64,000 nt of DNA from contig JAJYDC010000008.1 in NCBI GenBank assembly GCA_021777835.1, forward strand, positions 1 to 64,000, read 5' to 3'. A program made the translations under genes and the position numbers. Positions 1 through 64,000 of this stretch are shown piece by piece; position 1 is the stretch's first letter, and each line of letters opens with the position of its first letter. Source of the stretch: Bacteroidota bacterium (lineage in GTDB: Bacteria; Bacteroidota; Ignavibacteria; Ignavibacteriales; Ignavibacteriaceae). Under the pieces are notes generated by a model. That model was not told where the DNA came from, made no database searches, and saw nothing but the letters and a program-made list of their open reading frames with translations.

Positions 1-415
1 CCGGATCAAATCTGTCATCGCCATTTATACGTATGCTTTCTTTCAATATCAATTCTATGCCTTGCTCGCCTATGCGATTTCGGAAATGAACCAGCTCACT
101 TGCCTCACATGGTACTTTGGCTACAAACTCACTCTGTCCACACAGATATTGATAGTAAACATTTTCCGAGTATTGCTCAACTACACTTTCGTCTGAAATA
201 TTACGCAGATGTTTTAATATCAACAGACCTACCATTAACCGAATCGGCAGTGCCGGGCGTCCGTTATCCGAACAGTAAAGAGACCTGAAAGCCTCTTCAA
301 ATTGATGCCAGTTAATTTTTTCTGTCAATATGAATAATGGATGTTTCTAATCTAAGGTATCCTTTAAGGAGAAGAACATACTGACTTGTGATTTCTTTTC
401 TGTCTTTTTTATCAT
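1..415 (-). pseudogene. IS5-type transposase N-terminus, edge-truncated, with in-frame TAG
   Basis: Reading the minus strand from an ATG at 415, the frame gives a short leader (22 codons), a TAG at 349-347, and then an open frame to the window edge. The frame after the stop contains NWHQFEEAFRSLYC, then GRPALPIRLMVGLLILKHL and FRNRIGEQGIELILKESI, which is the typical N-terminal region of IS5-family (IS1106-like) transposases. The family usually reads LDxKHPL at the stop position, so TAG looks like a CAG-to-TAG change. The catalytic DDE part lies beyond the window. A sequence resembling the family's terminal repeat (CCTTGCAAAA on the minus strand) sits just upstream of the ATG near 421-432. 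Whether the whole element is dead cannot be judged from here. Confidence 0.75.
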
Positions 416-610
416 TTTATTTTGCAAGGTTTTTTATGCAAATATATTAATTCTTGCAATTATTACTTAGCATTTTTCAATTTAATCTATTTTATTTTAA
501 TGCCTTATATAGCTTTTAAGGGTCGACTAAATATCGTTATACCTTAGACTCAATCATAGTGCCTATTTTAATTCATGAATAATTATTGCTTCTGTAGTTT
601 CGCTTCCTTG

Positions 611-2158
611 CTAAAATTTCTCTAACGGAAGCGTAAAATAAAATTTACTTCCTTTTCCTAATTCGCTTTCTACCCAGATTTTCCCACCGTTCATTTCTAC
701 AAATTCTTTGCAGATTAAAAGTCCTAACCCGGTCCCTTTCTCGTCATTTGTACCTTTTGTAGATTTAGTATTTAATCCAAATAATTCTTTTGCTTGTGCT
801 TCAGTCATTCCAACTCCGTTATCAGAAACTGTTAGAGTTATAAAATTAATATTTGTCCTTATAGAATTTATTCTTATTGAACCACCCGTATTCGTAAACT
901 TAATTGAATTTGCAATTAAGTTTTGTAATATCGAATGCAGCATTGTCGCATCTGCCGAAATAAAAATATCTTTATGTGTTTCATTTCGTATGTCAATTTT
1001 TTTTAGTTTAGCATTCTTCGAAAGAAGATTTATCACGTTTTCTGTTTTGTTAAAAAGATTTATCTTCTCAGGATTTAATTTCATTTTGTCAGTTTCTAAT
1101 CTTGACCAATTCAGCAAATTTTCCAGAAGGTTATATTCGTTTTTCAATAAATTGTGTATTTCTTTTATATAGTCCTTAATTTCTTCTTGTGATAATGTTG
1201 CAAAATCATTAACCAAAATCTCTGAAAGACCTAAAAGCGGATTAAATGGACCTCTCAAATCGTGAGCTATAATGGAGAATAGCTTATCTTTACTAGCGTT
1301 TAATTCTTTCAACGTTTGAGAATATTTTTCTAGTTTTTCTTCAGCAAGCTTGCTCGCCGTTATATCACGGGATATTCCGACTAACCCTATGCATTGACCC
1401 TGGTGACTTATTATCGGAACCTTTGTGGCAGTTACCCAAATGTGCTCCCCCTCAGCATTTCGGATCTTTTCTTCTTTTGCTATTAAAGGCAATTTTGATT
1501 GGATAATTCTTTGTTCATCTTCATAAGCTGCCGCGGCATGATCTATTTCAAAGAAATCAAAGTCACTTTTCCCAATGGCGTCTTTAGGATCTGAAATACC
1601 GAAGTGCAGCTTTGCTTGAGCATTATTACATCTCGTAAACTTGGATTCAATATCTTTGAAATAAATCGAATCCGGAATGTTGTCAAGTAAAGCTTGAAGC
1701 AGATCCTTTTCTTTCATTAAATTTTCTTCTGCAATTATTTTATCCGTAATATCGATAAAACTCCAAACTCTTCCGACCAATGTATTCTTAAATAATTGAG
1801 GTTGTGAAAATCTTTCTATAATTCGTCCGTCCTTAAATTCTAATCGATCATGACTTTCTGCCTCTGGAGTTGAGTATAATTGATTTACTTTATTAATGAA
1901 ATTAACCGGATCTTTTAATTGGTTAAAAACATAGGATAAAGTTTTTTCGTCATTCCTTTCCTTAATTATTTCTTCAGGGACGCTCCATATCTCTAAAAAT
2001 TTTTTATTGAAAAAGACGATTCTGCCTTGTAAATTAACAACAAGTATTCCTTCTCTAATTGCGTTTAAGGTTGAGTTAAGAAGCGACAGAGTTTCATCGT
2101 ATTTTACTTCTAAGTTTTGATTTTGATGAATATATCCTTGTTCATTTTTCTTGGACAT
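611..2158 (-). CDS. PAS-domain sensor histidine kinase
   Basis: Soluble sensor kinase with no membrane segment: a short leader, two PAS domains (roughly residues 25-150 and 155-280), then a HisKA domain with H-box [10 protein letters not shown] (His299) and a HATPase_c domain with the N box ([10 protein letters not shown]), DNGVGM and [11 protein letters not shown]. It should autophosphorylate on the His and pass phosphate to a response regulator; the nearest candidate is the single-domain regulator at 6071-6517. I chose ATG 2158 because GGAAGG lies 7 bases upstream; a GTG at 2197 would add 13 residues. The last 42 codons or so are almost identical in DNA to the end of the neighbouring kinase at 2362-4131. 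The stimulus is unknown. Confidence 0.9.
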
Positions 2159-2361
2159 CTTTTTCCTTCCCGGTTTTAAAGGACTATAGTATTCCACTAT
2201 TTGCCGATAAAGATATTCTGGAATCTACATGGTTCTACGCAAAATTGTCTGACTAAAATATATAAAAGTCCGCAACTTTATTACTTCACATTTCCACGAT
2301 TTAATTTTCCAAGTATTTAGTAAAAAGACCAATTGATATAATATTTTTATCTTTATCTGTT

Positions 2362-4131
2362 TTATCCCGCTTTCGGAAGTGTAAAATAAAATTTACTTCC
2401 TTTTCCTAATTCGCTTTCTACCCAGATTTTCCCACAGTTCATTTCTACAAATTCTTTGCAGATTAAAAGTCCTAACCCGGTCCCTTTTTCGTCGTTTGTT
2501 CCGTATGTTGTTTTCTGGTTATCATCCTTAAAAAGGTTTTCTATCATTTCTCGTCTTAGCCCTATGCCATTATCCTCAACACAAATAATTAATTCATTTC
2601 CTTCATCTGTTTTACTAATCTGAATAGTTCCATTTTCATTTGTGAACTTAATTGCATTTGAAACTAGATTGCGGATAACAGTCTCGATCATATCGGGATC
2701 TGCATAAATATTATATACTTTTTCACTTTCGGTTTTAAGCAAAATATTTTTATTCTTTGCTACTATCGACAGTGAATTGAACACTGAATCAATTAGAATA
2801 TTTATAGCAATATTCTTCGGATCAAAATTAACCTTGTCCAGATTAAGCCGTGCCCAGTCTAAAAGATTATCTATGAGAGATAAAAGATTTTTTAACGAAA
2901 CATTTATATTAGTAATATAAAGAAGTTTTTCGCTTTTTGAGGTATTGTCAAAATCATCTATCAGCAAAGAAGCAAAGCCTAGTAAGCCTGTAAATGGACT
3001 TCGCAAATCATGAGCTATGATAGAGAACAGTTTATCCTTTTGAATAATGAGCTTTGAAAGTTCTTCCTTTGAATTTTTTAGTGCTGTCTCATATTCTTTA
3101 AGTTCCGTAATATCAGTCATTATTCCTACTAAACCGGTAATATTATTGTCCTCGTCAAATACCGGCGCTTTATTAATCTTAAACCATTTATTATTTCCGT
3201 TATTTATAATTATCCTTCTTTCAATATTATTTATCTGCCTTTTCCCCCTAAGTATTTGTTCGTCTTCTTCTTTAGCCTCGGTATAATTTGTCTTAGAAAA
3301 AATTATTGCATTATCCTTCCCGATTACTTCGCTTTCCTCAATATCAAATGTTCTCAAGAAAGACGAATTAACAAGCTGGAATTTCTTATCAAGTCCTTTT
3401 ACAAAAATTATTTCAGGCGCAGCATCAATAATTGTTTTTAATTTCTTTTGGCTTTCTGCAATCTTTGCTGCTAAATCTTTTCTTTTATTAACATCTTTTA
3501 TCATAAAACTGAAGAAAATACTTAACGTTAAAAGAAAAAGAATTAATATCGTAATTTGGATGTAAAGACTCTTATCGGAAAGACTTTGAAATTTTAACGC
3601 ATAATCAAAACTCTTTGCCTCTTCATTCTCATCAATCTCAGAAAGATAGCCATATATCGTCCTGAATGCCCGGTCTTTGATTTTTAATTTATCTAAATCA
3701 TTTTGTTTTAATAAAGAGAATATACCGGCTGACGTTAATGAACGGTATTTTATAACAGCCTTGAGAGAATCAAGATATTTTAATGCTACGGGGTCATTGT
3801 CTATTAAAAGTTCTAAATTAGTCATGGAACTTTTAATATTGATGAATGCTTTACTATAATATAATGAGTCTTCTTTCGTTATGTTCTTAAAGAAAGCTCT
3901 GTTTTGTTTTGCTTCAAGCTGATTTAATGATGAAATAAGTTCGTGTATTGATACTCTTAGTTTTGAGTTTTCTATAATTAAATCTGAAGTCTTTCTGAGT
4001 TCCAATTTAGAATTAAACCAAAAAATACTAAACATAATAACAACCAAAATAGATACTCCAAACCCGAAGGATAATTTTTTCTCTAATTGGATATTATTTA
4101 GTTTATTAAAAATTGATTTGGAATCTTTCAT
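2362..4131 (-). CDS. Membrane-bound sensor histidine kinase with periplasmic helical domain and PAS
   Basis: Residues 21-42 and about 190-212 are membrane segments enclosing about 150 residues of helical, charged sequence that resembles a CHASE3-like four-helix sensor. A PAS domain follows (about 225-345), then HisKA with IIAHDLRSPF (His374) and HATPase_c with NLVSNAIKFT, DNGIGL and [11 protein letters not shown]. This is an inner-membrane kinase with a periplasmic input. It lies between two other kinases on the same strand, 164 bases or more from the one downstream and 10 bases from the one upstream, so it is probably cotranscribed with 4142-6019. A Cys replaces the first Gly of the usual N-G-G-K near the C-terminus (EMNCGKIW). 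Confidence 0.9.
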   Translation of the reverse strand: MKDSKSIFNKLNNIQLEKKLSFGFGVSILVVIMFSIFWFNSKLELRKTSDLIIENSKLRVSIHELISSLNQLEAKQNRAFFKNITKEDSLYYSKAFINIKSSMTNLELLIDNDPVALKYLDSLKAVIKYRSLTSAGIFSLLKQNDLDKLKIKDRAFRTIYGYLSEIDENEEAKSFDYALKFQSLSDKSLYIQITILILFLLTLSIFFSFMIKDVNKRKDLAAKIAESQKKLKTIIDAAPEIIFVKGLDKKFQLVNSSFLRTFDIEESEVIGKDNAIIFSKTNYTEAKEEDEQILRGKRQINNIERRIIINNGNNKWFKINKAPVFDEDNNITGLVGIMTDITELKEYETALKNSKEELSKLIIQKDKLFSIIAHDLRSPFTGLLGFASLLIDDFDNTSKSEKLLYITNINVSLKNLLSLIDNLLDWARLNLDKVNFDPKNIAINILIDSVFNSLSIVAKNKNILLKTESEKVYNIYADPDMIETVIRNLVSNAIKFTNENGTIQISKTDEGNELIICVEDNGIGLRREMIENLFKDDNQKTTYGTNDEKGTGLGLLICKEFVEMNCGKIWVESELGKGSKFYFTLPKAG

Positions 4132-4141
4132 AAAACTTGGT

Positions 4142-6019
4142 TCACTTGCTTAATTTGAATTTAACCGTAAAAGAAGAACCTCTATCCTTAACACTATTAA
4201 CTATTATTTCAGCATTGTTAATTTCGCAATAATCTTTTACAAGAGTAAGTCCTAATCCGTTTCCCTCAAAACGCCTGGAGTATCCTTGCTCCTCCTGACG
4301 GAAAGGTTCAAATATATGAGGTAAGAAATCTTCCGAAATTCCTACACCGGAATCTTTAATACTTACAAATATTTCATTTCCTTTTGAAACAACCTCAATC
4401 TTAACGTATCCTTTTTCTGTGTATTTTATTGCGTTGTCTATTAGAATTGAAAACAATTGCTCAATGCTATATTTGTCGGCGGTTATTTTAGCTTTGTTTG
4501 TATAATTATGAAAATTATAGTCTAGTTTTTTCTCTCTAGCCGTGCTCTCATATTCATGGAATACTAATAGTAGCACATCACTAACGAGGTCAAATTCACT
4601 ATAGGTCATTTCGTAATTTTTTGACGCTAGCTGAGCCGCATTAACTATTAAATCAAATGTTCTTTTAATGCGCTTCCCCCCGCCTGATATTGATTGCAAA
4701 TAATCTTTAAGGTTACTGCTATTGCCTTCTTTTATATCTGAGACCACTAAATCAGTGAAATTTACAATTGATACTAATGGTGTTCTAATTTCATGCGAAA
4801 TCTGAGCTAAGAATTCACTCTTAAGCCTGTCCGAATTTTCAGCCTTTTCTTTAGCTGCCATTAATTCTGCTTCGTATCTTTTCTTCTCGGTGATGTCATG
4901 AGCTACTCCTTGCAGACCGATTACCTTGTTATCCATTAATATCGGTCTTTCATAAATTTCTAATAATATTTTTTGCCCTTTAGCTTGTTTAACTTCTAGC
5001 AAAATGGGATCATTATTAATTATCCCTTTTAGATTTTCATGCGTTCGCTTCCTTGCGTCTTCGTTTAATGGAGAATCCGTAATAAACCAGTCTCTTTTCC
5101 CGATCCATTCGTCAGCATTATACCCGGTAATATCCGCTACCGAAGGTGAAATGTAGTTGATATCTCCATTAACGTCCTGTACATAAAAGAATAGATGAGG
5201 CGTTCCCTCAACTATCATCTGCATTCTTCCTTTTGCATTTAACAGTTCTTCTTCTGCAAGTTTACGCTCTGTAATATCCATTAAATTTCCGACTATACTG
5301 ACAACTTTACCATTTTCAATTATTGGTTTTCCTGATGTTCTAATCCATAATTTTTCACCGTAAGAATTAATAAGCCTGGCTTCAATTTCAAAAGGTTTGT
5401 TATTGACTAAAGCTTCCTTAAAAGATTCTTGCGCTATAATTCTATCATTTAATTCGAGAAATGAAAATCCTTCCTCTATGGAATTAACTGTTCTGCCGTA
5501 AATTCTATAAAATTCATCGGTGAAGGTTGAAGTATTAGCAGCAACATCGTACTTCCATCCGCCTATTTTGGAAATTCTTTGGGCTTCACTTAATAGTAAC
5601 TCACTTTGCTTTAAAGCCTTTACTGCATTTTCCTTTTCCTGCATAGTCTTCTTCTTTTCAATTGCTGACTTAATTGCAGGAGATAGTCTGTGTAAGTGTT
5701 CCTTAATAAGATAATCATCAGCCCCTGCTTTCATACATTCAACTGCTGTCTCTTCATTAATCGAACCTGTCAATAAAATAAAGGGAATCAAAGGTGCTAA
5801 TTGCTGCCTTATTGAAAGAGCTTTCATTCCGTCAAATGCAGGAAGACTGTAATCAGATAGAATAATATCCGGGGTAAAGGAGTTAATTTCTTTGCGATAT
5901 TCTTCCTCCGTTTCAACGTGATCAATTGTCAAATTATAATATTTTCCAAGTTCCTTTGAAAGCATCTTTGCATCGTTTGGATCATCCTCAACCAATAATA
6001 CCTTAAGATTTTCTTTCAT
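4142..6019 (-). CDS. Receiver-PAS-PAS sensor histidine kinase
   Basis: Unusual order: an N-terminal receiver domain (acidic pair in VEDDPND and phospho-acceptor in ILSDYSLP, Asp56 counted from ATG 6019, closing Lys in LIKEHL), followed by two PAS domains, HisKA with QISHEIRTPL (His409), and HATPase_c with DSGVGI and GNGLGLTLVKD. No membrane segments. The kinase activity is likely tuned by phosphorylation of its own receiver. ATG 6019 is preferred to a TTG at 6034, which would add five residues. It follows a stand-alone response regulator by about 50 bases and precedes the membrane kinase by 10 bases, which suggests one transcription unit. The signal and target are not visible. Confidence 0.9.
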   Translation of the reverse strand: MKENLKVLLVEDDPNDAKMLSKELGKYYNLTIDHVETEEEYRKEINSFTPDIILSDYSLPAFDGMKALSIRQQLAPLIPFILLTGSINEETAVECMKAGADDYLIKEHLHRLSPAIKSAIEKKKTMQEKENAVKALKQSELLLSEAQRISKIGGWKYDVAANTSTFTDEFYRIYGRTVNSIEEGFSFLELNDRIIAQESFKEALVNNKPFEIEARLINSYGEKLWIRTSGKPIIENGKVVSIVGNLMDITERKLAEEELLNAKGRMQMIVEGTPHLFFYVQDVNGDINYISPSVADITGYNADEWIGKRDWFITDSPLNEDARKRTHENLKGIINNDPILLEVKQAKGQKILLEIYERPILMDNKVIGLQGVAHDITEKKRYEAELMAAKEKAENSDRLKSEFLAQISHEIRTPLVSIVNFTDLVVSDIKEGNSSNLKDYLQSISGGGKRIKRTFDLIVNAAQLASKNYEMTYSEFDLVSDVLLLVFHEYESTAREKKLDYNFHNYTNKAKITADKYSIEQLFSILIDNAIKYTEKGYVKIEVVSKGNEIFVSIKDSGVGISEDFLPHIFEPFRQEEQGYSRRFEGNGLGLTLVKDYCEINNAEIIVNSVKDRGSSFTVKFKLSK

Positions 6020-6070
6020 GCTTATTTTTGTCAACTTTCTTTATTATTTAAATTACAAATTGTTTAGTAT

Positions 6071-6517
6071 TTAACTACTCGGTGGTTCGTTTATAAGCAG
6101 CCAGTATAAACCGATGTCTGCAACTGATTTTAAGAATTGGTCAAAGTCTACTGGTTTTACTATGTAACTGTTGACACCTAACTTATAACTTTCGATTATA
6201 TCCCTTTCTTCTTTTGACGATGTAAGAACAACTACTGGAATTAATTTAGTAGCCTCATCTGATTTTATAATTTTTAGAACTTCCAAACCGTCTACTTTTG
6301 GAAGTTTAAGATCTAAGAAAATAACCTTTAGTTTTTCGTTTATATCCCTCATTGAATATTTCCCCTTTGAGAAAATATAATCCAACGCTTCCTCTCCGTC
6401 CTGAACAACTACAACTTTATTAGCAAGATTATGCTTCTGCAAAGCTTTTAAAGTCAATTTTACATCGCTCGGGTTATCTTCAACCAGTAAAATGTCTGCT
6501 ATTTTAAGGTTTTTCAT
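6071..6517 (-). CDS. Single-domain response regulator (Rcp1-like)
   Basis: A stand-alone CheY-like receiver of 148 residues with Glu13-Asp14, phospho-acceptor Asp69 in [12 protein letters not shown], the conserved Thr/Ser in VVLTSSKEE and Lys in [11 protein letters not shown]. The [11 protein letters not shown] pattern and the PVDFDQF tail are typical of Rcp1-type regulators that partner phytochrome-like or multi-PAS kinases. There is no DNA-binding or enzymatic output domain. It lies between the large kinase at 6622-9954 and the receiver-kinase at 4142-6019 on the same strand, so it is probably the phosphate acceptor or shuttle for these kinases. Confidence 0.93.
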
Positions 6518-6621
6518 AATTTATCCCTTTCTAATTTATTGTTCAGAAGACAATTTATAATAAGAGGATTCATGAAGAAGATACTGCTAATGTTTATCCT
6601 GTTTTTACAGCTAAATAGTGC

Positions 6622-9600
6622 CTACTTAGGTAATGAAAAATAAAATTTAGCACCGTTATTTACTTCTCCTTCCGCCCATACTCTTCCATCGTGACGACTA
6701 ATTATTCTCTGCACTATGGCAAGTCCTACTCCTGTTCCTTCAAATTCATTTGCACTATGTAATCGTTGAAATACTCCAAATAGCTTGTTAACATATTTCA
6801 TGTCAAACCCTACACCGTTATCAGCTACAGAATAAATGTATTCGTTATTCTTCTCTTCGCCTTCAACAATTATCACAGCATCTTTTTTCTTACCTGTAAA
6901 CTTAACCGCATTTGTAAGCAGGTTAATTACTACCTGCTTTAATAAAGAATAATCTCCAGTACAAGACGGCATAGAGTTTATAATAAATTGAAGTCCATTT
7001 TCAGATGACCGTGCTTTTAGCTCACTAAAGGTTTGTGTAAATAGCTGTTTCATATCCACGTTACTCTTGCTAAACTCTTTTCTGCTTAACCTTGAAAACT
7101 CAAGCAGGTCGTCTATCAACTGTGCCATTTTATTCGTGTTGGCAACAATATCAGTCAATAAATTCTTAGCTTCATCATTCAGTTGATTGCTAAAATCTTC
7201 AACAAGAATTCGGGAAAAGCCGCTAATTGCTCTAAGAGGAGCACGAAGATCATGGGAGACTGAATAGCTAAACGCTTCTAATTCTTTATTTGCCTGTTCA
7301 AGCTGCGAAGTGCGCGTCTCAACACGTTCTTCAAGTTCTTCATTTAGTTTTTTAATATCTTCTTCGGCTTTTTTGCGCTGCGTTATTACATCGAAGACTG
7401 CTACAAAGTAGTCGCCTCCTGTGCCGTAAGCAGAAATTGAATACCAATCATCTAGTGCTTTTACGTAAACCTCAAACCTTTCAGGTATACCGGTCAAAGC
7501 TACTCTTCCATACGTATTAATTAATTCCTTATCAGACTCAAGTATTCCCGGAATTACTTCAGAAACTTTCTTCCCCTCAACATCGTTCACGCCGGTTAAT
7601 TTCCCAAATGAATTATTTGTCTTAATATAAATGAAGTCTTTTGGTATTCTGTTTTCAAATAGCATTTTGCAGTAGGCATACCCCTCAACCATATTTTCAA
7701 ATAACGAACGGTATCTTGCTTCACTTTCTTGTAATACTTTTTCGGCTAGTTTTCGTTCCGTGATATCGAATTGTATACCCTGCGTACCTATAATCTTCCC
7801 ATCAAAAGAAAAAATAGGAGATTTTATAGCTTGAAAATATTGGACTGTCCCGTCGGTTTGTGGATAAATTTCTTCAAGTTCAATATTTTTACCGGAGTTC
7901 ATAATAATATCATGATGTTCTTCACCCTGCAATAAAGTATTTTGTTTTGATCTTAATAGAGTGGGATTTCCTTCCATTGATTCTTTTGCTGTTTTGTAAG
8001 CAAATAGTTCAGACGGAGTTTTACCAAGAATTTCTTCTTTCGAAAGTCCTTTAAGCTGACAAAACCTTGAATTGACAAAGACATAGTGCCCATTAATATC
8101 TTTGCGGAAAATGCTTGCAGGCATATGTTCCACAAGTGAATGATAAAGTGCCTCGGAATCCAGCACGGCATCCTCAGCGCGCTTGCGCTCGGTTATGTCG
8201 TTTATGCTTGTAATAAAATACAGGGGCTTGCCGTCTAAATCTCTTTGTAATGTAGAGCTGACTTCCGCCCAAACTATATTGCCGTTTTTATGAATAAATC
8301 TTTTTTTATAAAAGACATGTTTTTGTTTTCCTTCAAGAAGAGACTTAAGAATGTCATTTGAAGCTTGAACGTCGTCCGGGTGAGTGACTTCACTCCAACG
8401 CCTTGCTAATAATTCTTCACCTGAATAGCCCAGCATATCATAAAATGCTCTATTTACATTGATTGATCCGTCAATCCCTGTTATTGATTTTCCTACAGGC
8501 GAGTTTTCAAAAAAATTACGGAACTTTTCTTCACTCTCATATAGCGCATTACTTTTCAGGCGTTCCTCTGTTTGATCCCTAAATACAAGTACTACTCCAG
8601 TAATTTCATTTAATTTATTCCTTATTGGCGCCCCGCTATCTGCAATAGGCGTCTCATGTCCATCTTTTGAAATAAGTATTGTGTGGTTTGCAAGACCTAC
8701 AACTAATTTTTTGCTTAAAACTATGTCAACCGGGTTATCTACTTTTTCTCTTGTGTCTTCATTTATAATGTTAAATATATTTAGAAGGTTTTTCCCTTTA
8801 GCCTCCGATTCGGTCCATCCTGTCAATTGTTCAGCAACATGATTCATCTGTCTTACGTTTCCGGATATGCCGGTAGTAATGACTGCATCACCTATGCTGT
8901 ATAAAGTAGTCTTGAATTCTTCTTGAGATTCTATTAACTCCTTTTCTGCTATAAAAAGATTTTTATACATGTTCTTTTGCGTGTTAGAGTAATACCAGAA
9001 GAAAGCTGCTCCTGTCAAAAATATTAATATCAGCATTAGAATTATTATAATAACTTCTCGGTAATTCAGCTCTGAATAGATTTCACTTTGGTCAACTTTG
9101 TTAATCATAAACCAGTTTGTTCCGGGTATCGGTCGAACATCAGAAAGAATTTTTACACCGCTGTAGTCACGACCTTCGAATATTCCTTCATAGCCTAACA
9201 CTGCTTTAACAGCCGGTATGTTTCTATCTGTTAAAGGTACCCTGAACTTTAGCGCTGCATCTTTAGAATGCCGCAGCTTGCTTAAATACAAAACATAGTT
9301 CCCGTCCCTTCTAACAATCAGAGTCTCGGATGTTTTACTTAATATTGGCCATGACTGTATTAACGGATATAAATATTCATTAGGATTAATACTAAAAATC
9401 ATTAACGCAACGGGCTCTTTATTCTGGTTTAGTATTGGTGCAATAATATTTAAATGAATAGAATTATCGATGGTAGAATAGTGAAAATCTGAGAATATGA
9501 TTCTCCTGCTATTTATTGCCGAGTCAATATTTATTAAAGTAGTGGGATCAACTTTAGCGGCATTTTTATTAAGAGAGAAAATAATTTTTTTCTTTAGCGA

Positions 9601-9954
9601 AATAATGTAAATGTTAGCGTATTTGTGGTTACGTTTTATTGGCAATAGTGTTTGCCTGAAATATCTATCTATAGAGCTTTTATTTTTAGCAGAAAGCAAA
9701 TCTATTGTGTTTTGAATAAAAAGCTGATTTGTAGAAAAGAATTCGGCTTCGGAAAGTCTTTCGCTTTGCCATTGGACTATTTGTTTAATCTTAAGCATTG
9801 CAATTGCCTTTAGCTCACCATATTTTTCTTGCTTTATCGCATTTGCTTCGCTTTTGTAATACAGAACTCCGCCAGTAATTATCATAATGATTATAATTAC
9901 TGCAAATAGAAGAGTCCACTTTTTATTCCCATATATATTAGATCCTTCATTCAT
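6622..9954 (-). CDS. Large membrane-anchored multi-PAS sensor histidine kinase
   Basis: From ATG 9954 (AAGGG seven bases upstream) the protein has 1110 residues. Membrane segment at about 12-33, a long extracytoplasmic sensor region of Cache-like character (about 35-298), a second membrane segment at about 300-322, then four PAS domains in tandem ending in the typical DITERK/VITQRKKAEE linkers. A coiled coil (EELEERVETRTSQLEQANKELEAF is its core region) leads to HisKA with SVSHDLRAPLR (His901) and HATPase_c with DNGVGFDMKY and GTGVGLAIVQR, the bacteriophytochrome-type kinase core. A longer frame opens at 10044 but its first 30 residues look non-native. It is the first gene of the leftward signalling cluster. 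Confidence 0.9.
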   Translation of the reverse strand: MNEGSNIYGNKKWTLLFAVIIIIMIITGGVLYYKSEANAIKQEKYGELKAIAMLKIKQIVQWQSERLSEAEFFSTNQLFIQNTIDLLSAKNKSSIDRYFRQTLLPIKRNHKYANIYIISLKKKIIFSLNKNAAKVDPTTLINIDSAINSRRIIFSDFHYSTIDNSIHLNIIAPILNQNKEPVALMIFSINPNEYLYPLIQSWPILSKTSETLIVRRDGNYVLYLSKLRHSKDAALKFRVPLTDRNIPAVKAVLGYEGIFEGRDYSGVKILSDVRPIPGTNWFMINKVDQSEIYSELNYREVIIIILMLILIFLTGAAFFWYYSNTQKNMYKNLFIAEKELIESQEEFKTTLYSIGDAVITTGISGNVRQMNHVAEQLTGWTESEAKGKNLLNIFNIINEDTREKVDNPVDIVLSKKLVVGLANHTILISKDGHETPIADSGAPIRNKLNEITGVVLVFRDQTEERLKSNALYESEEKFRNFFENSPVGKSITGIDGSINVNRAFYDMLGYSGEELLARRWSEVTHPDDVQASNDILKSLLEGKQKHVFYKKRFIHKNGNIVWAEVSSTLQRDLDGKPLYFITSINDITERKRAEDAVLDSEALYHSLVEHMPASIFRKDINGHYVFVNSRFCQLKGLSKEEILGKTPSELFAYKTAKESMEGNPTLLRSKQNTLLQGEEHHDIIMNSGKNIELEEIYPQTDGTVQYFQAIKSPIFSFDGKIIGTQGIQFDITERKLAEKVLQESEARYRSLFENMVEGYAYCKMLFENRIPKDFIYIKTNNSFGKLTGVNDVEGKKVSEVIPGILESDKELINTYGRVALTGIPERFEVYVKALDDWYSISAYGTGGDYFVAVFDVITQRKKAEEDIKKLNEELEERVETRTSQLEQANKELEAFSYSVSHDLRAPLRAISGFSRILVEDFSNQLNDEAKNLLTDIVANTNKMAQLIDDLLEFSRLSRKEFSKSNVDMKQLFTQTFSELKARSSENGLQFIINSMPSCTGDYSLLKQVVINLLTNAVKFTGKKKDAVIIVEGEEKNNEYIYSVADNGVGFDMKYVNKLFGVFQRLHSANEFEGTGVGLAIVQRIISRHDGRVWAEGEVNNGAKFYFSLPK

Positions 9955-10319
9955 AGCATTGCCCTTAATATTAAAGTGCATAAAAGAATATTTGGTAGAC
10001 CAGGCATAATATAATGAAAAATAAAAAATAAAAGCTTGCGTCAATATTTAATTGATTATTTAGCTAAATTACTTATAGAATTATTCTTTCTTATATGCAT
10101 CATATTTATCCTCATTTTTTTAATGGATTTAAAAAGAATTTTATTATTAGATTGCATATTCAATCATAGTCTAATTATATTCACCTTATAATATTTTGGA
10201 CGGTTGAATCAAATTTTATAAATTAAAACTTACAATTAAATTTTCCTTTTTTAAAGGACTATACTTAAAATATTGAATTAATCTGTATTGGATATTTTAT
10301 TAGGAAGCATACTTAATTA
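9955..10319. promoter_or_regulatory. Divergent control region between the kinase cluster and the hybrid kinase
   Basis: 365 AT-rich bases separate two oppositely oriented signalling genes, so promoters for both must lie here. No confident -35/-10 pair can be assigned. A string TTTTCCTT followed by TTTTAAAGGACTATA (10241-10263) recurs, with a 5-base insertion, at 2161-2188 just upstream of the first kinase's ATG; it may be a shared regulatory site. AGGAAG at 10302-10307 is the likely ribosome binding site for the TTG start at 10320. Confidence 0.5.
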
Positions 10320-13300
10320 TTGGAAAAAATAAGAAAATCTAAACAAAGCCAGACCGAAAAAGAACCTGTTGATCTTGTTAAACTTCTTTTCAAACTTCTC
10401 GAAGAAAAGGTTATACCTGAAGAATTTCGATCTATCATAGATAATTATACCGGCTTAATATCAGCGGGCCCGGAAGAGAATGCAGTACAAAAGCTTTTTG
10501 CTGAGACTTCGGTTGATGTAATCTTTAGAATTTCCCAGACCGGGAAAATTATATTTATTAGTAACTCGTGTCTGGAAATATTCGGTTACGAAGTTAATGA
10601 AGTTATCGGCAACTCATTTGTTAATTATGTTCCGCATTTTGAGTTAAAGAAGGCACTTGAAATCTTGTCAAGATTGTTCCGGGATAAGAAAGTTAAAGAT
10701 CAAAACATCTCTATATCCCACAAGAACGGAAGCATTATTCCTATTGAGTTAAGCGCTAAGATATTTTTACTTGATGGGAAGTATGTAGGGCAGGGAACTC
10801 TTCATGATTTAACTGAAAGAATAAAAGCAGAGGAAAAATTAAGATCATCGGAAAATGTTTTTAGGAATGTCTGGGAAAAGGCTTATGATGGTATACGCCT
10901 GACAGATGAAAAAGGTATTGTCTTCATGTGTAACCAGGCTTATGCTAATATGATCGGGAAACCTAAATCTGAAATAGAAGGGGATTACTTCTCAAATACT
11001 TATCATCATGGCAATGCTGAAATTGAGTTAAAGAAATATCTCTTTAAGTTTAAGAATAACGCTTTCCAAAGTAATTTTGAAAAAAGTCCGGTCCTTTGGA
11101 ATGGAAATAAAATTGACTTCGATATTTCTCATTCTATGCTTGAAGGAATAGGAAATAAGAAGCTTTTATTAAGTATTTTCCGAAATATAACCGAACGTAA
11201 AACCAATGAGCAGCAACTAAGGAAAAAAGATATTTTACTTCAGGGAATTTCTGAAGCCACCAAAACCTTAATCTCCGTAAATGATCCTAACTTAGGTTTT
11301 CCTGCTGCTTTGAAAATATTAGGTCTTGCCGCTGCTGTTGACCGTGTATATATATTTAAGCATAAGGAGAATGAAGAAACAGGTGAAATGTACGTTAGCT
11401 TGTTATATGAATGGGCTTCGCCTGAAGCAGAATCACAAATTGAAGATGCCGCTTTTCAAAAGCTGTCTTATTCAAGATTTGAAACTTTAAAGTTTTATGA
11501 TAATTTTTCTAAAGGGAAGTCATTAAATTTTATAATTAAAAACCTGCCTAATGAAAATCAAAAGGTATTTGTAGATAGCAATATCAAATCAATAATATTA
11601 GTCCCTGTCATGATCGATGAGAAATATTGGGGCTTTATTGGTTTTGATGAATGTAAAACTGACCGTGCCTGGACGGCTAACGAAGAGTCGTTGCTGATAA
11701 CTATGTCATCTATGTTTGGCGCAATCTTAAAAAGGAATAATATTCAGGAAGAATTGCTTAGGAAAAATAGCCAGCTTGACGCTGCAGTTATTAAAGCTGA
11801 GGCAGGTGTAAAGGCAAAAAGCGAATTCCTTGCTTTAATGAGTCATGAAATTAGAACACCGATGAACGGTGTCATTGGTATGACCGGTCTGCTGCTAGAT
11901 ACAAATCTCGATGATGAGCAAAGGGAATATGTAGATACAATTAGATTAAGTGGTGACCAATTGCTTGTAATTATAAATGATATCCTTGATTTTTCAAAAA
12001 TTGAGTCTGACAAATTAGAGCTTGAGACTCAGCCCTTTGATATTCGCGATTGTATCGAAGACTCGCTTGATTTGCTTGCTTCAAGAGCAGGAGAAAAGGG
12101 ATTAGATCTTGTTTATCAGGTGGATGTAAGTACTCCTATTTCAATCAAAGGAGATGTTACCCGACTTAGACAGATATTAACTAACTTAATAAATAATGCA
12201 ATTAAATTTACTGAGGTCGGCGAAATCTTCGTTAGTGCTTCATCTAAGCAAATAGAAAATGGCTTTTATGAAATTTTATTTGCCGTGAAGGATACGGGTA
12301 TCGGTATTCCGGAAGATAAAATGGATAGGCTTTTTAAATCCTTTAGCCAGGTTGATGCATCAACTACAAGAACTCATGGCGGAACAGGTCTTGGTCTTGC
12401 TATAAGCAAACGCCTTACTGAATTAATGGGTGGTAAGATGTGGGTGGAAAGTGAATTCGGCAGCGGCTCAACTTTCTACTTCTCAATTAAAAGCGAAGCT
12501 TCGTTATCTCAATCAAAAATTTATTTATATGGGCACGTACCGAAACTCGCCGGTAAAAGAATTCTAATAGTTGATGATAATAAAACTAACAGAAGAATAT
12601 TGAAAGCTCAGGCTGATAGCTGGGGTATGTTTGCTAAAATAGCCGAATCTCCTCAATTGGCTATCGAATGGATTTCCCGTAACGAGGATTTCGATATTGC
12701 TCTTCTTGATTTTCAAATGCCTCAAATGGATGGAATTACCTTAACTCGTGAAATAAGAAAACTGAATGCAGGGAAAGATCTCCCTATTATAATTTTAACT
12801 TCTATGGGAAGGAAAGAAAGCACTGCATATGACGACCTGAATCTTTCTGCTTTTATTAGCAAACCCATTAAACAAGCTCAGCTTTATGAAACTCTTGTAT
12901 CGGTTTTCTCCGGTACATCGCCTCTGAAAAAAGCTAAAACTTATAATGAAGCAAAAATTGAATCAGATCTGGCTGAAAAACATCCGCTTAGAATTTTATT
13001 AGCCGAAGATAATGCAGTAAATCAAAAAGTGGCTGCTAGAATATTAGATAAAATGGGTTACCGCGTCGATGTTGTAGCCAACGGAATAGAAGCTGTTAGC
13101 GCTGTTAAAAGAATACATTATGATATCGTACTTATGGATATTTTAATGCCTGAAATGGATGGATTCGAAGCTACTAAAAGAATTATGAATGAGCTGCAGG
13201 TTGATAAGCGCCCTAAAATAATAGCAATGACTGCTAATGCAATGCAGGGCGATAAAGAAGAATGCCTTGCTGCTGGAATGGATGATTATATTTCTAAGCC

Positions 13301-13796
13301 TATTAGGATTGAGGAGCTTCAGAGTGCCTTAACTAAATGGAGCGAAATCATTGACCAGCAGAGAGGCGAGTTAATTTCTAAAACCAAGAAAGAAAAGACA
13401 GCCGCAAAAATCATTGATGAAGATAAGATTACATTTCTAAATGATATTCAAACCGAAGGCGATATTGACTTCTTAATAGAACTTTTCGGAATTTATATAA
13501 ATGAGCTGCCAAAAAATATAGCAAATATAATTTCTTCGGTTGAGAATAAGGACTCAAAGAGCCTGCAATTTAGCGCTCATAAATTGAAGGGAAGCAGTGT
13601 GACCTTGGGGGTTGATTTTGTTTCTGATCTCTGCCATGAACTTGAAACAGCCGCTAAAGATGGCAGGTTTGATCAAAATACAAAGAATTTGTCTAATGAA
13701 CTTGTCCAAAAATTAGAAATAATTGTAAAGGAATTGGAATTCATAAAAGACAAGTATAAAAAACTTCAGTCTAAGTTCGGAAATGATTGGAAATAA
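10320..13796 (+). CDS. Hybrid sensor kinase with PAS-PAS-GAF-HisKA-HATPase-REC-REC-HPt
   Basis: A complete phosphorelay in one 1158-residue chain. Two PAS domains (about 65-180 and 185-300), a GAF domain (about 315-470), a short coiled coil, HisKA with MSHEIRTPMNG (His509), HATPase_c with DTGIGIP and GTGLGLAISKR, a first receiver (phospho Asp797 in LLDFQMPQMDG), a second receiver (Asp940 in LMDILMPEMDG) and a C-terminal HPt domain with SAHKLKGSS (His1087). No membrane segments, so it senses in the cytoplasm. The TTG start is forced by an in-frame TAA six bases upstream. The final phospho-acceptor must be elsewhere, possibly the single-domain regulator at 6071-6517. The architecture is of the BarA/tripartite type. 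Confidence 0.93.
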   Translation: MEKIRKSKQSQTEKEPVDLVKLLFKLLEEKVIPEEFRSIIDNYTGLISAGPEENAVQKLFAETSVDVIFRISQTGKIIFISNSCLEIFGYEVNEVIGNSFVNYVPHFELKKALEILSRLFRDKKVKDQNISISHKNGSIIPIELSAKIFLLDGKYVGQGTLHDLTERIKAEEKLRSSENVFRNVWEKAYDGIRLTDEKGIVFMCNQAYANMIGKPKSEIEGDYFSNTYHHGNAEIELKKYLFKFKNNAFQSNFEKSPVLWNGNKIDFDISHSMLEGIGNKKLLLSIFRNITERKTNEQQLRKKDILLQGISEATKTLISVNDPNLGFPAALKILGLAAAVDRVYIFKHKENEETGEMYVSLLYEWASPEAESQIEDAAFQKLSYSRFETLKFYDNFSKGKSLNFIIKNLPNENQKVFVDSNIKSIILVPVMIDEKYWGFIGFDECKTDRAWTANEESLLITMSSMFGAILKRNNIQEELLRKNSQLDAAVIKAEAGVKAKSEFLALMSHEIRTPMNGVIGMTGLLLDTNLDDEQREYVDTIRLSGDQLLVIINDILDFSKIESDKLELETQPFDIRDCIEDSLDLLASRAGEKGLDLVYQVDVSTPISIKGDVTRLRQILTNLINNAIKFTEVGEIFVSASSKQIENGFYEILFAVKDTGIGIPEDKMDRLFKSFSQVDASTTRTHGGTGLGLAISKRLTELMGGKMWVESEFGSGSTFYFSIKSEASLSQSKIYLYGHVPKLAGKRILIVDDNKTNRRILKAQADSWGMFAKIAESPQLAIEWISRNEDFDIALLDFQMPQMDGITLTREIRKLNAGKDLPIIILTSMGRKESTAYDDLNLSAFISKPIKQAQLYETLVSVFSGTSPLKKAKTYNEAKIESDLAEKHPLRILLAEDNAVNQKVAARILDKMGYRVDVVANGIEAVSAVKRIHYDIVLMDILMPEMDGFEATKRIMNELQVDKRPKIIAMTANAMQGDKEECLAAGMDDYISKPIRIEELQSALTKWSEIIDQQRGELISKTKKEKTAAKIIDEDKITFLNDIQTEGDIDFLIELFGIYINELPKNIANIISSVENKDSKSLQFSAHKLKGSSVTLGVDFVSDLCHELETAAKDGRFDQNTKNLSNELVQKLEIIVKELEFIKDKYKKLQSKFGNDWK

Positions 13797-13839
13797 CTAA
13801 AGAGAATTCAGTAATAAATGTTAAGAAATCTAAACCTTC

Positions 13840-14820
13840 ATGAAACATGTCTCAATGAAAATTAAGGCTCCTCGCAATAGAACAATTTCTATATCTCCGG
13901 ATGAACAAAACAAATTTATAAAAAGCCTTTTACATCCTAATTCAATACTCACAAAAGAGCAAGCACAAAATAAAATAATAAATGAGGACATATTTGAAAC
14001 TATCGATTTCCTGCCGGATCATTTCATAGATTTATTGTTTGTTGACCCGCCGTATAATCTAAATAAGAAATTTAATGACACTTCGTTTAAGGAAATGGAT
14101 GAGGTTCAATATGAGAATTGGATTGATTCATGGCTCGGCAAGCTTGTCGTAAAACTTAAAGCCGATGCTTCAATTTATATCTGCGGTGATTGGCGCTCTT
14201 CTCTTGCAATCTTAAATGTCGCTAAGAAATATTTCAAAGTTCGAAATCGAATTACATGGGAAAGGGAGAAGGGAAGAGGAGCTAAATATAATTGGAAAAA
14301 TTGTTCTGAGGATATTTGGTTCTTTACTGCTTCAGATAAATTTATTTTTAATATTGAAGATGTAAAAATTAAAAGAAGAGTAATTGCTCCTTATAAAAAT
14401 ACGAATGGTGAACCAAAAGATTGGAATGATGTTGAAGAAGGAAGATATAGAGTTACTTATCCGTCTAATATCTGGACGGATATAACAGTCCCATTTTGGT
14501 CTATGCCTGAAAATACTGAACATCCAACTCAAAAACCTGAAAAGCTGTTAGCTAAAATAATACTCGCAAGTTCTAATCCCGGCGATTTGGTTTTTGATCC
14601 CTTTCTTGGGTCCGGAACAACAGCCGTTGTAGCTAAGAAACTCGGTAGAAATTATAGCGGAATTGAAATGGACGAGTATTATTGCTGTTTAGCTGAAAAA
14701 AGATTGAATGAAGCCAATTATAATAAAACTATTCAAGGTTATGAAAATGAAGTTTTTTGGGAAAGAAATTCTCTTAATGAGCGTAAGTCGATTACTAAAG
14801 CTTCAGAAAAAAAAATATGA
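13840..14820 (+). CDS. Beta-class site-specific DNA methyltransferase (orphan)
   Basis: Motif IV comes first (VDPPYNLN, Asp69) and the AdoMet-binding motif I comes last (VFDPFLGSGTTAVVAKKLGR, from about residue 252), separated by a target-recognition region, which is the beta-class order found in type II adenine-N6 or cytosine-N4 enzymes; DPPYN favours adenine. HPTQKPEKLLAKII is the typical motif X region. No restriction endonuclease or specificity gene lies beside it, so it is either an orphan regulatory methylase or a relic of a restriction system. It starts 43 bases after the hybrid kinase and might share its transcript. An ATG at 13855 is an alternative start. Confidence 0.88.
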   Translation: MKHVSMKIKAPRNRTISISPDEQNKFIKSLLHPNSILTKEQAQNKIINEDIFETIDFLPDHFIDLLFVDPPYNLNKKFNDTSFKEMDEVQYENWIDSWLGKLVVKLKADASIYICGDWRSSLAILNVAKKYFKVRNRITWEREKGRGAKYNWKNCSEDIWFFTASDKFIFNIEDVKIKRRVIAPYKNTNGEPKDWNDVEEGRYRVTYPSNIWTDITVPFWSMPENTEHPTQKPEKLLAKIILASSNPGDLVFDPFLGSGTTAVVAKKLGRNYSGIEMDEYYCCLAEKRLNEANYNKTIQGYENEVFWERNSLNERKSITKASEKKI

Positions 14821-14892
14821 ATTTATTTTCAATAAGCCTTGATCCAAAGTAATTATTTCTTAATCTTTGCCCCTCATTATTATAACTTCTTT

Positions 14893-14980
14893 GGGCGCCG
14901 GTTAACAAGCAAGTGCCTAACCCCGTCAGATCCGAAAGGAAGCAGCGGTAAGCATGCAGTTTGTGTAGCCGGTTGCCCTT
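14893..14980 (+). ncRNA. ffs: Signal recognition particle RNA (4.5S, small bacterial type)
   Basis: The sequence contains the conserved SRP core GTCAGATCCGAAAGGAAGCAGC followed by GGTAAGCATGCAG, closed by complementary ends (GGGCGCCGG against CCGGTTGCCC), and a T-run directly after the helix. This is the hairpin that binds Ffh. The apical tetraloop reads GAAA rather than the commoner GGAA, still a GNRA loop. It stands alone between the methyltransferase and the small-protein region and is read on the plus strand. Confidence 0.93.
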
Positions 14981-15042
14981 TTTTAATTCTAAAATGTATC
15001 GGACTGAACTAATTTATTATTGCCGTTTCTCTAAAATTGCAT

Positions 15043-15195
15043 TTACATTATTTTTGTTGAATCTATACCGGGCTCCGGTATCCATATCAATTCTACTGGA
15101 ACCAAGCCACCTATAATATCTAAGATTACAAAACCAGCACCTAAACCGTTTATAATTCGGTAACTCTTAGTCTGAGCCAGATCCTTGACCTCCAT
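15043..15195 (-). CDS. Possible 50-residue small protein
   Basis: On the minus strand, ATG 15195 opens a 50-codon frame ending TAA at 15045-15043. It has a polar start (MEVKDLAQTKSYRII), a glycine-rich hydrophobic stretch (GLGAGFVILDIIGGLVPVEL) and a short tail (IWIPEPGIDSTKIM), so a small membrane-associated product is plausible. Its start overlaps the end of another small frame (15167-15295) by 29 bases. The two may be a frameshifted single gene: the upper frame supplies a membrane segment. No family is recognised. Codon content is compatible with coding but the support is weak. Confidence 0.35.
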   Translation of the reverse strand: MEVKDLAQTKSYRIINGLGAGFVILDIIGGLVPVELIWIPEPGIDSTKIM

Positions 15196-15295
15196 CAAAA
15201 CTCATAGTCTCATTAAAATATTTTAAAATAAAAGCACAACCACTGAAGATAATTGCGGCTACTGCAATTAACCAAAAAAAGTTCCTAACTTGCAC
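15167..15295 (-). CDS. Possible 42-residue single-pass membrane peptide
   Basis: A GTG at 15295 opens a frame whose product has one strong hydrophobic segment (FFWLIAVAAIIFSGCAFIL) followed by a hydrophilic glycine-rich tail ending GGQGSGSD. The frame is open somewhat further upstream without an ATG, so the start is uncertain. It overlaps the 50-codon frame below it. It may be the first half of a broken gene. Not recognised; low confidence. Confidence 0.3.
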   Translation of the reverse strand: MQVRNFFWLIAVAAIIFSGCAFILKYFNETMSFDGGQGSGSD

Positions 15296-15402
15296 AATTG
15301 TTCCATTTTCTTCACTTTTCGTATTATTTTCCTATTATTTACCTTAAGGAAATTATTTTACAAAAACGCCGAAATATATTTTACGTCGCTTATATAAATA
15401 AA

Positions 15403-16068
15403 CTAAGGATTAAATTGATATGTATAAGTATAACCTATTAGCCAGCCGATAACAGTACCTATAATCACTCCTGAACCTAATCCATAAAGCGCGCTATTTA
15501 TGTTTTGCTCACTTTCCTGTTTACCTGTAGACATACTTGTGTGATAACTATAAGACGGAAATTTAGAGCCAATGTACGCGCCGATAATACTTCCGCTAAG
15601 AAACCCAGCCGGAGTGCTAAACCATCTATTTTTATAGCTTACTTTCTGTATATGTGACAACGGCATAGCTACTTCTTGCCTTATTGAGTTCGTATAACTT
15701 AATGTATCATTCCTAAAATTTACTTCCTCGACGGATATTTGACTGCCGTTTTTCAAAAGCAGATTTGCAGATTTATAATCGCTGCCGGTATAGTCTATTT
15801 TTTTAATATCAGACAAAGCAATTTCCCCGGACTTTCTGTCTATTCTAAATCCGGTGGTATAAAGCGTGTCTCCAAGAATATATCCGTTGATGACAGTAAT
15901 AGTAGTGCCATTTATAAGTTCCGCATCAAGGCTCTTGCTGCTTGCAAAATTGTTAAAGTCTTCATAGAATTTTTCTTTAGAAGAAAAATCTTTAATTGTA
16001 TAAGTCGTGGAGCAGCCTGAAATAACTAAAGAAAAAAATACTACTATTAAATAATAAATTGATTTCAT
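15403..16068 (-). CDS. Lipoprotein with C-terminal glycine-zipper membrane segments
   Basis: 221 residues. An N-terminal lipoprotein signal (MKSIYYLIVVFFSLVISGCS, lipobox ISGC, Cys19) is followed by about 110 residues rich in beta-type sequence, then two glycine-rich hydrophobic hairpins (FLSGSIIGAYIGSKF and GLGSGVIIGTVIGWLIGYTY) like those of glycine-zipper outer-membrane proteins. It is probably anchored in the envelope. A decayed gene with a similar lipoprotein leader lies immediately upstream on the same strand (16085-16359). Function unknown. Confidence 0.8.
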   Translation of the reverse strand: MKSIYYLIVVFFSLVISGCSTTYTIKDFSSKEKFYEDFNNFASSKSLDAELINGTTITVINGYILGDTLYTTGFRIDRKSGEIALSDIKKIDYTGSDYKSANLLLKNGSQISVEEVNFRNDTLSYTNSIRQEVAMPLSHIQKVSYKNRWFSTPAGFLSGSIIGAYIGSKFPSYSYHTSMSTGKQESEQNINSALYGLGSGVIIGTVIGWLIGYTYTYQFNP

Positions 16069-16084
16069 AACAAACTTTCTTTAA

Positions 16085-16359
16085 TTAGTTAGCGACGTAT
16101 TGAACGCAGCCCTTATAATATGAATCGGATATACTAACTAATATTGTTTTCTTGTTTAACGTCAAGTAGACATCAATGTTGGGTGAAATGGAATTTGTAT
16201 TAGTTATTTGCTTTGCCATAGCTATTACATTAAGCAAAGTGGTTTTGCTTTTGTGCAAAGCGGCGAAGTGATATAATATTCACTGCTGCAGCCTTGCAAA
16301 ATTAGGCCGATAAGGAAAAGAGGAATTCAAAAGATTGAAATGTGGCTTAAGTTTTTCAT
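16085..16359 (-). pseudogene. Decayed small lipoprotein gene (TGA plus frameshift)
   Basis: On the minus strand an ATG at 16359 with GGGAG six bases upstream begins MKNLSHISIF, then TGA at 16329-16327, then IPLFLIGLILQGCSS in the same frame, which completes an excellent lipoprotein signal with lipobox LQGC. If TGA were TGG the leader would be intact. After SSEYYI the frame stops, but the +2 frame continues as HFAALHKSKTTLLNVIAMAK and on to a tail ending SDSYYKGCVQYVAN and TAA at 16087-16085. The pattern of one nonsense change and one frameshift suggests a recent pseudogene or sequence errors. It sits directly upstream of the intact lipoprotein gene at 15403-16068. Confidence 0.5.
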
Positions 16360-16443
16360 ATTAACTCCCTGGTAAAATTTGGATTAATAATTTTATAAAA
16401 AATACTTTACTTTATAAGAAGTTAAGATGCAAAAAGCTGGATT

Positions 16444-16926
16444 TTATTTATTAAAGATTCCTGCAGGTATTAAAAATTCAAGAATCCCTCTTGACTGGTG
16501 CACTTTGTTAGGGAAGTAAATTTTTGCAATTGCGGCTTTCTTGAAATCAATATTTGCACCGTTTGACGATATTAAAACTGATAGATGTTCTGAAAAGTCC
16601 GGCTGGTGTCCTACAAATGCAATGTTTCCTGCCTCTAAAGAATTCGCAATTTCAATTATGCTGCTGGTTTCACCTCCGGTTGAAATCCTTTTATCAACAA
16701 TTATTTCATTCTTTATTTCAAAATATTCGGAAATTATTTCTGCCGTTTGTAAAGCTCTTACTAACGGTGATGATATTAAATAATCGAATGGAGTTATATA
16801 ATGACTCCAGGCTAGAGCCGCATTTTTTACCTTAATTTTGCCCGGGTTCGTAAGTTCTCTGTCAAAATCCTTCTTGTTTATTGACGATTTTTCCGCTTCA
16901 CCATGCCGAATTAAATATATATTCAT
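16444..16926 (-). CDS. sixA: SixA-type phosphohistidine phosphatase
   Basis: Histidine phosphatase (RHG) family, 160 residues: catalytic motif LIRHGEAE (Arg7, His8, Gly9), SSPLVRALQTAE (Arg57) and the second His in FVGHQPDFSE (His107). The small size and the HQPDFS motif fit SixA, which removes phosphate from the HPt domain of hybrid kinases such as ArcB in E. coli. That is interesting here because an HPt-bearing hybrid kinase lies about 2.6 kb away, though a link is only inference. It is monocistronic, on the minus strand. Confidence 0.85.
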   Translation of the reverse strand: MNIYLIRHGEAEKSSINKKDFDRELTNPGKIKVKNAALAWSHYITPFDYLISSPLVRALQTAEIISEYFEIKNEIIVDKRISTGGETSSIIEIANSLEAGNIAFVGHQPDFSEHLSVLISSNGANIDFKKAAIAKIYFPNKVHQSRGILEFLIPAGIFNK

Positions 16927-17087
16927 TTTGCCTTTATAAATTTGTCTTAAATAATTGAAAGTGATTTAATATTATTTGATAAACGTTTTATATCCCTAAA
17001 AATTAGTTATTACCGGTATTTCGTTCGATTGAATTCTTTAATCATAAGAATTTATTACCTCACTTAGTGGCTTTAATCCGCTGCAAT

Positions 17088-18272
17088 TTAGCAGTTTATT
17101 GCAAAAGAATTAATGATGTTTTGAAACATATTTTTGTACTGCTCATAAGTATACTTTGATGCTTGGAGTATTAATAAATATTTCTTTGTTCCGCATGTAT
17201 ATTCAAAGAATTGAACAAAATCTTTCTTTAACTCAATTTTGCCTGAATAACGAACTACATATTTTCCTTTTGTTGATTTATCTAAATTGTAGCTAATAAA
17301 CGTTTCCGCAGAGTCATCGATAGGAATCGTAATAACTGAAATTGATGCACCTACAGTTTCATTTATATATTCTGTACCTTTTACACCTCTCTTTAAGAAG
17401 GATGTTATACCTATATCTTTAAGTGTTCTCCAATTATCCGTTAGAGTTAATGAGAACCCTTCATCGCTAATTGTATTTGCTGTTGACTTAAGTGTATCAA
17501 CACCTGGGTCTAATCCGACTGACTCCAATGCAGTTTTCAAATCCGTTATTTCTGGAACTCCGGATACATCCTTAGAATTCTTAATAAAATTAACTACGAA
17601 ATTAGAAAAGACGTTTTGCGTGCTTATGTATTTTTTCTCTGAATAATTATAATTGAATGCATCTGACTTGGCTGAAATAGGTGATGGCTTTGAGCTAGAG
17701 ATATTAGTTAAAATCCTGTCGTTTGAGATTTTTGAAATCACTTGAGTATAAATATTCTGCGGTGAAATCAACTTGGTGAAATCTCTAAAAGTCAATATAG
17801 CAGATGAATCTGTTATTTCGTAAAGTGAAAGTCTGTTTATTTCATAAACATTTTTAGATTTAAAATCTTCATTCACGGTGATATATATTCGGTTACCTAA
17901 GCTTAATATTCTTGTACCTGCATATCCGTTAAGTGACTTATCCATCAAAAGTAAGCTCAAATTTGAATTATAAATTGCAAAACGATTATATATTGGATTA
18001 GGATATGTCAAAAGGACATAGAAGAATTTCTTGCCGGATATTGTATAAGAACTATCTACTTTCAGATCGTTATAGCTTTTGTTGACAGGCAAAGACAGGT
18101 CTACTAAATCTGAAACCGATGAATCCGCCGCAATGTCTCCGTTTATCGCCTTAGCTACAAGATTTTTCAAGACAGGGGTGCTCATTTCCATTTGTTTCCG
18201 GCGTTGCCCGAAATAAGAACATCCGGCAACTAGAAACATATTAATGAGCATTATTATAATAATTCTTTTCAT
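17088..18272 (-). CDS. Lipoprotein of unknown function
   Basis: 394 residues with a lipoprotein signal (MKRIIIIMLINMFLVAGCS, lipobox VAGC). The rest is soluble, Ser/Thr/Asn-rich and mostly beta in character, with no motif I recognise. The last 130 residues or so (from about DEGFSLTLTDNWRTLKDIG) resemble the PsbP/Mog1-like modules found in secreted proteins, but this is a loose impression. It lies 41 bases downstream of no partner: uvrC ends just below it on the same strand, so it is read upstream of uvrC's neighbourhood but in its own unit. Confidence 0.7.
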   Translation of the reverse strand: MKRIIIIMLINMFLVAGCSYFGQRRKQMEMSTPVLKNLVAKAINGDIAADSSVSDLVDLSLPVNKSYNDLKVDSSYTISGKKFFYVLLTYPNPIYNRFAIYNSNLSLLLMDKSLNGYAGTRILSLGNRIYITVNEDFKSKNVYEINRLSLYEITDSSAILTFRDFTKLISPQNIYTQVISKISNDRILTNISSSKPSPISAKSDAFNYNYSEKKYISTQNVFSNFVVNFIKNSKDVSGVPEITDLKTALESVGLDPGVDTLKSTANTISDEGFSLTLTDNWRTLKDIGITSFLKRGVKGTEYINETVGASISVITIPIDDSAETFISYNLDKSTKGKYVVRYSGKIELKKDFVQFFEYTCGTKKYLLILQASKYTYEQYKNMFQNIINSFAINC

Positions 18273-18313
18273 ATTTATTGATTTCTTGAAACTTAATAAA
18301 AAATAAATGTTTT

Positions 18314-20146
18314 CTAATCTGCTTTGTCTTTATTCTCAGCAAAATAATTAATTACTAGTTCAGCTTTTTGTTTTCCGATTAATTTTTCTAGTTTAGCAAA
18401 GTCTGCAGTCTTTACTTCTTCTAAACTTCCTAATTCCCTTAATAATTTTTGAGAAATTGAATTTCCAATTCCCTTTATTTCTGTCAGTTCTGTTTTAAAT
18501 GTTCTCTTGTCTCTCCTGTTGCGGTGAAATGTAATTGCAAACCTGTGTGCTTCATCTCTTACTTGCTGCAGAATCTTTAGCCCTGAAGAAGTTTTTGGAA
18601 TTGATGCCGGCTCTGATTGCCCCGGGAAATACACTTCTTCTAATCTTTTAGCTAATCCGATTATGTTATATTTATGAAAACCAAGCTCGTCAAGAATTTC
18701 TACCGCGCTGGATAGTTGTCCCTTACCTCCATCTACCATTATAAGCTCTGGAAGGTTTGCCTTTTCTTCAATTAGTCTTGTATATCTCCTTCTTATTACT
18801 TGCTGCATACTTAAAAAATCGTTAGGTCCGTCAGCATCTTTAATTATAAATTTTCTATATAGACTTTTTTTAGGCTTCCCATCTTCAAATACTACCATAC
18901 TGGCTACTGTATCTGTCCCTTGCAAATTAGAAATATCAAAACATTCAATTTTTCTTGGTAACACGTCTAATCTTAAATCTCTTTTCAATGCTGCCAATAC
19001 ATGAGGAATGTGCCCCTCACGTTTCATTTTCTGTAAATGAATTTCCTTTAATTGAAGCGTCGCATTTTCTTTGCACATTTTTAATAGTGAAAAAGTAGCG
19101 CCCCTCTTCGGAATTATGAATTTTATTTTCTTTTCGGCTCTTAAATTTAACCATTCGTTTAATAAAATAATATCCGTAGGTTCTGTTTCAAGTACAATTT
19201 CATCCGGAATTTCTACAAATTCTGCATAGTAAAATTTAATTGAAGAAGCATAAAGATTTGAAAGTTCTTCACCTTCTTCGAAACTTAAATGCAATTGCTT
19301 TTTCCCTACTAGCTTTCCGGCTCTTACATTAAATACTGTACAAGCACAGTCCCTTCCTTCATAAGCTACGGAGATTATATCCCTGTCTTCTAAATTCTCA
19401 CTCACAATTTTTTGCTTAGACGCTATTGCCATAAGTTGATTTAATTTATCTCTTACCTCGGCAGCTTTTTCAAAATTCAAATCAGATACAGCAGCTTGCA
19501 TTTTTTTATTCAAGTCTTCTATCAAATCGTCAGTTTTACCTTTTAATAGCTTAACAACTTCATTAACCATTTCATTATACACAATTTCGGATACTAAACC
19601 TTCGCAAGGTCCGTCGCACTTCTTAATATGATAATCAAGACAAACTTTAAATTTCTTCTTTTCAATATTTTCTTTTGTTAAATCTAACTTGCAGCTCCTT
19701 ATTTTAAATATTTGATTAATAGTCCGAAGTGATGCTTTCATGTTTTTTACATCAGTGTACGGTCCAAAATATTTCGATCCGTCTCTAATAACTCTTCTTG
19801 TCGGGTAAACCCTGGGGAATGGTTCTTTTGTTACCTTAATGAAAGGATAAGATTTATCATCTTTTAGGTTGACATTATATCGGGGTTTATACTCTTTTAT
19901 TAAATTATTCTCAAGAACAAGTGCCTCAATTTCATTATCGGTCGCGATTATTTGTAGGTCTGCAATTTTACTTACAAGAGCAAGAGTTTTAGGAGATGTA
20001 ACTCCGTTATGGAAATAACTTCTTACCCGGTTTTTAAGGTTTATTGCTTTCCCTACATATATGACTTTGCCCTTGTCGTTAAAATATTGATAAACCCCTG
20101 GGCTGTCCGGAAGATTCTTTATTTTTGATTCAAGGATTGAATTCAT
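18314..20146 (-). CDS. uvrC: UvrABC system protein C
   Basis: Nucleotide-excision-repair nuclease that makes both incisions at lesions handed over by UvrB. At 610 residues it has the usual length. Order: GIY-YIG nuclease (SPGVYQYFNDKGKVIYVGKA, residues 13-32), a Cys cluster (CKLDL and CLDYHIKKCDGPC), UVR motif (DLNFEKAAEVRDKLNQL), RNase H-like endonuclease domain with CFDISNLQGTDTVASMVVFE and MVDGGKGQL, and C-terminal helix-hairpin-helix (LTEIKGIGNSISQKLLRELG). The gene ends just upstream of the lipoprotein gene on the same strand. Confidence 0.97.
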   Translation of the reverse strand: MNSILESKIKNLPDSPGVYQYFNDKGKVIYVGKAINLKNRVRSYFHNGVTSPKTLALVSKIADLQIIATDNEIEALVLENNLIKEYKPRYNVNLKDDKSYPFIKVTKEPFPRVYPTRRVIRDGSKYFGPYTDVKNMKASLRTINQIFKIRSCKLDLTKENIEKKKFKVCLDYHIKKCDGPCEGLVSEIVYNEMVNEVVKLLKGKTDDLIEDLNKKMQAAVSDLNFEKAAEVRDKLNQLMAIASKQKIVSENLEDRDIISVAYEGRDCACTVFNVRAGKLVGKKQLHLSFEEGEELSNLYASSIKFYYAEFVEIPDEIVLETEPTDIILLNEWLNLRAEKKIKFIIPKRGATFSLLKMCKENATLQLKEIHLQKMKREGHIPHVLAALKRDLRLDVLPRKIECFDISNLQGTDTVASMVVFEDGKPKKSLYRKFIIKDADGPNDFLSMQQVIRRRYTRLIEEKANLPELIMVDGGKGQLSSAVEILDELGFHKYNIIGLAKRLEEVYFPGQSEPASIPKTSSGLKILQQVRDEAHRFAITFHRNRRDKRTFKTELTEIKGIGNSISQKLLRELGSLEEVKTADFAKLEKLIGKQKAELVINYFAENKDKAD

Positions 20147-20173
20147 CTTTAATTATTTAAGTGATTTTAAATT

Positions 20174-20212
20174 AAAAAATCTACCTGATAAATTATATCA
20201 AATAGATTTTTT
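20174..20212. terminator. Weak AT-rich inverted repeat, possible terminator of glgC
   Basis: AAAAAATCTA (20174-20183) and TAGATTTTTT (20203-20212) are perfect inverted repeats with a 19-base spacer in the gap between glgC and uvrC. Read from the minus strand it places a T-run after the stem, as expected for the end of glgC. The stem is AT-rich, so it is only a weak candidate. Confidence 0.3.
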
Positions 20213-20257
20213 AGGTAATGACCTTCGGCATGAGTTATCTTTAATCTTAAGCTTTAT

Positions 20258-21502
20258 TTACGTCGGTAAGATTTGATTCTTGCTTATTACTACTATGCCG
20301 CTTTCTGTTACGTGGAATTTCTTTTTATCGGATTCAAGATCAAAGCCAATTTCATATCCTTCAGGCACTTTCACGTTCTTATCCATAATTGTTCGTCTTA
20401 TTCTTGCATGCCTTCCAATATTACAATTGTTCATAATAATTGAATCGGTTATGTAAGTAAAACTATTAACTTTAACATTTGGCCCAAGCAGTGATCTTTC
20501 AACTAGTCCTCCTGAAACAATTGTACCGTCGCAAATAAGCGAGTTTAATGTCCTTCCGACTCTCTCGCCTTCATGAGATACCGTTTTAGCAGGCGGTGCT
20601 TGATATTGATATGTTCTCATCGGCCAATCGTTATCATAAAAATTGAATTCAGGTGTAACACTAATCAAGTCCATACTTGCTTCATAATAACTGTCGATTG
20701 TTCCGATATCCTTCCAGTAAGGTTTTGTTTTATTATTCTCATCGAAAAACTTATAAGCAGATACATTTCTTCCTGATTTTATCATATACGGAAGAATATC
20801 CTTCCCAAAATCGTGTGCTTTTATCTTTTGAGTCTCCATTTCCAGAAATACATCACGTAATACGTTTGCATTGAATACGTAAATCCCCATGCTCACAAAG
20901 CAAAAATCAGGCTTATCAGGAATTTCTTGCGGATCAGCAGGCTTTTCTGTAAATGTTTGAACTTCATATTTGTCGTTAACACTTACTATACCAAAACGTG
21001 AAGCTTCATCTTTAGGAACTTCAATACATGCCATTGAAAGATCTGCTTTTATATCAACATGATATTGAAGCATTTTTAAGTAATCCATTTTATATATATG
21101 ATCACCGCTTAATATTAGTACCCACTTAGCTTTTTTATCTGTCCCGAATAAATTTAAATTTTGATAAATTGCGTTAGCCGTCCCCATATACCATTCATTA
21201 TTTAATTTTCTCTGCGGCGGAATTGAATAAATATACTCACCGAGTTCGGGGTTAAATATGCTCCAGGCTTCGAAAATGTGCTGGTTTAATGAATCTGATT
21301 TATATTGTGTTAATATATAAACTCTTCTTAATCCTGAATTAAGACAGTTTGATAATGCGAAATCTATTATTCTATACTTCCCTGCAAATGGGACTGATGG
21401 TTTCCCTCTATGTGCGGTAAGCGGATAAAGCCTTTCACCTTGACCACCAGCTAATAACATCGTAATGGTGTCTCTAAGAATTGAAGAACCAGGGAAAGTC
21501 AT
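20258..21502 (-). CDS. glgC: Glucose-1-phosphate adenylyltransferase
   Basis: Makes ADP-glucose from ATP and glucose 1-phosphate, the committed step of bacterial glycogen synthesis. The N-terminal nucleotidyltransferase signature is LLAGGQGERLYPLTAHRGKPSVPF; further GlgC landmarks are SGDHIYKMDY, FTEKP and WKDIGTIDSYYEASMDL, and the C-terminal part is a left-handed beta-helix (NCNIGRHARIRRTIMDKNV). 414 residues is normal. The start is well supported by AAGGAGG seven bases before the ATG. No other glycogen gene lies next to it. Confidence 0.96.
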   Translation of the reverse strand: MTFPGSSILRDTITMLLAGGQGERLYPLTAHRGKPSVPFAGKYRIIDFALSNCLNSGLRRVYILTQYKSDSLNQHIFEAWSIFNPELGEYIYSIPPQRKLNNEWYMGTANAIYQNLNLFGTDKKAKWVLILSGDHIYKMDYLKMLQYHVDIKADLSMACIEVPKDEASRFGIVSVNDKYEVQTFTEKPADPQEIPDKPDFCFVSMGIYVFNANVLRDVFLEMETQKIKAHDFGKDILPYMIKSGRNVSAYKFFDENNKTKPYWKDIGTIDSYYEASMDLISVTPEFNFYDNDWPMRTYQYQAPPAKTVSHEGERVGRTLNSLICDGTIVSGGLVERSLLGPNVKVNSFTYITDSIIMNNCNIGRHARIRRTIMDKNVKVPEGYEIGFDLESDKKKFHVTESGIVVISKNQILPT

Positions 21503-21673
21503 ATTTCCTCCTTATTTCTTTACATTCAATATATCTAATTATGGATTGTTTGGCAATTAGACTATTTGTTATTTTAACACCGTTTTTTAATCTCTTTAAA
21601 AATAATTGTTATATTGAGAATTACAAATTCATTTTACTGTATTTAATGATTTTTTAACTTAAGCAATTTATAG

Positions 21674-23335
21674 ATGAGTAAGAAAATAAAGGTCATTCTT
21701 TCGGTCTTAATTTTAGGATTTATCCTAACCGGGTGGCAGATAGGTACTTCATCCAGGAAAGTTAAACAGGCTTCTGATTACCTTCTTGACAATGTGCCTA
21801 ATGATTATGCCTCTCCGAATCAGTTTAAGATAAATGTCTTAAAGTACAATTTGAATATTGATCTTTACCCCGATCAAAAGCTCTTAAAAGGCGATGTAGT
21901 GATTACCGGTATTGTTCTTGACACAACTATTAAGCAAATAGACCTGAACTTTTACGACAATATGAATATTTCTCTGCTTACATTGAACGGTCTAAAATCA
22001 GGCTATCAAAATAAAGGTACCCGGCTTTCCATACCGTATTTTCATACTTCTTCTGATACTTTTGTTATAAGAATAAAATACGCAGGAACACCGAAAAGAG
22101 TCGGCTTTTCGTCTTTTGTTTTTGGAGAGCTGAACGGAATGTCTTGCACCTATAACCTGAATGAACCGAATTATGCCTCAACTTGGTTCCCATGCAACGA
22201 TATTCCATCCGATAAAGCTTTGGTTGATATACGAATAACTAATGACTCCTCTGAAGTCTCTGCTTCAAACGGTTTACTGATGGGCATAACTACTAATGGC
22301 TCTAGGAGAACTTATCATTGGAAATCAAATTATCCTATTTCTACTTACCTTATTTGTTTGTTTTCCTCCGATTACAAAACATTCTCTCAGAGGTATATTT
22401 CGCAGAATAATCAGGATACAATGGCTATTGATTATTATGTTTTCCCGAATCAATTGGATGAAGCAAAAATTGATTTCCAGGATCAGCCCGATATGATAAA
22501 ATTCTTTGCAAAGACTTTTGGCGAATATCCTTTTATTAAAGAAAAATATGGAGTAGCTGAATTCCTCTGGGAACTTGGCGCTATGGAAACGCAAACTCTT
22601 ACCGGCATCGGATCTAATTTTATTGGAGGAAATAAATTATTTGAAGATGTTTATTCTCATGAGCTCTCTCATCACTGGTGGGGAGATGCCGTAGGACCCA
22701 AAACATGGAAGGATATCTGGCTTAATGAAGGCTTTGCTTCTTACTGCGAAGTTCTTTATAAAGAGCACATAGGTGGCTTTAATGCTCTTAAATCTGCTAT
22801 GTTAAGCAAATACAGGGATAATTTTTTCGGTACTCTTTATAATCCAAAAGATCTTTTTGGGCAGACAGTTTACCAAAAAGGAGCGTGGGTATTGCATATG
22901 CTGCGTCATGAAGTAGGTGATTCAACTTTTTTCAAGATATTGCGTTCTTACTTTCAGACTTATAAATATAAAAATGCTTCAACTAGTGACTTTGAGAATA
23001 TATGCGAGAAAATATCAGGTAAAGATCTTAAACAGTTTTTTAATCAATGGGTCTTTGATGGCTCGGGGATAATAAATGTAGACTTTACTTGGTACACAAA
23101 TAATAATAATTTGACCTTTGATCTGAATCAGACGCAAACAGGTTATAAGGATTACCAATTTCCGCTCGATGTCAAAATTGTATATAAAGATAATAGTGAA
23201 GAAACTAAAACGATTTTTGTAGATAAAAGACATCAAAGTTTTGTTTTCCCTGTGACTAAAGAACCTGCTGAAATAAAAGTTGATCCTAATAATTGGCTGC
23301 TTGCTGAATTCAATGAGCACAAGAAAAATTATTAA
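21674..23335 (+). CDS. M1-family metallopeptidase (secreted aminopeptidase-like)
   Basis: Zinc aminopeptidase of the gluzincin M1 family: substrate motif LGAMETQT, zinc motif HELSHHWWGD (His329-His333) and the third ligand in LNEGFASY (Glu352). An N-terminal hydrophobic segment (residues 5-22) acts as a signal peptide or anchor, so it is likely periplasmic or surface located. At 553 residues it lacks the large C-terminal helical domain of PepN-type enzymes. It is read divergently from glgC and followed by lpxH. The window holds a second, distinct M1 gene at 61926-63902. Confidence 0.92.
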   Translation: MSKKIKVILSVLILGFILTGWQIGTSSRKVKQASDYLLDNVPNDYASPNQFKINVLKYNLNIDLYPDQKLLKGDVVITGIVLDTTIKQIDLNFYDNMNISLLTLNGLKSGYQNKGTRLSIPYFHTSSDTFVIRIKYAGTPKRVGFSSFVFGELNGMSCTYNLNEPNYASTWFPCNDIPSDKALVDIRITNDSSEVSASNGLLMGITTNGSRRTYHWKSNYPISTYLICLFSSDYKTFSQRYISQNNQDTMAIDYYVFPNQLDEAKIDFQDQPDMIKFFAKTFGEYPFIKEKYGVAEFLWELGAMETQTLTGIGSNFIGGNKLFEDVYSHELSHHWWGDAVGPKTWKDIWLNEGFASYCEVLYKEHIGGFNALKSAMLSKYRDNFFGTLYNPKDLFGQTVYQKGAWVLHMLRHEVGDSTFFKILRSYFQTYKYKNASTSDFENICEKISGKDLKQFFNQWVFDGSGIINVDFTWYTNNNNLTFDLNQTQTGYKDYQFPLDVKIVYKDNSEETKTIFVDKRHQSFVFPVTKEPAEIKVDPNNWLLAEFNEHKKNY

Positions 23336-23401
23336 TATTTATCTATATTTGATCTCAAAATAACCAATCAATTTTGTCTCTATAATAATTGAAATAATTT
23401 T

Positions 23402-24127
23402 GTGAACGAATCTTATCTATTTATTTCTGATATACATCTTGGGCTTCAATCAAAAGAATTGGAAAACCTTAAAGAAAGATTGCTTGTTAAATTCTTGAAT
23501 TTTGCCCAAAATAACTGCACTGATCTATTCATTGTGGGTGATCTTTTCGATTACTGGTTCGAATATAAACGGGTTTATCAAAAAGGATTCTTTAGAACTC
23601 TTACTGCATTACAGGATATTACTGAAAGCGGAATAAAATTACACTACTTAATTGGCAATCATGATTTTATGCATCGTAATTTCTTTAAAGATGAGATCGG
23701 CGCAATAATGTATGAAAAACCTATCAGTATTTCACTGAACGGTAAGATGTTCTTTATTGGTCACGGTGACGGTATGGTTAAAAACGACTTAGGTTATAAG
23801 ATATTAAAGTCCGTATTAAGGAATAAAGGGGTTCAAGAATTTTATTCCTGGATTCACCCTGATATCGGCGTATCAATTGCGAGTTCAACAAGTAAAACAA
23901 GTAGAGATTATACTTCCCAAAAAGATTACGGCGAAGAAGATGGCTTATTTGAAGCTGCTAGAATTAAAATAGATGAAGGCTATGACTATGTATTGCTTGG
24001 TCACCTTCATCGCAGGTGTTATCTAAATTATAAAAATGGCGTATATGTTAACCTTGGTTCATGGCTTGATGAACCATGTTATGGAATTTTTAAAGATAAT
24101 AAATTTGAAATAGTTGACTGGAAATAA
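23402..24127 (+). CDS. lpxH: UDP-2,3-diacylglucosamine hydrolase (LpxH-like)
   Basis: Calcineurin-like phosphoesterase of 241 residues: DIHLG (Asp10, His12), GDLFDYW, GNHDFMH, HGDG and GHLHRR are the five metal-binding blocks. The short form with DYWFEY is typical of LpxH, which cleaves UDP-diacylglucosamine to lipid X in lipid A synthesis at the inner membrane. It begins at GTG. A metallophosphoesterase of the related UDP-diacylglucosamine pyrophosphatase clade cannot be excluded. It ends one base before the PBP1A gene's ATG, so both are probably one operon. Confidence 0.85.
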   Translation: MNESYLFISDIHLGLQSKELENLKERLLVKFLNFAQNNCTDLFIVGDLFDYWFEYKRVYQKGFFRTLTALQDITESGIKLHYLIGNHDFMHRNFFKDEIGAIMYEKPISISLNGKMFFIGHGDGMVKNDLGYKILKSVLRNKGVQEFYSWIHPDIGVSIASSTSKTSRDYTSQKDYGEEDGLFEAARIKIDEGYDYVLLGHLHRRCYLNYKNGVYVNLGSWLDEPCYGIFKDNKFEIVDWK

Positions 24128-24128
24128 A

Positions 24129-26408
24129 ATGGCAAAAAACCAATCTGATTTTGAATATAAAAAATACTTTAATGATCATGCTTACAGGAATAAGAAAAAA
24201 TCAAAATCTCGCATTCCTAAGAAGACTAAGATAATACTTGCTGCAATTATTGCGTCGTTTATAATTGGATTTGGAATATTTGTAATCAGCGGATTGCCGT
24301 CTCTTGAAGAACTGGAAAACCCCCGCCCGCAGCTGGCTAGCAAAGTCTTTACCAGTGATGGAGAATTGCTCGGGCAGTTTTATATACAAAACAGAATAGA
24401 AACTAAGATAGATAGCCTTCCTCCTTATGTAGCAAACGCATTAATTTCAACTGAAGATAGAGATTTTTATCACCATTGGGGAGTTGACCTTGGACGCGTA
24501 TTCAAAGCAATAATAAAGGATGTTTTTACTTTCTCTAGGGAGGGAGCAAGCACTATTACTCAGCAGTTAGCAAAAAATCTCTATCACTTTAAAGTAAAAG
24601 ATGAGAATATATTTCAGACCGGTGTAAGAAAAATTAGGGAATGGATAACTGCGGTTCAAATAGAGAAAACCTTTACAAAAAGGGAAATACTTCAATTGTA
24701 TTTGAATGTTTCTTACTTTGGAAAAAGCGCTTATGGAGTAGAGTCTGCTGCCCATGTATATTTTAATGAAAATGGAAAGCAATTGACTCTTCCGCAAGCT
24801 GCAATGATAATCGCTCTTCTTAAATCACCGGAATACTATGACCCCGTTAGGCATATGGCAAACGCCGTAAGAAGAAGAAATTTAGTAATGCACAATATGG
24901 TTACTAACAATCTCCTCAGTGAATCTGACTATTTGAAATATAAAGCTGAGCCTATTGTTTTAGCTTCAGAGAAGATCGGCGGCAATCAAACGATTGCTCC
25001 TTATTTCATGGAATATGTCAGACAGCAAATGGTTGCTATGTCTGAAAAATATGGATATGATCTTTATCGCGACGGACTAAATATTTATACAACCATTGAC
25101 TCGCGAATGCAGAAGATTGCTAATAAAGCAGCGGCTGATCATCTTAAGAAATTTCAGGCTATGTTTGATAAAGATTGGAATTGGAGAAGACATCAGGCAC
25201 TGCTTGATAATATTTTAGATAGAGCTATTAAAGATAGTCCTCAATACCATTTGGCATCAACTTCATCAGCTAAGGTGCAAGTTTATAACCAGCTTAAATT
25301 TGACCCGGCATTTGTTGATTCGGTTAAGAAAGCAGCTACTACAATCCAGGTTGGATTCGTTGTTATTGATCCTGCTAACGGACAAATTAAGGCTATGGTC
25401 GGTGGTGCTAATCAGGACTTTGGACGTGGATTGAATCATGTCTCGGGTATTCGACGCCAGGCTGGCTCTTCATTTAAACCGTTTGTTTATACTGTTGCAA
25501 TTGATAATGGGTATTTCCCTGCTTATACATTGCTCAATCAAAAGTTTAATTATAACGGCTGGTCTCCTGATAACTTTGAAACGAATGAGTACGGAGGTTA
25601 TATGACTCTCCGGAAAGCCTTGGCTCAATCTATAAATGTTATTGCCGGAAGACTAACTATTAGCAATATGGCTCCTCCTTCTCAGGTTGTTTCATATGCC
25701 CATAAAATGGGGATTGAATCTCCGTTAGATGCAGTCCCATCAATAGCATTAGGAACTTCGGAAGTCTCTCCGTTAGAAATGACTTCTGCGTATGGAACAT
25801 TTCCCAATAAAGGAGTCCATGTAAATCCTATTTCCATCTTAAAGATAGAAGATCGAAACGGAATTTTAATTGATAAATTTGTTCCTGATTATCAAGTATC
25901 AATCTCACCGCAAACTGCTTCAATTATGGTAAGCATGATGGAAGATGTTGTTAACTATGGCACCGGCGCGGGAGTCAGAAGATATTTCCAATATCCCTGC
26001 GCGGGAAAAACAGGTACTACACAGAATTATTCGGATGCATGGTTCCTTGGTTATACTCCTAATTTAGTAGCAGGAGTTTGGGTTGGCTTTGATGATCATC
26101 GAATAAAGTTTACTAGCTCTTATGGTCAGGGGGCATCCGCAGCTCTTCCTATTTGGGCAATGTTTATGGAGAATGCATATAAAACATTAAATCTCCCCGT
26201 TGATTATTTCCAGATGGCTCCGGGTATAGATACCGTTTCCTTCTGTAAAACAACTATGGACGATGGCGATACAAGGCTCGCTACTAAATATTGCCCTGTA
26301 ACTGTTACTGATATTATTAATGCAAATAACCTGCCCCCTAAATGTAATATCCATGGCCCGGATGGTGTTATTAAAAAGGAAGATAAGAAGGGAGATGCAG
26401 GTTGGTAG
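24129..26408 (+). CDS. mrcA: Bifunctional penicillin-binding protein 1A
   Basis: Class A PBP that polymerises and cross-links peptidoglycan. After a basic cytoplasmic tail there is one membrane segment (IILAAIIASFIIGFGIFVI), then the GT51 glycosyltransferase (ISTEDRDFYHHWGVD and GASTITQQLAKNLY) and the transpeptidase with SSFK (Ser447), SIN and KTGTT. ATG 24129 gives 759 residues and begins one base after the lpxH stop; a TTG at 24114 would overlap lpxH and add five residues. The C-terminus has a Cys-containing tail after the transpeptidase, of unknown role. Confidence 0.95.
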   Translation: MAKNQSDFEYKKYFNDHAYRNKKKSKSRIPKKTKIILAAIIASFIIGFGIFVISGLPSLEELENPRPQLASKVFTSDGELLGQFYIQNRIETKIDSLPPYVANALISTEDRDFYHHWGVDLGRVFKAIIKDVFTFSREGASTITQQLAKNLYHFKVKDENIFQTGVRKIREWITAVQIEKTFTKREILQLYLNVSYFGKSAYGVESAAHVYFNENGKQLTLPQAAMIIALLKSPEYYDPVRHMANAVRRRNLVMHNMVTNNLLSESDYLKYKAEPIVLASEKIGGNQTIAPYFMEYVRQQMVAMSEKYGYDLYRDGLNIYTTIDSRMQKIANKAAADHLKKFQAMFDKDWNWRRHQALLDNILDRAIKDSPQYHLASTSSAKVQVYNQLKFDPAFVDSVKKAATTIQVGFVVIDPANGQIKAMVGGANQDFGRGLNHVSGIRRQAGSSFKPFVYTVAIDNGYFPAYTLLNQKFNYNGWSPDNFETNEYGGYMTLRKALAQSINVIAGRLTISNMAPPSQVVSYAHKMGIESPLDAVPSIALGTSEVSPLEMTSAYGTFPNKGVHVNPISILKIEDRNGILIDKFVPDYQVSISPQTASIMVSMMEDVVNYGTGAGVRRYFQYPCAGKTGTTQNYSDAWFLGYTPNLVAGVWVGFDDHRIKFTSSYGQGASAALPIWAMFMENAYKTLNLPVDYFQMAPGIDTVSFCKTTMDDGDTRLATKYCPVTVTDIINANNLPPKCNIHGPDGVIKKEDKKGDAGW

Positions 26409-26509
26409 CGTCATGTCTTTATATCTAAAAGTTACGCTTAGATATATTAAATACTAGCATAAAAATCTATTTAATTGTAAATTAGATAGTCTTAATTAAT
26501 ATTGTTATT

Positions 26510-26593
26510 GCCCGGATGGTGGAATTGGTAGACACGTTAGGTTCAGGGTCTAATGCTGGCAACGGCATGCAGGTTCGAGTCCTGTTCCGGGCA
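26510..26593 (+). tRNA. tRNA-Leu (anticodon CAG)
   Basis: 84-base class II tRNA. Acceptor GCCCGGA pairs with TCCGGGC plus discriminator A; D-arm GGTGGAATTGGTAGACACG; anticodon stem TTAGG/TCTAA enclosing TTCAGGG gives anticodon CAG; a long variable arm (TGCTGGCAACGGCA) and the T-arm AGGTTCGAGTCCT. CCA is not encoded. It reads the codon CTG. It stands alone, about 100 bases after the PBP1A gene. Confidence 0.95.
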
Positions 26594-26917
26594 CTTAAAT
26601 AAACTCTCCTTTATATTACAACTCATGAAATCTATTAGACTTCTTTCAAAATATTTAGTAATAAATTAAGTTTATAGAATTATTCCTATATGCTATTAAA
26701 AAATCATTGCTATCGTTTAGTTTGAGATTATTTAATGTGCTTATGGGTTTATTCTCTATAAAAAAATAATCATATTTGTATTGAACAAATAAATATTTCA
26801 TTCTTTCTAACAATTAAGGTCCTTCTAAAGTATATAATACTGTTTCCGGATAAATTTCGTTTCAAACCCGGAGTAACATACTTATAATTTAATAATTGCA
26901 CTCTTCTAAGAAATAAT
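26594..26917. other. Intergenic stretch after tRNA-Leu
   Basis: 324 AT-rich bases with no reading frame, hairpin or repeat that I can support. It must hold the promoter of the following phosphatase gene. Confidence 0.5.
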
Positions 26918-27772
26918 ATGATAGATAAAAATAAATTAAAGAAAATAAAATTGGTTGTTTCTGACCTTGATGGGACTTTACTTAACCATTCAGGGTTTAT
27001 TAGTGATGAAACTAAGAAAATAATTAAGGAACTTGAGCAGCGAGGCGTACAGTTTTCGTTTGCATCCGGTAGGTTACATTCAGCACTTATAAATTATGCG
27101 GAAGAATTGGATATTAGAATTCCTTTAATATCTCTCGACGGCTGTATGATTAAAAACTATCCTGAAGGTAAGATTATTTTTGAGTCTTTTGTAAAAGAAA
27201 AGTATATAAAGAAGGCGCTATACTTTGCGGATAAATTTCTTTTGAATATTGCTCTTTGTCATGCAGATGCAATTTATTATACGGACAATAATTCCATTAT
27301 TCCAAGAATTATGGATAAATTCGGAGCAAAATATGAAGAAGTTCATTCGTACGACGAATTGACTAAGGAAACTTTAGAGGTTGTTATTGCCAGCGATTAT
27401 AAGGATAACTTAAAACATGTCAAAGATAAAATGAGTTTCCCTCATACGTTGGGTTTAAATTCATCTTATTTCAAATCTCAGAGTCATGAAGGAATTTATT
27501 ATCTGGAATTGAGAAGACAAGGCGCTAGTAAAGGGAAAGCACTTCAAAAATTATTGAAATATCTAAAGATAAAGCCGGAAGAAAGCGCAGTAATTGGTGA
27601 TTGGTATAATGATGTTAGTCTATTTGAGACTGACTCGGTCAAAGTTGCTTTAGCCAACTCTATTCCCGAGATTTGTAAATTAGCAGATTTGGTTACGCAA
27701 AGGACTAATGATCAGGAAGGGGTTTATGAGTTTTTAGAGTTATTATTAAAGGCTAAAAGGGATAAATATTGA
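26918..27772 (+). CDS. HAD-superfamily phosphatase, Cof/YidA type
   Basis: Type IIB HAD hydrolase of 284 residues: motif I VVSDLDGTLL (nucleophile Asp16, Asp18), motif II FASGR, conserved Lys in the GASKGKAL region and motif IV GDWYNDVSLF. These enzymes dephosphorylate small sugar phosphates and cofactors such as PLP or FMN; the substrate cannot be read from sequence. It is cytoplasmic. The zinc-ribbon membrane protein follows 61 bases later on the same strand. Confidence 0.9.
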   Translation: MIDKNKLKKIKLVVSDLDGTLLNHSGFISDETKKIIKELEQRGVQFSFASGRLHSALINYAEELDIRIPLISLDGCMIKNYPEGKIIFESFVKEKYIKKALYFADKFLLNIALCHADAIYYTDNNSIIPRIMDKFGAKYEEVHSYDELTKETLEVVIASDYKDNLKHVKDKMSFPHTLGLNSSYFKSQSHEGIYYLELRRQGASKGKALQKLLKYLKIKPEESAVIGDWYNDVSLFETDSVKVALANSIPEICKLADLVTQRTNDQEGVYEFLELLLKAKRDKY

Positions 27773-27833
27773 TTTAATACATCTTTCGATTTATATTAAA
27801 GTATATTTAATTCAATTAACTTTATAGCTGACT

Positions 27834-28121
27834 ATGTATAAATCAAAAATTATACTGAAGCGAAATCCCATATATGAGTTATGCCCTTCCTGTCAGCAGA
27901 AGAATTCTCTGCATCGATCTAAAGCTAAAAATATTAAAGAAGACATCATAAAGAAAATTACTTTCTATAAAATTTACCGTTGTAAGGAATGCGGATGGCG
28001 CGGATATAAATCTTCTTTTGGTTTTTCGGCTTCCTCTGTTAAGTATATTTTATTTTATGTTGTGCTGCTAATTCTCGTTGTAATTATTGTTGATAAAATA
28101 TTAAGCATTATTGTTAAATAA
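27834..28121 (+). CDS. Zinc-ribbon protein with C-terminal membrane segment
   Basis: 95 residues: two Cys pairs (CPSCQQ, about residues 19-24, and CKECGW, about 50-56) form a zinc ribbon, and a single membrane helix closes the protein (ILFYVVLLILVVIIV). The basic, Cys-containing head would face the cytoplasm. A small tail-anchored protein with no recognised role. It precedes a strong bidirectional terminator. Confidence 0.75.
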   Translation: MYKSKIILKRNPIYELCPSCQQKNSLHRSKAKNIKEDIIKKITFYKIYRCKECGWRGYKSSFGFSASSVKYILFYVVLLILVVIIVDKILSIIVK

Positions 28122-28251
28122 GCTCTTAATAGTTTTACTGACGCTTGCCTTAAAGTAATTTAATAGTTCATTAGATTTGGTTGTAAAATATATTGATTCT
28201 CTGCAAGAGTTATTAAGAATCAAGCTATCGAGCCAAACATTTAGTATAAAG

Positions 28252-28290
28252 AAAAAGCCCCATAAGCAATATACTTATGGGGCTTTTTTT
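28252..28290. terminator. Strong bidirectional terminator
   Basis: AAAAAGCCCCATAAG and CTTATGGGGCTTTTT form a 15-bp perfect stem around a 7-base loop with A-run and T-run flanks, so it works on both strands. It lies between the convergent zinc-ribbon gene (plus) and the DUF2723 gene (minus). Confidence 0.92.
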
Positions 28291-28312
28291 ATTTTATATT
28301 ACTAAAGCGGCT

Positions 28313-31189
28313 TTACTTATGTAAGTTAGCGTTTGCCTGCTTCATTTGCTGCAATTGCTGAATCTCATTCTTAATACCTCCGGCATTAGGATAATAAGAT
28401 TCTAACCTTTGTAGTATTGCAATTGCTTTGTCATATTCTTTTAAGTTAACGTAGAGTCTCTCAAGAATACTATAAGCATTATATGGTGACTGTAAATCAT
28501 TTTCGCTTACGTCTAGATGCTGCAGTGCTTGTTTTTCAACATCAGCAGCTACAATTCTGTACTTGCTTGTATCACCTGCAGCATAGTATATATTCCCGAT
28601 GTCATATAAGAACCGGTAATCAATATCTATAACTGATGTAGGGATTACCTTGTTCATTTGATCTAAAGTAGCAATACACATGCTGTCATTTTTTGCTACA
28701 TTCAAATAGTAATAAGCGAGACGAAGATATATGTTGCGATAATTCTGGATTAGTCTTGTTTCTGTTTCATCAAAGAAGACAGTTTTATCGTTTACTCCTC
28801 TGAACTTGAATCCCGGCATATAGGTCTTTGAGTATGAGGGATTAAGGTCGAACAAGTCTTTAGCAGTAATCTTAGCATTTACGTCATTTGCACCTACTAA
28901 CTTTTCAGGAACAAGACGGGATGCAAGACCTTCCATATCTAAATAGTTGTCCATTCCGATAAAACAGTCCTGTGAACATGTTGATGCGAAATAGATTGGT
29001 CTATCCCACAGGTTATTCTTTACAATGTCAAGCACTACTTGATCCTGGATTCTTATTGCTTTTACATCACCGAATTGGAGTGTATTGTTCATCATAAAAG
29101 TAATATCGCCATTTTTAATGACTGATGAATCGGTTACGTCAAATTTCTTTATAGCTTCCTTCGATACAGGAATCGATATTTCCTGCGGCTGCCATTGAAT
29201 AGGCTGTAACTGTTTTATTTGATCATCTGTCATCCCGAACTTTACCTTCATTGCTCCATAAGGAGAGTTATTCTTTAATTGAAGGTTATACCAATCAGTG
29301 TTCGCTAAACTTAAACAAACAACTCTAATGTCCTGCCGGACTCCTTCAACATCCTGGAGATACCACAATGGGAATGTATCGTTATCACCGTTAGTGAATA
29401 AAATAGCGTTTGGCTTACAACTTTGGAGTAGATTATAAGAGAAGTCCCAGGGCAGCCAATTACGTGACCGGTCATGTGAAAAATAATTTGTTCTAAACAT
29501 GTTACCCGGGATTAATAATAATCCTAATCCGATACAAGCAAAGACTGCTGTTCTTGCTGTAGATGGATTTTTAATTTTCTCCATTACCAGCGCCGCAATC
29601 TCTCTAATTCCGATTGATATCCATACCGCAAAGACAAAGAAGGCGGCAGGGTAGAAATAGAATCTATCACGTGGCTGGGGCTGCTGCTGATTTTGATAGA
29701 ATGCAATTAGATACCCCATGAAGATAAACAAGATCAGCCAAGCTGACGCCATTTTCCAATCTTTCCTGAAATGGAAATACAATCCCAGAAGACCTATAAA
29801 GAATGGAATACCGTATAGTTGATTCCAATTCACTCCGGCGTCCTGATTAGTCGACACTTTACCGGCAAAGTTCCATAGAAGGTAACGGTTGAACATATGG
29901 TTTAACTGGTAGCGCCATATAAAATCAAGATCACTACTGTAATTTGTGTATATGCCTTGTTGATTAGGCTCTTGCGAAAATCTTCTTTCGAAGATAGGGA
30001 AGTCGCCGTATTGTTCACGACCTAGGTAATACATTAATTTTTTAAAGTTATCCGGAGAGTTTTCATTCATTGGAGTATGCTGGCTCGAACGGATAATTAT
30101 CATTGCATAGGTTGTAAAGCCAAGTAGAGTAAATAAAAGACTAAGTGAAGCAACATGTAGTATTTGCTTATTATTCCTAGCTGTCCAAAATGTAAGGTAG
30201 ATCAATACAGCTAATATTATTACTACAATCAATAAATTTGTCCCTATGTCAGGACCGCCTAATGCAAGTAAAATTGATGGGAATATCTTTACAACACCGG
30301 GGTAGGCAACCGCGAGAACTATTCCGCCTATCATTATAGGTACATAGAATGAATTTCTGTTAAATACCTTTTTCCATGATGCACCCATATATATAGCCGA
30401 AATACCGAGCATTATCCATTTGAATTTAGAATCAAATGCATGAAATTGTTCGGAAGTAGGAGGTATAGTACTTGTTTGTGATGCCCATAAACCAATAGCA
30501 ACAAGAAGCAGTATTCCCATATGGATTAAAAATAAGTAAGCCGATTTTTTGTACATTTCATCATCGGTTACATATTTTCTCATGACAACGACGCTTATGA
30601 AAGTAAGCACTGCAAGTACGCTCATCAAATGCACACCCGTCGAGAGCCCAATTAAATAGGCCATCAAGATGATATATTTCTCGTTTGATTTAACGTCTGC
30701 TTTTTCATACCAGTCCATCATAAGCCAGATAACTAATGAGAATAGCAAAGTACTTACGGCGAAGTAATTAGATTCTACTGCATTAAACCAGAAGGTATCG
30801 CAGAAAGCAAAAGCTAAAGCGCCGGTTGCTGCAGAAAGGTATGTAATTAATGCATCCGGTATATCTTTATAATTCTTTCCTCTATAACTCTCAATTAACT
30901 TCACTGCGCTCAAATATAAAAGCAGCACGGAGAAGGCTCCTGCCAGCACTGATACAGTATTTATTCTGTAGCCTATATTATGCGCAAACGGAATCATAGA
31001 AAAAAATCTTCCGATTATAAGCCAGAGAGGACCGCCCGGAGGATGGGGTACCTGTAACGAATATGAAGCAGCGGATATTTCACCCGGATCCCAAAAAGAT
31101 ACCGAGGGTTGAACCGTAAGGAATAATACGGTAGCCGAAATCAAAAAAACTATGGTTCCGATTAACCTATAGGTGGACTTTAGACTCAT
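28313..31189 (-). CDS. DUF2723 multi-pass membrane protein with C-terminal TPR region
   Basis: From ATG 31189 (AAGG upstream) about 958 residues. Roughly a dozen membrane helices come first; the N-terminal QPSVSFWDPGEISAASYSLQ and PHPPGGPLW blocks are the signature of DUF2723, which databases place near the GT-C glycosyltransferases (mannosyltransferase-like), with an acidic motif in an early loop. A soluble region follows with DNDTFPLWYLQDVEGVR, and the C-terminus shows TPR-like helices. It likely transfers a sugar at the inner membrane to an exported protein or lipid, but donor and acceptor are unknown. An upstream start at 31261 would add an unlikely 24-residue leader. Confidence 0.85.
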   Translation of the reverse strand: MSLKSTYRLIGTIVFLISATVLFLTVQPSVSFWDPGEISAASYSLQVPHPPGGPLWLIIGRFFSMIPFAHNIGYRINTVSVLAGAFSVLLLYLSAVKLIESYRGKNYKDIPDALITYLSAATGALAFAFCDTFWFNAVESNYFAVSTLLFSLVIWLMMDWYEKADVKSNEKYIILMAYLIGLSTGVHLMSVLAVLTFISVVVMRKYVTDDEMYKKSAYLFLIHMGILLLVAIGLWASQTSTIPPTSEQFHAFDSKFKWIMLGISAIYMGASWKKVFNRNSFYVPIMIGGIVLAVAYPGVVKIFPSILLALGGPDIGTNLLIVVIILAVLIYLTFWTARNNKQILHVASLSLLFTLLGFTTYAMIIIRSSQHTPMNENSPDNFKKLMYYLGREQYGDFPIFERRFSQEPNQQGIYTNYSSDLDFIWRYQLNHMFNRYLLWNFAGKVSTNQDAGVNWNQLYGIPFFIGLLGLYFHFRKDWKMASAWLILFIFMGYLIAFYQNQQQPQPRDRFYFYPAAFFVFAVWISIGIREIAALVMEKIKNPSTARTAVFACIGLGLLLIPGNMFRTNYFSHDRSRNWLPWDFSYNLLQSCKPNAILFTNGDNDTFPLWYLQDVEGVRQDIRVVCLSLANTDWYNLQLKNNSPYGAMKVKFGMTDDQIKQLQPIQWQPQEISIPVSKEAIKKFDVTDSSVIKNGDITFMMNNTLQFGDVKAIRIQDQVVLDIVKNNLWDRPIYFASTCSQDCFIGMDNYLDMEGLASRLVPEKLVGANDVNAKITAKDLFDLNPSYSKTYMPGFKFRGVNDKTVFFDETETRLIQNYRNIYLRLAYYYLNVAKNDSMCIATLDQMNKVIPTSVIDIDYRFLYDIGNIYYAAGDTSKYRIVAADVEKQALQHLDVSENDLQSPYNAYSILERLYVNLKEYDKAIAILQRLESYYPNAGGIKNEIQQLQQMKQANANLHK

Positions 31190-31513
31190 AATTTTACCTT
31201 TAATAAGAATAATGTTGTTAAAAGACGGCACTAACTTATTGAATTTAGTTGAATTATTCACTACTTAGTCGAATGATTTTTTTATAAAAATTTTCCCCGA
31301 CTTGTTTCGAATAATTGAAGTCGAAATTTAGACGCAGGAGGTCTCTAGAAGTTGCTTAATTAAAATTAGTGATGAAAGATCGGACGTACTAGTATTAATA
31401 TGCACTTTGGAAATACTGTGCTTCAATGGAAAATTTAACCACTAATATTTTCAAACACACTAATTTGCATTGTATAATGCAAAATGGAAAATGAATTAAA
31501 ATTCAGATATTTG

Positions 31514-32254
31514 TTAAAGAAAATACCAACGAACAAAGAAGATTCCATCTGTTTTAAATGAATGCTGAGACCTTTCGTTATTAGTTGTTTCAGGAGATGA
31601 GGGATTTTGAGGTAAAGATGTATATTTGATATCAGGATTTCCAAAAGAGGTATAATTAAACCCTGCCTCACCACCAAGACTAAAATGTGTAACAGGAAAA
31701 TATTCTGCTCCAAAAGCTACTCCAACTGTCAGATCTGTTTCAAACGTTTCTGTTTTAATTTCAGTGCTTGAATAGTTCGTATACAAGTTGGACATATATT
31801 GATTATCAATTACTGATGAGAAAAAAGTGTAATCTATCCTAGGTCCCAGGTACAAGGCGAAAAACTTTGTTAATGGGGCATGATAGAATATACCGACGCC
31901 AATAACATATGCAGAAGCATCAGAAACAGTAGCTGTTAACCTTGTTCCATAGGCAGTTGAACTTGTAGTGCTAGACGAATTTTTACTATTCATCGTATAC
32001 AGCCCAAACAATGGCTCGATTCTGATAGAATCCATAATCCTTATGGGCAGATAAAACAAAATTGGAGACATATTAGTAACCTCTTCTGTCAGCGTTGAAG
32101 TTTCACCATTATAATAATAAGTAGTGTGACCTATTCTTGCAGGATCGATACTAATTCCTATACCGATCCGGTTATCCGGCTGGGATTGTGCTAATAATTC
32201 AGACGATAATACTAAACTAAATAATATTAAAGTATAAAAAGAAAAGCGCATCAT
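31514..32254 (-). CDS. Outer-membrane beta-barrel protein
   Basis: 246 residues with a signal peptide (MMRFSFYTLILFSLVLSSELLAQ) and alternating aromatic/polar strands ending in the barrel terminus FVRWYFL, which suits BAM-dependent insertion. Mid-size, about 8-strand barrel. The start has AAGGAG seven bases upstream of the ATG. The function is unknown; it is a lone gene upstream of a DUF72 protein on the same strand. Confidence 0.8.
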   Translation of the reverse strand: MMRFSFYTLILFSLVLSSELLAQSQPDNRIGIGISIDPARIGHTTYYYNGETSTLTEEVTNMSPILFYLPIRIMDSIRIEPLFGLYTMNSKNSSSTTSSTAYGTRLTATVSDASAYVIGVGIFYHAPLTKFFALYLGPRIDYTFFSSVIDNQYMSNLYTNYSSTEIKTETFETDLTVGVAFGAEYFPVTHFSLGGEAGFNYTSFGNPDIKYTSLPQNPSSPETTNNERSQHSFKTDGIFFVRWYFL

Positions 32255-32502
32255 AAAAGTTCTCCTTATTAAATTATAATAGTTACATTAAGATAATCAT
32301 ACAAAGGAAGTAATTATCTATCAAGCCATTTAAGGCTCAGTATTTGCATTTCGAGTTTTGGTATTCTCAATTCTTTTCTAATTTCTTTTTGAAACTGAGC
32401 TAATTGCTACGTTAGCATCAAACCGGAAATTATTATTCGGATCATAAATTGGAAGGTGTTTTATAAACAGAACTAGCGTTAGGCTCGTAAATAACCTACG
32501 GT

Positions 32503-33387
32503 TTATTTTGCGCTGATTCTTGATAAACGAGGATATGCTTTTAGTGTTGTTTCAGGAAGTTCTAGCCCAATATTGTTTTTAAGAAAGTGCAGCAGTTCAA
32601 ATGCGTTAGCCACTGCGTTTCCTTTAGGATGATTATTAAAAAAAATAAAAATTCTTTTTATATTTTCCATTATTGGTCTTATCCTTAATCCAATTTGTGC
32701 AAGCTCAGCAGGGGAGTAAAGATAATCGTACCGGGCGTTTTTTTGCTTTTCAGTTTGGTCTTTACCGAAGTTGCTGAGTGAATGTATCCAGGCGTTTTCA
32801 TTTCTGCCGTGTAGCCTTATATAAGAATTTTCACCCGCATTTATCATTTTGAAATCAATTGCCTCACCAAAAATTGGCTGATCGATTGTACATAATGAGC
32901 TGTTGTTCTCTCTTACAAAATTAAAAAATCTATCTAGCATCCATGATTTATGCCTGACTTCTATGAACTTGTGGTATTCTGAAAAGTCGTCAATGATATA
33001 CTTTAGATGATATGCATTTTCTTTGTTCATGATAAATGAATAGGGGAATTGTACTAGTAAGCCGCCAAGTCTCCCTGCATTGTTAAGTACATCAAGCAGA
33101 GCTTTAACTGACTTTATGTTGTCCTTTGAATATTTTCGCACGTGCGTAAAGTCGTTGTGCAGTTTAATTGTAAAAAGGAAGTCCTCCTTGTGCTCAATCT
33201 TTTTTACCCAGCCTTCGGCTATTTTAGGACTGAGATAAGAATAATATGTCGAGTTAGCTTCTACTGCGTTAAAGTAATCCGAGTAATATTCAAACATGTC
33301 GAAGGCGGCTGGATGTGAAGGCGGGTAAAAACTGCCAACCCAATCTTTGTATGACCAGCCGGATGTACCAATGTAAAGTTGCGACAT
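32503..33387 (-). CDS. DUF72 family protein
   Basis: 294 residues, starting IGTSGWSYKDWVGSFYPP, the hallmark of DUF72 (YecE-type TIM barrel), with VEANSTYYSYLSPKIAEGWVKK, FLFTIKLHNDFTH and IRLHGR in the middle and the conserved FFNNHPKGNAVANA near the end. Cytoplasmic TIM-barrel protein of unknown activity. It forms a single-gene unit. Confidence 0.93.
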   Translation of the reverse strand: MSQLYIGTSGWSYKDWVGSFYPPSHPAAFDMFEYYSDYFNAVEANSTYYSYLSPKIAEGWVKKIEHKEDFLFTIKLHNDFTHVRKYSKDNIKSVKALLDVLNNAGRLGGLLVQFPYSFIMNKENAYHLKYIIDDFSEYHKFIEVRHKSWMLDRFFNFVRENNSSLCTIDQPIFGEAIDFKMINAGENSYIRLHGRNENAWIHSLSNFGKDQTEKQKNARYDYLYSPAELAQIGLRIRPIMENIKRIFIFFNNHPKGNAVANAFELLHFLKNNIGLELPETTLKAYPRLSRISAK

Positions 33388-33658
33388 GATTAATTTAGTT
33401 GAAATTTTTGTACAAAGGTAAATCAGGGAGTTTGATAATTCAATTTTTTTTTTACAAATTTTCTTTTTGTTTAACTTGGCGGTTTAACCAATTTAACTTA
33501 AGTTAACCTCTGTAAATTTAATTAGTCGGAATAGATAGGAAATTTTAGTTAATATCTTTATCTCTTACATCGTTAATTTTAGTTGCGACAGAAACTATTT
33601 CTACTAGGGGAAACTATCCAAACATATCTCCTTTTTACAATTTTTTTAGGTAAATAAC

Positions 33659-34438
33659 ATTAAGAATAGTTTATTAATCTTTTTATTTATTGCTTTTCAA
33701 ATCACTAATTTGTTTCCACAACAATTAGCTTTGAATAACCCAAACAAGTTTTTAGATATATATAAAACCAATGAAGCAGATTCTACCAATCTTAAACAAC
33801 TCCATAAGCCCGAAAGTCCTCCGTTTTTATTTGCACAAGAATTTGGTATTAAAGCCGGTATTGGGTTTTCGCATGATTACCAAGTTAATCAAGATAACTA
33901 TTATAAAGATAAATTAAAGCATAATGAACTAATATTTATACTAACATTTAGAGCCAACTATCATTTATTTGAAAATTTATATCTTGCATGGGAACCAGGC
34001 ATAATTGGGAAAAGTGGTAAGATAACTGGCTTGGCACTTGGCTATGATGCAGAGTACAATGATATTTACGCTAATCAGAGTTATAAATTATTGAATATTG
34101 AAAATAGTTTTTTATTAAACTATAATCTATCTACTATAAAAAATATTAAATTAAATATTTACTTCGGACCTGGTATAACTTGGAATGTTTATGATAATGA
34201 GCTATACAGTATTTCTGAATTTACAATTATAAATCCTTACCCGGACCGTTCTTATATTGGTGAAGTAAAGCCGTATTTTAATGATACCGGGACTTATATA
34301 GCGACTGGCATAAATCTAGGGTATAATAAATTTCAATTTGATTTGAGATTTATAAAAGACTATTCTGTCTTTGGAGTTGACGGAATGGGAACTTACAAAT
34401 CAAATATATTTTCTTCCTTAATAGGTTACATATTTTAA
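33659..34438 (+). CDS. Outer-membrane barrel-like protein with apparent ATT start
   Basis: About 260 residues. The frame is open from 33650 and has no ATG, GTG or TTG until TTG 33710. Starting at ATT 33659, with AGG eight bases upstream, the product begins IKNSLLIFLFIAFQITNLFPQQ, a good signal peptide. Starting at TTG 33710 it would lose the signal. The rest is a beta-rich barrel-type protein (GIKAGIGFSHDY, then paired Tyr/Phe strands to FSSLIGYIF). Either a rare ATT start, or an ATG-to-ATT mutation or sequence error. The beta-helix T9SS gene follows 23 bases later. Function unknown. Confidence 0.65.
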   Translation: MKNSLLIFLFIAFQITNLFPQQLALNNPNKFLDIYKTNEADSTNLKQLHKPESPPFLFAQEFGIKAGIGFSHDYQVNQDNYYKDKLKHNELIFILTFRANYHLFENLYLAWEPGIIGKSGKITGLALGYDAEYNDIYANQSYKLLNIENSFLLNYNLSTIKNIKLNIYFGPGITWNVYDNELYSISEFTIINPYPDRSYIGEVKPYFNDTGTYIATGINLGYNKFQFDLRFIKDYSVFGVDGMGTYKSNIFSSLIGYIF

Positions 34439-34461
34439 TTAAATAATTAACAAGGGGAAAA

Positions 34462-36741
34462 ATGAAAAAAATATGTTGGCTAGTGCTGATAATATTTGTT
34501 ATTTCTAATAACATTTTTGCACAGATTATGAATCCGCCAATGATTCCGACAGGAAATAGGGTTGACTGGACTGTTTCGGGTTTGACAATCCAGAGACCTA
34601 CAGCTTATAACTTAATTATTGATGTCACTAAACCACCGTATAATGTTACACCCGGTGGTAGTGCAAGTAGTAACACAGCAGGACTACAGACAGCAATAGT
34701 CGCTGCCAGAAACTATACGGGTTGGAAAGTAATTTACTTTTCACAGCCCGGAACATATAATTTTAATTGAACTATTACTTTTGGAACTGCTGATAATAAT
34801 TTGGTAATAAAAGGTCTGGGTTCAGATAAAGTGATTTTTTTTTTTCAAACAGGCTCAAGTTCAAATAATTGCTTTTCAATTACGGGATATTCTACGGGAA
34901 CAACTACCGCCTTATCTGAAAGTTACGTCAAAGATAGTAATACGTTAACATTATCTAGTTCAAGAAGCGATTTAAATACAAGCGACTGGATTGAACTTCT
35001 TGATATTAGAATGAATGGCTGGAATGAAGGTAGTTGGGCAAAAGTCGGTCAAGTAGTGCAAATAAAAGAAAAAATAAGCAGTACACAATTTCAACTTGTA
35101 GATCCACTATCTATGGACTATCCAACTGGATTTTCGCCTTATATCCAAAAATTTGTTCCTGTGCAAAATATTGGTTTTGAAGATTTCAAAATACAAAGAA
35201 GCACAAATGACGGAGCGGCAAATGCGGGTAGGAACTTTTATTTCAGCCATGCTGTAAACTGCTGGCTTTATGGAATAGAAAGTCATGGTACCGTAACCTG
35301 GCACGTAGATATTTCTGCAAGCTCACATATTTTCATCCATGGGTGCTTTTTTCATCATGCTAATGCTTATGGAAACCCACAGGGCACAGGATATGGCGTG
35401 GTTTGTGAGGATAGATCAACAGATTGCTTGATCGAAAATAATATATTCAATTATTTACGTCATGCTATGCTTGTAGAGTCGTCTGCTAACAGAAATGTAT
35501 ATTCCTTTAACTATGATTATGTCCGAAATTATGACTGGGCTTTCGAACTTCCACCCTGGACATCTGATCCAGTTACAGGACCGTCAGATATTGCAGTTCA
35601 TGGTACTTATGCACACGCCAATTTATTTGAGTCAAATTGTGTTGAATTGGTATATGTTGACGCATCTCACGGAAATAACGGTCCATACAATACTTTTTTT
35701 AGAAATGCAGTATGGAGTGATGAAACTCAATCAAATGGTGGTATTTTTGCTGAAACTACCTTAGGTCCTGTCAATATTGTCGCTAATTTATGCGAAGGAG
35801 CAGATTATCCAAGTTATATGTCAATATTAGATGTATATGGATGGCTTGGAGCAAATCCTTCACAACCAGTGACCCATTATTGGTATTACATGCATCAAAA
35901 TTTCGGAAGTCAAATTATAGCCTATGATGATTCATATTATCTCAATGGGAGGCCTAGCTGGTTAGACGTTAACTCTTTCACATATCCTGCTGAAGGCCCT
36001 GCTTATTGTAGTTGTCCTTTGACAAACAACATTCCTGCTCGCTCAAGAAGTATTGCGGGAGGCAAAGTTACCCTTAGCGGTTTGCCTATACTTTTCCCAC
36101 TATCCGCGGTTTCTATTTCAGGTTCAATTTCATTGCCAATTGGACAAAACGGTACATGGAATGCAAGCTTAACAAATGGTATTCCTCCCTTTAGCTATCA
36201 GTGGTATTATGAATATCCGGGAGGAGTTCAATCGGCTTTGGCTATAAGTCCTAATCTTCTTACAAAAGGTGTTTGGTATACATGTGGTACAAATAGTGCG
36301 ACCTTGACGACAGCATTTTATGCAAGTATCTATTTAAAGTGTATAGTTACTGATGCTCATAATACGGTTGTTACATCAAATCAAATGACTGTTTCCATTG
36401 GTGCTGCAAAAGCAGTTGCAAATCTTTCACCGACGTTTGGTCCTGAGCAACTAAAAGTATTGTCAACTCCTTTGCCGAAATTCTATGAAGTAGATCAAAA
36501 CTATCCTAACCCCTTTAATCCTACTACTGTGATAAATTATCAATTACCTAAAGATGGTTTTGTTTCATTAAAAGTATATGACATAGTTGGAAATGTTGTC
36601 AAGACACTTGAGAATGGCTTCAAGCCAGCTGGTAGCTACACAGCAAATTTTGATGGTTCCAATTTGGCAAGTGGAATGTACTATTACCGTTTAGAAACTA
36701 CTGGTTATGTATCAACTAAGAAAATGATACTGCTAAAATAA
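34462..36741 (+). pseudogene. T9SS-sorted right-handed beta-helix protein gene interrupted by TGA
   Basis: The frame runs MKKICWLVLIIFVISNNIFAQ (signal peptide) to residue 102, meets TGA at 34768-34770, and continues in the same frame to 36741 with no other stop, so a single nonsense change splits a 759-codon gene. The context GTYNFN*TITF fits a Trp (TGG). The long second part has pectate-lyase-like parallel beta-helix repeats (IFIHGCFFHHANAYG; NNIFNYLRHAML), a beta-sandwich region, and the C-terminal sorting domain NYPNPFNPTTVINYQLP ending MYYYRLETTGYVSTKKMILLK. If intact it would be a surface or secreted carbohydrate-binding or -cleaving protein. An alternative is re-initiation at TTG 34801, but that would lack a signal peptide. 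Confidence 0.85.
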
Positions 36742-36763
36742 AAATTCATTTTCAAGATTACTA

Positions 36764-36795
36764 AATAAGAGCCGACTTGAGCGGCTCTTATTTTA
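36764..36795 (+). terminator. Rho-independent terminator of the beta-helix gene
   Basis: AATAAGAGCCG (36764-36774) and CGGCTCTTATT (36782-36792) make an 11-bp stem with a 7-base loop, followed by TTATTT. It lies 23 bases after the stop codon. Confidence 0.85.
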
Positions 36796-37109
36796 TTTCT
36801 AATATCTCTTGTTTTGCTTTATTTTAATAAGTTATCAATATAATTTTTCCTTTGCAAAATTAAGCTAAAGAGAATTCTGAAATATTGTTTTTTGTGCGCC
36901 TACTACATTTTATTTATTTCCTCTTTATTTATTTTTATAAACAAACTTCCGCTTGCGAAATTGTCCCATTTGCAACACCTAATAATCAATATTGAATTAC
37001 TCTGCATTTTATCTTTCATTTATAGTGTTGAAAAAGCATCTTCGATAAAAACACTGGTTTCTAACTCAAATTGGCTACCACATTTGATAAATCAAATTTA
37101 AACTTAAGC

Positions 37110-37224
37110 TTGACATATCGTGCAATAAAGTATAACTTAGAAACGACTCTTTCATTGGAAACTCCCCTTTCCTTTGATATAACAGAGTTAAGCCCGGTGT
37201 CACCCCCATCGCCGGGCTTTTTTA
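37110..37224 (+). ncRNA. Candidate small RNA unit (promoter-like boxes plus terminator)
   Basis: TTGACA (37110-37115), 15 bases, TATAAC (37131-37136), then about 85 bases ending at the GC-rich hairpin and T-run at 37190-37224. No frame of note lies inside. The spacing is shorter than the usual 17, so the promoter is only tentative, but a terminator not attached to any coding gene needs some transcript to end. Confidence 0.25.
37190..37224 (+). terminator. Orphan rho-independent terminator
   Basis: AAGCCCGG (37190-37197) and CCGGGCTT (37212-37219) form an 8-bp GC-rich stem around a 14-base loop, followed by T-rich sequence. It lies about 450 bases after the previous gene, which already has its own terminator. 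Confidence 0.8.
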
Positions 37225-37380
37225 TTTTAAATAGAACATTATATCTTGAATTTATTACAAATCTAATGGTTGAATACCTTAAGAGATTAAGTATTAATGT
37301 GTGGAATAGTCAAAATTGATATTCCTGATTACTGCAGATAATTTAATGGATCAAATTCATACATTTTTCATTATCTTTGA

Positions 37381-38223
37381 ATGGTAAATATCAATATAAT
37401 ATTAATTTTGAGGTCAAATTTGAAAACACTATTAAGCTTGCTTGGGGTCCTATTATTCTTATCGTTTAATATATTTGCTCAGGATAGTCTCGCAGTAAAG
37501 GACACAATTACAACTGCCAGCGGATTAAAATATATCATTATCTCAAAGGGAACAGGCGTAAAAGCTGAAGACGGTAAACAGATTGAGGTAAATTACACCG
37601 GATATCTTACGGACGGAAATATTTTTGATTCCTCAATAAAACGAGGCGTTCCTTTTGACTTTATTTTAGGTGAAGGAAAGGTAATTAGAGGTTGGGACGA
37701 AGGAATTGCTTTAATGCATGTTGGCGATAAATTCAGATTTATTATTCCGCCGCAGCTTGCTTATGGCGAAAGAGGAGCTGGTGGTGTTATTCCGGCAAAC
37801 GCAACTCTAATTTTTGATGTAGACTTATTAAATGTTACAACTCCTAAGCCATCAATAGCAGATACTTTACTCGCAACTATTTTTGAGAACGGTATGGACG
37901 CAGCTGTAAAACAGTATCATACCTTATATGAAACTAAAAAAGACCAATATAATTTTAATGAAGGTGAGCTTAATACTCTTGGATTACGTCTGCTTTCTGC
38001 TAAAATGAATCAGCAGGCAATTGAAATTTTTAAACTTAATACTGAGACTTACTCGACTTCATCAAACGCATTTAATAGCTTAGCTGAATCATATTTCCTT
38101 TCCGGGAATAAAGAATTAGCATTGCAGAATTTTGAAAAAGCAGCTCAGTTAAATCCTAAGAATTCTTATGCTACTATGATGGTGCAAAAATTAAAACCGA
38201 TGGTTCAAGAAAAAAAGAAATAG
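37381..38223 (+). CDS. Exported FKBP-type peptidyl-prolyl isomerase with TPR tail
   Basis: 280 residues. After a hydrophobic leader (LLSLLGVLLFLSFNIFAQ) comes an FKBP domain at about 45-155 (QIEVNYTGYLTDGNIFDSS, GEGKVIRGWDEGIALMHVG, PPQLAYGERGAG and IPANATLIFDVDLLNV), catalysing cis-trans prolyl isomerisation in the periplasm, then a helical TPR-like tail (NSLAESYFLSGNKELALQNFEKAAQLNPKN in part). ATG 37381 is the first start; TTG 37420, with GAGG upstream, would give a cleaner signal peptide. It is followed by mtnA at 12 bases, suggesting one transcript. Confidence 0.93.
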   Translation: MVNINIILILRSNLKTLLSLLGVLLFLSFNIFAQDSLAVKDTITTASGLKYIIISKGTGVKAEDGKQIEVNYTGYLTDGNIFDSSIKRGVPFDFILGEGKVIRGWDEGIALMHVGDKFRFIIPPQLAYGERGAGGVIPANATLIFDVDLLNVTTPKPSIADTLLATIFENGMDAAVKQYHTLYETKKDQYNFNEGELNTLGLRLLSAKMNQQAIEIFKLNTETYSTSSNAFNSLAESYFLSGNKELALQNFEKAAQLNPKNSYATMMVQKLKPMVQEKKK

Positions 38224-38234
38224 TAGAAGGTATA

Positions 38235-39257
38235 ATGTCTGTAATTGAAGCGGATTCATATTTCTCAATAAAATTTGAAAATGACAGGTTTATTTTCCTG
38301 GATCAAACTAAACTTCCTCTGCAGGAAGTTTATGTTGAGACTGACGATTATAATAGGATTGCCGAAGCAATAGAACGACTTGAAGTAAGAGGCGCTCCGG
38401 CAATAGGAATTTCCGCTGCATATGCTTTAGCTCTCTCACTGAAGGATATATCTTCTGATAAATCAGTCGATAGGTTTTATTCTGCTTATAAGCGATTGGA
38501 AAAAACAAGACCTACAGCCGTTAATCTGTTTTATGCGCTTACTGAAATCAAGAAGGTTTTTGAAAGCAATACTGAATCGCAGAGTTTATACCAAACAATT
38601 TTAACTAGAGCAAAAGAAATTCATCAGAATGATATTGCCTTTTGCGATAAAATAGGTGAGAACGGCTCTAAATTATTTTTGAAAAAGTCTAAAGTACTAA
38701 CCCATTGCAATACAGGAAAACTTGCTACCGGCGGGGATGGGACTGCATTTAATGTTATTAAGAAAGCCTTTAAGTTAGGACTGGTAAATTTTGTTTATGC
38801 CGACGAAACCCGCCCTTTGCTGCAAGGCTCAAGATTAACTGCATTTGAGCTTGAGAAGAACGGAATTCCGTTTGCAATTCAGACAGACTCAATGGCGGCA
38901 GTATTAATGCAGCAAAACAAGGTTGACCTGGTAATTACAGGCGCCGATAGAATTGCACTAAACGGGGATACTGCTAATAAAATCGGGACGTATAACCTTG
39001 CCGTATTATGTAATTATCATAACGTTCCTTTTTATATTGCAGCACCGACTACAACAATCGATAGAACTATCCCGACAGGCAGCGATATTAAAATCGAATA
39101 TAGAAATAAAAATGAGATAACCAATTTTAACGGAAATCAGGTTACTCCGCCAAATTACGAAGCCTTTTCGCCTGCCTTTGATGTGACTCCGTCTCATTTA
39201 ATATCAGGAATCATAACTGAAGAAACAATATATTTTTTCCCTTATAACTTTCTTTAA
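38235..39257 (+). CDS. mtnA: Methylthioribose-1-phosphate isomerase
   Basis: Converts 5-methylthioribose 1-phosphate to the ribulose form in methionine salvage. Blocks: VRGAPAIGISAAYALALSL, THCNTGKLATGGDGTAFNVI with the catalytic Cys, YADETRPLLQGSRLTAFEL and ITGADRIALNGDTANKIGTY with the catalytic Asp. 340 residues is normal. The Cys loop reads NTGKLATGGDG where the family commonly has NAGxLATxGYG, a small variation. No other salvage gene lies in the window. The stop overlaps the recO start by one base. Confidence 0.95.
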   Translation: MSVIEADSYFSIKFENDRFIFLDQTKLPLQEVYVETDDYNRIAEAIERLEVRGAPAIGISAAYALALSLKDISSDKSVDRFYSAYKRLEKTRPTAVNLFYALTEIKKVFESNTESQSLYQTILTRAKEIHQNDIAFCDKIGENGSKLFLKKSKVLTHCNTGKLATGGDGTAFNVIKKAFKLGLVNFVYADETRPLLQGSRLTAFELEKNGIPFAIQTDSMAAVLMQQNKVDLVITGADRIALNGDTANKIGTYNLAVLCNYHNVPFYIAAPTTTIDRTIPTGSDIKIEYRNKNEITNFNGNQVTPPNYEAFSPAFDVTPSHLISGIITEETIYFFPYNFL

Positions 39258-39994
39258 TGAGCGAAATAATAAAAACCGAAGCCGTAGTTTTGAGTAAAAT
39301 AAAATACGGTGACACAAGTTATATCATTTCTCTTTATACAAAAGGGTTAGGGAAAATCTCGGCTATTGTAAAGGGCGCCAGAAGCCCAAAATCGAAATTA
39401 GGCTTAGTAACCGATCCAGTAAATCACCTTCAAATAGTCCTATATAAAAAAGATACCCGGGAGCTTCAAATAATCTCTAGTGCTGATTTAATTTCAAACT
39501 TTACCGAACTCAAGAGTGATTTTGAAAAGTTAAAGTATTCCCAGGCAATTATAGAACTAGTAAAAAAATTAACCGTTGATCATGAAGTAAATTCAAAATT
39601 ATATGACGGTATAGTTAGAATCCTAGAACTTTTAAATACATCAAATGAGAAACCAAATATTCTGTTCGGAAGATTCTTTCTTTTCTTCCTTGGTGAATTG
39701 GGTTATGAAATGTCACTTGATAGATGTTCTTCATGTGGAAAACCGCTTGATCCTAAAGACGGTCTATCGTTTAATTTTAGTACAGGTATTTTGTGTCACG
39801 TCTGCCGGAATGACAAAGCCGAATCTTATATATTTACATCGGAACTTTTTAACTACCTCTATTGTCTAAAAAGCAGAAAAAAAATAGAAGCTCAAGAAAA
39901 ATTAGCGGATAATGCTATTACATTCCTTGAAAGTTATTTGAAGTATCATGTACCTGATTTCAAAGGAATTCAATCATTACAAATTTATAAGTAA
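39257..39994 (+). CDS. recO: DNA repair protein RecO
   Basis: 245 residues. N-terminal OB-fold (IIKTEAVVLSKIKYGDTSYIISLYTKGLGK then GARSPKS), a helical middle and a zinc finger (CSSCGKPLDPKDGLSFNFSTG then CHVC). RecO loads RecA on SSB-coated gaps together with RecR. It overlaps mtnA by one base, so it is translationally coupled to it. Confidence 0.95.
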   Translation: MSEIIKTEAVVLSKIKYGDTSYIISLYTKGLGKISAIVKGARSPKSKLGLVTDPVNHLQIVLYKKDTRELQIISSADLISNFTELKSDFEKLKYSQAIIELVKKLTVDHEVNSKLYDGIVRILELLNTSNEKPNILFGRFFLFFLGELGYEMSLDRCSSCGKPLDPKDGLSFNFSTGILCHVCRNDKAESYIFTSELFNYLYCLKSRKKIEAQEKLADNAITFLESYLKYHVPDFKGIQSLQIYK

Positions 39995-40068
39995 GAGGTT
40001 AATTGAAGATTTTTACCAATGCAATAGTGCAGAGTTAATAATTAAAAAATTTAAACGGAGAAAATAAA

Positions 40069-41553
40069 ATGAAGTCTAAAGGTTTTTGGAGCGCAATTGC
40101 TTTGATAACAGTAGGGATTGTATTCGGTGCAATCTTAGTGTCAGGATTTAGCTTGGTTCGACCAAGTTATGCCGATATTAGACTAGGTGCGCCGAATGCA
40201 CCGGTAAATTTGGATGCTGATGCATCTTCATTCAGTAAAGCATTTATTGAAGTTGCAAAAAATGTAACACCTGAAATTGTTCAAATTTCTGTTGTTGCAA
40301 AGACTGAACAGAACCCTCATGGAAATTTCTTTTTCTTCCCATTCCAAAATATGCCTAAAGAAGAAGAGGGCTCGGGAAGCGGTATTATAATATCACCAGA
40401 TGGTTATATTGTAACTAATAATCACGTTGTTAAGAATGCCACATCAGTAAAAGTGACTCTATCCGACAAAAGAAATTATAGTGCAAAAGTTATAGGAACA
40501 GATCCATTAACGGATTTAGCGGTAATAAAGATAGATGCGCATAATTTACCGGCAGCTTATCTGGGTGATTCCGATAATCTGAAAGTCGGTCAATGGGTTA
40601 TGGCAATAGGCAATCCGCTAATGCTGACCTCAACGGTAACAGCTGGTATTGTTAGTGCCCTCGGCAGAGGCAGATTGGGCTTAATAAATAATAAATATGG
40701 TGTTGAAGATTACATACAGACTGATGCTGTAATTAATCCGGGTAATAGCGGCGGCGCATTGGTGGACTTATCCGGTGCTGTAATTGGAGTGAACTCTGCA
40801 ATCGCTACTAGCGGTACAGATAGTTTTATTGGTTATGGTTTCGCTATTCCAATTAATATTGTAAAGTCAGTTGCTAAGGATCTTATAGCTCACGGAAAAG
40901 TCGACAGAGGCTATATTGGAGTTGAAATTGGTGATGTTGATGATGCAATGGCTAAGTCTTTAGGTCTGGATAAGCCTGAAGGCGTTATTATTCAGGGTGT
41001 AGTTCCTGACGGAGCTGCTTCTAAGGTAGATATTAAGCCTGGCGACGTAATCTTAAAGATCGACGGAAAAAGTGTTGATAAATCAAATGATCTTCAAAGT
41101 TATATTGCATCCAAGACAGCCGGCACTACTGTTCACCTTTCAATCTTCCGTGATGGAAAGAATATAGAAAGAGATGTAACGTTAAAGGCTAAGAGTGATG
41201 AAAGCAGTGCAAAACCAGCGTCGGAAAGTAGTTCTTCAAGCGAAGATAATGAAAAGAAGTCAGTAACAAAACTTGATAACGTTGGTTTAACAGTACGAGA
41301 CTTAACATCTCAGGAAAAGACTGATTATAAAGTTAGCAACGGAGTAATGATTACTAATGTTGCTCAATATGGTAATGCACAGGATCAAGGACTATTTCAA
41401 GGAGTTGTAATTGTTGAGGCAAACAGAGAAAAGGTGAAGGATGCGTCGCAATTCAAAAAGATACTCGATAGTAAAAAAGGGTCGGCTGTATTGCTAAAGG
41501 TTGTAGATTCGAAAGGCAACAGCCGGTTTGTCGGATTAGACATTCCTAAATAG
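40069..41553 (+). CDS. degQ: Do-family periplasmic serine protease (HtrA/DegQ)
   Basis: 494 residues: membrane anchor or signal (FWSAIALITVGIVFGAILVSG), trypsin-like domain with catalytic His119 (TNNHVVKNA), Asp149 (DLAVIKID) and Ser227 (NPGNSGGALVD), and two PDZ domains (one opening GYIGVEIGDVDDAMAKSLGL, one after a Ser-rich linker around residues 380-400). A periplasmic quality-control protease and chaperone. The second PDZ is short. It has its own terminator downstream (41572-41603). Confidence 0.95.
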   Translation: MKSKGFWSAIALITVGIVFGAILVSGFSLVRPSYADIRLGAPNAPVNLDADASSFSKAFIEVAKNVTPEIVQISVVAKTEQNPHGNFFFFPFQNMPKEEEGSGSGIIISPDGYIVTNNHVVKNATSVKVTLSDKRNYSAKVIGTDPLTDLAVIKIDAHNLPAAYLGDSDNLKVGQWVMAIGNPLMLTSTVTAGIVSALGRGRLGLINNKYGVEDYIQTDAVINPGNSGGALVDLSGAVIGVNSAIATSGTDSFIGYGFAIPINIVKSVAKDLIAHGKVDRGYIGVEIGDVDDAMAKSLGLDKPEGVIIQGVVPDGAASKVDIKPGDVILKIDGKSVDKSNDLQSYIASKTAGTTVHLSIFRDGKNIERDVTLKAKSDESSAKPASESSSSSEDNEKKSVTKLDNVGLTVRDLTSQEKTDYKVSNGVMITNVAQYGNAQDQGLFQGVVIVEANREKVKDASQFKKILDSKKGSAVLLKVVDSKGNSRFVGLDIPK

Positions 41554-41571
41554 AACTAAATAAATAATTTC

Positions 41572-41603
41572 AAAAAACGCCCGGTTATTCGGGCGTTTTT
41601 TTT
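41572..41603 (+). terminator. Terminator of the Do-family protease gene
   Basis: AAAAAACGCCCG (41572-41583), six-base loop GTTATT, and CGGGCGTTTTTT with further T's: a perfect 12-bp stem with A-run and T-run, so it could work in both directions. It separates the protease gene from aroC. Confidence 0.93.
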
Positions 41604-41635
41604 ATATTTGTATAAAAATAAATTCAGGAAAATTA

Positions 41636-42847
41636 ATGATAAGATTTCTTACTGCAGGTGAATCGCACGGAAAAGCTTTAACGACAATTATTGAAGGATT
41701 TCCTTCAAATATTAAAATTGAGAATGAATATATTAACCTTCACCTAAAAAGAAGACAGGCTGGGTATGGAAGAGGCCTGAGGATGAAAATTGAAACTGAT
41801 ACAGCAGAAATATTATCAGGAATAAGATTTCAAAAAACTCTTGGCTCTCCTATTTCCTTACTAATAAAAAATCGCGATTGGGAAAATTGGACTGAGAAGA
41901 TGACTTCCGGTAAGCGAAAATCTATTGTTGAGAAAATAACAATCCCACGCCCGGGTCATGCTGATTTAGTAGGGGTGTCTAAATACAATTTTGATGATAT
42001 CAGAAATTCAATTGAAAGATCAAGTGCGCGTGAAACTGCAGCTAGAGTTGGAGCGGCTACTATAGCAAGAAGATTTTTAGAAGAATTCGGCATAAGCATA
42101 GGCAGCTTTGTTGAAAGTATTGGCGGTATCTACCCTAAACAGAATTTTGCTTCAAATCTATTTGATAATAAATTGCCCAAAGATTTTACAGGGTGGAGCT
42201 TATCCGCGAAAGCTGATAAAAGCGACGTTAGAGTGCTTGATGATGAGCATGAAAAGCTAATCATCAATAAAATTAAATTAGCTAAAAAAAGAGGCGATAC
42301 TTTAGGAGGAACATTTTTTGTTGTTGTTACAGGTGTGCCTCTAGGACTGGGTAGTTTTGTTCATTATGATACTAAACTAGATGCGGAATTAGCACAATCG
42401 GTAATGTCAATAAATGCAGTTAAAGCTGTGTCTATCGGTACCGGTTTTGAAACAGCAGAGAAATTTGGCTCAGAGTCACACGATGAAATTATTAAGAAAG
42501 GGGACTTGATTACACGGAAGACAAATAGAGCAGGCGGAATTGAAGGTGGAACTTCAACAGGACTTCCGATAATAATTCGTGCAGCTATGAAGCCGATTGC
42601 AACTCTTATGAGCCCGATTGAAAGTGTTGATCTAAAAACTATGAAAGCTGTAGATGCAAGACGTGAAAGAAGTGATTTCGTTGCTGTACCGGCATGCGCT
42701 GTAATTGCTGAATCAATGGCAGCCTGGAGTATTGCTAAATTCTTTTTAGAGAAATTCGGCGGTGACTCTCTTGAAGAAACAAAGGATAATTATAATAATT
42801 ATACAAAGAAACTATTTACCCGGGTTAATAGAAATTTTAAAGGATAA
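41636..42847 (+). CDS. aroC: Chorismate synthase
   Basis: Last step of the shikimate pathway: EPSP to chorismate with reduced FMN. Signatures: TAGESHGKALTTIIEGFPS at residues 4-22, RPGHADL, RSSARETAARVGAATIARRFL and GIEGGTSTGLPIIIRAAMKPI plus DARRERSDF and VPACAVIAE. 403 residues is slightly longer than the E. coli enzyme and near the Gram-positive length. It is followed by the hydrolase gene 8 bases later. Confidence 0.97.
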   Translation: MIRFLTAGESHGKALTTIIEGFPSNIKIENEYINLHLKRRQAGYGRGLRMKIETDTAEILSGIRFQKTLGSPISLLIKNRDWENWTEKMTSGKRKSIVEKITIPRPGHADLVGVSKYNFDDIRNSIERSSARETAARVGAATIARRFLEEFGISIGSFVESIGGIYPKQNFASNLFDNKLPKDFTGWSLSAKADKSDVRVLDDEHEKLIINKIKLAKKRGDTLGGTFFVVVTGVPLGLGSFVHYDTKLDAELAQSVMSINAVKAVSIGTGFETAEKFGSESHDEIIKKGDLITRKTNRAGGIEGGTSTGLPIIIRAAMKPIATLMSPIESVDLKTMKAVDARRERSDFVAVPACAVIAESMAAWSIAKFFLEKFGGDSLEETKDNYNNYTKKLFTRVNRNFKG

Positions 42848-42855
42848 AGAATTTT

Positions 42856-43500
42856 ATGCTCGTTGTTAAGAAATTTGTATTCAATATATTTTATGAAAAT
42901 ACATATTTAATATGGGATGAAGCGACAAAGGAATGCGCGGTAATTGATGCAGGATGTTCCAATAAGGCTGAAGAGGGAGAATTAACTGCTTATGTGAATA
43001 AACATAACCTGATAGTAAAATACCACATAAATACTCATTGCCATATTGATCATGTTATGGGCAGCAAATTCATAAAAGAAAAATATAATCCAGTATATAT
43101 GATACCAAAATTGGACTTGCCATTACTTGAAAGAGCAGATACACAAGCTGCAGCATTTGGACTGTCTATAGAAACACCGCCGAAACCGGATAAATTTATT
43201 TCCACAGATGAAACAATATCAATTGGCGGCTCTGAGATAAAGTTTCTAAATACTCCCGGACATACGCCCGGAGAAGTTTGCCTTTATTTTACTAAGGAAA
43301 AGTTTTGCATGACCGGTGATGTACTTTTTCAAAAGAGCATTGGGAGAACCGATCTTTGGGGCGCTAATTATGAATCTTTAATTGATTCAATCAACACACA
43401 ATTATTAACTCTCCCTGACGATGTGTTGATTTATCCTGGACACGGCGAAAGCAGCAAGATTGGAATAGAGAAAATGGAGAACCCGTTCTTGTTGATATAA
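42856..43500 (+). CDS. Metallo-beta-lactamase-fold hydrolase (glyoxalase II-like)
   Basis: 214 residues. Metal-binding THCHIDHVMG, then TPGHTPGEVCLYF, MTGDVLFQKSIGRTD and YPGHGESSKIG: the set found in glyoxalase II-related thioester hydrolases. The QKSIGRTDL block and small size match the short YcbL-type enzymes. Cytoplasmic; the substrate is probably a glutathione-type or other thioester, not determined. It lies 8 bases after aroC and 73 bases before the ABC permease. Confidence 0.9.
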   Translation: MLVVKKFVFNIFYENTYLIWDEATKECAVIDAGCSNKAEEGELTAYVNKHNLIVKYHINTHCHIDHVMGSKFIKEKYNPVYMIPKLDLPLLERADTQAAAFGLSIETPPKPDKFISTDETISIGGSEIKFLNTPGHTPGEVCLYFTKEKFCMTGDVLFQKSIGRTDLWGANYESLIDSINTQLLTLPDDVLIYPGHGESSKIGIEKMENPFLLI

Positions 43501-43573
43501 AGGTGTTGTTTAGATATATTAATTTTCAAATATTTTCAAAGATATAATACTCTATCACCAAGCGGCATAATAA

Positions 43574-44329
43574 ATGAGCAAAATGGCTTATCGTAAAAAT
43601 TCGCGGATTATATTAAGTGGGTTATTTCTTATCTGGTTAATATTATTTGAATTTGTTTTCCCTGGTAACCGATTCCTTCCAAAGCCTTCAATAGTCTTCC
43701 TTTCTTTTAGTTCACTAATAAATGACTATCATCTTTTTAAGAACTTCGGAATTACAGTTTCTGAAATATACCTTGCTCTAATAATTTCATATTTCATTGA
43801 CTGGGCCTTGTGTAAGTATATCGCAGGATACGATTGGTTCTTCGGCACTTTAGATGCTTTCTATAAACTTTTCAAATTTCTTCCTGTTATAATCTTGGGA
43901 ATGTTTTTAATTCTGTGGTTTCCGAATTCTAACTTGACAGGATTTATATTTGCTCTATTTATTTTTATGATTCCAATGGCAGTTAAAATTAAGGAAGAAT
44001 CATACAAGGTAAAACCGGAGTATATTGAAGCAGCAGCTTCATTAGGCGCTACGAAAAACGAAATTACAAACAACATAGTCTGGAAAGCTGTGCAGCCTGC
44101 TCTATTTAATTATATCTTTGAACTTCATTACTTAGCTTGGCTCTTATTAATAGTTTTTGAATTCATGCGGGGCGCTTACGGCTTGGGCTCAATATTTAGA
44201 AATGCTCTGAATTACAAGGATTTATCTGCCTTATTTTCTATTAGTGTAATAACGGGAGTGACAATATTTGTTGGATTCTATATACTAAAATATCTAAAGA
44301 ATAAATTTATACACTGGAGTAATTTTTGA
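43574..44329 (+). CDS. ABC transporter permease (NitT/TauT-like)
   Basis: 251 residues with about six membrane helices and the EAA coupling loop EAAASLGATKNEITNNIVWKA at the cytoplasmic face, as in SsuC/TauC/ThiX-type importer permeases. It overlaps the ATPase gene by 4 bases (TTGA), so the two are coupled. No substrate-binding protein gene is nearby. The substrate is unknown; the family carries sulfonates, nitrate, bicarbonate and thiamine precursors. Confidence 0.88.
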   Translation: MSKMAYRKNSRIILSGLFLIWLILFEFVFPGNRFLPKPSIVFLSFSSLINDYHLFKNFGITVSEIYLALIISYFIDWALCKYIAGYDWFFGTLDAFYKLFKFLPVIILGMFLILWFPNSNLTGFIFALFIFMIPMAVKIKEESYKVKPEYIEAAASLGATKNEITNNIVWKAVQPALFNYIFELHYLAWLLLIVFEFMRGAYGLGSIFRNALNYKDLSALFSISVITGVTIFVGFYILKYLKNKFIHWSNF

Positions 44330-45102
44330 GCGTTAAGAATTCGATTTTAGAAATAAAGGACCTCAGCAAAGTCTTCCATGGTATAGCAGGTTCAAGTATC
44401 CATGTCTTGGATGGAATTAGCTTTACGATTGAACCCCTTGAAAACAATAACGGTTTGACTTCAATATTGTCTCCATCCGGAGCGGGTAAATCTTTTCTCC
44501 TAAAAATTATTTCCGCTATTGAGAAACCTTCAAGTGGTGAAGTTTTACTAAACGGTAAAAAATATGTTAAGCCCGGCGGAGGCATAGCGTACATTCCCGA
44601 AAAAGCATCTTCATTTCCTTGGATGAGCGTAAGCCAAAATATTGAATTTGCACTTAACCTCAGAGATATAAGTCAGGATGAAATTAAGAAAAGAAAAGAA
44701 GAACTAATCAACTTAGTTGGCTTGAGCGGTTATGAAAAACATTATCCGCATGAAAAAAGCTCGGGCTTTAGATTCAGGATAGCCCTGGCAAGAGCCCTTT
44801 CTGTGCATCCTGAAGTAATTTTATTAGATGAGTGCTTCAAGGGACTTCACAACGAATCTAAAAAGGAACTGTATAATTTAATTAAATCGGTCATTCATGA
44901 ATTAAAAGTAACCTTTATTTTAGCCACATCAAATATTCCGGAAGCAATAGAACTGTCAAGTAGGATTTTATTAATGAAAAGAAGGCCGGGTAAGATTATA
45001 AGACAAATAGATATGCTGGATTTTAATAAATCCCATCAAGGCGATAACAGGCATATTGAATTGAAAAACGAAATAGAAAAATCATTTGAAGCTATTCAAT
45101 GA
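44326..45102 (+). CDS. ABC transporter ATP-binding protein with degenerate signature
   Basis: 258 residues. Walker [10 protein letters not shown] (about 48-56) is intact; the Q-loop region reads [19 protein letters not shown]; but the signature motif is [14 protein letters not shown] where LSGGxxQR is expected, and Walker B is [11 protein letters not shown] with Cys in place of Pro. The start is TTG 44326, supported by GGAG upstream; the end overlaps the carboxylase gene by 4 bases (ATGA). It is related to SsuB/TauB/ThiZ. The signature lesion may reduce activity or alter pairing. Confidence 0.88.
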
Positions 45103-46643
45103 AAAATAAAATTGAAGAACTAGAAAAGAAAAAAGAAAAGACAAGACTTGGCGGGGGGCAGGAGAAGATCGAAAGCCAGCATGCCAAGGGAAAACTTACC
45201 GCACGGGAAAGAATTGAAATTCTAGTCGATGAAAAAAGCTTTGAAGAAATTGATATGTTTGTCAAACATAGAGCCACCGATTTCGGCTTAAGCAAACAAC
45301 ATTACCCGGGCGACGGAGTAGTTACCGGATTTGCCAAAATAGACGGAAGACCGATTGCCTTATTTAGTCAAGATTTTACAGTGTTTGGCGGATCTTTATC
45401 GGAAACTCACGCTGAAAAAATAGTAAAGGTAATGGATATGGCGTTGAAGCTTGGTATCCCAGTCATAGGCTTAAATGATTCGGGAGGGGCAAGGATTCAA
45501 GAAGGAGTTGTAAGTCTTGGAGGCTATGCAGATATATTCCTGCGAAATACTTTAGCTTCAGGCGTAGTCCCTCAAATATCTGTCGTATTGGGACCTTGTG
45601 CCGGGGGTGCAGTTTATTCGCCGGCTATAACAGATTTTATATTTATGGTAAAAAATTCAAGCTATATGTTTGTAACAGGTCCTAACGTTGTCAAAACAGT
45701 GACTCATGAAGAAGTCAGCTTTGAAGATTTAGGAGGAGCGGAAACACATGCCACTAAAAGCGGTGTAGCTCATTTTATATATGACAACGAAGTAGAGGCA
45801 CTCTTAAATGTAAGACGATTGCTAGGTTACTTCCCTCTAAATTTTAAGGACAAGCCGGAGGATAAGCTGTTTGATTTTGAAAATCTTAAGCCTGAATTAA
45901 AGTTTGACGAAATTATCCCTGATAATCCAAACAAGCCTTATGATATGAAGCAAATTATAAATTTGCTGGTTGATAATAATGATTTTTTTGAAGTACATGC
46001 AAACTATGCTGAAAATATTATTACCGGATTTGCAAGAATCGGAGGCATTTCCATTGGAATAATTGCAAATCAGCCGGAAGTTCTGGCAGGTGTCCTTGAC
46101 ATAAATGCCTCGGTAAAAGGAGCTCGCTTTGTAAGGTTTTGCGATGCTTTTAATATACCGATATTGGTTTTGGAAGATGTACCCGGATTTTTACCCGGGA
46201 CAGAACAAGAATGGAACGGTATAATCCGGCATGGAGCAAAGTTGTTGTATGCGTTTGCCGAAGCCACTGTTCCAAAGGTTACTGTAATTACAAGAAAAGC
46301 TTACGGCGGTGCCTATGACGTTATGAACTCAAAGCATATCCGGGGCGATTTTAACTTTGCCTGGATTTCTGCAGAAATTGCTGTAATGGGTCCAAAAGGT
46401 GCCGTTGAAATAATATTCAAGAAAGAAATAGCTGCTTCTGATGATCCTGAGAAAGAATTAGAAAAGAAACTATCTGAATACATAGCAAAATTTGCAAACC
46501 CATACATTGCCGCTGAAAGAGGATTTATAGACGACATTATAGAACCAAAAGATACAAAAATAAAGCTCATTCAGGCATTTAAATTATTGAAGACAAAAGT
46601 GGACTCCAATCCACGAAAAAAACACGGCAATATCCCCCTTTAA
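45099..46643 (+). CDS. Acyl-CoA carboxylase carboxyltransferase (beta) subunit
   Basis: 514 residues, biotin-dependent carboxyltransferase of the propionyl-CoA/methylmalonyl-CoA type: [59 protein letters not shown] and [25 protein letters not shown]. It moves CO2 from carboxybiotin to an acyl-CoA. No biotin carboxylase or biotin-carrier gene lies here, so its partner is elsewhere. It overlaps the ABC ATPase by 4 bases. It could instead be the alpha subunit of a methylmalonyl-CoA decarboxylase. Confidence 0.93.
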
Positions 46644-46759
46644 TCATTATTTTAACTCGTTGCAAAACTAATAATTATCTGACTTTATGTGATTTTTTAC
46701 TTGATAAATACAAAAAGACGGGTTATATTGGAATATAAATTTTAAAAATAGGAGTGTTC

Positions 46760-49615
46760 ATGAAGCAAAAAGTATTTACGTTTCTTGCTATCTCTTTATT
46801 TTCATTGCTCTTCTACTCATGCAGTGCAAATAAAGAAATAGCAAAAGATGAAAAATTAAAAACTGAGAATAATGATCAGCAAAAAGTGGGGATAGTTTCC
46901 GAAATGTTAGAGCAAGCTCGCCAATATTATGTTGCAGCTTTGGCAAAAGAGGAAAAAAATAGTACTAAAGAAACTGTTGCTAACTATGAATCGGCACTAA
47001 GGATCATAAATAACCTCAGCTATTACCCCGGAATTGAACAAAATGAAGCATATATTGAACTCCAAAATTCAATAATTGACGATTATAAAAAGTATGTAGA
47101 TAGCCTTCCAGAACTTCCCAGCAATGTGTCATTTGCTGCGTTGGAAGAGTGGATGGGCAAGTCATTACCCGAAATTAAGGGTAGTCCAGTTGCTAAAACC
47201 ATGGATACATCAAAAGTTGAGGTAAAGTCAGACTTTCCTTTAGTGATGAATTCCTATGTTGAGCAATGGATAGAATATTTTACTGGACGTGGAAGAGACC
47301 ATATGCAGTTGTGGCTTGAAAGGTCAGGCAGATATTTTCCCATGATGAAAGAAATCTTTCATAAGGAAGGTTTGCCTAAAGAACTGATTTATTTGAGTAT
47401 GGTTGAAAGCGGAATGAATCCTACCGCACGATCATGGGCAAATGCAGTTGGTCTATGGCAATTTATTAAATCTACAGGTCATTTATACGGTCTTGAATCA
47501 GACTTCTATTATGATGAAAGACGTGACCCCGAAAAGGAAACTATTGCAGCGGCTAAGCATTTAAAGGATTTATATAATGACCTCGGCGACTGGTATTTAG
47601 TTTTAGCAGCTTATAATGCTGGCGAAGGTAGAATAACCAGGGCAGTCAGTAGAGCCGGAGCAAACGATTTTTGGTCTGCAAGAGAATATCTTCCAAGGGA
47701 AACAAGAAGTTATGTGCCTCAGTTTATAGCCGTAAGTTTAATAGCTATGAATCCTGCAAAGTATGGCTTCACTAATATTCCAATTGAAAAACCTTTCGAC
47801 TGTACTACTTATAGAGTTCAGGGCGCAATTGACTTAAATTATCTGGCAAAATCTGCAGGCGTGGATGTTGAAACTCTTCAGGAAATGAATCCGGAACTTA
47901 CGCAAATGGCAACTCCGGCTAATTTTCCCGGCGGTTACCCTTTAAACATACCAAAGCTTTCTGCTCAAACATTTGCTTCAAATATGGTTAATATTCCTGA
48001 AAGTGCAAGAAGAAACTATCTTGTGCACATTGTGGGAAGAGGCGAAACTTTAGCCAGAATTGCTGCTCATTATGGAGTTTCTAAATTTGAACTAGCAGAT
48101 GCTAATAATATTTCTGTTAGAACAAGATTGTATCGCGGCGTAAGATTACGTATTCCCATTACAAAGCTTTCAAATTCTGATGTAGCTTATAATACTAATA
48201 CACAAAATGCCGAAGACAATTCATCCGATGTTGCTGTAAATTCTGGTAGTGAAGATAGTGCTGTGGAAACTTCGCAAAATAATTCGAGTGATGAATATGT
48301 ATCACCTTATGTAGCATTAAATAAGAGTGAAAAAATTGATTCGACATCCGAAAATGCTGCTACAGATTTAGTTGCCCAAACGGGAAGCAGCGCGAATACA
48401 TCGGAAGATTCAAGCCAAACTGATTTAGCTGAAAATATTCAGGTAGCTGCTAATGGGCTAGTGCCGGTGAATTATAAAGTTAAAAAGAACGACAATCTTC
48501 TTGGTATAGCTGATCTATTCAATACAAGAGTAAGTGATATAAGAAACTGGAATAATATCTCATATACTAGAAGTATAGTCGTTGGACAGAACTTAGTAAT
48601 CTATGTCCCTTCAGATAAAAAAGATTTTTATGCAAGTCTTGATAATCAAACATCACTTGAAAAATCTTCTTTGAGATCAGCCGTAGTTAAAGCAGACAAA
48701 GAATGGATATATCACAAAGTTAGAAGAGGCGAAAGTCTGAATTCAATCGCAGTGAGATATGGAGTCGATATTAACGCATTGCGTGATTGGAATAATATTC
48801 CGGGAAATAAACTTGTTGCAGGAAAGCGGCTAAAGATTTATACGGATCGTTCATTAAAGTACGTTGCTGAAAGTGAAGAAGCTGGTATTAATAAAACTTC
48901 TGTATTTAGATATAAAGTCAGAAGAGGTGAGAGTTTAGGCGAACTTTCAGTTAAGTTTGGCGTACCTGAAGTTGCCATCAAAAGATGGAACCATATTAGC
49001 GGAAATAGATTAACCGCCGGTAAGTTTATTAAAATTTATACGAATAACCGTATTTCATCTCTGGGAGATAATACTTATAAGACTTCGGCAAATATTAATT
49101 ACTATAAGGTTAAACCGGGTGACGCTCTTGGTGAAATTGCCGATAAATTTAAAGTACCTGTATCAAGTATCCGGAAATGGAACGATTTGCGTAGCAATAA
49201 AATTGTTGCTGGTAAACGATTGAAAATCTATTCCGACGCTGATGTCAACGATATTTCTTATAACAGCGGCTTTGCTTCCGGTGTTGAAAGTTATAAAATT
49301 AAGAGAGGTGATACAATTGGAAAGATCGCTGAAAAGTATCATGTTCCAGTCGCCAATCTTAAGAAAATGAATGGTATTAAAGGAAACGAAATTGCTGCGG
49401 GCGAAACTTTGAAAATTGCAAAACCTTTATCAAAGAAAGAAATTGCATACCGTAGAGAGACCTCTAAAAAAACTCCTAAATTCCATAGGGTAACTCGAGG
49501 TGAATCACTTTATTCGATTGCTAGAAGCTATGACTTGTCCGTGAATGAATTGAAATCGATAAATAAAATTTCAGGAAATGAAATTAAAGTCGGACAGAAA
49601 ATAAGACTTGAATAA
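46760..49615 (+). CDS. mltD: MltD-like membrane-bound lytic transglycosylase with seven LysM
   Basis: About 951 residues from ATG 46760 (AGGAG five bases upstream; GTG 46754 adds two residues). Lipoprotein signal ([10 protein letters not shown]), helical spacer, transglycosylase SLT domain with catalytic Glu in [19 protein letters not shown] (Glu216) and [12 protein letters not shown], then seven LysM repeats, at about 410-460, 570-620, 650-700, 715-765, 780-830, 840-885 and 905-951, each with a Val/Tyr..R/K-G-E/D-x-L core. It cleaves peptidoglycan glycan strands at the outer membrane inner face; LysM repeats bind the glycan. E. coli MltD carries far fewer LysM. Confidence 0.95.
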
Positions 49616-49688
49616 AATAAGCAAAGGAAAAATTTACTGAGATTGAAACTCAATAAACTTAAATAACAAATAAATTATAAACCATAAG

Positions 49689-49775
49689 CTGTTAGGGGTG
49701 TTGTCCCGAGTTAATCGCGATGACTGAGAACAAACCCTAGAACCTGATCTGGATAATACCAGCGTAGGGAAACGG
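49689..49775 (+). promoter_or_regulatory. TPP riboswitch (THI element)
   Basis: Contains the conserved blocks of the aptamer: AGGGGTG, GACTGAGA, ACCCTAGAACCTGATCTGG, AATACCAGCGTAGGGAA. The P1 helix pairs CTGTT (49689-49693) with AACGG (49771-49775). It binds thiamine pyrophosphate in the leader of the TonB receptor operon. Placed 75 bases after mltD on the same strand. Confidence 0.97.
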
Positions 49776-49796
49776 GCTACAGAGCAATTAAGACCT

Positions 49797-49824
49797 TAGC
49801 CGTTTCTAAACGGCTATTTTTTTT
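49797..49824 (+). terminator. Riboswitch expression-platform terminator
   Basis: TAGCCGTTT (49797-49805) pairs with AAACGGCTA (49808-49816) and is followed by eight T's. Its 5' arm can alternatively pair with AAACGGGCTA (49770-49779), the 3' strand of riboswitch P1, giving a competing antiterminator. With TPP bound P1 forms and the terminator stands; without TPP transcription continues into the TonB gene at 49839, preceded by AAGGAGG. Confidence 0.9.
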
Positions 49825-49838
49825 CCCAAGGAGGAAGA

Positions 49839-52307
49839 ATGAAATACTTAGTTGCTTTCTTTATTATAATTAATTCCTGCATACTTGCTCAACAAATTAC
49901 TATTGATGGGCGTATTTATGACTCCCAAACTAAACAACCCTTACAGGATGCTAACGTTTCAATATTAAACACATCATTAGGTACCACAACCAAAGCTGAT
50001 GGTTCTTTTCATATTAGCGGAAATATACGCCTTGAAGACTTTTTAGTAGTAAGCTATGTCGGATATAAGACTCAAAGAATATTGCTGACCACAGTAAATA
50101 TTAAGAGAAAATTTGTAGTTAATTTAACCCCTGAAATCATCCCTTCCCAGACAATTCTTGTAGAGGGAAGCCTTGGAAAAGAGGGCACTTCTCCTTTGGC
50201 TTTTGAGAAAATAACTCGTAAGGAGATAAGCGAGAATTATACTGTCCAGGATATTCCCGAATTTCTAGGCTCCTTACCTTCTACCACTTTTTACTCCGAA
50301 AATGGGAATGGTATTGGGTACAATTATCTTAGTATAAGAGGATTTGATCAAAGAAGAATTTCAGTATCTGTAAATGGAATTCCGCAGAATGATCCTGAAG
50401 ATCACAATGTTTACTGGCTGGATTTCCCGGATTTACTTTCAAGTACCGAAGTAATCCAGGTTCAGCGCGGGGCTGGTTCTGGTATCGTCGGATATCCTGC
50501 TATTGGAGGTTCTATAAATATTATTACATCAACTTTCTCAAACACTCCGCAATTGAGCCTTTCGGCTTCAGCAGGTAGCTATAATACTAGAAAGTACAGC
50601 GCTTCATTTTCAAGCGGATTAATTGATAAGAAGTATTCTATATATGCAAAACTCTCCCAAATTTTAAGCAGCGGTTATAGAAACGGTTCATGGACAAATT
50701 TTACGGCATACTATCTCTCGGCTGTTAGATATGATAAGAATTTAACAACCCAGGTTAATTTCTATGGTGGTCCGATTGCTGACGGTTTGGCTTATAATGG
50801 ACTGCCGAAGTTCGCTATAACCGATGTAAACCTTAGGAAAGCAAATTATTCAGATTGGGGAGAAAGCAATAACGCCTACACTTATACCGTGTTACGAAGA
50901 CCATCTGAGGTTGAGAATTTTTCTCAACCACATTTTGAGCTGTTAAATGAGTATCGAATAAATAAAAACATTGTGTTTAACTCTGCCGCATTTCTAGTAA
51001 TTGGCAATGGCTTTTTTAATTACGACGGCTCTTGGGCTGATACAACTATGCTTCGTTTAACTTCCCAGTATGGATTTAATCCTACCCAAAATCCGGTAAA
51101 TACATTAATTAAAGCCGAAGTCGATAATACTCAATTCGGATGGATTCCCAGGCTTAGCTTGAAATACCCTGATGCTGAAATAATTTTCGGTGCAGAATTT
51201 CGGAAGCATAGATCTACTCATTGGGGAAGTATAGCCTTCGGTGAGGAGTTGCCTGTAGGATTAACCAAAGACTATAGATTCTATTATTTTAATGGAGGTA
51301 AGGATATTGTTAATGGATATGTACATGGTACGTTTGATTTAACAAATAAATTAAACCTGCTTGGTGAAATTCAGGTAGCATATCATAAATATACGATTTC
51401 TAACGAAAGATTTCTTCATAATGACTTCTCTATTAGCAATACCTTCTTAAATCCAAAATTCGGAATAAACTACAAGTTCAATAATTCTCAAAACCTTTAT
51501 TTTTCATTTGCACGAGTTTCGAGTGAACCGATTCTTTCGGCTTATTATGACGGAGAAAGCTCTAGCTTTGGAGCTGTCCCGCAATTTCAGCAAAACCCAA
51601 ATGGTACTTATAATTTTAACCAGCCTTACGTGCTCCCTGAAACCATGAATGATCTTGAACTGGGAACTTCTTATATTAAGAATAATTTCCTCCTGACTCT
51701 TGACGTTTATTATATGATATTTGATGATGAAATCGTTAATAATGGGAAACTTGATTTATTCGGACAGCCAATAACTGGCAATATGAAAAGTACACTTCAT
51801 AGAGGAATTGAATTTTCCGGAGTATATAAGTTTAATAAGTATCTCGACGTTCATGCTAATGCAACTTATAGTAGCAATGTTATTCAAAGCGGCGTTTACT
51901 TTATTGATTCCTCAAACGAAATTGATCTTTCCGGAAATAAGATCGGCGGGTTCCCTGATTTTCTTGCTAACATTGGAATATCCTATAAGAATGAGAACCT
52001 TTTTTTACAGTTAAATGGTAAATATGTTGGAGCTTTTTATTCTGATAATTTTGGGAATAACCTTCAGCAGTATCTTATTGAGCATCCGGGATTTGTTGGA
52101 TATTCTGACAATCAAAATGATGCGTATTTTAATGCTGATTTCTTTGCAAGTTATAAGTTGAGTCTATTTGACGCTTTAACTCCTGCAAAAGTATATGTCC
52201 AGGTAAATAATATCTTTGACAAACTTTACTCTGCTAATGCAATCGGCGCAGAATTTTACCCGGCTGCAGAAAGAAATTTCTTAACTGGTATTGAAATAGG
52301 GATGTGA
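49839..52307 (+). CDS. TonB-dependent outer-membrane receptor, probable thiamine/thiamine-phosphate uptake
   Basis: 822 residues: signal peptide ending SCILAQ, an N-terminal carboxypeptidase-regulatory-like beta domain (ITIDGRIYDSQTKQPLQDANVS, about 20-105), the plug (YLSIRGFDQRRISVSVNGIPQ and GAGSGIVGYPAIGGSINI) and a barrel ending in the C-terminal VNNIFDKLYSANAIGAEFYPA region and a final GIEIGM. Under a TPP riboswitch and coupled to thiamine pyrophosphokinase and a symporter, it is inferred to bring thiamine across the outer membrane. The start is supported by AAGGAGG five bases before the ATG. Confidence 0.92.
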   Translation: MKYLVAFFIIINSCILAQQITIDGRIYDSQTKQPLQDANVSILNTSLGTTTKADGSFHISGNIRLEDFLVVSYVGYKTQRILLTTVNIKRKFVVNLTPEIIPSQTILVEGSLGKEGTSPLAFEKITRKEISENYTVQDIPEFLGSLPSTTFYSENGNGIGYNYLSIRGFDQRRISVSVNGIPQNDPEDHNVYWLDFPDLLSSTEVIQVQRGAGSGIVGYPAIGGSINIITSTFSNTPQLSLSASAGSYNTRKYSASFSSGLIDKKYSIYAKLSQILSSGYRNGSWTNFTAYYLSAVRYDKNLTTQVNFYGGPIADGLAYNGLPKFAITDVNLRKANYSDWGESNNAYTYTVLRRPSEVENFSQPHFELLNEYRINKNIVFNSAAFLVIGNGFFNYDGSWADTTMLRLTSQYGFNPTQNPVNTLIKAEVDNTQFGWIPRLSLKYPDAEIIFGAEFRKHRSTHWGSIAFGEELPVGLTKDYRFYYFNGGKDIVNGYVHGTFDLTNKLNLLGEIQVAYHKYTISNERFLHNDFSISNTFLNPKFGINYKFNNSQNLYFSFARVSSEPILSAYYDGESSSFGAVPQFQQNPNGTYNFNQPYVLPETMNDLELGTSYIKNNFLLTLDVYYMIFDDEIVNNGKLDLFGQPITGNMKSTLHRGIEFSGVYKFNKYLDVHANATYSSNVIQSGVYFIDSSNEIDLSGNKIGGFPDFLANIGISYKNENLFLQLNGKYVGAFYSDNFGNNLQQYLIEHPGFVGYSDNQNDAYFNADFFASYKLSLFDALTPAKVYVQVNNIFDKLYSANAIGAEFYPAAERNFLTGIEIGM

Positions 52308-52312
52308 TAAAA

Positions 52313-52966
52313 ATGAAAAAAGGTATAATACTTGCAAATGGGAAAGCACCAAGAAAGAGTGTAATAAACTTTTTAAAAAGAGAAGGTTACTCTGCCTTGA
52401 TTTGTGCAGATGGCGGCGCAAATAGTGCTAAAAAGATCGGGGTCGTGCCCGATTATATTATAGGAGATTTTGATTCTGCATTGCCTGCAACCCTAAAGTA
52501 TTATCAGAATAAAGCAAAAATGGTTCATATAAAAGATCAAAATAGTACTGATGTAGAGAAATGTTTAGACTTTTTAATTATGAACAATTATTCAGAGGTT
52601 GTTTTAACCGGAGTTACCGGCGATAGGCTTGATCATACAATATGTAATCTTGGAATTATTCTAAAATTTTTCACTAAAATAAGCATGAATATTATCGCCG
52701 AAAACTCTTTCTTGAAAGCATATACTGGAAAAGTAGAATTGGATACCATTAAAGGTGAAACTATCTCGATTTATGGATTTGATTCTAAAACAAAAATTAA
52801 ATCAGACGGTCTAAAATACCGTCTTGAAAACATACCTTTACCATTTGGCAAAAAGGAAAGCACTAGTAACGTTGCCTTATCTAAAAAAGTAAAATTAACG
52901 GTTAAAGACGGAATAATTTTTATCATTCGTGATTTTAATATATTGAAAGAAAATGGTCTCTTTTAA
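52313..52966 (+). CDS. thiN: Thiamine pyrophosphokinase
   Basis: About 217 residues: ALICADGGANSAKKIGVVPDYIIGDFDS (parts of the TPK catalytic domain), DQNSTDVEKCLDFL, LTGVTGDRLDHTICNLGI, and a C-terminal thiamine-binding beta domain. It makes TPP from thiamine and ATP. ATG 52313 is chosen over GTG 52304, which overlaps the receptor stop. It ends inside the symporter gene (14-base overlap), so the three genes are a tight operon. Confidence 0.93.
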   Translation: MKKGIILANGKAPRKSVINFLKREGYSALICADGGANSAKKIGVVPDYIIGDFDSALPATLKYYQNKAKMVHIKDQNSTDVEKCLDFLIMNNYSEVVLTGVTGDRLDHTICNLGIILKFFTKISMNIIAENSFLKAYTGKVELDTIKGETISIYGFDSKTKIKSDGLKYRLENIPLPFGKKESTSNVALSKKVKLTVKDGIIFIIRDFNILKENGLF

Positions 52967-54362
52967 ACTAGTTGACTATCTTGTAATTGGCATTTTCTTC
53001 TTGGTAGTCCTAAGTTTTGGCTTTTACTTTGGACGTAGAACTACAAAGGACCCTTCAGATTATCTTTTGTCGGGAAGGAATGTCGGTCTTTTCCTTTTTA
53101 TCCTTACAACTGTTTCCAGTTGGTACGGCGGAATCCTCGGAGTAGGGGAATTCACCTATCGGTATGGCTTACTTAGTTGGTTTACTCAAGGTATCCCTTA
53201 TTATATTTTTGCATTGTTGTTTGCTTTCTTTTTGGCAAAGAAAGTCAGACTAACATCCCTTTATACAATTCCTGATAAGTTAACTTTAGTATATGGGAAA
53301 AACGTTGGACTACTTTCGGCTTTTTTTGTCTTTATCCTGGTCTCCCCCGCACCTTATCTTTTAATGACTGCAAATATTATTTCATTAATCTTTGGAACCG
53401 GAACTCTAATAAGCCTGATTCTTGGGTTGCTGCTTTCAATTTCCTATTTGATTAACGGCGGGTTTAAAGCCAATATTTACTCTGATGTAATCCAGTTTTT
53501 CGTAATGTTCGGTGGATTTATTGCTGCAATATTTTTTGCTTACCATTCTTATGGTGGGATATCTTTCCTTCAACACAATTTGCCTCCTAATCACCTTCAA
53601 TTTACCGGCGGAGCATCTCCTACTTTCATAATTGTTTGGTATTTAATTGCGCTTTGGACTTTTGCAGATCCGGGATTTCATCAGCGAGCCTATGCAGCTA
53701 AAACCGGTAATACGGCTATGTACGGAATAATAATTTCTGTCCTTTTCTTTGCCCTTTTTGATTTCTTAACTACCTCAACAGGCTTATATGCAAGAGCAAT
53801 ATTGCCAAATCTTGCTCAACCAACTTTATCATATCCATTGTTAGCTGAAAAGATATTGCCACCTGGTTGGAAGGGATTCTTTTACGCCGCAATGTTTGCT
53901 ACCATTATGTCTACATTAAACAGTTTCTACTTTTTAAGCGGAACAACTATAGGACGTGATTTTATATTCAAGCTAAGAAAAGTTAGAGACGAAAATAAAC
54001 TAAAATATTATACCGTTTATGGACTTATTTTCTCCGGAATACTTTCAGTTATTTTAGCCTTTTATATCCCTTCAGTGATCCAGCTTTGGTACACAATAGG
54101 CTCTATTTGCATCCCGGGTATGATATTGCCGGTTATTAGTTCATACTATTTGAAGATGAAGATAAATCAAAAAATATTACTTGCTGAAATGATTGCAGCT
54201 TCTTCCGCTAGTTTGATATGGTACTTTGTTAGAAATGACTTTGCTTCTTCTAAGGTTTTAGGTGAAATCGAACCTATGCTTGCCGGATTGTTTGTAGCTG
54301 CTTTATTCCATTTAACAGGAATAATTATTGAGAAATTGATCTCTTGTGCAAAAGTGAAATAA
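52953..54362 (+). CDS. Sodium:solute symporter, candidate thiamine transporter
   Basis: 469 residues with about 12-13 membrane helices, sodium:solute symporter (SSS) family: KDPSDYLLSGRNVG near the start, WYGGILGVGEFTYRYGL, and a central FADPGFHQRAYAAKTGN block. It is the third gene of the TPP-riboswitch operon, after an outer-membrane receptor and thiamine kinase, so it is the likely inner-membrane carrier of thiamine or a precursor. Its end overlaps the convergent TerC gene by 38 bases. The Bacteroidota thiamine operon more often has a PnuT-type permease here. Confidence 0.9.
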   Translation: MVSFKLVDYLVIGIFFLVVLSFGFYFGRRTTKDPSDYLLSGRNVGLFLFILTTVSSWYGGILGVGEFTYRYGLLSWFTQGIPYYIFALLFAFFLAKKVRLTSLYTIPDKLTLVYGKNVGLLSAFFVFILVSPAPYLLMTANIISLIFGTGTLISLILGLLLSISYLINGGFKANIYSDVIQFFVMFGGFIAAIFFAYHSYGGISFLQHNLPPNHLQFTGGASPTFIIVWYLIALWTFADPGFHQRAYAAKTGNTAMYGIIISVLFFALFDFLTTSTGLYARAILPNLAQPTLSYPLLAEKILPPGWKGFFYAAMFATIMSTLNSFYFLSGTTIGRDFIFKLRKVRDENKLKYYTVYGLIFSGILSVILAFYIPSVIQLWYTIGSICIPGMILPVISSYYLKMKINQKILLAEMIAASSASLIWYFVRNDFASSKVLGEIEPMLAGLFVAALFHLTGIIIEKLISCAKVK

Positions 54363-55251
54363 TAATGGAACCGCCTAAAAGCGCCAATATTATAAATAAT
54401 GACACTACACTGGGAATTTTATAGAATTCACTTATCATCATCTTTACACCTACATAAAACAAAATTAAAGCCACCCCATATTTCAAATAAACAAATATGT
54501 CCACAATACCTGCAATTGCAAAATACAATGCACGCAATCCGAGAATTGCAAAAATGTTTGATGTGATTATGATAAATGAATCACGCGTAATTGCAATAAC
54601 GGCAGGAATTGAATCAACTGCAAAAATAATATCTGATGACTCAATTAGAATAAAAGTTAAAAACATTGAAGTTACAAAAACCTTTTTCTTTTCCTTTAAG
54701 AAGAACTTTCTCCCATGATACTCTGAGTTCATATTAAAGTATCTTTTTATAAACTTTATAATCGGATTCTTTTCTAAGTCAATTTTATATTCCGGTGCAA
54801 ATGCCATTTTATAGGCTGCATATAGAAGAATTATTCCGAAGATGTATGTAACTGGCTGAAATAATTTTATTAAGCCTACACCTATAATAATGAATAAGAC
54901 TCTGAATATAATAGCACTAAGTATACCCCATTTTAGGACATGAGGCTGGTTAGCGTTTGAGACATTCATGACCTTAAATATCATTAGAAAAATAAAGAGG
55001 TTGTCTACGGAGAGAGATTTTTCTATTAGAAAGCCCGTTAGAAATTCAATTGCTTTTGTATGCCCCGATTCAATAAAAAAATATATAAAAAGGCAAAAAA
55101 GAAAAGCGGTGCTTATCCAAACACCGCTCCAGATTAAACTGCTTTTTACAGAGATTCTCTCTTTCCTTTTATCGGTTAAATATAGATCGATAAATAAAAG
55201 GATTGCAATTACGATTGCAAAAACAATCCAGGCAAAAATGTTATCGACCAT
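54325..55251 (-). CDS. TerC family integral membrane protein
   Basis: 308 residues, about eight membrane helices, with the TerC signature IEKSLSVDNLFIFLMIFKVM and FVTSMFLTFILIESSDIIFAVDSIPAVIAIT near the middle, whose acidic residues fit metal handling (Alx/TerC exports or balances manganese). It overlaps the symporter gene tail to tail. It is 12 bases downstream of the decarboxylase gene and may be cotranscribed. Confidence 0.93.
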   Translation of the reverse strand: MVDNIFAWIVFAIVIAILLFIDLYLTDKRKERISVKSSLIWSGVWISTAFLFCLFIYFFIESGHTKAIEFLTGFLIEKSLSVDNLFIFLMIFKVMNVSNANQPHVLKWGILSAIIFRVLFIIIGVGLIKLFQPVTYIFGIILLYAAYKMAFAPEYKIDLEKNPIIKFIKRYFNMNSEYHGRKFFLKEKKKVFVTSMFLTFILIESSDIIFAVDSIPAVIAITRDSFIIITSNIFAILGLRALYFAIAGIVDIFVYLKYGVALILFYVGVKMMISEFYKIPSVVSLFIILALLGGSIIISLLHKRSISQ

Positions 55252-55263
55252 TCAGACTCCTAT

Positions 55264-55809
55264 TTAAGGAAGTAAAATACCAACAGCTATCACTGTTGTC
55301 CATAAACCATTCTTAGCACCTTCGGCAGATTGAGTTATGTTAAACGATCGTACAATCTTGCCCGACATTTTATAGATGTTTTCTCTTTCGCTCCAATCAG
55401 TATCAGGATTAAATTCTACTCCCAAAGTAGTAGCTAACATTGTTGCCGCTAAATCTTCTGCATATTCTCCGGCTACTTTCTCTGTCTCACCGAATGGATG
55501 ATGCTCCGATAAATAACCATATTGATTATTATCTCCTGGAATAGCTACACCAATTGAAGCAGCAATTAAACGATTTGGCTCATTTGTAGAATTCCTTGCC
55601 ATCACTGCAAAGGTTATTTGACCAGGCGTCAACTCTTTTAAGCCATCTTCCTTTGTGATGCGCTTACAATTAGTCGGGAATATACTGCTTACAGTTACAA
55701 GATTGCAAATTTCAATCCCTGCACTTCTAAGAGCAAGTTCAAAAGAAGTTAAATACTCTTTGTGCCTGCCTACCCCTTTTGTAAAAAATATTTTTGATGG
55801 AACATACAA
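55264..55809 (-). CDS. pdaD: Pyruvoyl-dependent arginine decarboxylase
   Basis: 181 residues. The self-cleavage site VTVSSIFP (Ser41-Ser42) yields the pyruvoyl group; family blocks [16 protein letters not shown] and [29 protein letters not shown] surround the active site. It decarboxylates arginine to agmatine, feeding polyamine synthesis. Archaea and some bacteria use this enzyme in place of PLP-dependent SpeA. It lies just downstream of tyrS (20 bases) and upstream of terC, all on the minus strand. Confidence 0.93.
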
Positions 55810-55829
55810 ATTCTCATCTCCTTTCTAAG

Positions 55830-57047
55830 TTATATTTTTAATTTAATGAATTTTCTTTTTCCTACCTTAAGTATCATCTCTTTATCTAAAGCTATATTTG
55901 TCGAGATGTCATCAACTTTATTGCCGTCAATCGTTACTCCGCCTTGTACTACTAATCGCCTTGCCTCAGCTTTAGATCCGGCAAAATTTACTCTTACCAA
56001 TAAATCTAATATCCCTATCCCTTCATCGCCTTTTTCTAAAGCCATCTCCGGAATATCATCTGGTACTTCTTTCTTTATAAAAATCTTATCAAATTCATCT
56101 TCAGCTTCTATAGCAGCGCTTTCGCTATGATACATTTTGACTAAAGTCTTTGCCAGCTTCCGCTTTAAATTCCTTGGATTGACTTCTTTATCGCTTAGCT
56201 GCTGCCTTACTTCAATAAGCTCTTCACTTGAAATATCAGTTGCAAGTTCATAATAATTATAAATCAAATTATCCGGAATTGAAAGTGTTTTACCAAAAAT
56301 ATCTTGTGGCGTATCTGATATGCCAATATAGTTATTATAGGATTTACTCATCTTCTCCGTACCGTCAGTACCTATTATTAATGGCATAGTTAAAATTACT
56401 TGCGGCTCCATTCCGAATTCACGCTGAATATCTCTTCCTACTAAGAGATTAAACTTCTGATCTGTCCCTCCAAGCTCAACATCACTTGAGATTGCTACAG
56501 AATCCATTGCTTGCGCTAGTGGATAAAGAAATTCGTGAAGAGATATCGGCTCGCCTGACTTGAATCTTTTAGTAAAATCATCGCGCTCAATCATTCTGGC
56601 TACTGTGTATTTGGACGAAAGCTTTATTACATCTTCAAAACTCATCTTACCGAGCCACTCTGAATTATAAACTATCTTTGTTTTATCTCGGTCAAGTATT
56701 TTTGAAGCTTGCTGTAGATAAGTTTCTCCGTTTTTTCTTGTTTCTTCAAGCGAAAGGGAAGGACGCGTCACATTTCTACCCGAGGGGTCCCCGATCATAC
56801 CTGTAAAATCACCAATAATTAATATAGCCTGATGACCAAGTTCTTGAAATTGTCTTAATTTCCTAAGTACAACTGAGTGACCTAGATGTAAATCAGGTCT
56901 GCTTGGATCACAGCCAAGTTTAATCCTTAGAGGTTTATCTTCTTTAATTGATTTTTCTATCTTTTTTACAAGTTCATCTTCAGGAATGATTTCATGTGCG
57001 CCTCTTTTTATGAGGTCCATTTGTTCGTTAAGAGGAAGGAATTTCAA
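55830..57047 (-). CDS. tyrS: Tyrosyl-tRNA synthetase
   Basis: 405 residues, class I: LHLGHSVVLRKLRQF as the HIGH-type motif, KMSKSYNNYIG as the KMSKS loop, and a C-terminal S4 RNA-binding domain (LLVRVNFAGSKAEARRLV and GGVTIDGNKVDD). It matches the TyrZ-type branch with a short linker, not the long E. coli TyrS form. It charges tRNA-Tyr. smpB lies 53 bases upstream on the same strand. Confidence 0.96.
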   Translation of the reverse strand: MKFLPLNEQMDLIKRGAHEIIPEDELVKKIEKSIKEDKPLRIKLGCDPSRPDLHLGHSVVLRKLRQFQELGHQAILIIGDFTGMIGDPSGRNVTRPSLSLEETRKNGETYLQQASKILDRDKTKIVYNSEWLGKMSFEDVIKLSSKYTVARMIERDDFTKRFKSGEPISLHEFLYPLAQAMDSVAISSDVELGGTDQKFNLLVGRDIQREFGMEPQVILTMPLIIGTDGTEKMSKSYNNYIGISDTPQDIFGKTLSIPDNLIYNYYELATDISSEELIEVRQQLSDKEVNPRNLKRKLAKTLVKMYHSESAAIEAEDEFDKIFIKKEVPDDIPEMALEKGDEGIGILDLLVRVNFAGSKAEARRLVVQGGVTIDGNKVDDISTNIALDKEMILKVGKRKFIKLKI

Positions 57048-57100
57048 TTCGTACTTATCTCCAATGATTATTTATAAAAAAGTAATATGGAATATTACCT

Positions 57101-57556
57101 TCAGTTCTTAAAATTTCTGGCTTTGTCTCTCTCATAATCTCTCTTTGCAATTGTTTCGCGTTTATCATAAACCTTTTTTCCTTTGGCAAGCGCCATTTCA
57201 ACTTTTATTTTTCCATTCTTAAAATATAATCTAAGTGGAACTAAAGTGTAACCCTTTTCTTTTATCTTACTGCTTAACTTCCTTATTTCCTTTTTATTTA
57301 ATAACAGCTTCCTGCTTCTCGTCGGCTCGTGATTATTTATGTTACCCTGCTCATATACGCTAATATTAGCACTTACCAGCCAAACTTCGCCATTCTTTAC
57401 ACTGCCATAACTATCAACCAGATTAGCTTTGCCTTGACGAAGAGCCTTTACTTCCGTGCCCGTAAGAACAATTCCTGTTTCGTATGTCTCAATAATACTA
57501 TATTCGAATCTCGCCTTTCGGTTTACAGTAATATTTTTTTCTTCATCTTTTTCCAT
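57101..57556 (-). CDS. smpB: SsrA-binding protein SmpB
   Basis: 151 residues: [48 protein letters not shown], then [35 protein letters not shown], whose basic tail is typical. It brings tmRNA to stalled ribosomes. No tmRNA gene was seen in the window. It is the first gene of the tyrS side of the leftward cluster. Confidence 0.97.
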
Positions 57557-58023
57557 AAGAACTAAAAAATAGGGCTAAAAGTTATTTTTATTGTCTAATA
57601 AAATCAAGGAAAGCGCTTACAAAGTTACATTTTTTATTGAACTGATGAAAAAACTTTTTTCAACTTTCTTAAAATCAGTGATTTTCCGTCTCAGTGCCTC
57701 AAATATATCCGAATTGGAAAGACAACTTGAATAATAAATTGCCCGGATGAGCCATTATTTCGTCGCATTTTGTCTTAATTAAAATAAGAATCTTTATAAC
57801 TGCTCAATTGTTATAGATTTATTTAATCGCAAAATAACTCTTGCATAAAATGTTAGGATATCTTGAATAGGAATTTCAATTCCTTTCTTGCTTAATATTT
57901 AAAATTGAATTGTATAGTTATTCCTTCTATGCCTGTGATATAAACAATCCTAGTTTTATATAACTTTATTAAATTAACTAACACTATAAAATATAATAAT
58001 TTAATCAATCTTTTTAGGTTAAT
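57557..58023. other. Intergenic stretch between smpB and msrA
   Basis: About 467 AT-rich bases holding divergent promoters. A 29-codon frame, ATG 57645 to TAA 57734 (MKKLFSTFLKSV, then LERQLE), has no ribosome binding site and no support beyond being open. No repeat or structured RNA was recognised. Confidence 0.4.
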
Positions 58024-58581
58024 ATGAGCAAGGAAAGTATTCAATTAAGTACTGCTACCTTCGGCAGCGGGTGCTTTTGGTGCACGGAAGCAATCTTTGA
58101 TAGACTAAAAGGTGTTTCTAACGTACTTAGCGGATATTCCGGCGGCACTACTCCAAACCCAACTTACGAAGCTGTCTGCACAGGTAAAACCGGACACGCA
58201 GAAGTATGCCAGATTACCTTCAACCCTTCTGAAGTGTCTTTTGATGATTTATTAAAGGTGTTTTGGAAAACCCATGACCCGACAACATTAAATCGCCAGG
58301 GCGCAGATACCGGCACTCAGTATCGCTCTGTAATTTTCTATCATAATGAAGATCAGAGACAGAAAGCAGAGTATTATAAAAATGAACTTATTAAATCAAA
58401 TGCCTTCGATTCACCAATTGTCACTGAAATAGTCCCATTCGAAAAATTTTATCCGGCTGAGGAATATCATCATCATTACTATGAAAAAAATCCATATCAG
58501 GGTTACTGCAACTTTGTGATCGCTCCTAAAATTGAAAAATTTGAATCAGCATTTAAGGAAAAACTTGCCGGAAAACCATAA
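58024..58581 (+). CDS. msrA: Peptide methionine sulfoxide reductase MsrA
   Basis: 185 residues. Catalytic Cys in FGSGCFWCTEAIF (GCFWC motif, Cys17 and Cys20), GYSGGTTPNPTYEAVCTGKTGHAEV and a late Cys in YQGYCNF for resolution. Reduces methionine-S-sulfoxide. Monocistronic by spacing, although the membrane gene follows at about 115 bases. Confidence 0.96.
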   Translation: MSKESIQLSTATFGSGCFWCTEAIFDRLKGVSNVLSGYSGGTTPNPTYEAVCTGKTGHAEVCQITFNPSEVSFDDLLKVFWKTHDPTTLNRQGADTGTQYRSVIFYHNEDQRQKAEYYKNELIKSNAFDSPIVTEIVPFEKFYPAEEYHHHYYEKNPYQGYCNFVIAPKIEKFESAFKEKLAGKP

Positions 58582-58695
58582 AACCTATTGCCTATTTGAT
58601 TGACTTTTCCGTTTTGTCTAGCCGCTCTTCATTGCAAAATGAGGTTTTATTATCTATATATTTAATTATCTTTTATAAACACAATTATTATTTTG

Positions 58696-59580
58696 ATGGA
58701 ACTAGGAACAATGAAAAGGGTTTTCCCTTTCAGAGGATATGTTGGCACTTCCCTCGTAGTAATATTTTGGCTATTAAACTGGAATCTGAATGGTCTAAGA
58801 ACTCAATGGGCATTCTTTCCACTTTGGCTCGGATTTATAATACTAATTGATGCCCTCGTCTATTCTGTAAAAGGGAACTCACTAATCAGCAGAATTAAAT
58901 ACAAATTTATTGGTCTATTTCTTATTTCTGTACCGGTCTGGTGGCTCTTTGAAGCTCTTAACTATTTTACCCGGAATTGGAATTATTTAGGAAGACAATA
59001 TTTCACGGACTTCCAGTTTGCGCTTCTAGCATCAATATGTTTCTCTACGGTAATACCCGCCGTCTTTGAAGTTGCCGAATTAGTGGGAACTTCTAAATTG
59101 TTAAACAAAATAAATATCTCTAAAGAAATAAAAATAAATGAGAGAAAAACTTATTTTATTCTTTTAACCGGCATTATTATGCTCTCATTAATTCTTTTAC
59201 TCCCTGAGTATTTCTATTTCTTGCTCTGGCTTTCGTTGTATCTGATTATTGAACCTGTAAATCTTATGCTTGGAAATAAAAACTTGTTCAATTTCTTAGC
59301 TGTCGGCAATTGGAAGCCTATTCTTTCATTAACTACAGGCGCCTTGATATGCGGCTTCTTTTGGGAAATGTGGAATTTTTATTCTTATCCTAAGTGGATC
59401 TATTTTTTGCCGGGAGTTAACTTCGTTCACATCTTTGAAATGCCAATTCTCGGGTACCTGGGATATATCCCTTTTTCACTTGAATTATACGCCCTCTATA
59501 ATTTAATAAACGGTTCTTTGCTTAAATCGAAAGATGAAGTAATTAATTTTAATGACGTGAAAATCGCGAAAACTAATTAA
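58696..59580 (+). CDS. Multi-pass membrane protein of unknown function
   Basis: About 295 residues with seven or more hydrophobic helices and many Trp and Phe at helix ends (SLVVIFWLLNWNLNGL; VPVWWLFEALNYF; FFWEMWNFYSYPKWIYF). No catalytic motif is recognised. ATG 58696 and ATG 58711 (with AGGAAC upstream) are both possible starts. It ends just before the polymerase gene, with ATGA-type spacing, so the two are probably cotranscribed. Confidence 0.8.
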   Translation: MELGTMKRVFPFRGYVGTSLVVIFWLLNWNLNGLRTQWAFFPLWLGFIILIDALVYSVKGNSLISRIKYKFIGLFLISVPVWWLFEALNYFTRNWNYLGRQYFTDFQFALLASICFSTVIPAVFEVAELVGTSKLLNKINISKEIKINERKTYFILLTGIIMLSLILLLPEYFYFLLWLSLYLIIEPVNLMLGNKNLFNFLAVGNWKPILSLTTGALICGFFWEMWNFYSYPKWIYFLPGVNFVHIFEMPILGYLGYIPFSLELYALYNLINGSLLKSKDEVINFNDVKIAKTN

Positions 59581-59584
59581 TGAA

Positions 59585-61894
59585 ATGAAAAGTACAAACG
59601 TTTTTCTCTTAACAAGTGAATGGCAGGATGCTCGGGGGAAAAATATTTTGATATTCTATGGAATATCCGATGAATCTATTCCGGTTGAATTTATTATTAG
59701 CAACGTTAAGCCCGTATTCTTTATTGATCGCAATGCAACTCTGGATGGACTATCAGTCCGGTTTCAAAGAAAGAACTTGAATCTCAAATCATTTGCAGGC
59801 GCTGATGTCGATGTCCTCTATTTTGACACAATGAGAGATTTGAAGAAAGCATCTGAATTCTGCAAGTCAAAAAATCTATTGACTTTTGAGACAGATGTTG
59901 ATCCGGCACGAAGATTCCTAATGGAAAGATTTATAAATGCTCAAGTGAATCTTTCTGGTACAGCAGTTACACGAGGCAAGATTATTTCCTTTCTTAATCC
60001 CCAAATTAAGCCTGTTGAAGTTAATCCTGAGTTTAAAATTGTTTCATTAGATATTGAAACAGGTATCCAAAGTAATTCACTTTATTCAATTGCTTGCCAT
60101 GTTACCTGGCAGCAAGAAGAAGAGAAAATTGTTTTTATGTTAGGGGAATCAGCAAAAAAATCTCCCGCTTATCTTAAACTTTTTCCTAATGAAAAACTAC
60201 TTATCAAAAGCTTTCTAGAATGGTTTAAAGAATGCGATCCTGATATAATAATTGGATGGCACGTTGTGGGCTTCGACTTAATGTTCCTCGAAAAGAAATT
60301 TCAGGAAAATGAAATTCCATTTGACCTCGGAAGAGGGAAGTCTAAAGTAACTCTTAGAAGAGGAGCTTCAGGCGGGTATTTTGCTTATATCCCCGGACGA
60401 ATAGTTATTGACGGACCTCCGGCATTACGCTCCGCCTTTTATACTTTTGAGGACTTTAAACTTGATACCGTTGCAAAGGAACTTCTTGGTACTGGGAAAA
60501 TAATTACCCCTGAACAGAATAAGATTAAAGAAATTGAACGCCTCTTCAAAGATGATAAGAAAAAACTTGCTGAATATAATTTAAAGGATACCTTACTGGT
60601 AACTGACATATTTAAAAAAACTGGTGTGATTGATCTGTGCGTTAAAAGAGCTAAATTATCAGGACTTTTAATTGACCAACTTGGGATGATGACTGCGGCA
60701 TTTGACCATTTTATGCTTCCTAATATTCATAGATATGGCTTTGTTGCGCCTAATGTTGAGGATATAAAGGAATCTCAGCACGCCGCCGGCGGCTATGTAA
60801 TTGACCCAAAACCCGGTATATATAATAATGTAATAGTCCTTGATTTTAAGAGTTTGTACCCCTCTATAATTCAAACATTTAAGATTGATCCGTTATCACG
60901 ATTATTATCTGATACGGATACTATACATACTCCTACTGGACTAAAATTTTCTTCGACACAGCACTTTCTTCCCGGTTTTATAGATAATTTGATGGCTAAG
61001 CGCTCTGATGCAAAAAAAAACAAGGATACTCATTTATCTCAAGCCATAAAAATCCTGATGAATAGCTTTTATGGAGTAATGGGCTCTTATGGCTGTAGAT
61101 TTTATCATCCGGATTTACCCACAGCTATTACTGCCACCGGTCAATGGCTATTGCTTCGAAGCAAAAGCTTTATTGAAAGCAATGGCTATGAAGTTCTATA
61201 CGGTGATACGGACTCTTTGTTTGTCAAACTGAATATTATTGAGAATATAAATGTCGATTCGTTGGGAAAAAGTCTGGCTAATGACCTTAATGAGTATTGG
61301 GTATCTACTTTGAATAAAGATTTTAAAGTTAAATCATATCTTGAGATAGAATATGAAAAGTATTATCGTAAATTTATCTTAACACAAGCACGCGGAAGTG
61401 ATAGCGGAGCTAAGAAAAGATATGCTGGTCTTATTAATGAAAACGGAATGGAAAAACTTGAGTTCGTTGGCATGGAGTTCGTCCGCTCTGATTGGACTCG
61501 CCTTGCTAAAGATTTTCAGGTTGAGCTTTACCAAAAAGTATTTAATAATGAAGAAATTATTGATTGGGTTAGGCAATTCGTTAATCGCCTCTTAGAAGGC
61601 AATTTTAATGATAAACTTGTTTATCGTAAAAGATTAAGAAAAGATGTAGATCAGTACTTTAAAAATATCCCGCCGCAGGTAAAAGCTGCTAAGCTTATTG
61701 GTACCAGCAGCGGGTATATCGAATATATAATAACTAAACGCGGACCTGTGCCGATAGAACTCGACGTTAGCGATATTGATTATCAACACTACATCGAAAA
61801 ACAACTAAAGCCCATTGCTGATTCAATTCTAACTCTAATCGGGCAATCTTTTGATCAAATTGTAAACACAACACAGCTTAATTTCTTTGATTGA
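59585..61894 (+). CDS. polB: Family B DNA polymerase (DNA polymerase II)
   Basis: 769 residues: 3'-5' exonuclease motif VSLDIETG at about residue 155-162, exonuclease DIIIGWHVVGFDLMFL, polymerase motif A VLDFKSLYPSII, motif B around LMNSFYGVMGS, motif C EVLYGDTDSLFV and the late KKRYAG. It matches bacterial PolB (E. coli Pol II, 783 residues), a repair/translesion polymerase. The start follows the membrane-protein gene by four bases. No operon partner of known function. Confidence 0.95.
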   Translation: MKSTNVFLLTSEWQDARGKNILIFYGISDESIPVEFIISNVKPVFFIDRNATLDGLSVRFQRKNLNLKSFAGADVDVLYFDTMRDLKKASEFCKSKNLLTFETDVDPARRFLMERFINAQVNLSGTAVTRGKIISFLNPQIKPVEVNPEFKIVSLDIETGIQSNSLYSIACHVTWQQEEEKIVFMLGESAKKSPAYLKLFPNEKLLIKSFLEWFKECDPDIIIGWHVVGFDLMFLEKKFQENEIPFDLGRGKSKVTLRRGASGGYFAYIPGRIVIDGPPALRSAFYTFEDFKLDTVAKELLGTGKIITPEQNKIKEIERLFKDDKKKLAEYNLKDTLLVTDIFKKTGVIDLCVKRAKLSGLLIDQLGMMTAAFDHFMLPNIHRYGFVAPNVEDIKESQHAAGGYVIDPKPGIYNNVIVLDFKSLYPSIIQTFKIDPLSRLLSDTDTIHTPTGLKFSSTQHFLPGFIDNLMAKRSDAKKNKDTHLSQAIKILMNSFYGVMGSYGCRFYHPDLPTAITATGQWLLLRSKSFIESNGYEVLYGDTDSLFVKLNIIENINVDSLGKSLANDLNEYWVSTLNKDFKVKSYLEIEYEKYYRKFILTQARGSDSGAKKRYAGLINENGMEKLEFVGMEFVRSDWTRLAKDFQVELYQKVFNNEEIIDWVRQFVNRLLEGNFNDKLVYRKRLRKDVDQYFKNIPPQVKAAKLIGTSSGYIEYIITKRGPVPIELDVSDIDYQHYIEKQLKPIADSILTLIGQSFDQIVNTTQLNFFD

Positions 61895-61925
61895 TTTCTT
61901 AATCCTTTGATGAACCTATTTAACC

Positions 61926-63902
61926 TTATTTTAAAGGCCAATAATTATTCTCCGCATTAACGTCAGGTAACTTTTTGCCCGGATCAATTATTACAGAATC
62001 AAGTTTGCTTGTTGAGTTATACTTAAATGTCCATAGCCCCGTGCGCTCCCAAATTTCCACAGGCAGCTTTATCCTGCCCGAATGCCCGTTTGATTCTTTG
62101 ACTTCTACTTCTACCGGCATTACCATCCTGTCCTTATTCTCAATCGTAATGAGACTTCCTTTCGTCGGATCATTGTCGACATATTTAACGCTGTCTACTG
62201 CCTGGTCAAGTGCCCAATTTTTAACAAACCATTCCTTCCAGAACCAATTTAAATTCTCGCCTGAACCGTTATTCATTGATCTAAAAAAATCTAAAGGCGA
62301 AGGATGTTTATAAGCCCAATTAGATATATAATTTCTAAATGCATAGTCGAATCTTTTCCTTCCCAATATATCTTCTCTTAACATTACAAGTCCAAGAGCA
62401 GTCTTATAATACTCTAGAGTATGTACAAACCTGTTCGGTATTGCATCCGCATATGTTAAGATTGGCTGAGAGTCTTTACTTAGCAAATAAGGTACAATCT
62501 CACGGGCGGGATCACCTCCCTTGGGTGCATATTCGCCGTCTCTCTTGGGTGCGAATTCTCCGTGATTAAATTCATCCGAAGCATATATATCTATGAATGT
62601 ATTAAATCCTTCATCCATCCAGGCGTTCTCTCGTTCGTTTGAACCTACTATCATGGGAAACCAGTTGTGCCCGAGTTCATGACTTGTTACCATCCAAAGT
62701 ACTTTGCCCGTTGCTTTCCAATGGCAGAATACTATTCCGGGATATTCCATACCGCCTACAGGTCCCGCAACATTAATTGCCGTTGGATATGGGTATTCAA
62801 ACCAATCCTTTGAAAATATTTCAATGCTGCTCTTCGAAAATTCTGTCGATCGGCTCCATGCGTCAGCTCCGCTGCTTTCTACGGGATAAACTGACATTGC
62901 TAATGCCTTCCTGCCGCTTGGTAAATTTATTCTTGCTGCATCCCATATAAATGCTTTAGATGAAGCCCACGAAAAGTCACGTGCATTTTCAAACTTAAAG
63001 TGCCACGTCAATCTTCCATTATGCACAGGTCGTGAGTTAGGATTTTCAATTTCACTTGCATTTCTAATATATACTCTCTTATCGCTATCCCCGGCTTCCT
63101 TTAAACGCTTAATCTCTTCTTTTGTTAATACATCATTTGGGTTTTGTAACTTGCCAGGGGCTACAACTAACTCATCCCAGGGCACGTTAAGGTAAACATC
63201 ATAATTGCCGTAATCCAAATAGAACTCTCCCGATCCTAAGAAGGGAAGATTATTCCATCCTTTAATATCATCGTAAACTGACATTCGCGGAAACCACTGC
63301 GCTAGCTCAAATATCTTTCCGTTCTTAGTTTCTAAATATCCGCACCGCCCATAATTTGGCGGAGGTATCGGAAATGAATAATCGATATATATGAAAACTT
63401 TATCGCCATTCGGTTTCACATTATCCGGAAGCCTTATTTGCATCCTTGTGTCTGTTATTACGTAATCTCCCTTAAATTTTTTACCATTCAGCTTAACTTC
63501 CACCGATTTGATATTATAACCTCCGTAAAACCTCTCAGCATTATTAGAAGGCGGCGAAGTTAAATCTCCTCGCGAGTCTTTCCTTAATTGATTTTGCTCT
63601 AGCTGCAGCCAAAGATAATTTAAATTATTAGGACTGTTATTTGTGTAGGTAATTTCTTCACTCCCCGACAGTGAGTCGTTCTTTTCATCAAGTTGCGCAT
63701 GAATTTTATAGTCTGCTCTGTTTTGCCAGTAGTTTGGGCCGGGTGCGCCGTTTCCGCTTCTATAAACAGTCCCCGGTGTACTGTCAAATAATGGATCAAA
63801 AACTTTTCTTGGTGAATAAGCATTTTTCTCTTGCGCTAATCCGGAAGTTAATCCCACTAGGAAAATAATAATAAGAAACTTAACGAAAGTGTTTTTATTC
63901 AT
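61926..63902 (-). CDS. Secreted M1-family metallopeptidase
   Basis: 658 residues with signal peptide ([16 protein letters not shown]), N-terminal beta domain, gluzincin catalytic part [39 protein letters not shown] (zinc His408 and His412, third ligand Glu in DEGF). The G-x-M-E-Y form of the exopeptidase motif and the HELGH variant mark a branch different from the M1 gene at 21674-23335. It is likely exported and acts on peptides outside the cytoplasm. It lies convergent to polB. Confidence 0.93.
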
Positions 63903-64000
63903 AACTTTTCTTTCATGTTTAACTTAATGTAAACAAATTTATAAAAAATAAATTAAACTACGATGTCCATCTAAATAATTTTCCTCATTCAAACCCTGCA

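Follow-up and report, generated by a model that had tools for sequence, protein, structure and literature searches.

In a genome of the order Ignavibacteriales (Bacteroidota; Ignavibacteria), a TPP riboswitch precedes genes for a TonB-dependent outer-membrane receptor, a thiamine diphosphokinase (TPK) and a sodium:solute symporter (SSS), and these very probably form a thiamine salvage operon under TPP feedback in which the symporter fills the role of the carrier PnuT. The arrangement of riboswitch, receptor, TPK and SSS is far beyond chance because it recurs throughout the order, and the symporter is a strong candidate for a true bacterial thiamine symporter. The analysis covered a stretch of 64,000 nucleotides (the window), the 98%-complete host genome that it comes from, a sample of 197 genomes of the class and further genomes of the phylum.

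Riboswitch leader and operon organisation

The leader scored 65.4 bits against the covariance model of the TPP riboswitch, RF00059, above the gathering threshold of 54.3 and with the whole model covered (positions 1-105; E 1.3e-10). It is the sole match to RF00059 in the host genome when the 98%-complete assembly was scanned, and it agrees with the original prediction of a TPP riboswitch, except that the aptamer begins at 49684 rather than 49689. In the minimum free energy fold of the leader, the bases GAAACGGGCTA pair with about 49796-49807, the 5' arm of an intrinsic terminator (TAGCCGTTT/AAACGGCTA) that is directly followed by eight T (49817-49824), and a Shine-Dalgarno-like AAGGAGG is located downstream of the hairpin. 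The terminator hairpin is kept in the relatives L066, L067 and L071, and the same antiterminator complementarity is found in L066 and L067 and partly in L071. As predicted from folding, this layout is typical of transcriptional OFF switches, and the leader presumably acts in that direction. At low TPP, the aptamer's 3' side would be paired with the terminator's 5' arm, allowing transcription to proceed; once TPP is bound, the closing stem of the aptamer would free this arm, the terminator would form and the operon would be turned off.

Table 1. Features of the proposed thiamine operon, in positions of the window.
Feature	Position	Strand	Support
TPP riboswitch aptamer (THI element)	49684..49787	+	RF00059, 65.4 bits, full-length model match
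Proposed antiterminator, GAAACGGGCTA: 3' strand of aptamer closing stem and adjoining bases	49769..49779	+	Pairs with terminator 5' arm in fold
Intrinsic terminator stem, TAGCCGTTT/AAACGGCTA	49797..49816	+	Terminator scan; fold -10.5 kcal/mol
TonB-dependent outer-membrane receptor (OMR/OMthi-like), 822 aa	49839..52307	+	PF00593, PF07715, PF13715
Thiamine diphosphokinase (TPK/ThiN/Tnr3), 217 aa from ATG	52313..52966	+	TIGR01378, PF04263, PF04265
SSS (SLC5-type) symporter, 469 aa, proposed Na+/thiamine symporter	52953..54362	+	PF00474

Plug, beta-barrel and N-terminal CarbopepD_reg_2 domains were identified in the receptor, and thiamine is its presumed ligand. In the relatives, the receptor is the first gene behind the riboswitch, except where the riboswitch controls thiC, thiE or tenA. 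TPK, also called ThiN or Tnr3, turns thiamine straight into TPP. The second gene matched TIGR01378 with 148.1 bits (equivalog cut-off 76.4), is structurally supported by a match to PDB 2omk and TPK structures, and encodes the only TPK of the host genome; its earlier description as a thiamine kinase (ThiN) was slightly imprecise, the enzyme being a eukaryote-like thiamine diphosphokinase. The receptor stop lies 5 bases before the ATG of the TPK gene, or overlaps by 4 bases with its alternative start, a GTG at 52304, and the symporter gene overlaps the TPK gene by 14 bases. RF00059, Pfam, TIGR01378 and the ORF coordinates thus bear out a riboswitch followed by three closely packed genes, as originally predicted. 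In the proposed route, the receptor would move thiamine over the outer membrane in a TonB-driven manner, the symporter would move it over the inner membrane with sodium, and TPK would trap it by conversion to TPP in one step.

The gene just upstream of the leader (46754-49615) encodes a lytic transglycosylase (SLT) of 953 aa whose LysM repeats, about seven, are unusually numerous. At its 3' end the symporter gene runs for 38 bases (54325-54362) into a convergent TerC-family gene on the minus strand (54325-55251), and in L066, L067 and L071 the symporter is likewise followed by a convergent gene of equal size. Elsewhere in the window, a bacterial small SRP RNA was found at 14889-14985 (RF00169, 59.7 bits).

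Structure and family of the symporter

The symporter belongs to the SSS/SLC5 family by both its match to Pfam SSF (PF00474; E 1.6e-30, 106.7 bits against a cut-off of 22.8) and its AlphaFold model, which has a confident LeuT-type SSS fold (pLDDT 95.2, pTM 0.92). The nearest solved structure is that of the choline transporter CHT1 (Z 46.8, rmsd 3.0, 465 residues, 18% identity), SiaT and SGLT1/2 are also near, and the top structural matches are all SSS. The Na2-type pair in the eighth core helix, S320/T321, is kept in at least 90% of 66 homologues and is aligned with the Ser-Ser of SGLT1, and sodium is the probable coupling ion. Alignment of the 66 homologues also revealed two conserved acidic residues, Glu66 and Asp239 (E66 and D239), of which D239 is almost invariant and opens the family motif DPGFHQR (239-245). 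In a profile alignment D239 falls on a tryptophan of CHT1 that we take to belong to the choline pocket, and this aspartate may touch thiamine. We rejected the assignment of the symporter as PanF or PutP, since its NCBIfam scores of 74 bits for PanF (TIGR02119, cut-off 328) and 58 for PutP (TIGR02121, cut-off 515) are far below the equivalog cut-offs.

Gene order in the order, the class and the phylum

Among the 197 draft genomes of the class sample, 192 have a TPP riboswitch, 189 have TPK and 151 have a close homologue of the symporter. TPK immediately precedes the symporter in 108 of the 123 class genomes with both positions listed and in all 34 genomes of the host's order, and on the same strand, at a distance of 3.1-6.8 kb, the riboswitch lies upstream in 73/122 and 32/34, respectively, of those with listed positions. 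As for the two exceptions in the order, the operon of G132 seems to have been broken up at contig ends, and the riboswitch of G190 was not among the matches listed. The expectation that the symporter always follows thiN under a TPP riboswitch therefore holds for the order and fails class-wide, where in several families the symporter is outside TPP control.

The full layout of riboswitch, receptor, TPK and symporter is found in the order and in families f5, f10, f11, f14, f18, f19, f20, f23, part of f12 and part of f13. The riboswitch precedes the receptor alone, with TPK and symporter elsewhere, in f8 and most of f13, and the symporter stands alone in f4, f16, f21, f25, f26 and genome G106, in some families beside unrelated genes. 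Outside TPP control are the symporters of f4, f8, most of f13, f16, f21, f25, f26 and one of f9, and near the detached class symporters that were scanned no TPP riboswitch was above threshold. Such symporters had been named in the original prediction as evidence against the link to thiamine; they occur in some families, yet two of these still pair the symporter with TPK. In a quick tree the class symporters form one discrete family with the detached copies nested among the linked ones, so TPP control has been gained or lost and the link to TPK is the more stable. The unlinked homologues were also considered as paralogues, but this was rejected, as the tree places them within that one family and f13 includes linked as well as unlinked copies.

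A profile built from the 66 homologues was run against further genomes of the phylum and picked up the same symporter family in 26 genomes outside the class, with scores of at least 385 bits. TPK followed directly by the symporter was present in 20/20 fetched genomes of other classes, and a TPP riboswitch stood in front of the pair in 3 of 12 scanned genomes outside the class. Outside Bacteroidota, symporter and TPK genes adjoin each other in reversed order in an Elusimicrobium MAG (L072:5959-7972), and a simple pattern search found no TPP riboswitch at this locus.

Replacement of the symporter by PnuC or biosynthesis

The symporter is missing in 46 of the 197 class genomes, 16 of which have PnuC, 26 ThiC and four neither, and it occurs together with PnuC or ThiC in only three genomes of the sample. 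This complementarity has a Fisher p of 1e-34, a value inflated by the shared ancestry of the genomes; the independent switches are fewer than the genome counts and occurred at least within f9, f12 and f19. In G109 (L099) the order is riboswitch, receptor, TPK and PnuC, with PnuC in the exact place of the symporter, and PnuC adjoins TPK in three more f19 genomes (G043, G168 and G179). The original prediction that the carrier slot of related Bacteroidota is usually held by PnuT is consistent with PnuC in that very slot, and the genomes of the host's order, suspected to be without PnuT and biosynthesis genes, have no PnuC, no ThiC and no ThiE above noise.

The four genomes with neither PnuC nor ThiC constitute family f7, which is also without TPK and has ThiE in three of the four. 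They were considered as counterexamples and rejected, since in G035 and G015, the two that were read, the TPP riboswitches precede paired TenA salvage genes. The TenA genes of f7 (L183-L186) are in tandem, a canonical copy beside a divergent one that scores 54 bits where the cut-off is 130 bits, most cases have two ThiE, and the HMP-salvage lifestyle of this family is worth its own look. G141 is the only genome in which symporter and PnuC co-occur; its PnuC directly precedes a different TonB-receptor-like gene (L110:3775-7047), suggesting that this PnuC serves another vitamin, perhaps nicotinamide riboside.

The distribution also bears on a rival reading, in which the symporter's place in the operon is accidental or serves a side role and its substrate is an unrelated solute (proline, pantothenate, choline or some other cation). 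Although the similarity to PanF and PutP, weak as it is, the choline transporter as nearest structure and the lone symporters of some families would agree with this, the linkage of TPK and symporter recurs in families spread over the phylum, the riboswitch precedes the symporter almost throughout the order, and the symporter is missing just where PnuC or ThiC/TenA routes exist. We consider an unrelated solute very improbable.

Gene content of the host and the likely cargo

In the host genome, a 98%-complete draft, no match was found for ThiC, ThiE, PnuC, ThiT, ThiB or CytX/NCS1. PF04973 (the PnuC/PnuT family) was likewise without a match in this genome, and the slot held by PnuT in the OMthi-pnuT-tnr3 operon is occupied by an SSS. 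The PF08543 search found no clear ThiD in the host; its only match is partial, with 41.6 bits in a 334-aa frame, compared with 150 bits for the ThiD of a congener. The bacterium appears to be unable to make vitamin B1 and dependent on its import via one B1-controlled operon. Since ThiC, ThiE, a clear ThiD, PnuC, ThiT, ThiB and CytX were not detected, thiamine itself, and not HMP, is likely the cargo of the symporter; judging by gene content, HMP would not be usable in the host by any known route, whereas thiamine would be usable through TPK.

A thiamine precursor as substrate (HMP itself or a degradation product like amino-HMP), with TPK merely co-regulated, would parallel the proposal for ThiV of SAR11, an SSS under a TPP riboswitch that is tied to HMP uptake (PMC11452348), and ThiE and symporter are indeed found together in a few class genomes (f18, f23 and f10). 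In the host, however, imported HMP would be useless by known routes, given that ThiC and ThiE are missing and ThiD is represented by a weak partial kinase match, and the constant partner of the symporter, here and across the phylum, is TPK, which acts on thiamine. We therefore regard a precursor as very improbable as well, and the original prediction of a thiamine or thiamine-precursor transporter is supported for thiamine and disfavoured for the precursor, because HMP-using enzymes were not found in the host genome. The least probable cargo is a thiamine phosphate (TMP or TPP), which some bacteria import as TPP through ThiBPQ and which receptor and riboswitch do not tell from thiamine, but for TPP uptake an operon-coupled TPK acting on free thiamine would be superfluous, and the conserved E66 and D239 would fit a cationic rather than an anionic cargo.

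Taken together, the TPK linkage, the riboswitch and the complementary distribution support the SSS under TPP control as a good candidate for a non-standard thiamine carrier, with thiamine as its presumed substrate, and the symporter would represent one discrete SSS family of Bacteroidota in the role held elsewhere by PnuT. We propose more tentatively, as an idea that may well prove wrong, that it is a distinct SSS subfamily for thiamine itself that entered the PnuT slot independently of ThiV/SSSP and holds the thiazolium in a CHT1-like pocket, with D239 replacing one wall of the choline cage.

For SSS carriers under TPP control it is a long-open question whether the cargo is thiamine or just its precursor HMP, and this clade offers a clean test because HMP-using enzymes were not found in the host and the carrier is coupled to the thiamine-using TPK. 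A thiamine symporter would assign a thiamine uptake route to many uncultured Bacteroidota of the Ignavibacteria and other classes, improve the prediction of their auxotrophies and account for a large number of genes whose annotation stops at 'sodium:solute symporter'.

Comparison with known systems

TPP-regulated SSS carriers (ThiV, SSSP, Dur31) are already known; the new elements are a circumscribed family in Bacteroidota, the constant pairing of that family with TPK, its interchange with PnuT, and a host that allows a substrate argument. No description of a TPK-SSS pair in Bacteroidota was found in the literature searched, mostly papers outside subscription. CHT1 (SLC5A7; PDB 9bim, 8j74) resembles the symporter in fold and has an organic cation as substrate, but it differs in substrate and domain of life, and a shared fold is no proof of function. 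The algal SSSP, SSSQ and SSSF and the fungal Dur31, a relative of the urea transporter Dur3 (PMC5997356), are SSS/SLC5 proteins with TPP riboswitches as well (PMC4260697, PMC5997356), but they are eukaryotic, their riboswitches are in introns or UTRs and there is no TPK operon; deletion of Dur31 results in pyrithiamine resistance, taken as thiamine carriage (PMC5997356).

TPP-controlled PanF-like SSS carriers (ThiV) have been known since 2002 (PMC2211319, PMC4260697), with ThiV described from Methylobacillus and SAR11 (PMC2211319, PMC4260697, PMC11452348). Compared by description, the host symporter is likewise a PanF-like SSS carrier under TPP riboswitch control. ThiV of SAR11 is linked to HMP uptake with the rest of the pathway present, whereas the symporter described here is partnered with TPK in a genome that yielded no HMP-using enzymes. 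The residues reported for ThiV/SSSP are Tyr, Asp and Phe at SiaT positions 78, 139 and 254 (PMC11452348); in our alignment of the symporter with SiaT, weak in helices 2, 3 and 6, these positions are occupied by Tyr, Ala and Asp, with Phe-His three residues on from the last.

In the OMthi-pnuT-tnr3 system of Bacteroides thetaiotaomicron (BT2390, BT2396-BT2397), which forms one operon in most gut Bacteroidetes, receptor and carrier have been genetically shown to matter for thiamine uptake (PMC5613172). As in the operon described here, TPP riboswitch, TonB receptor, inner-membrane carrier and TPK/Tnr3 are united under TPP control; the carrier there is PnuT and here a sodium symporter, and B. thetaiotaomicron has a complete biosynthesis operon in addition (PMC5613172).
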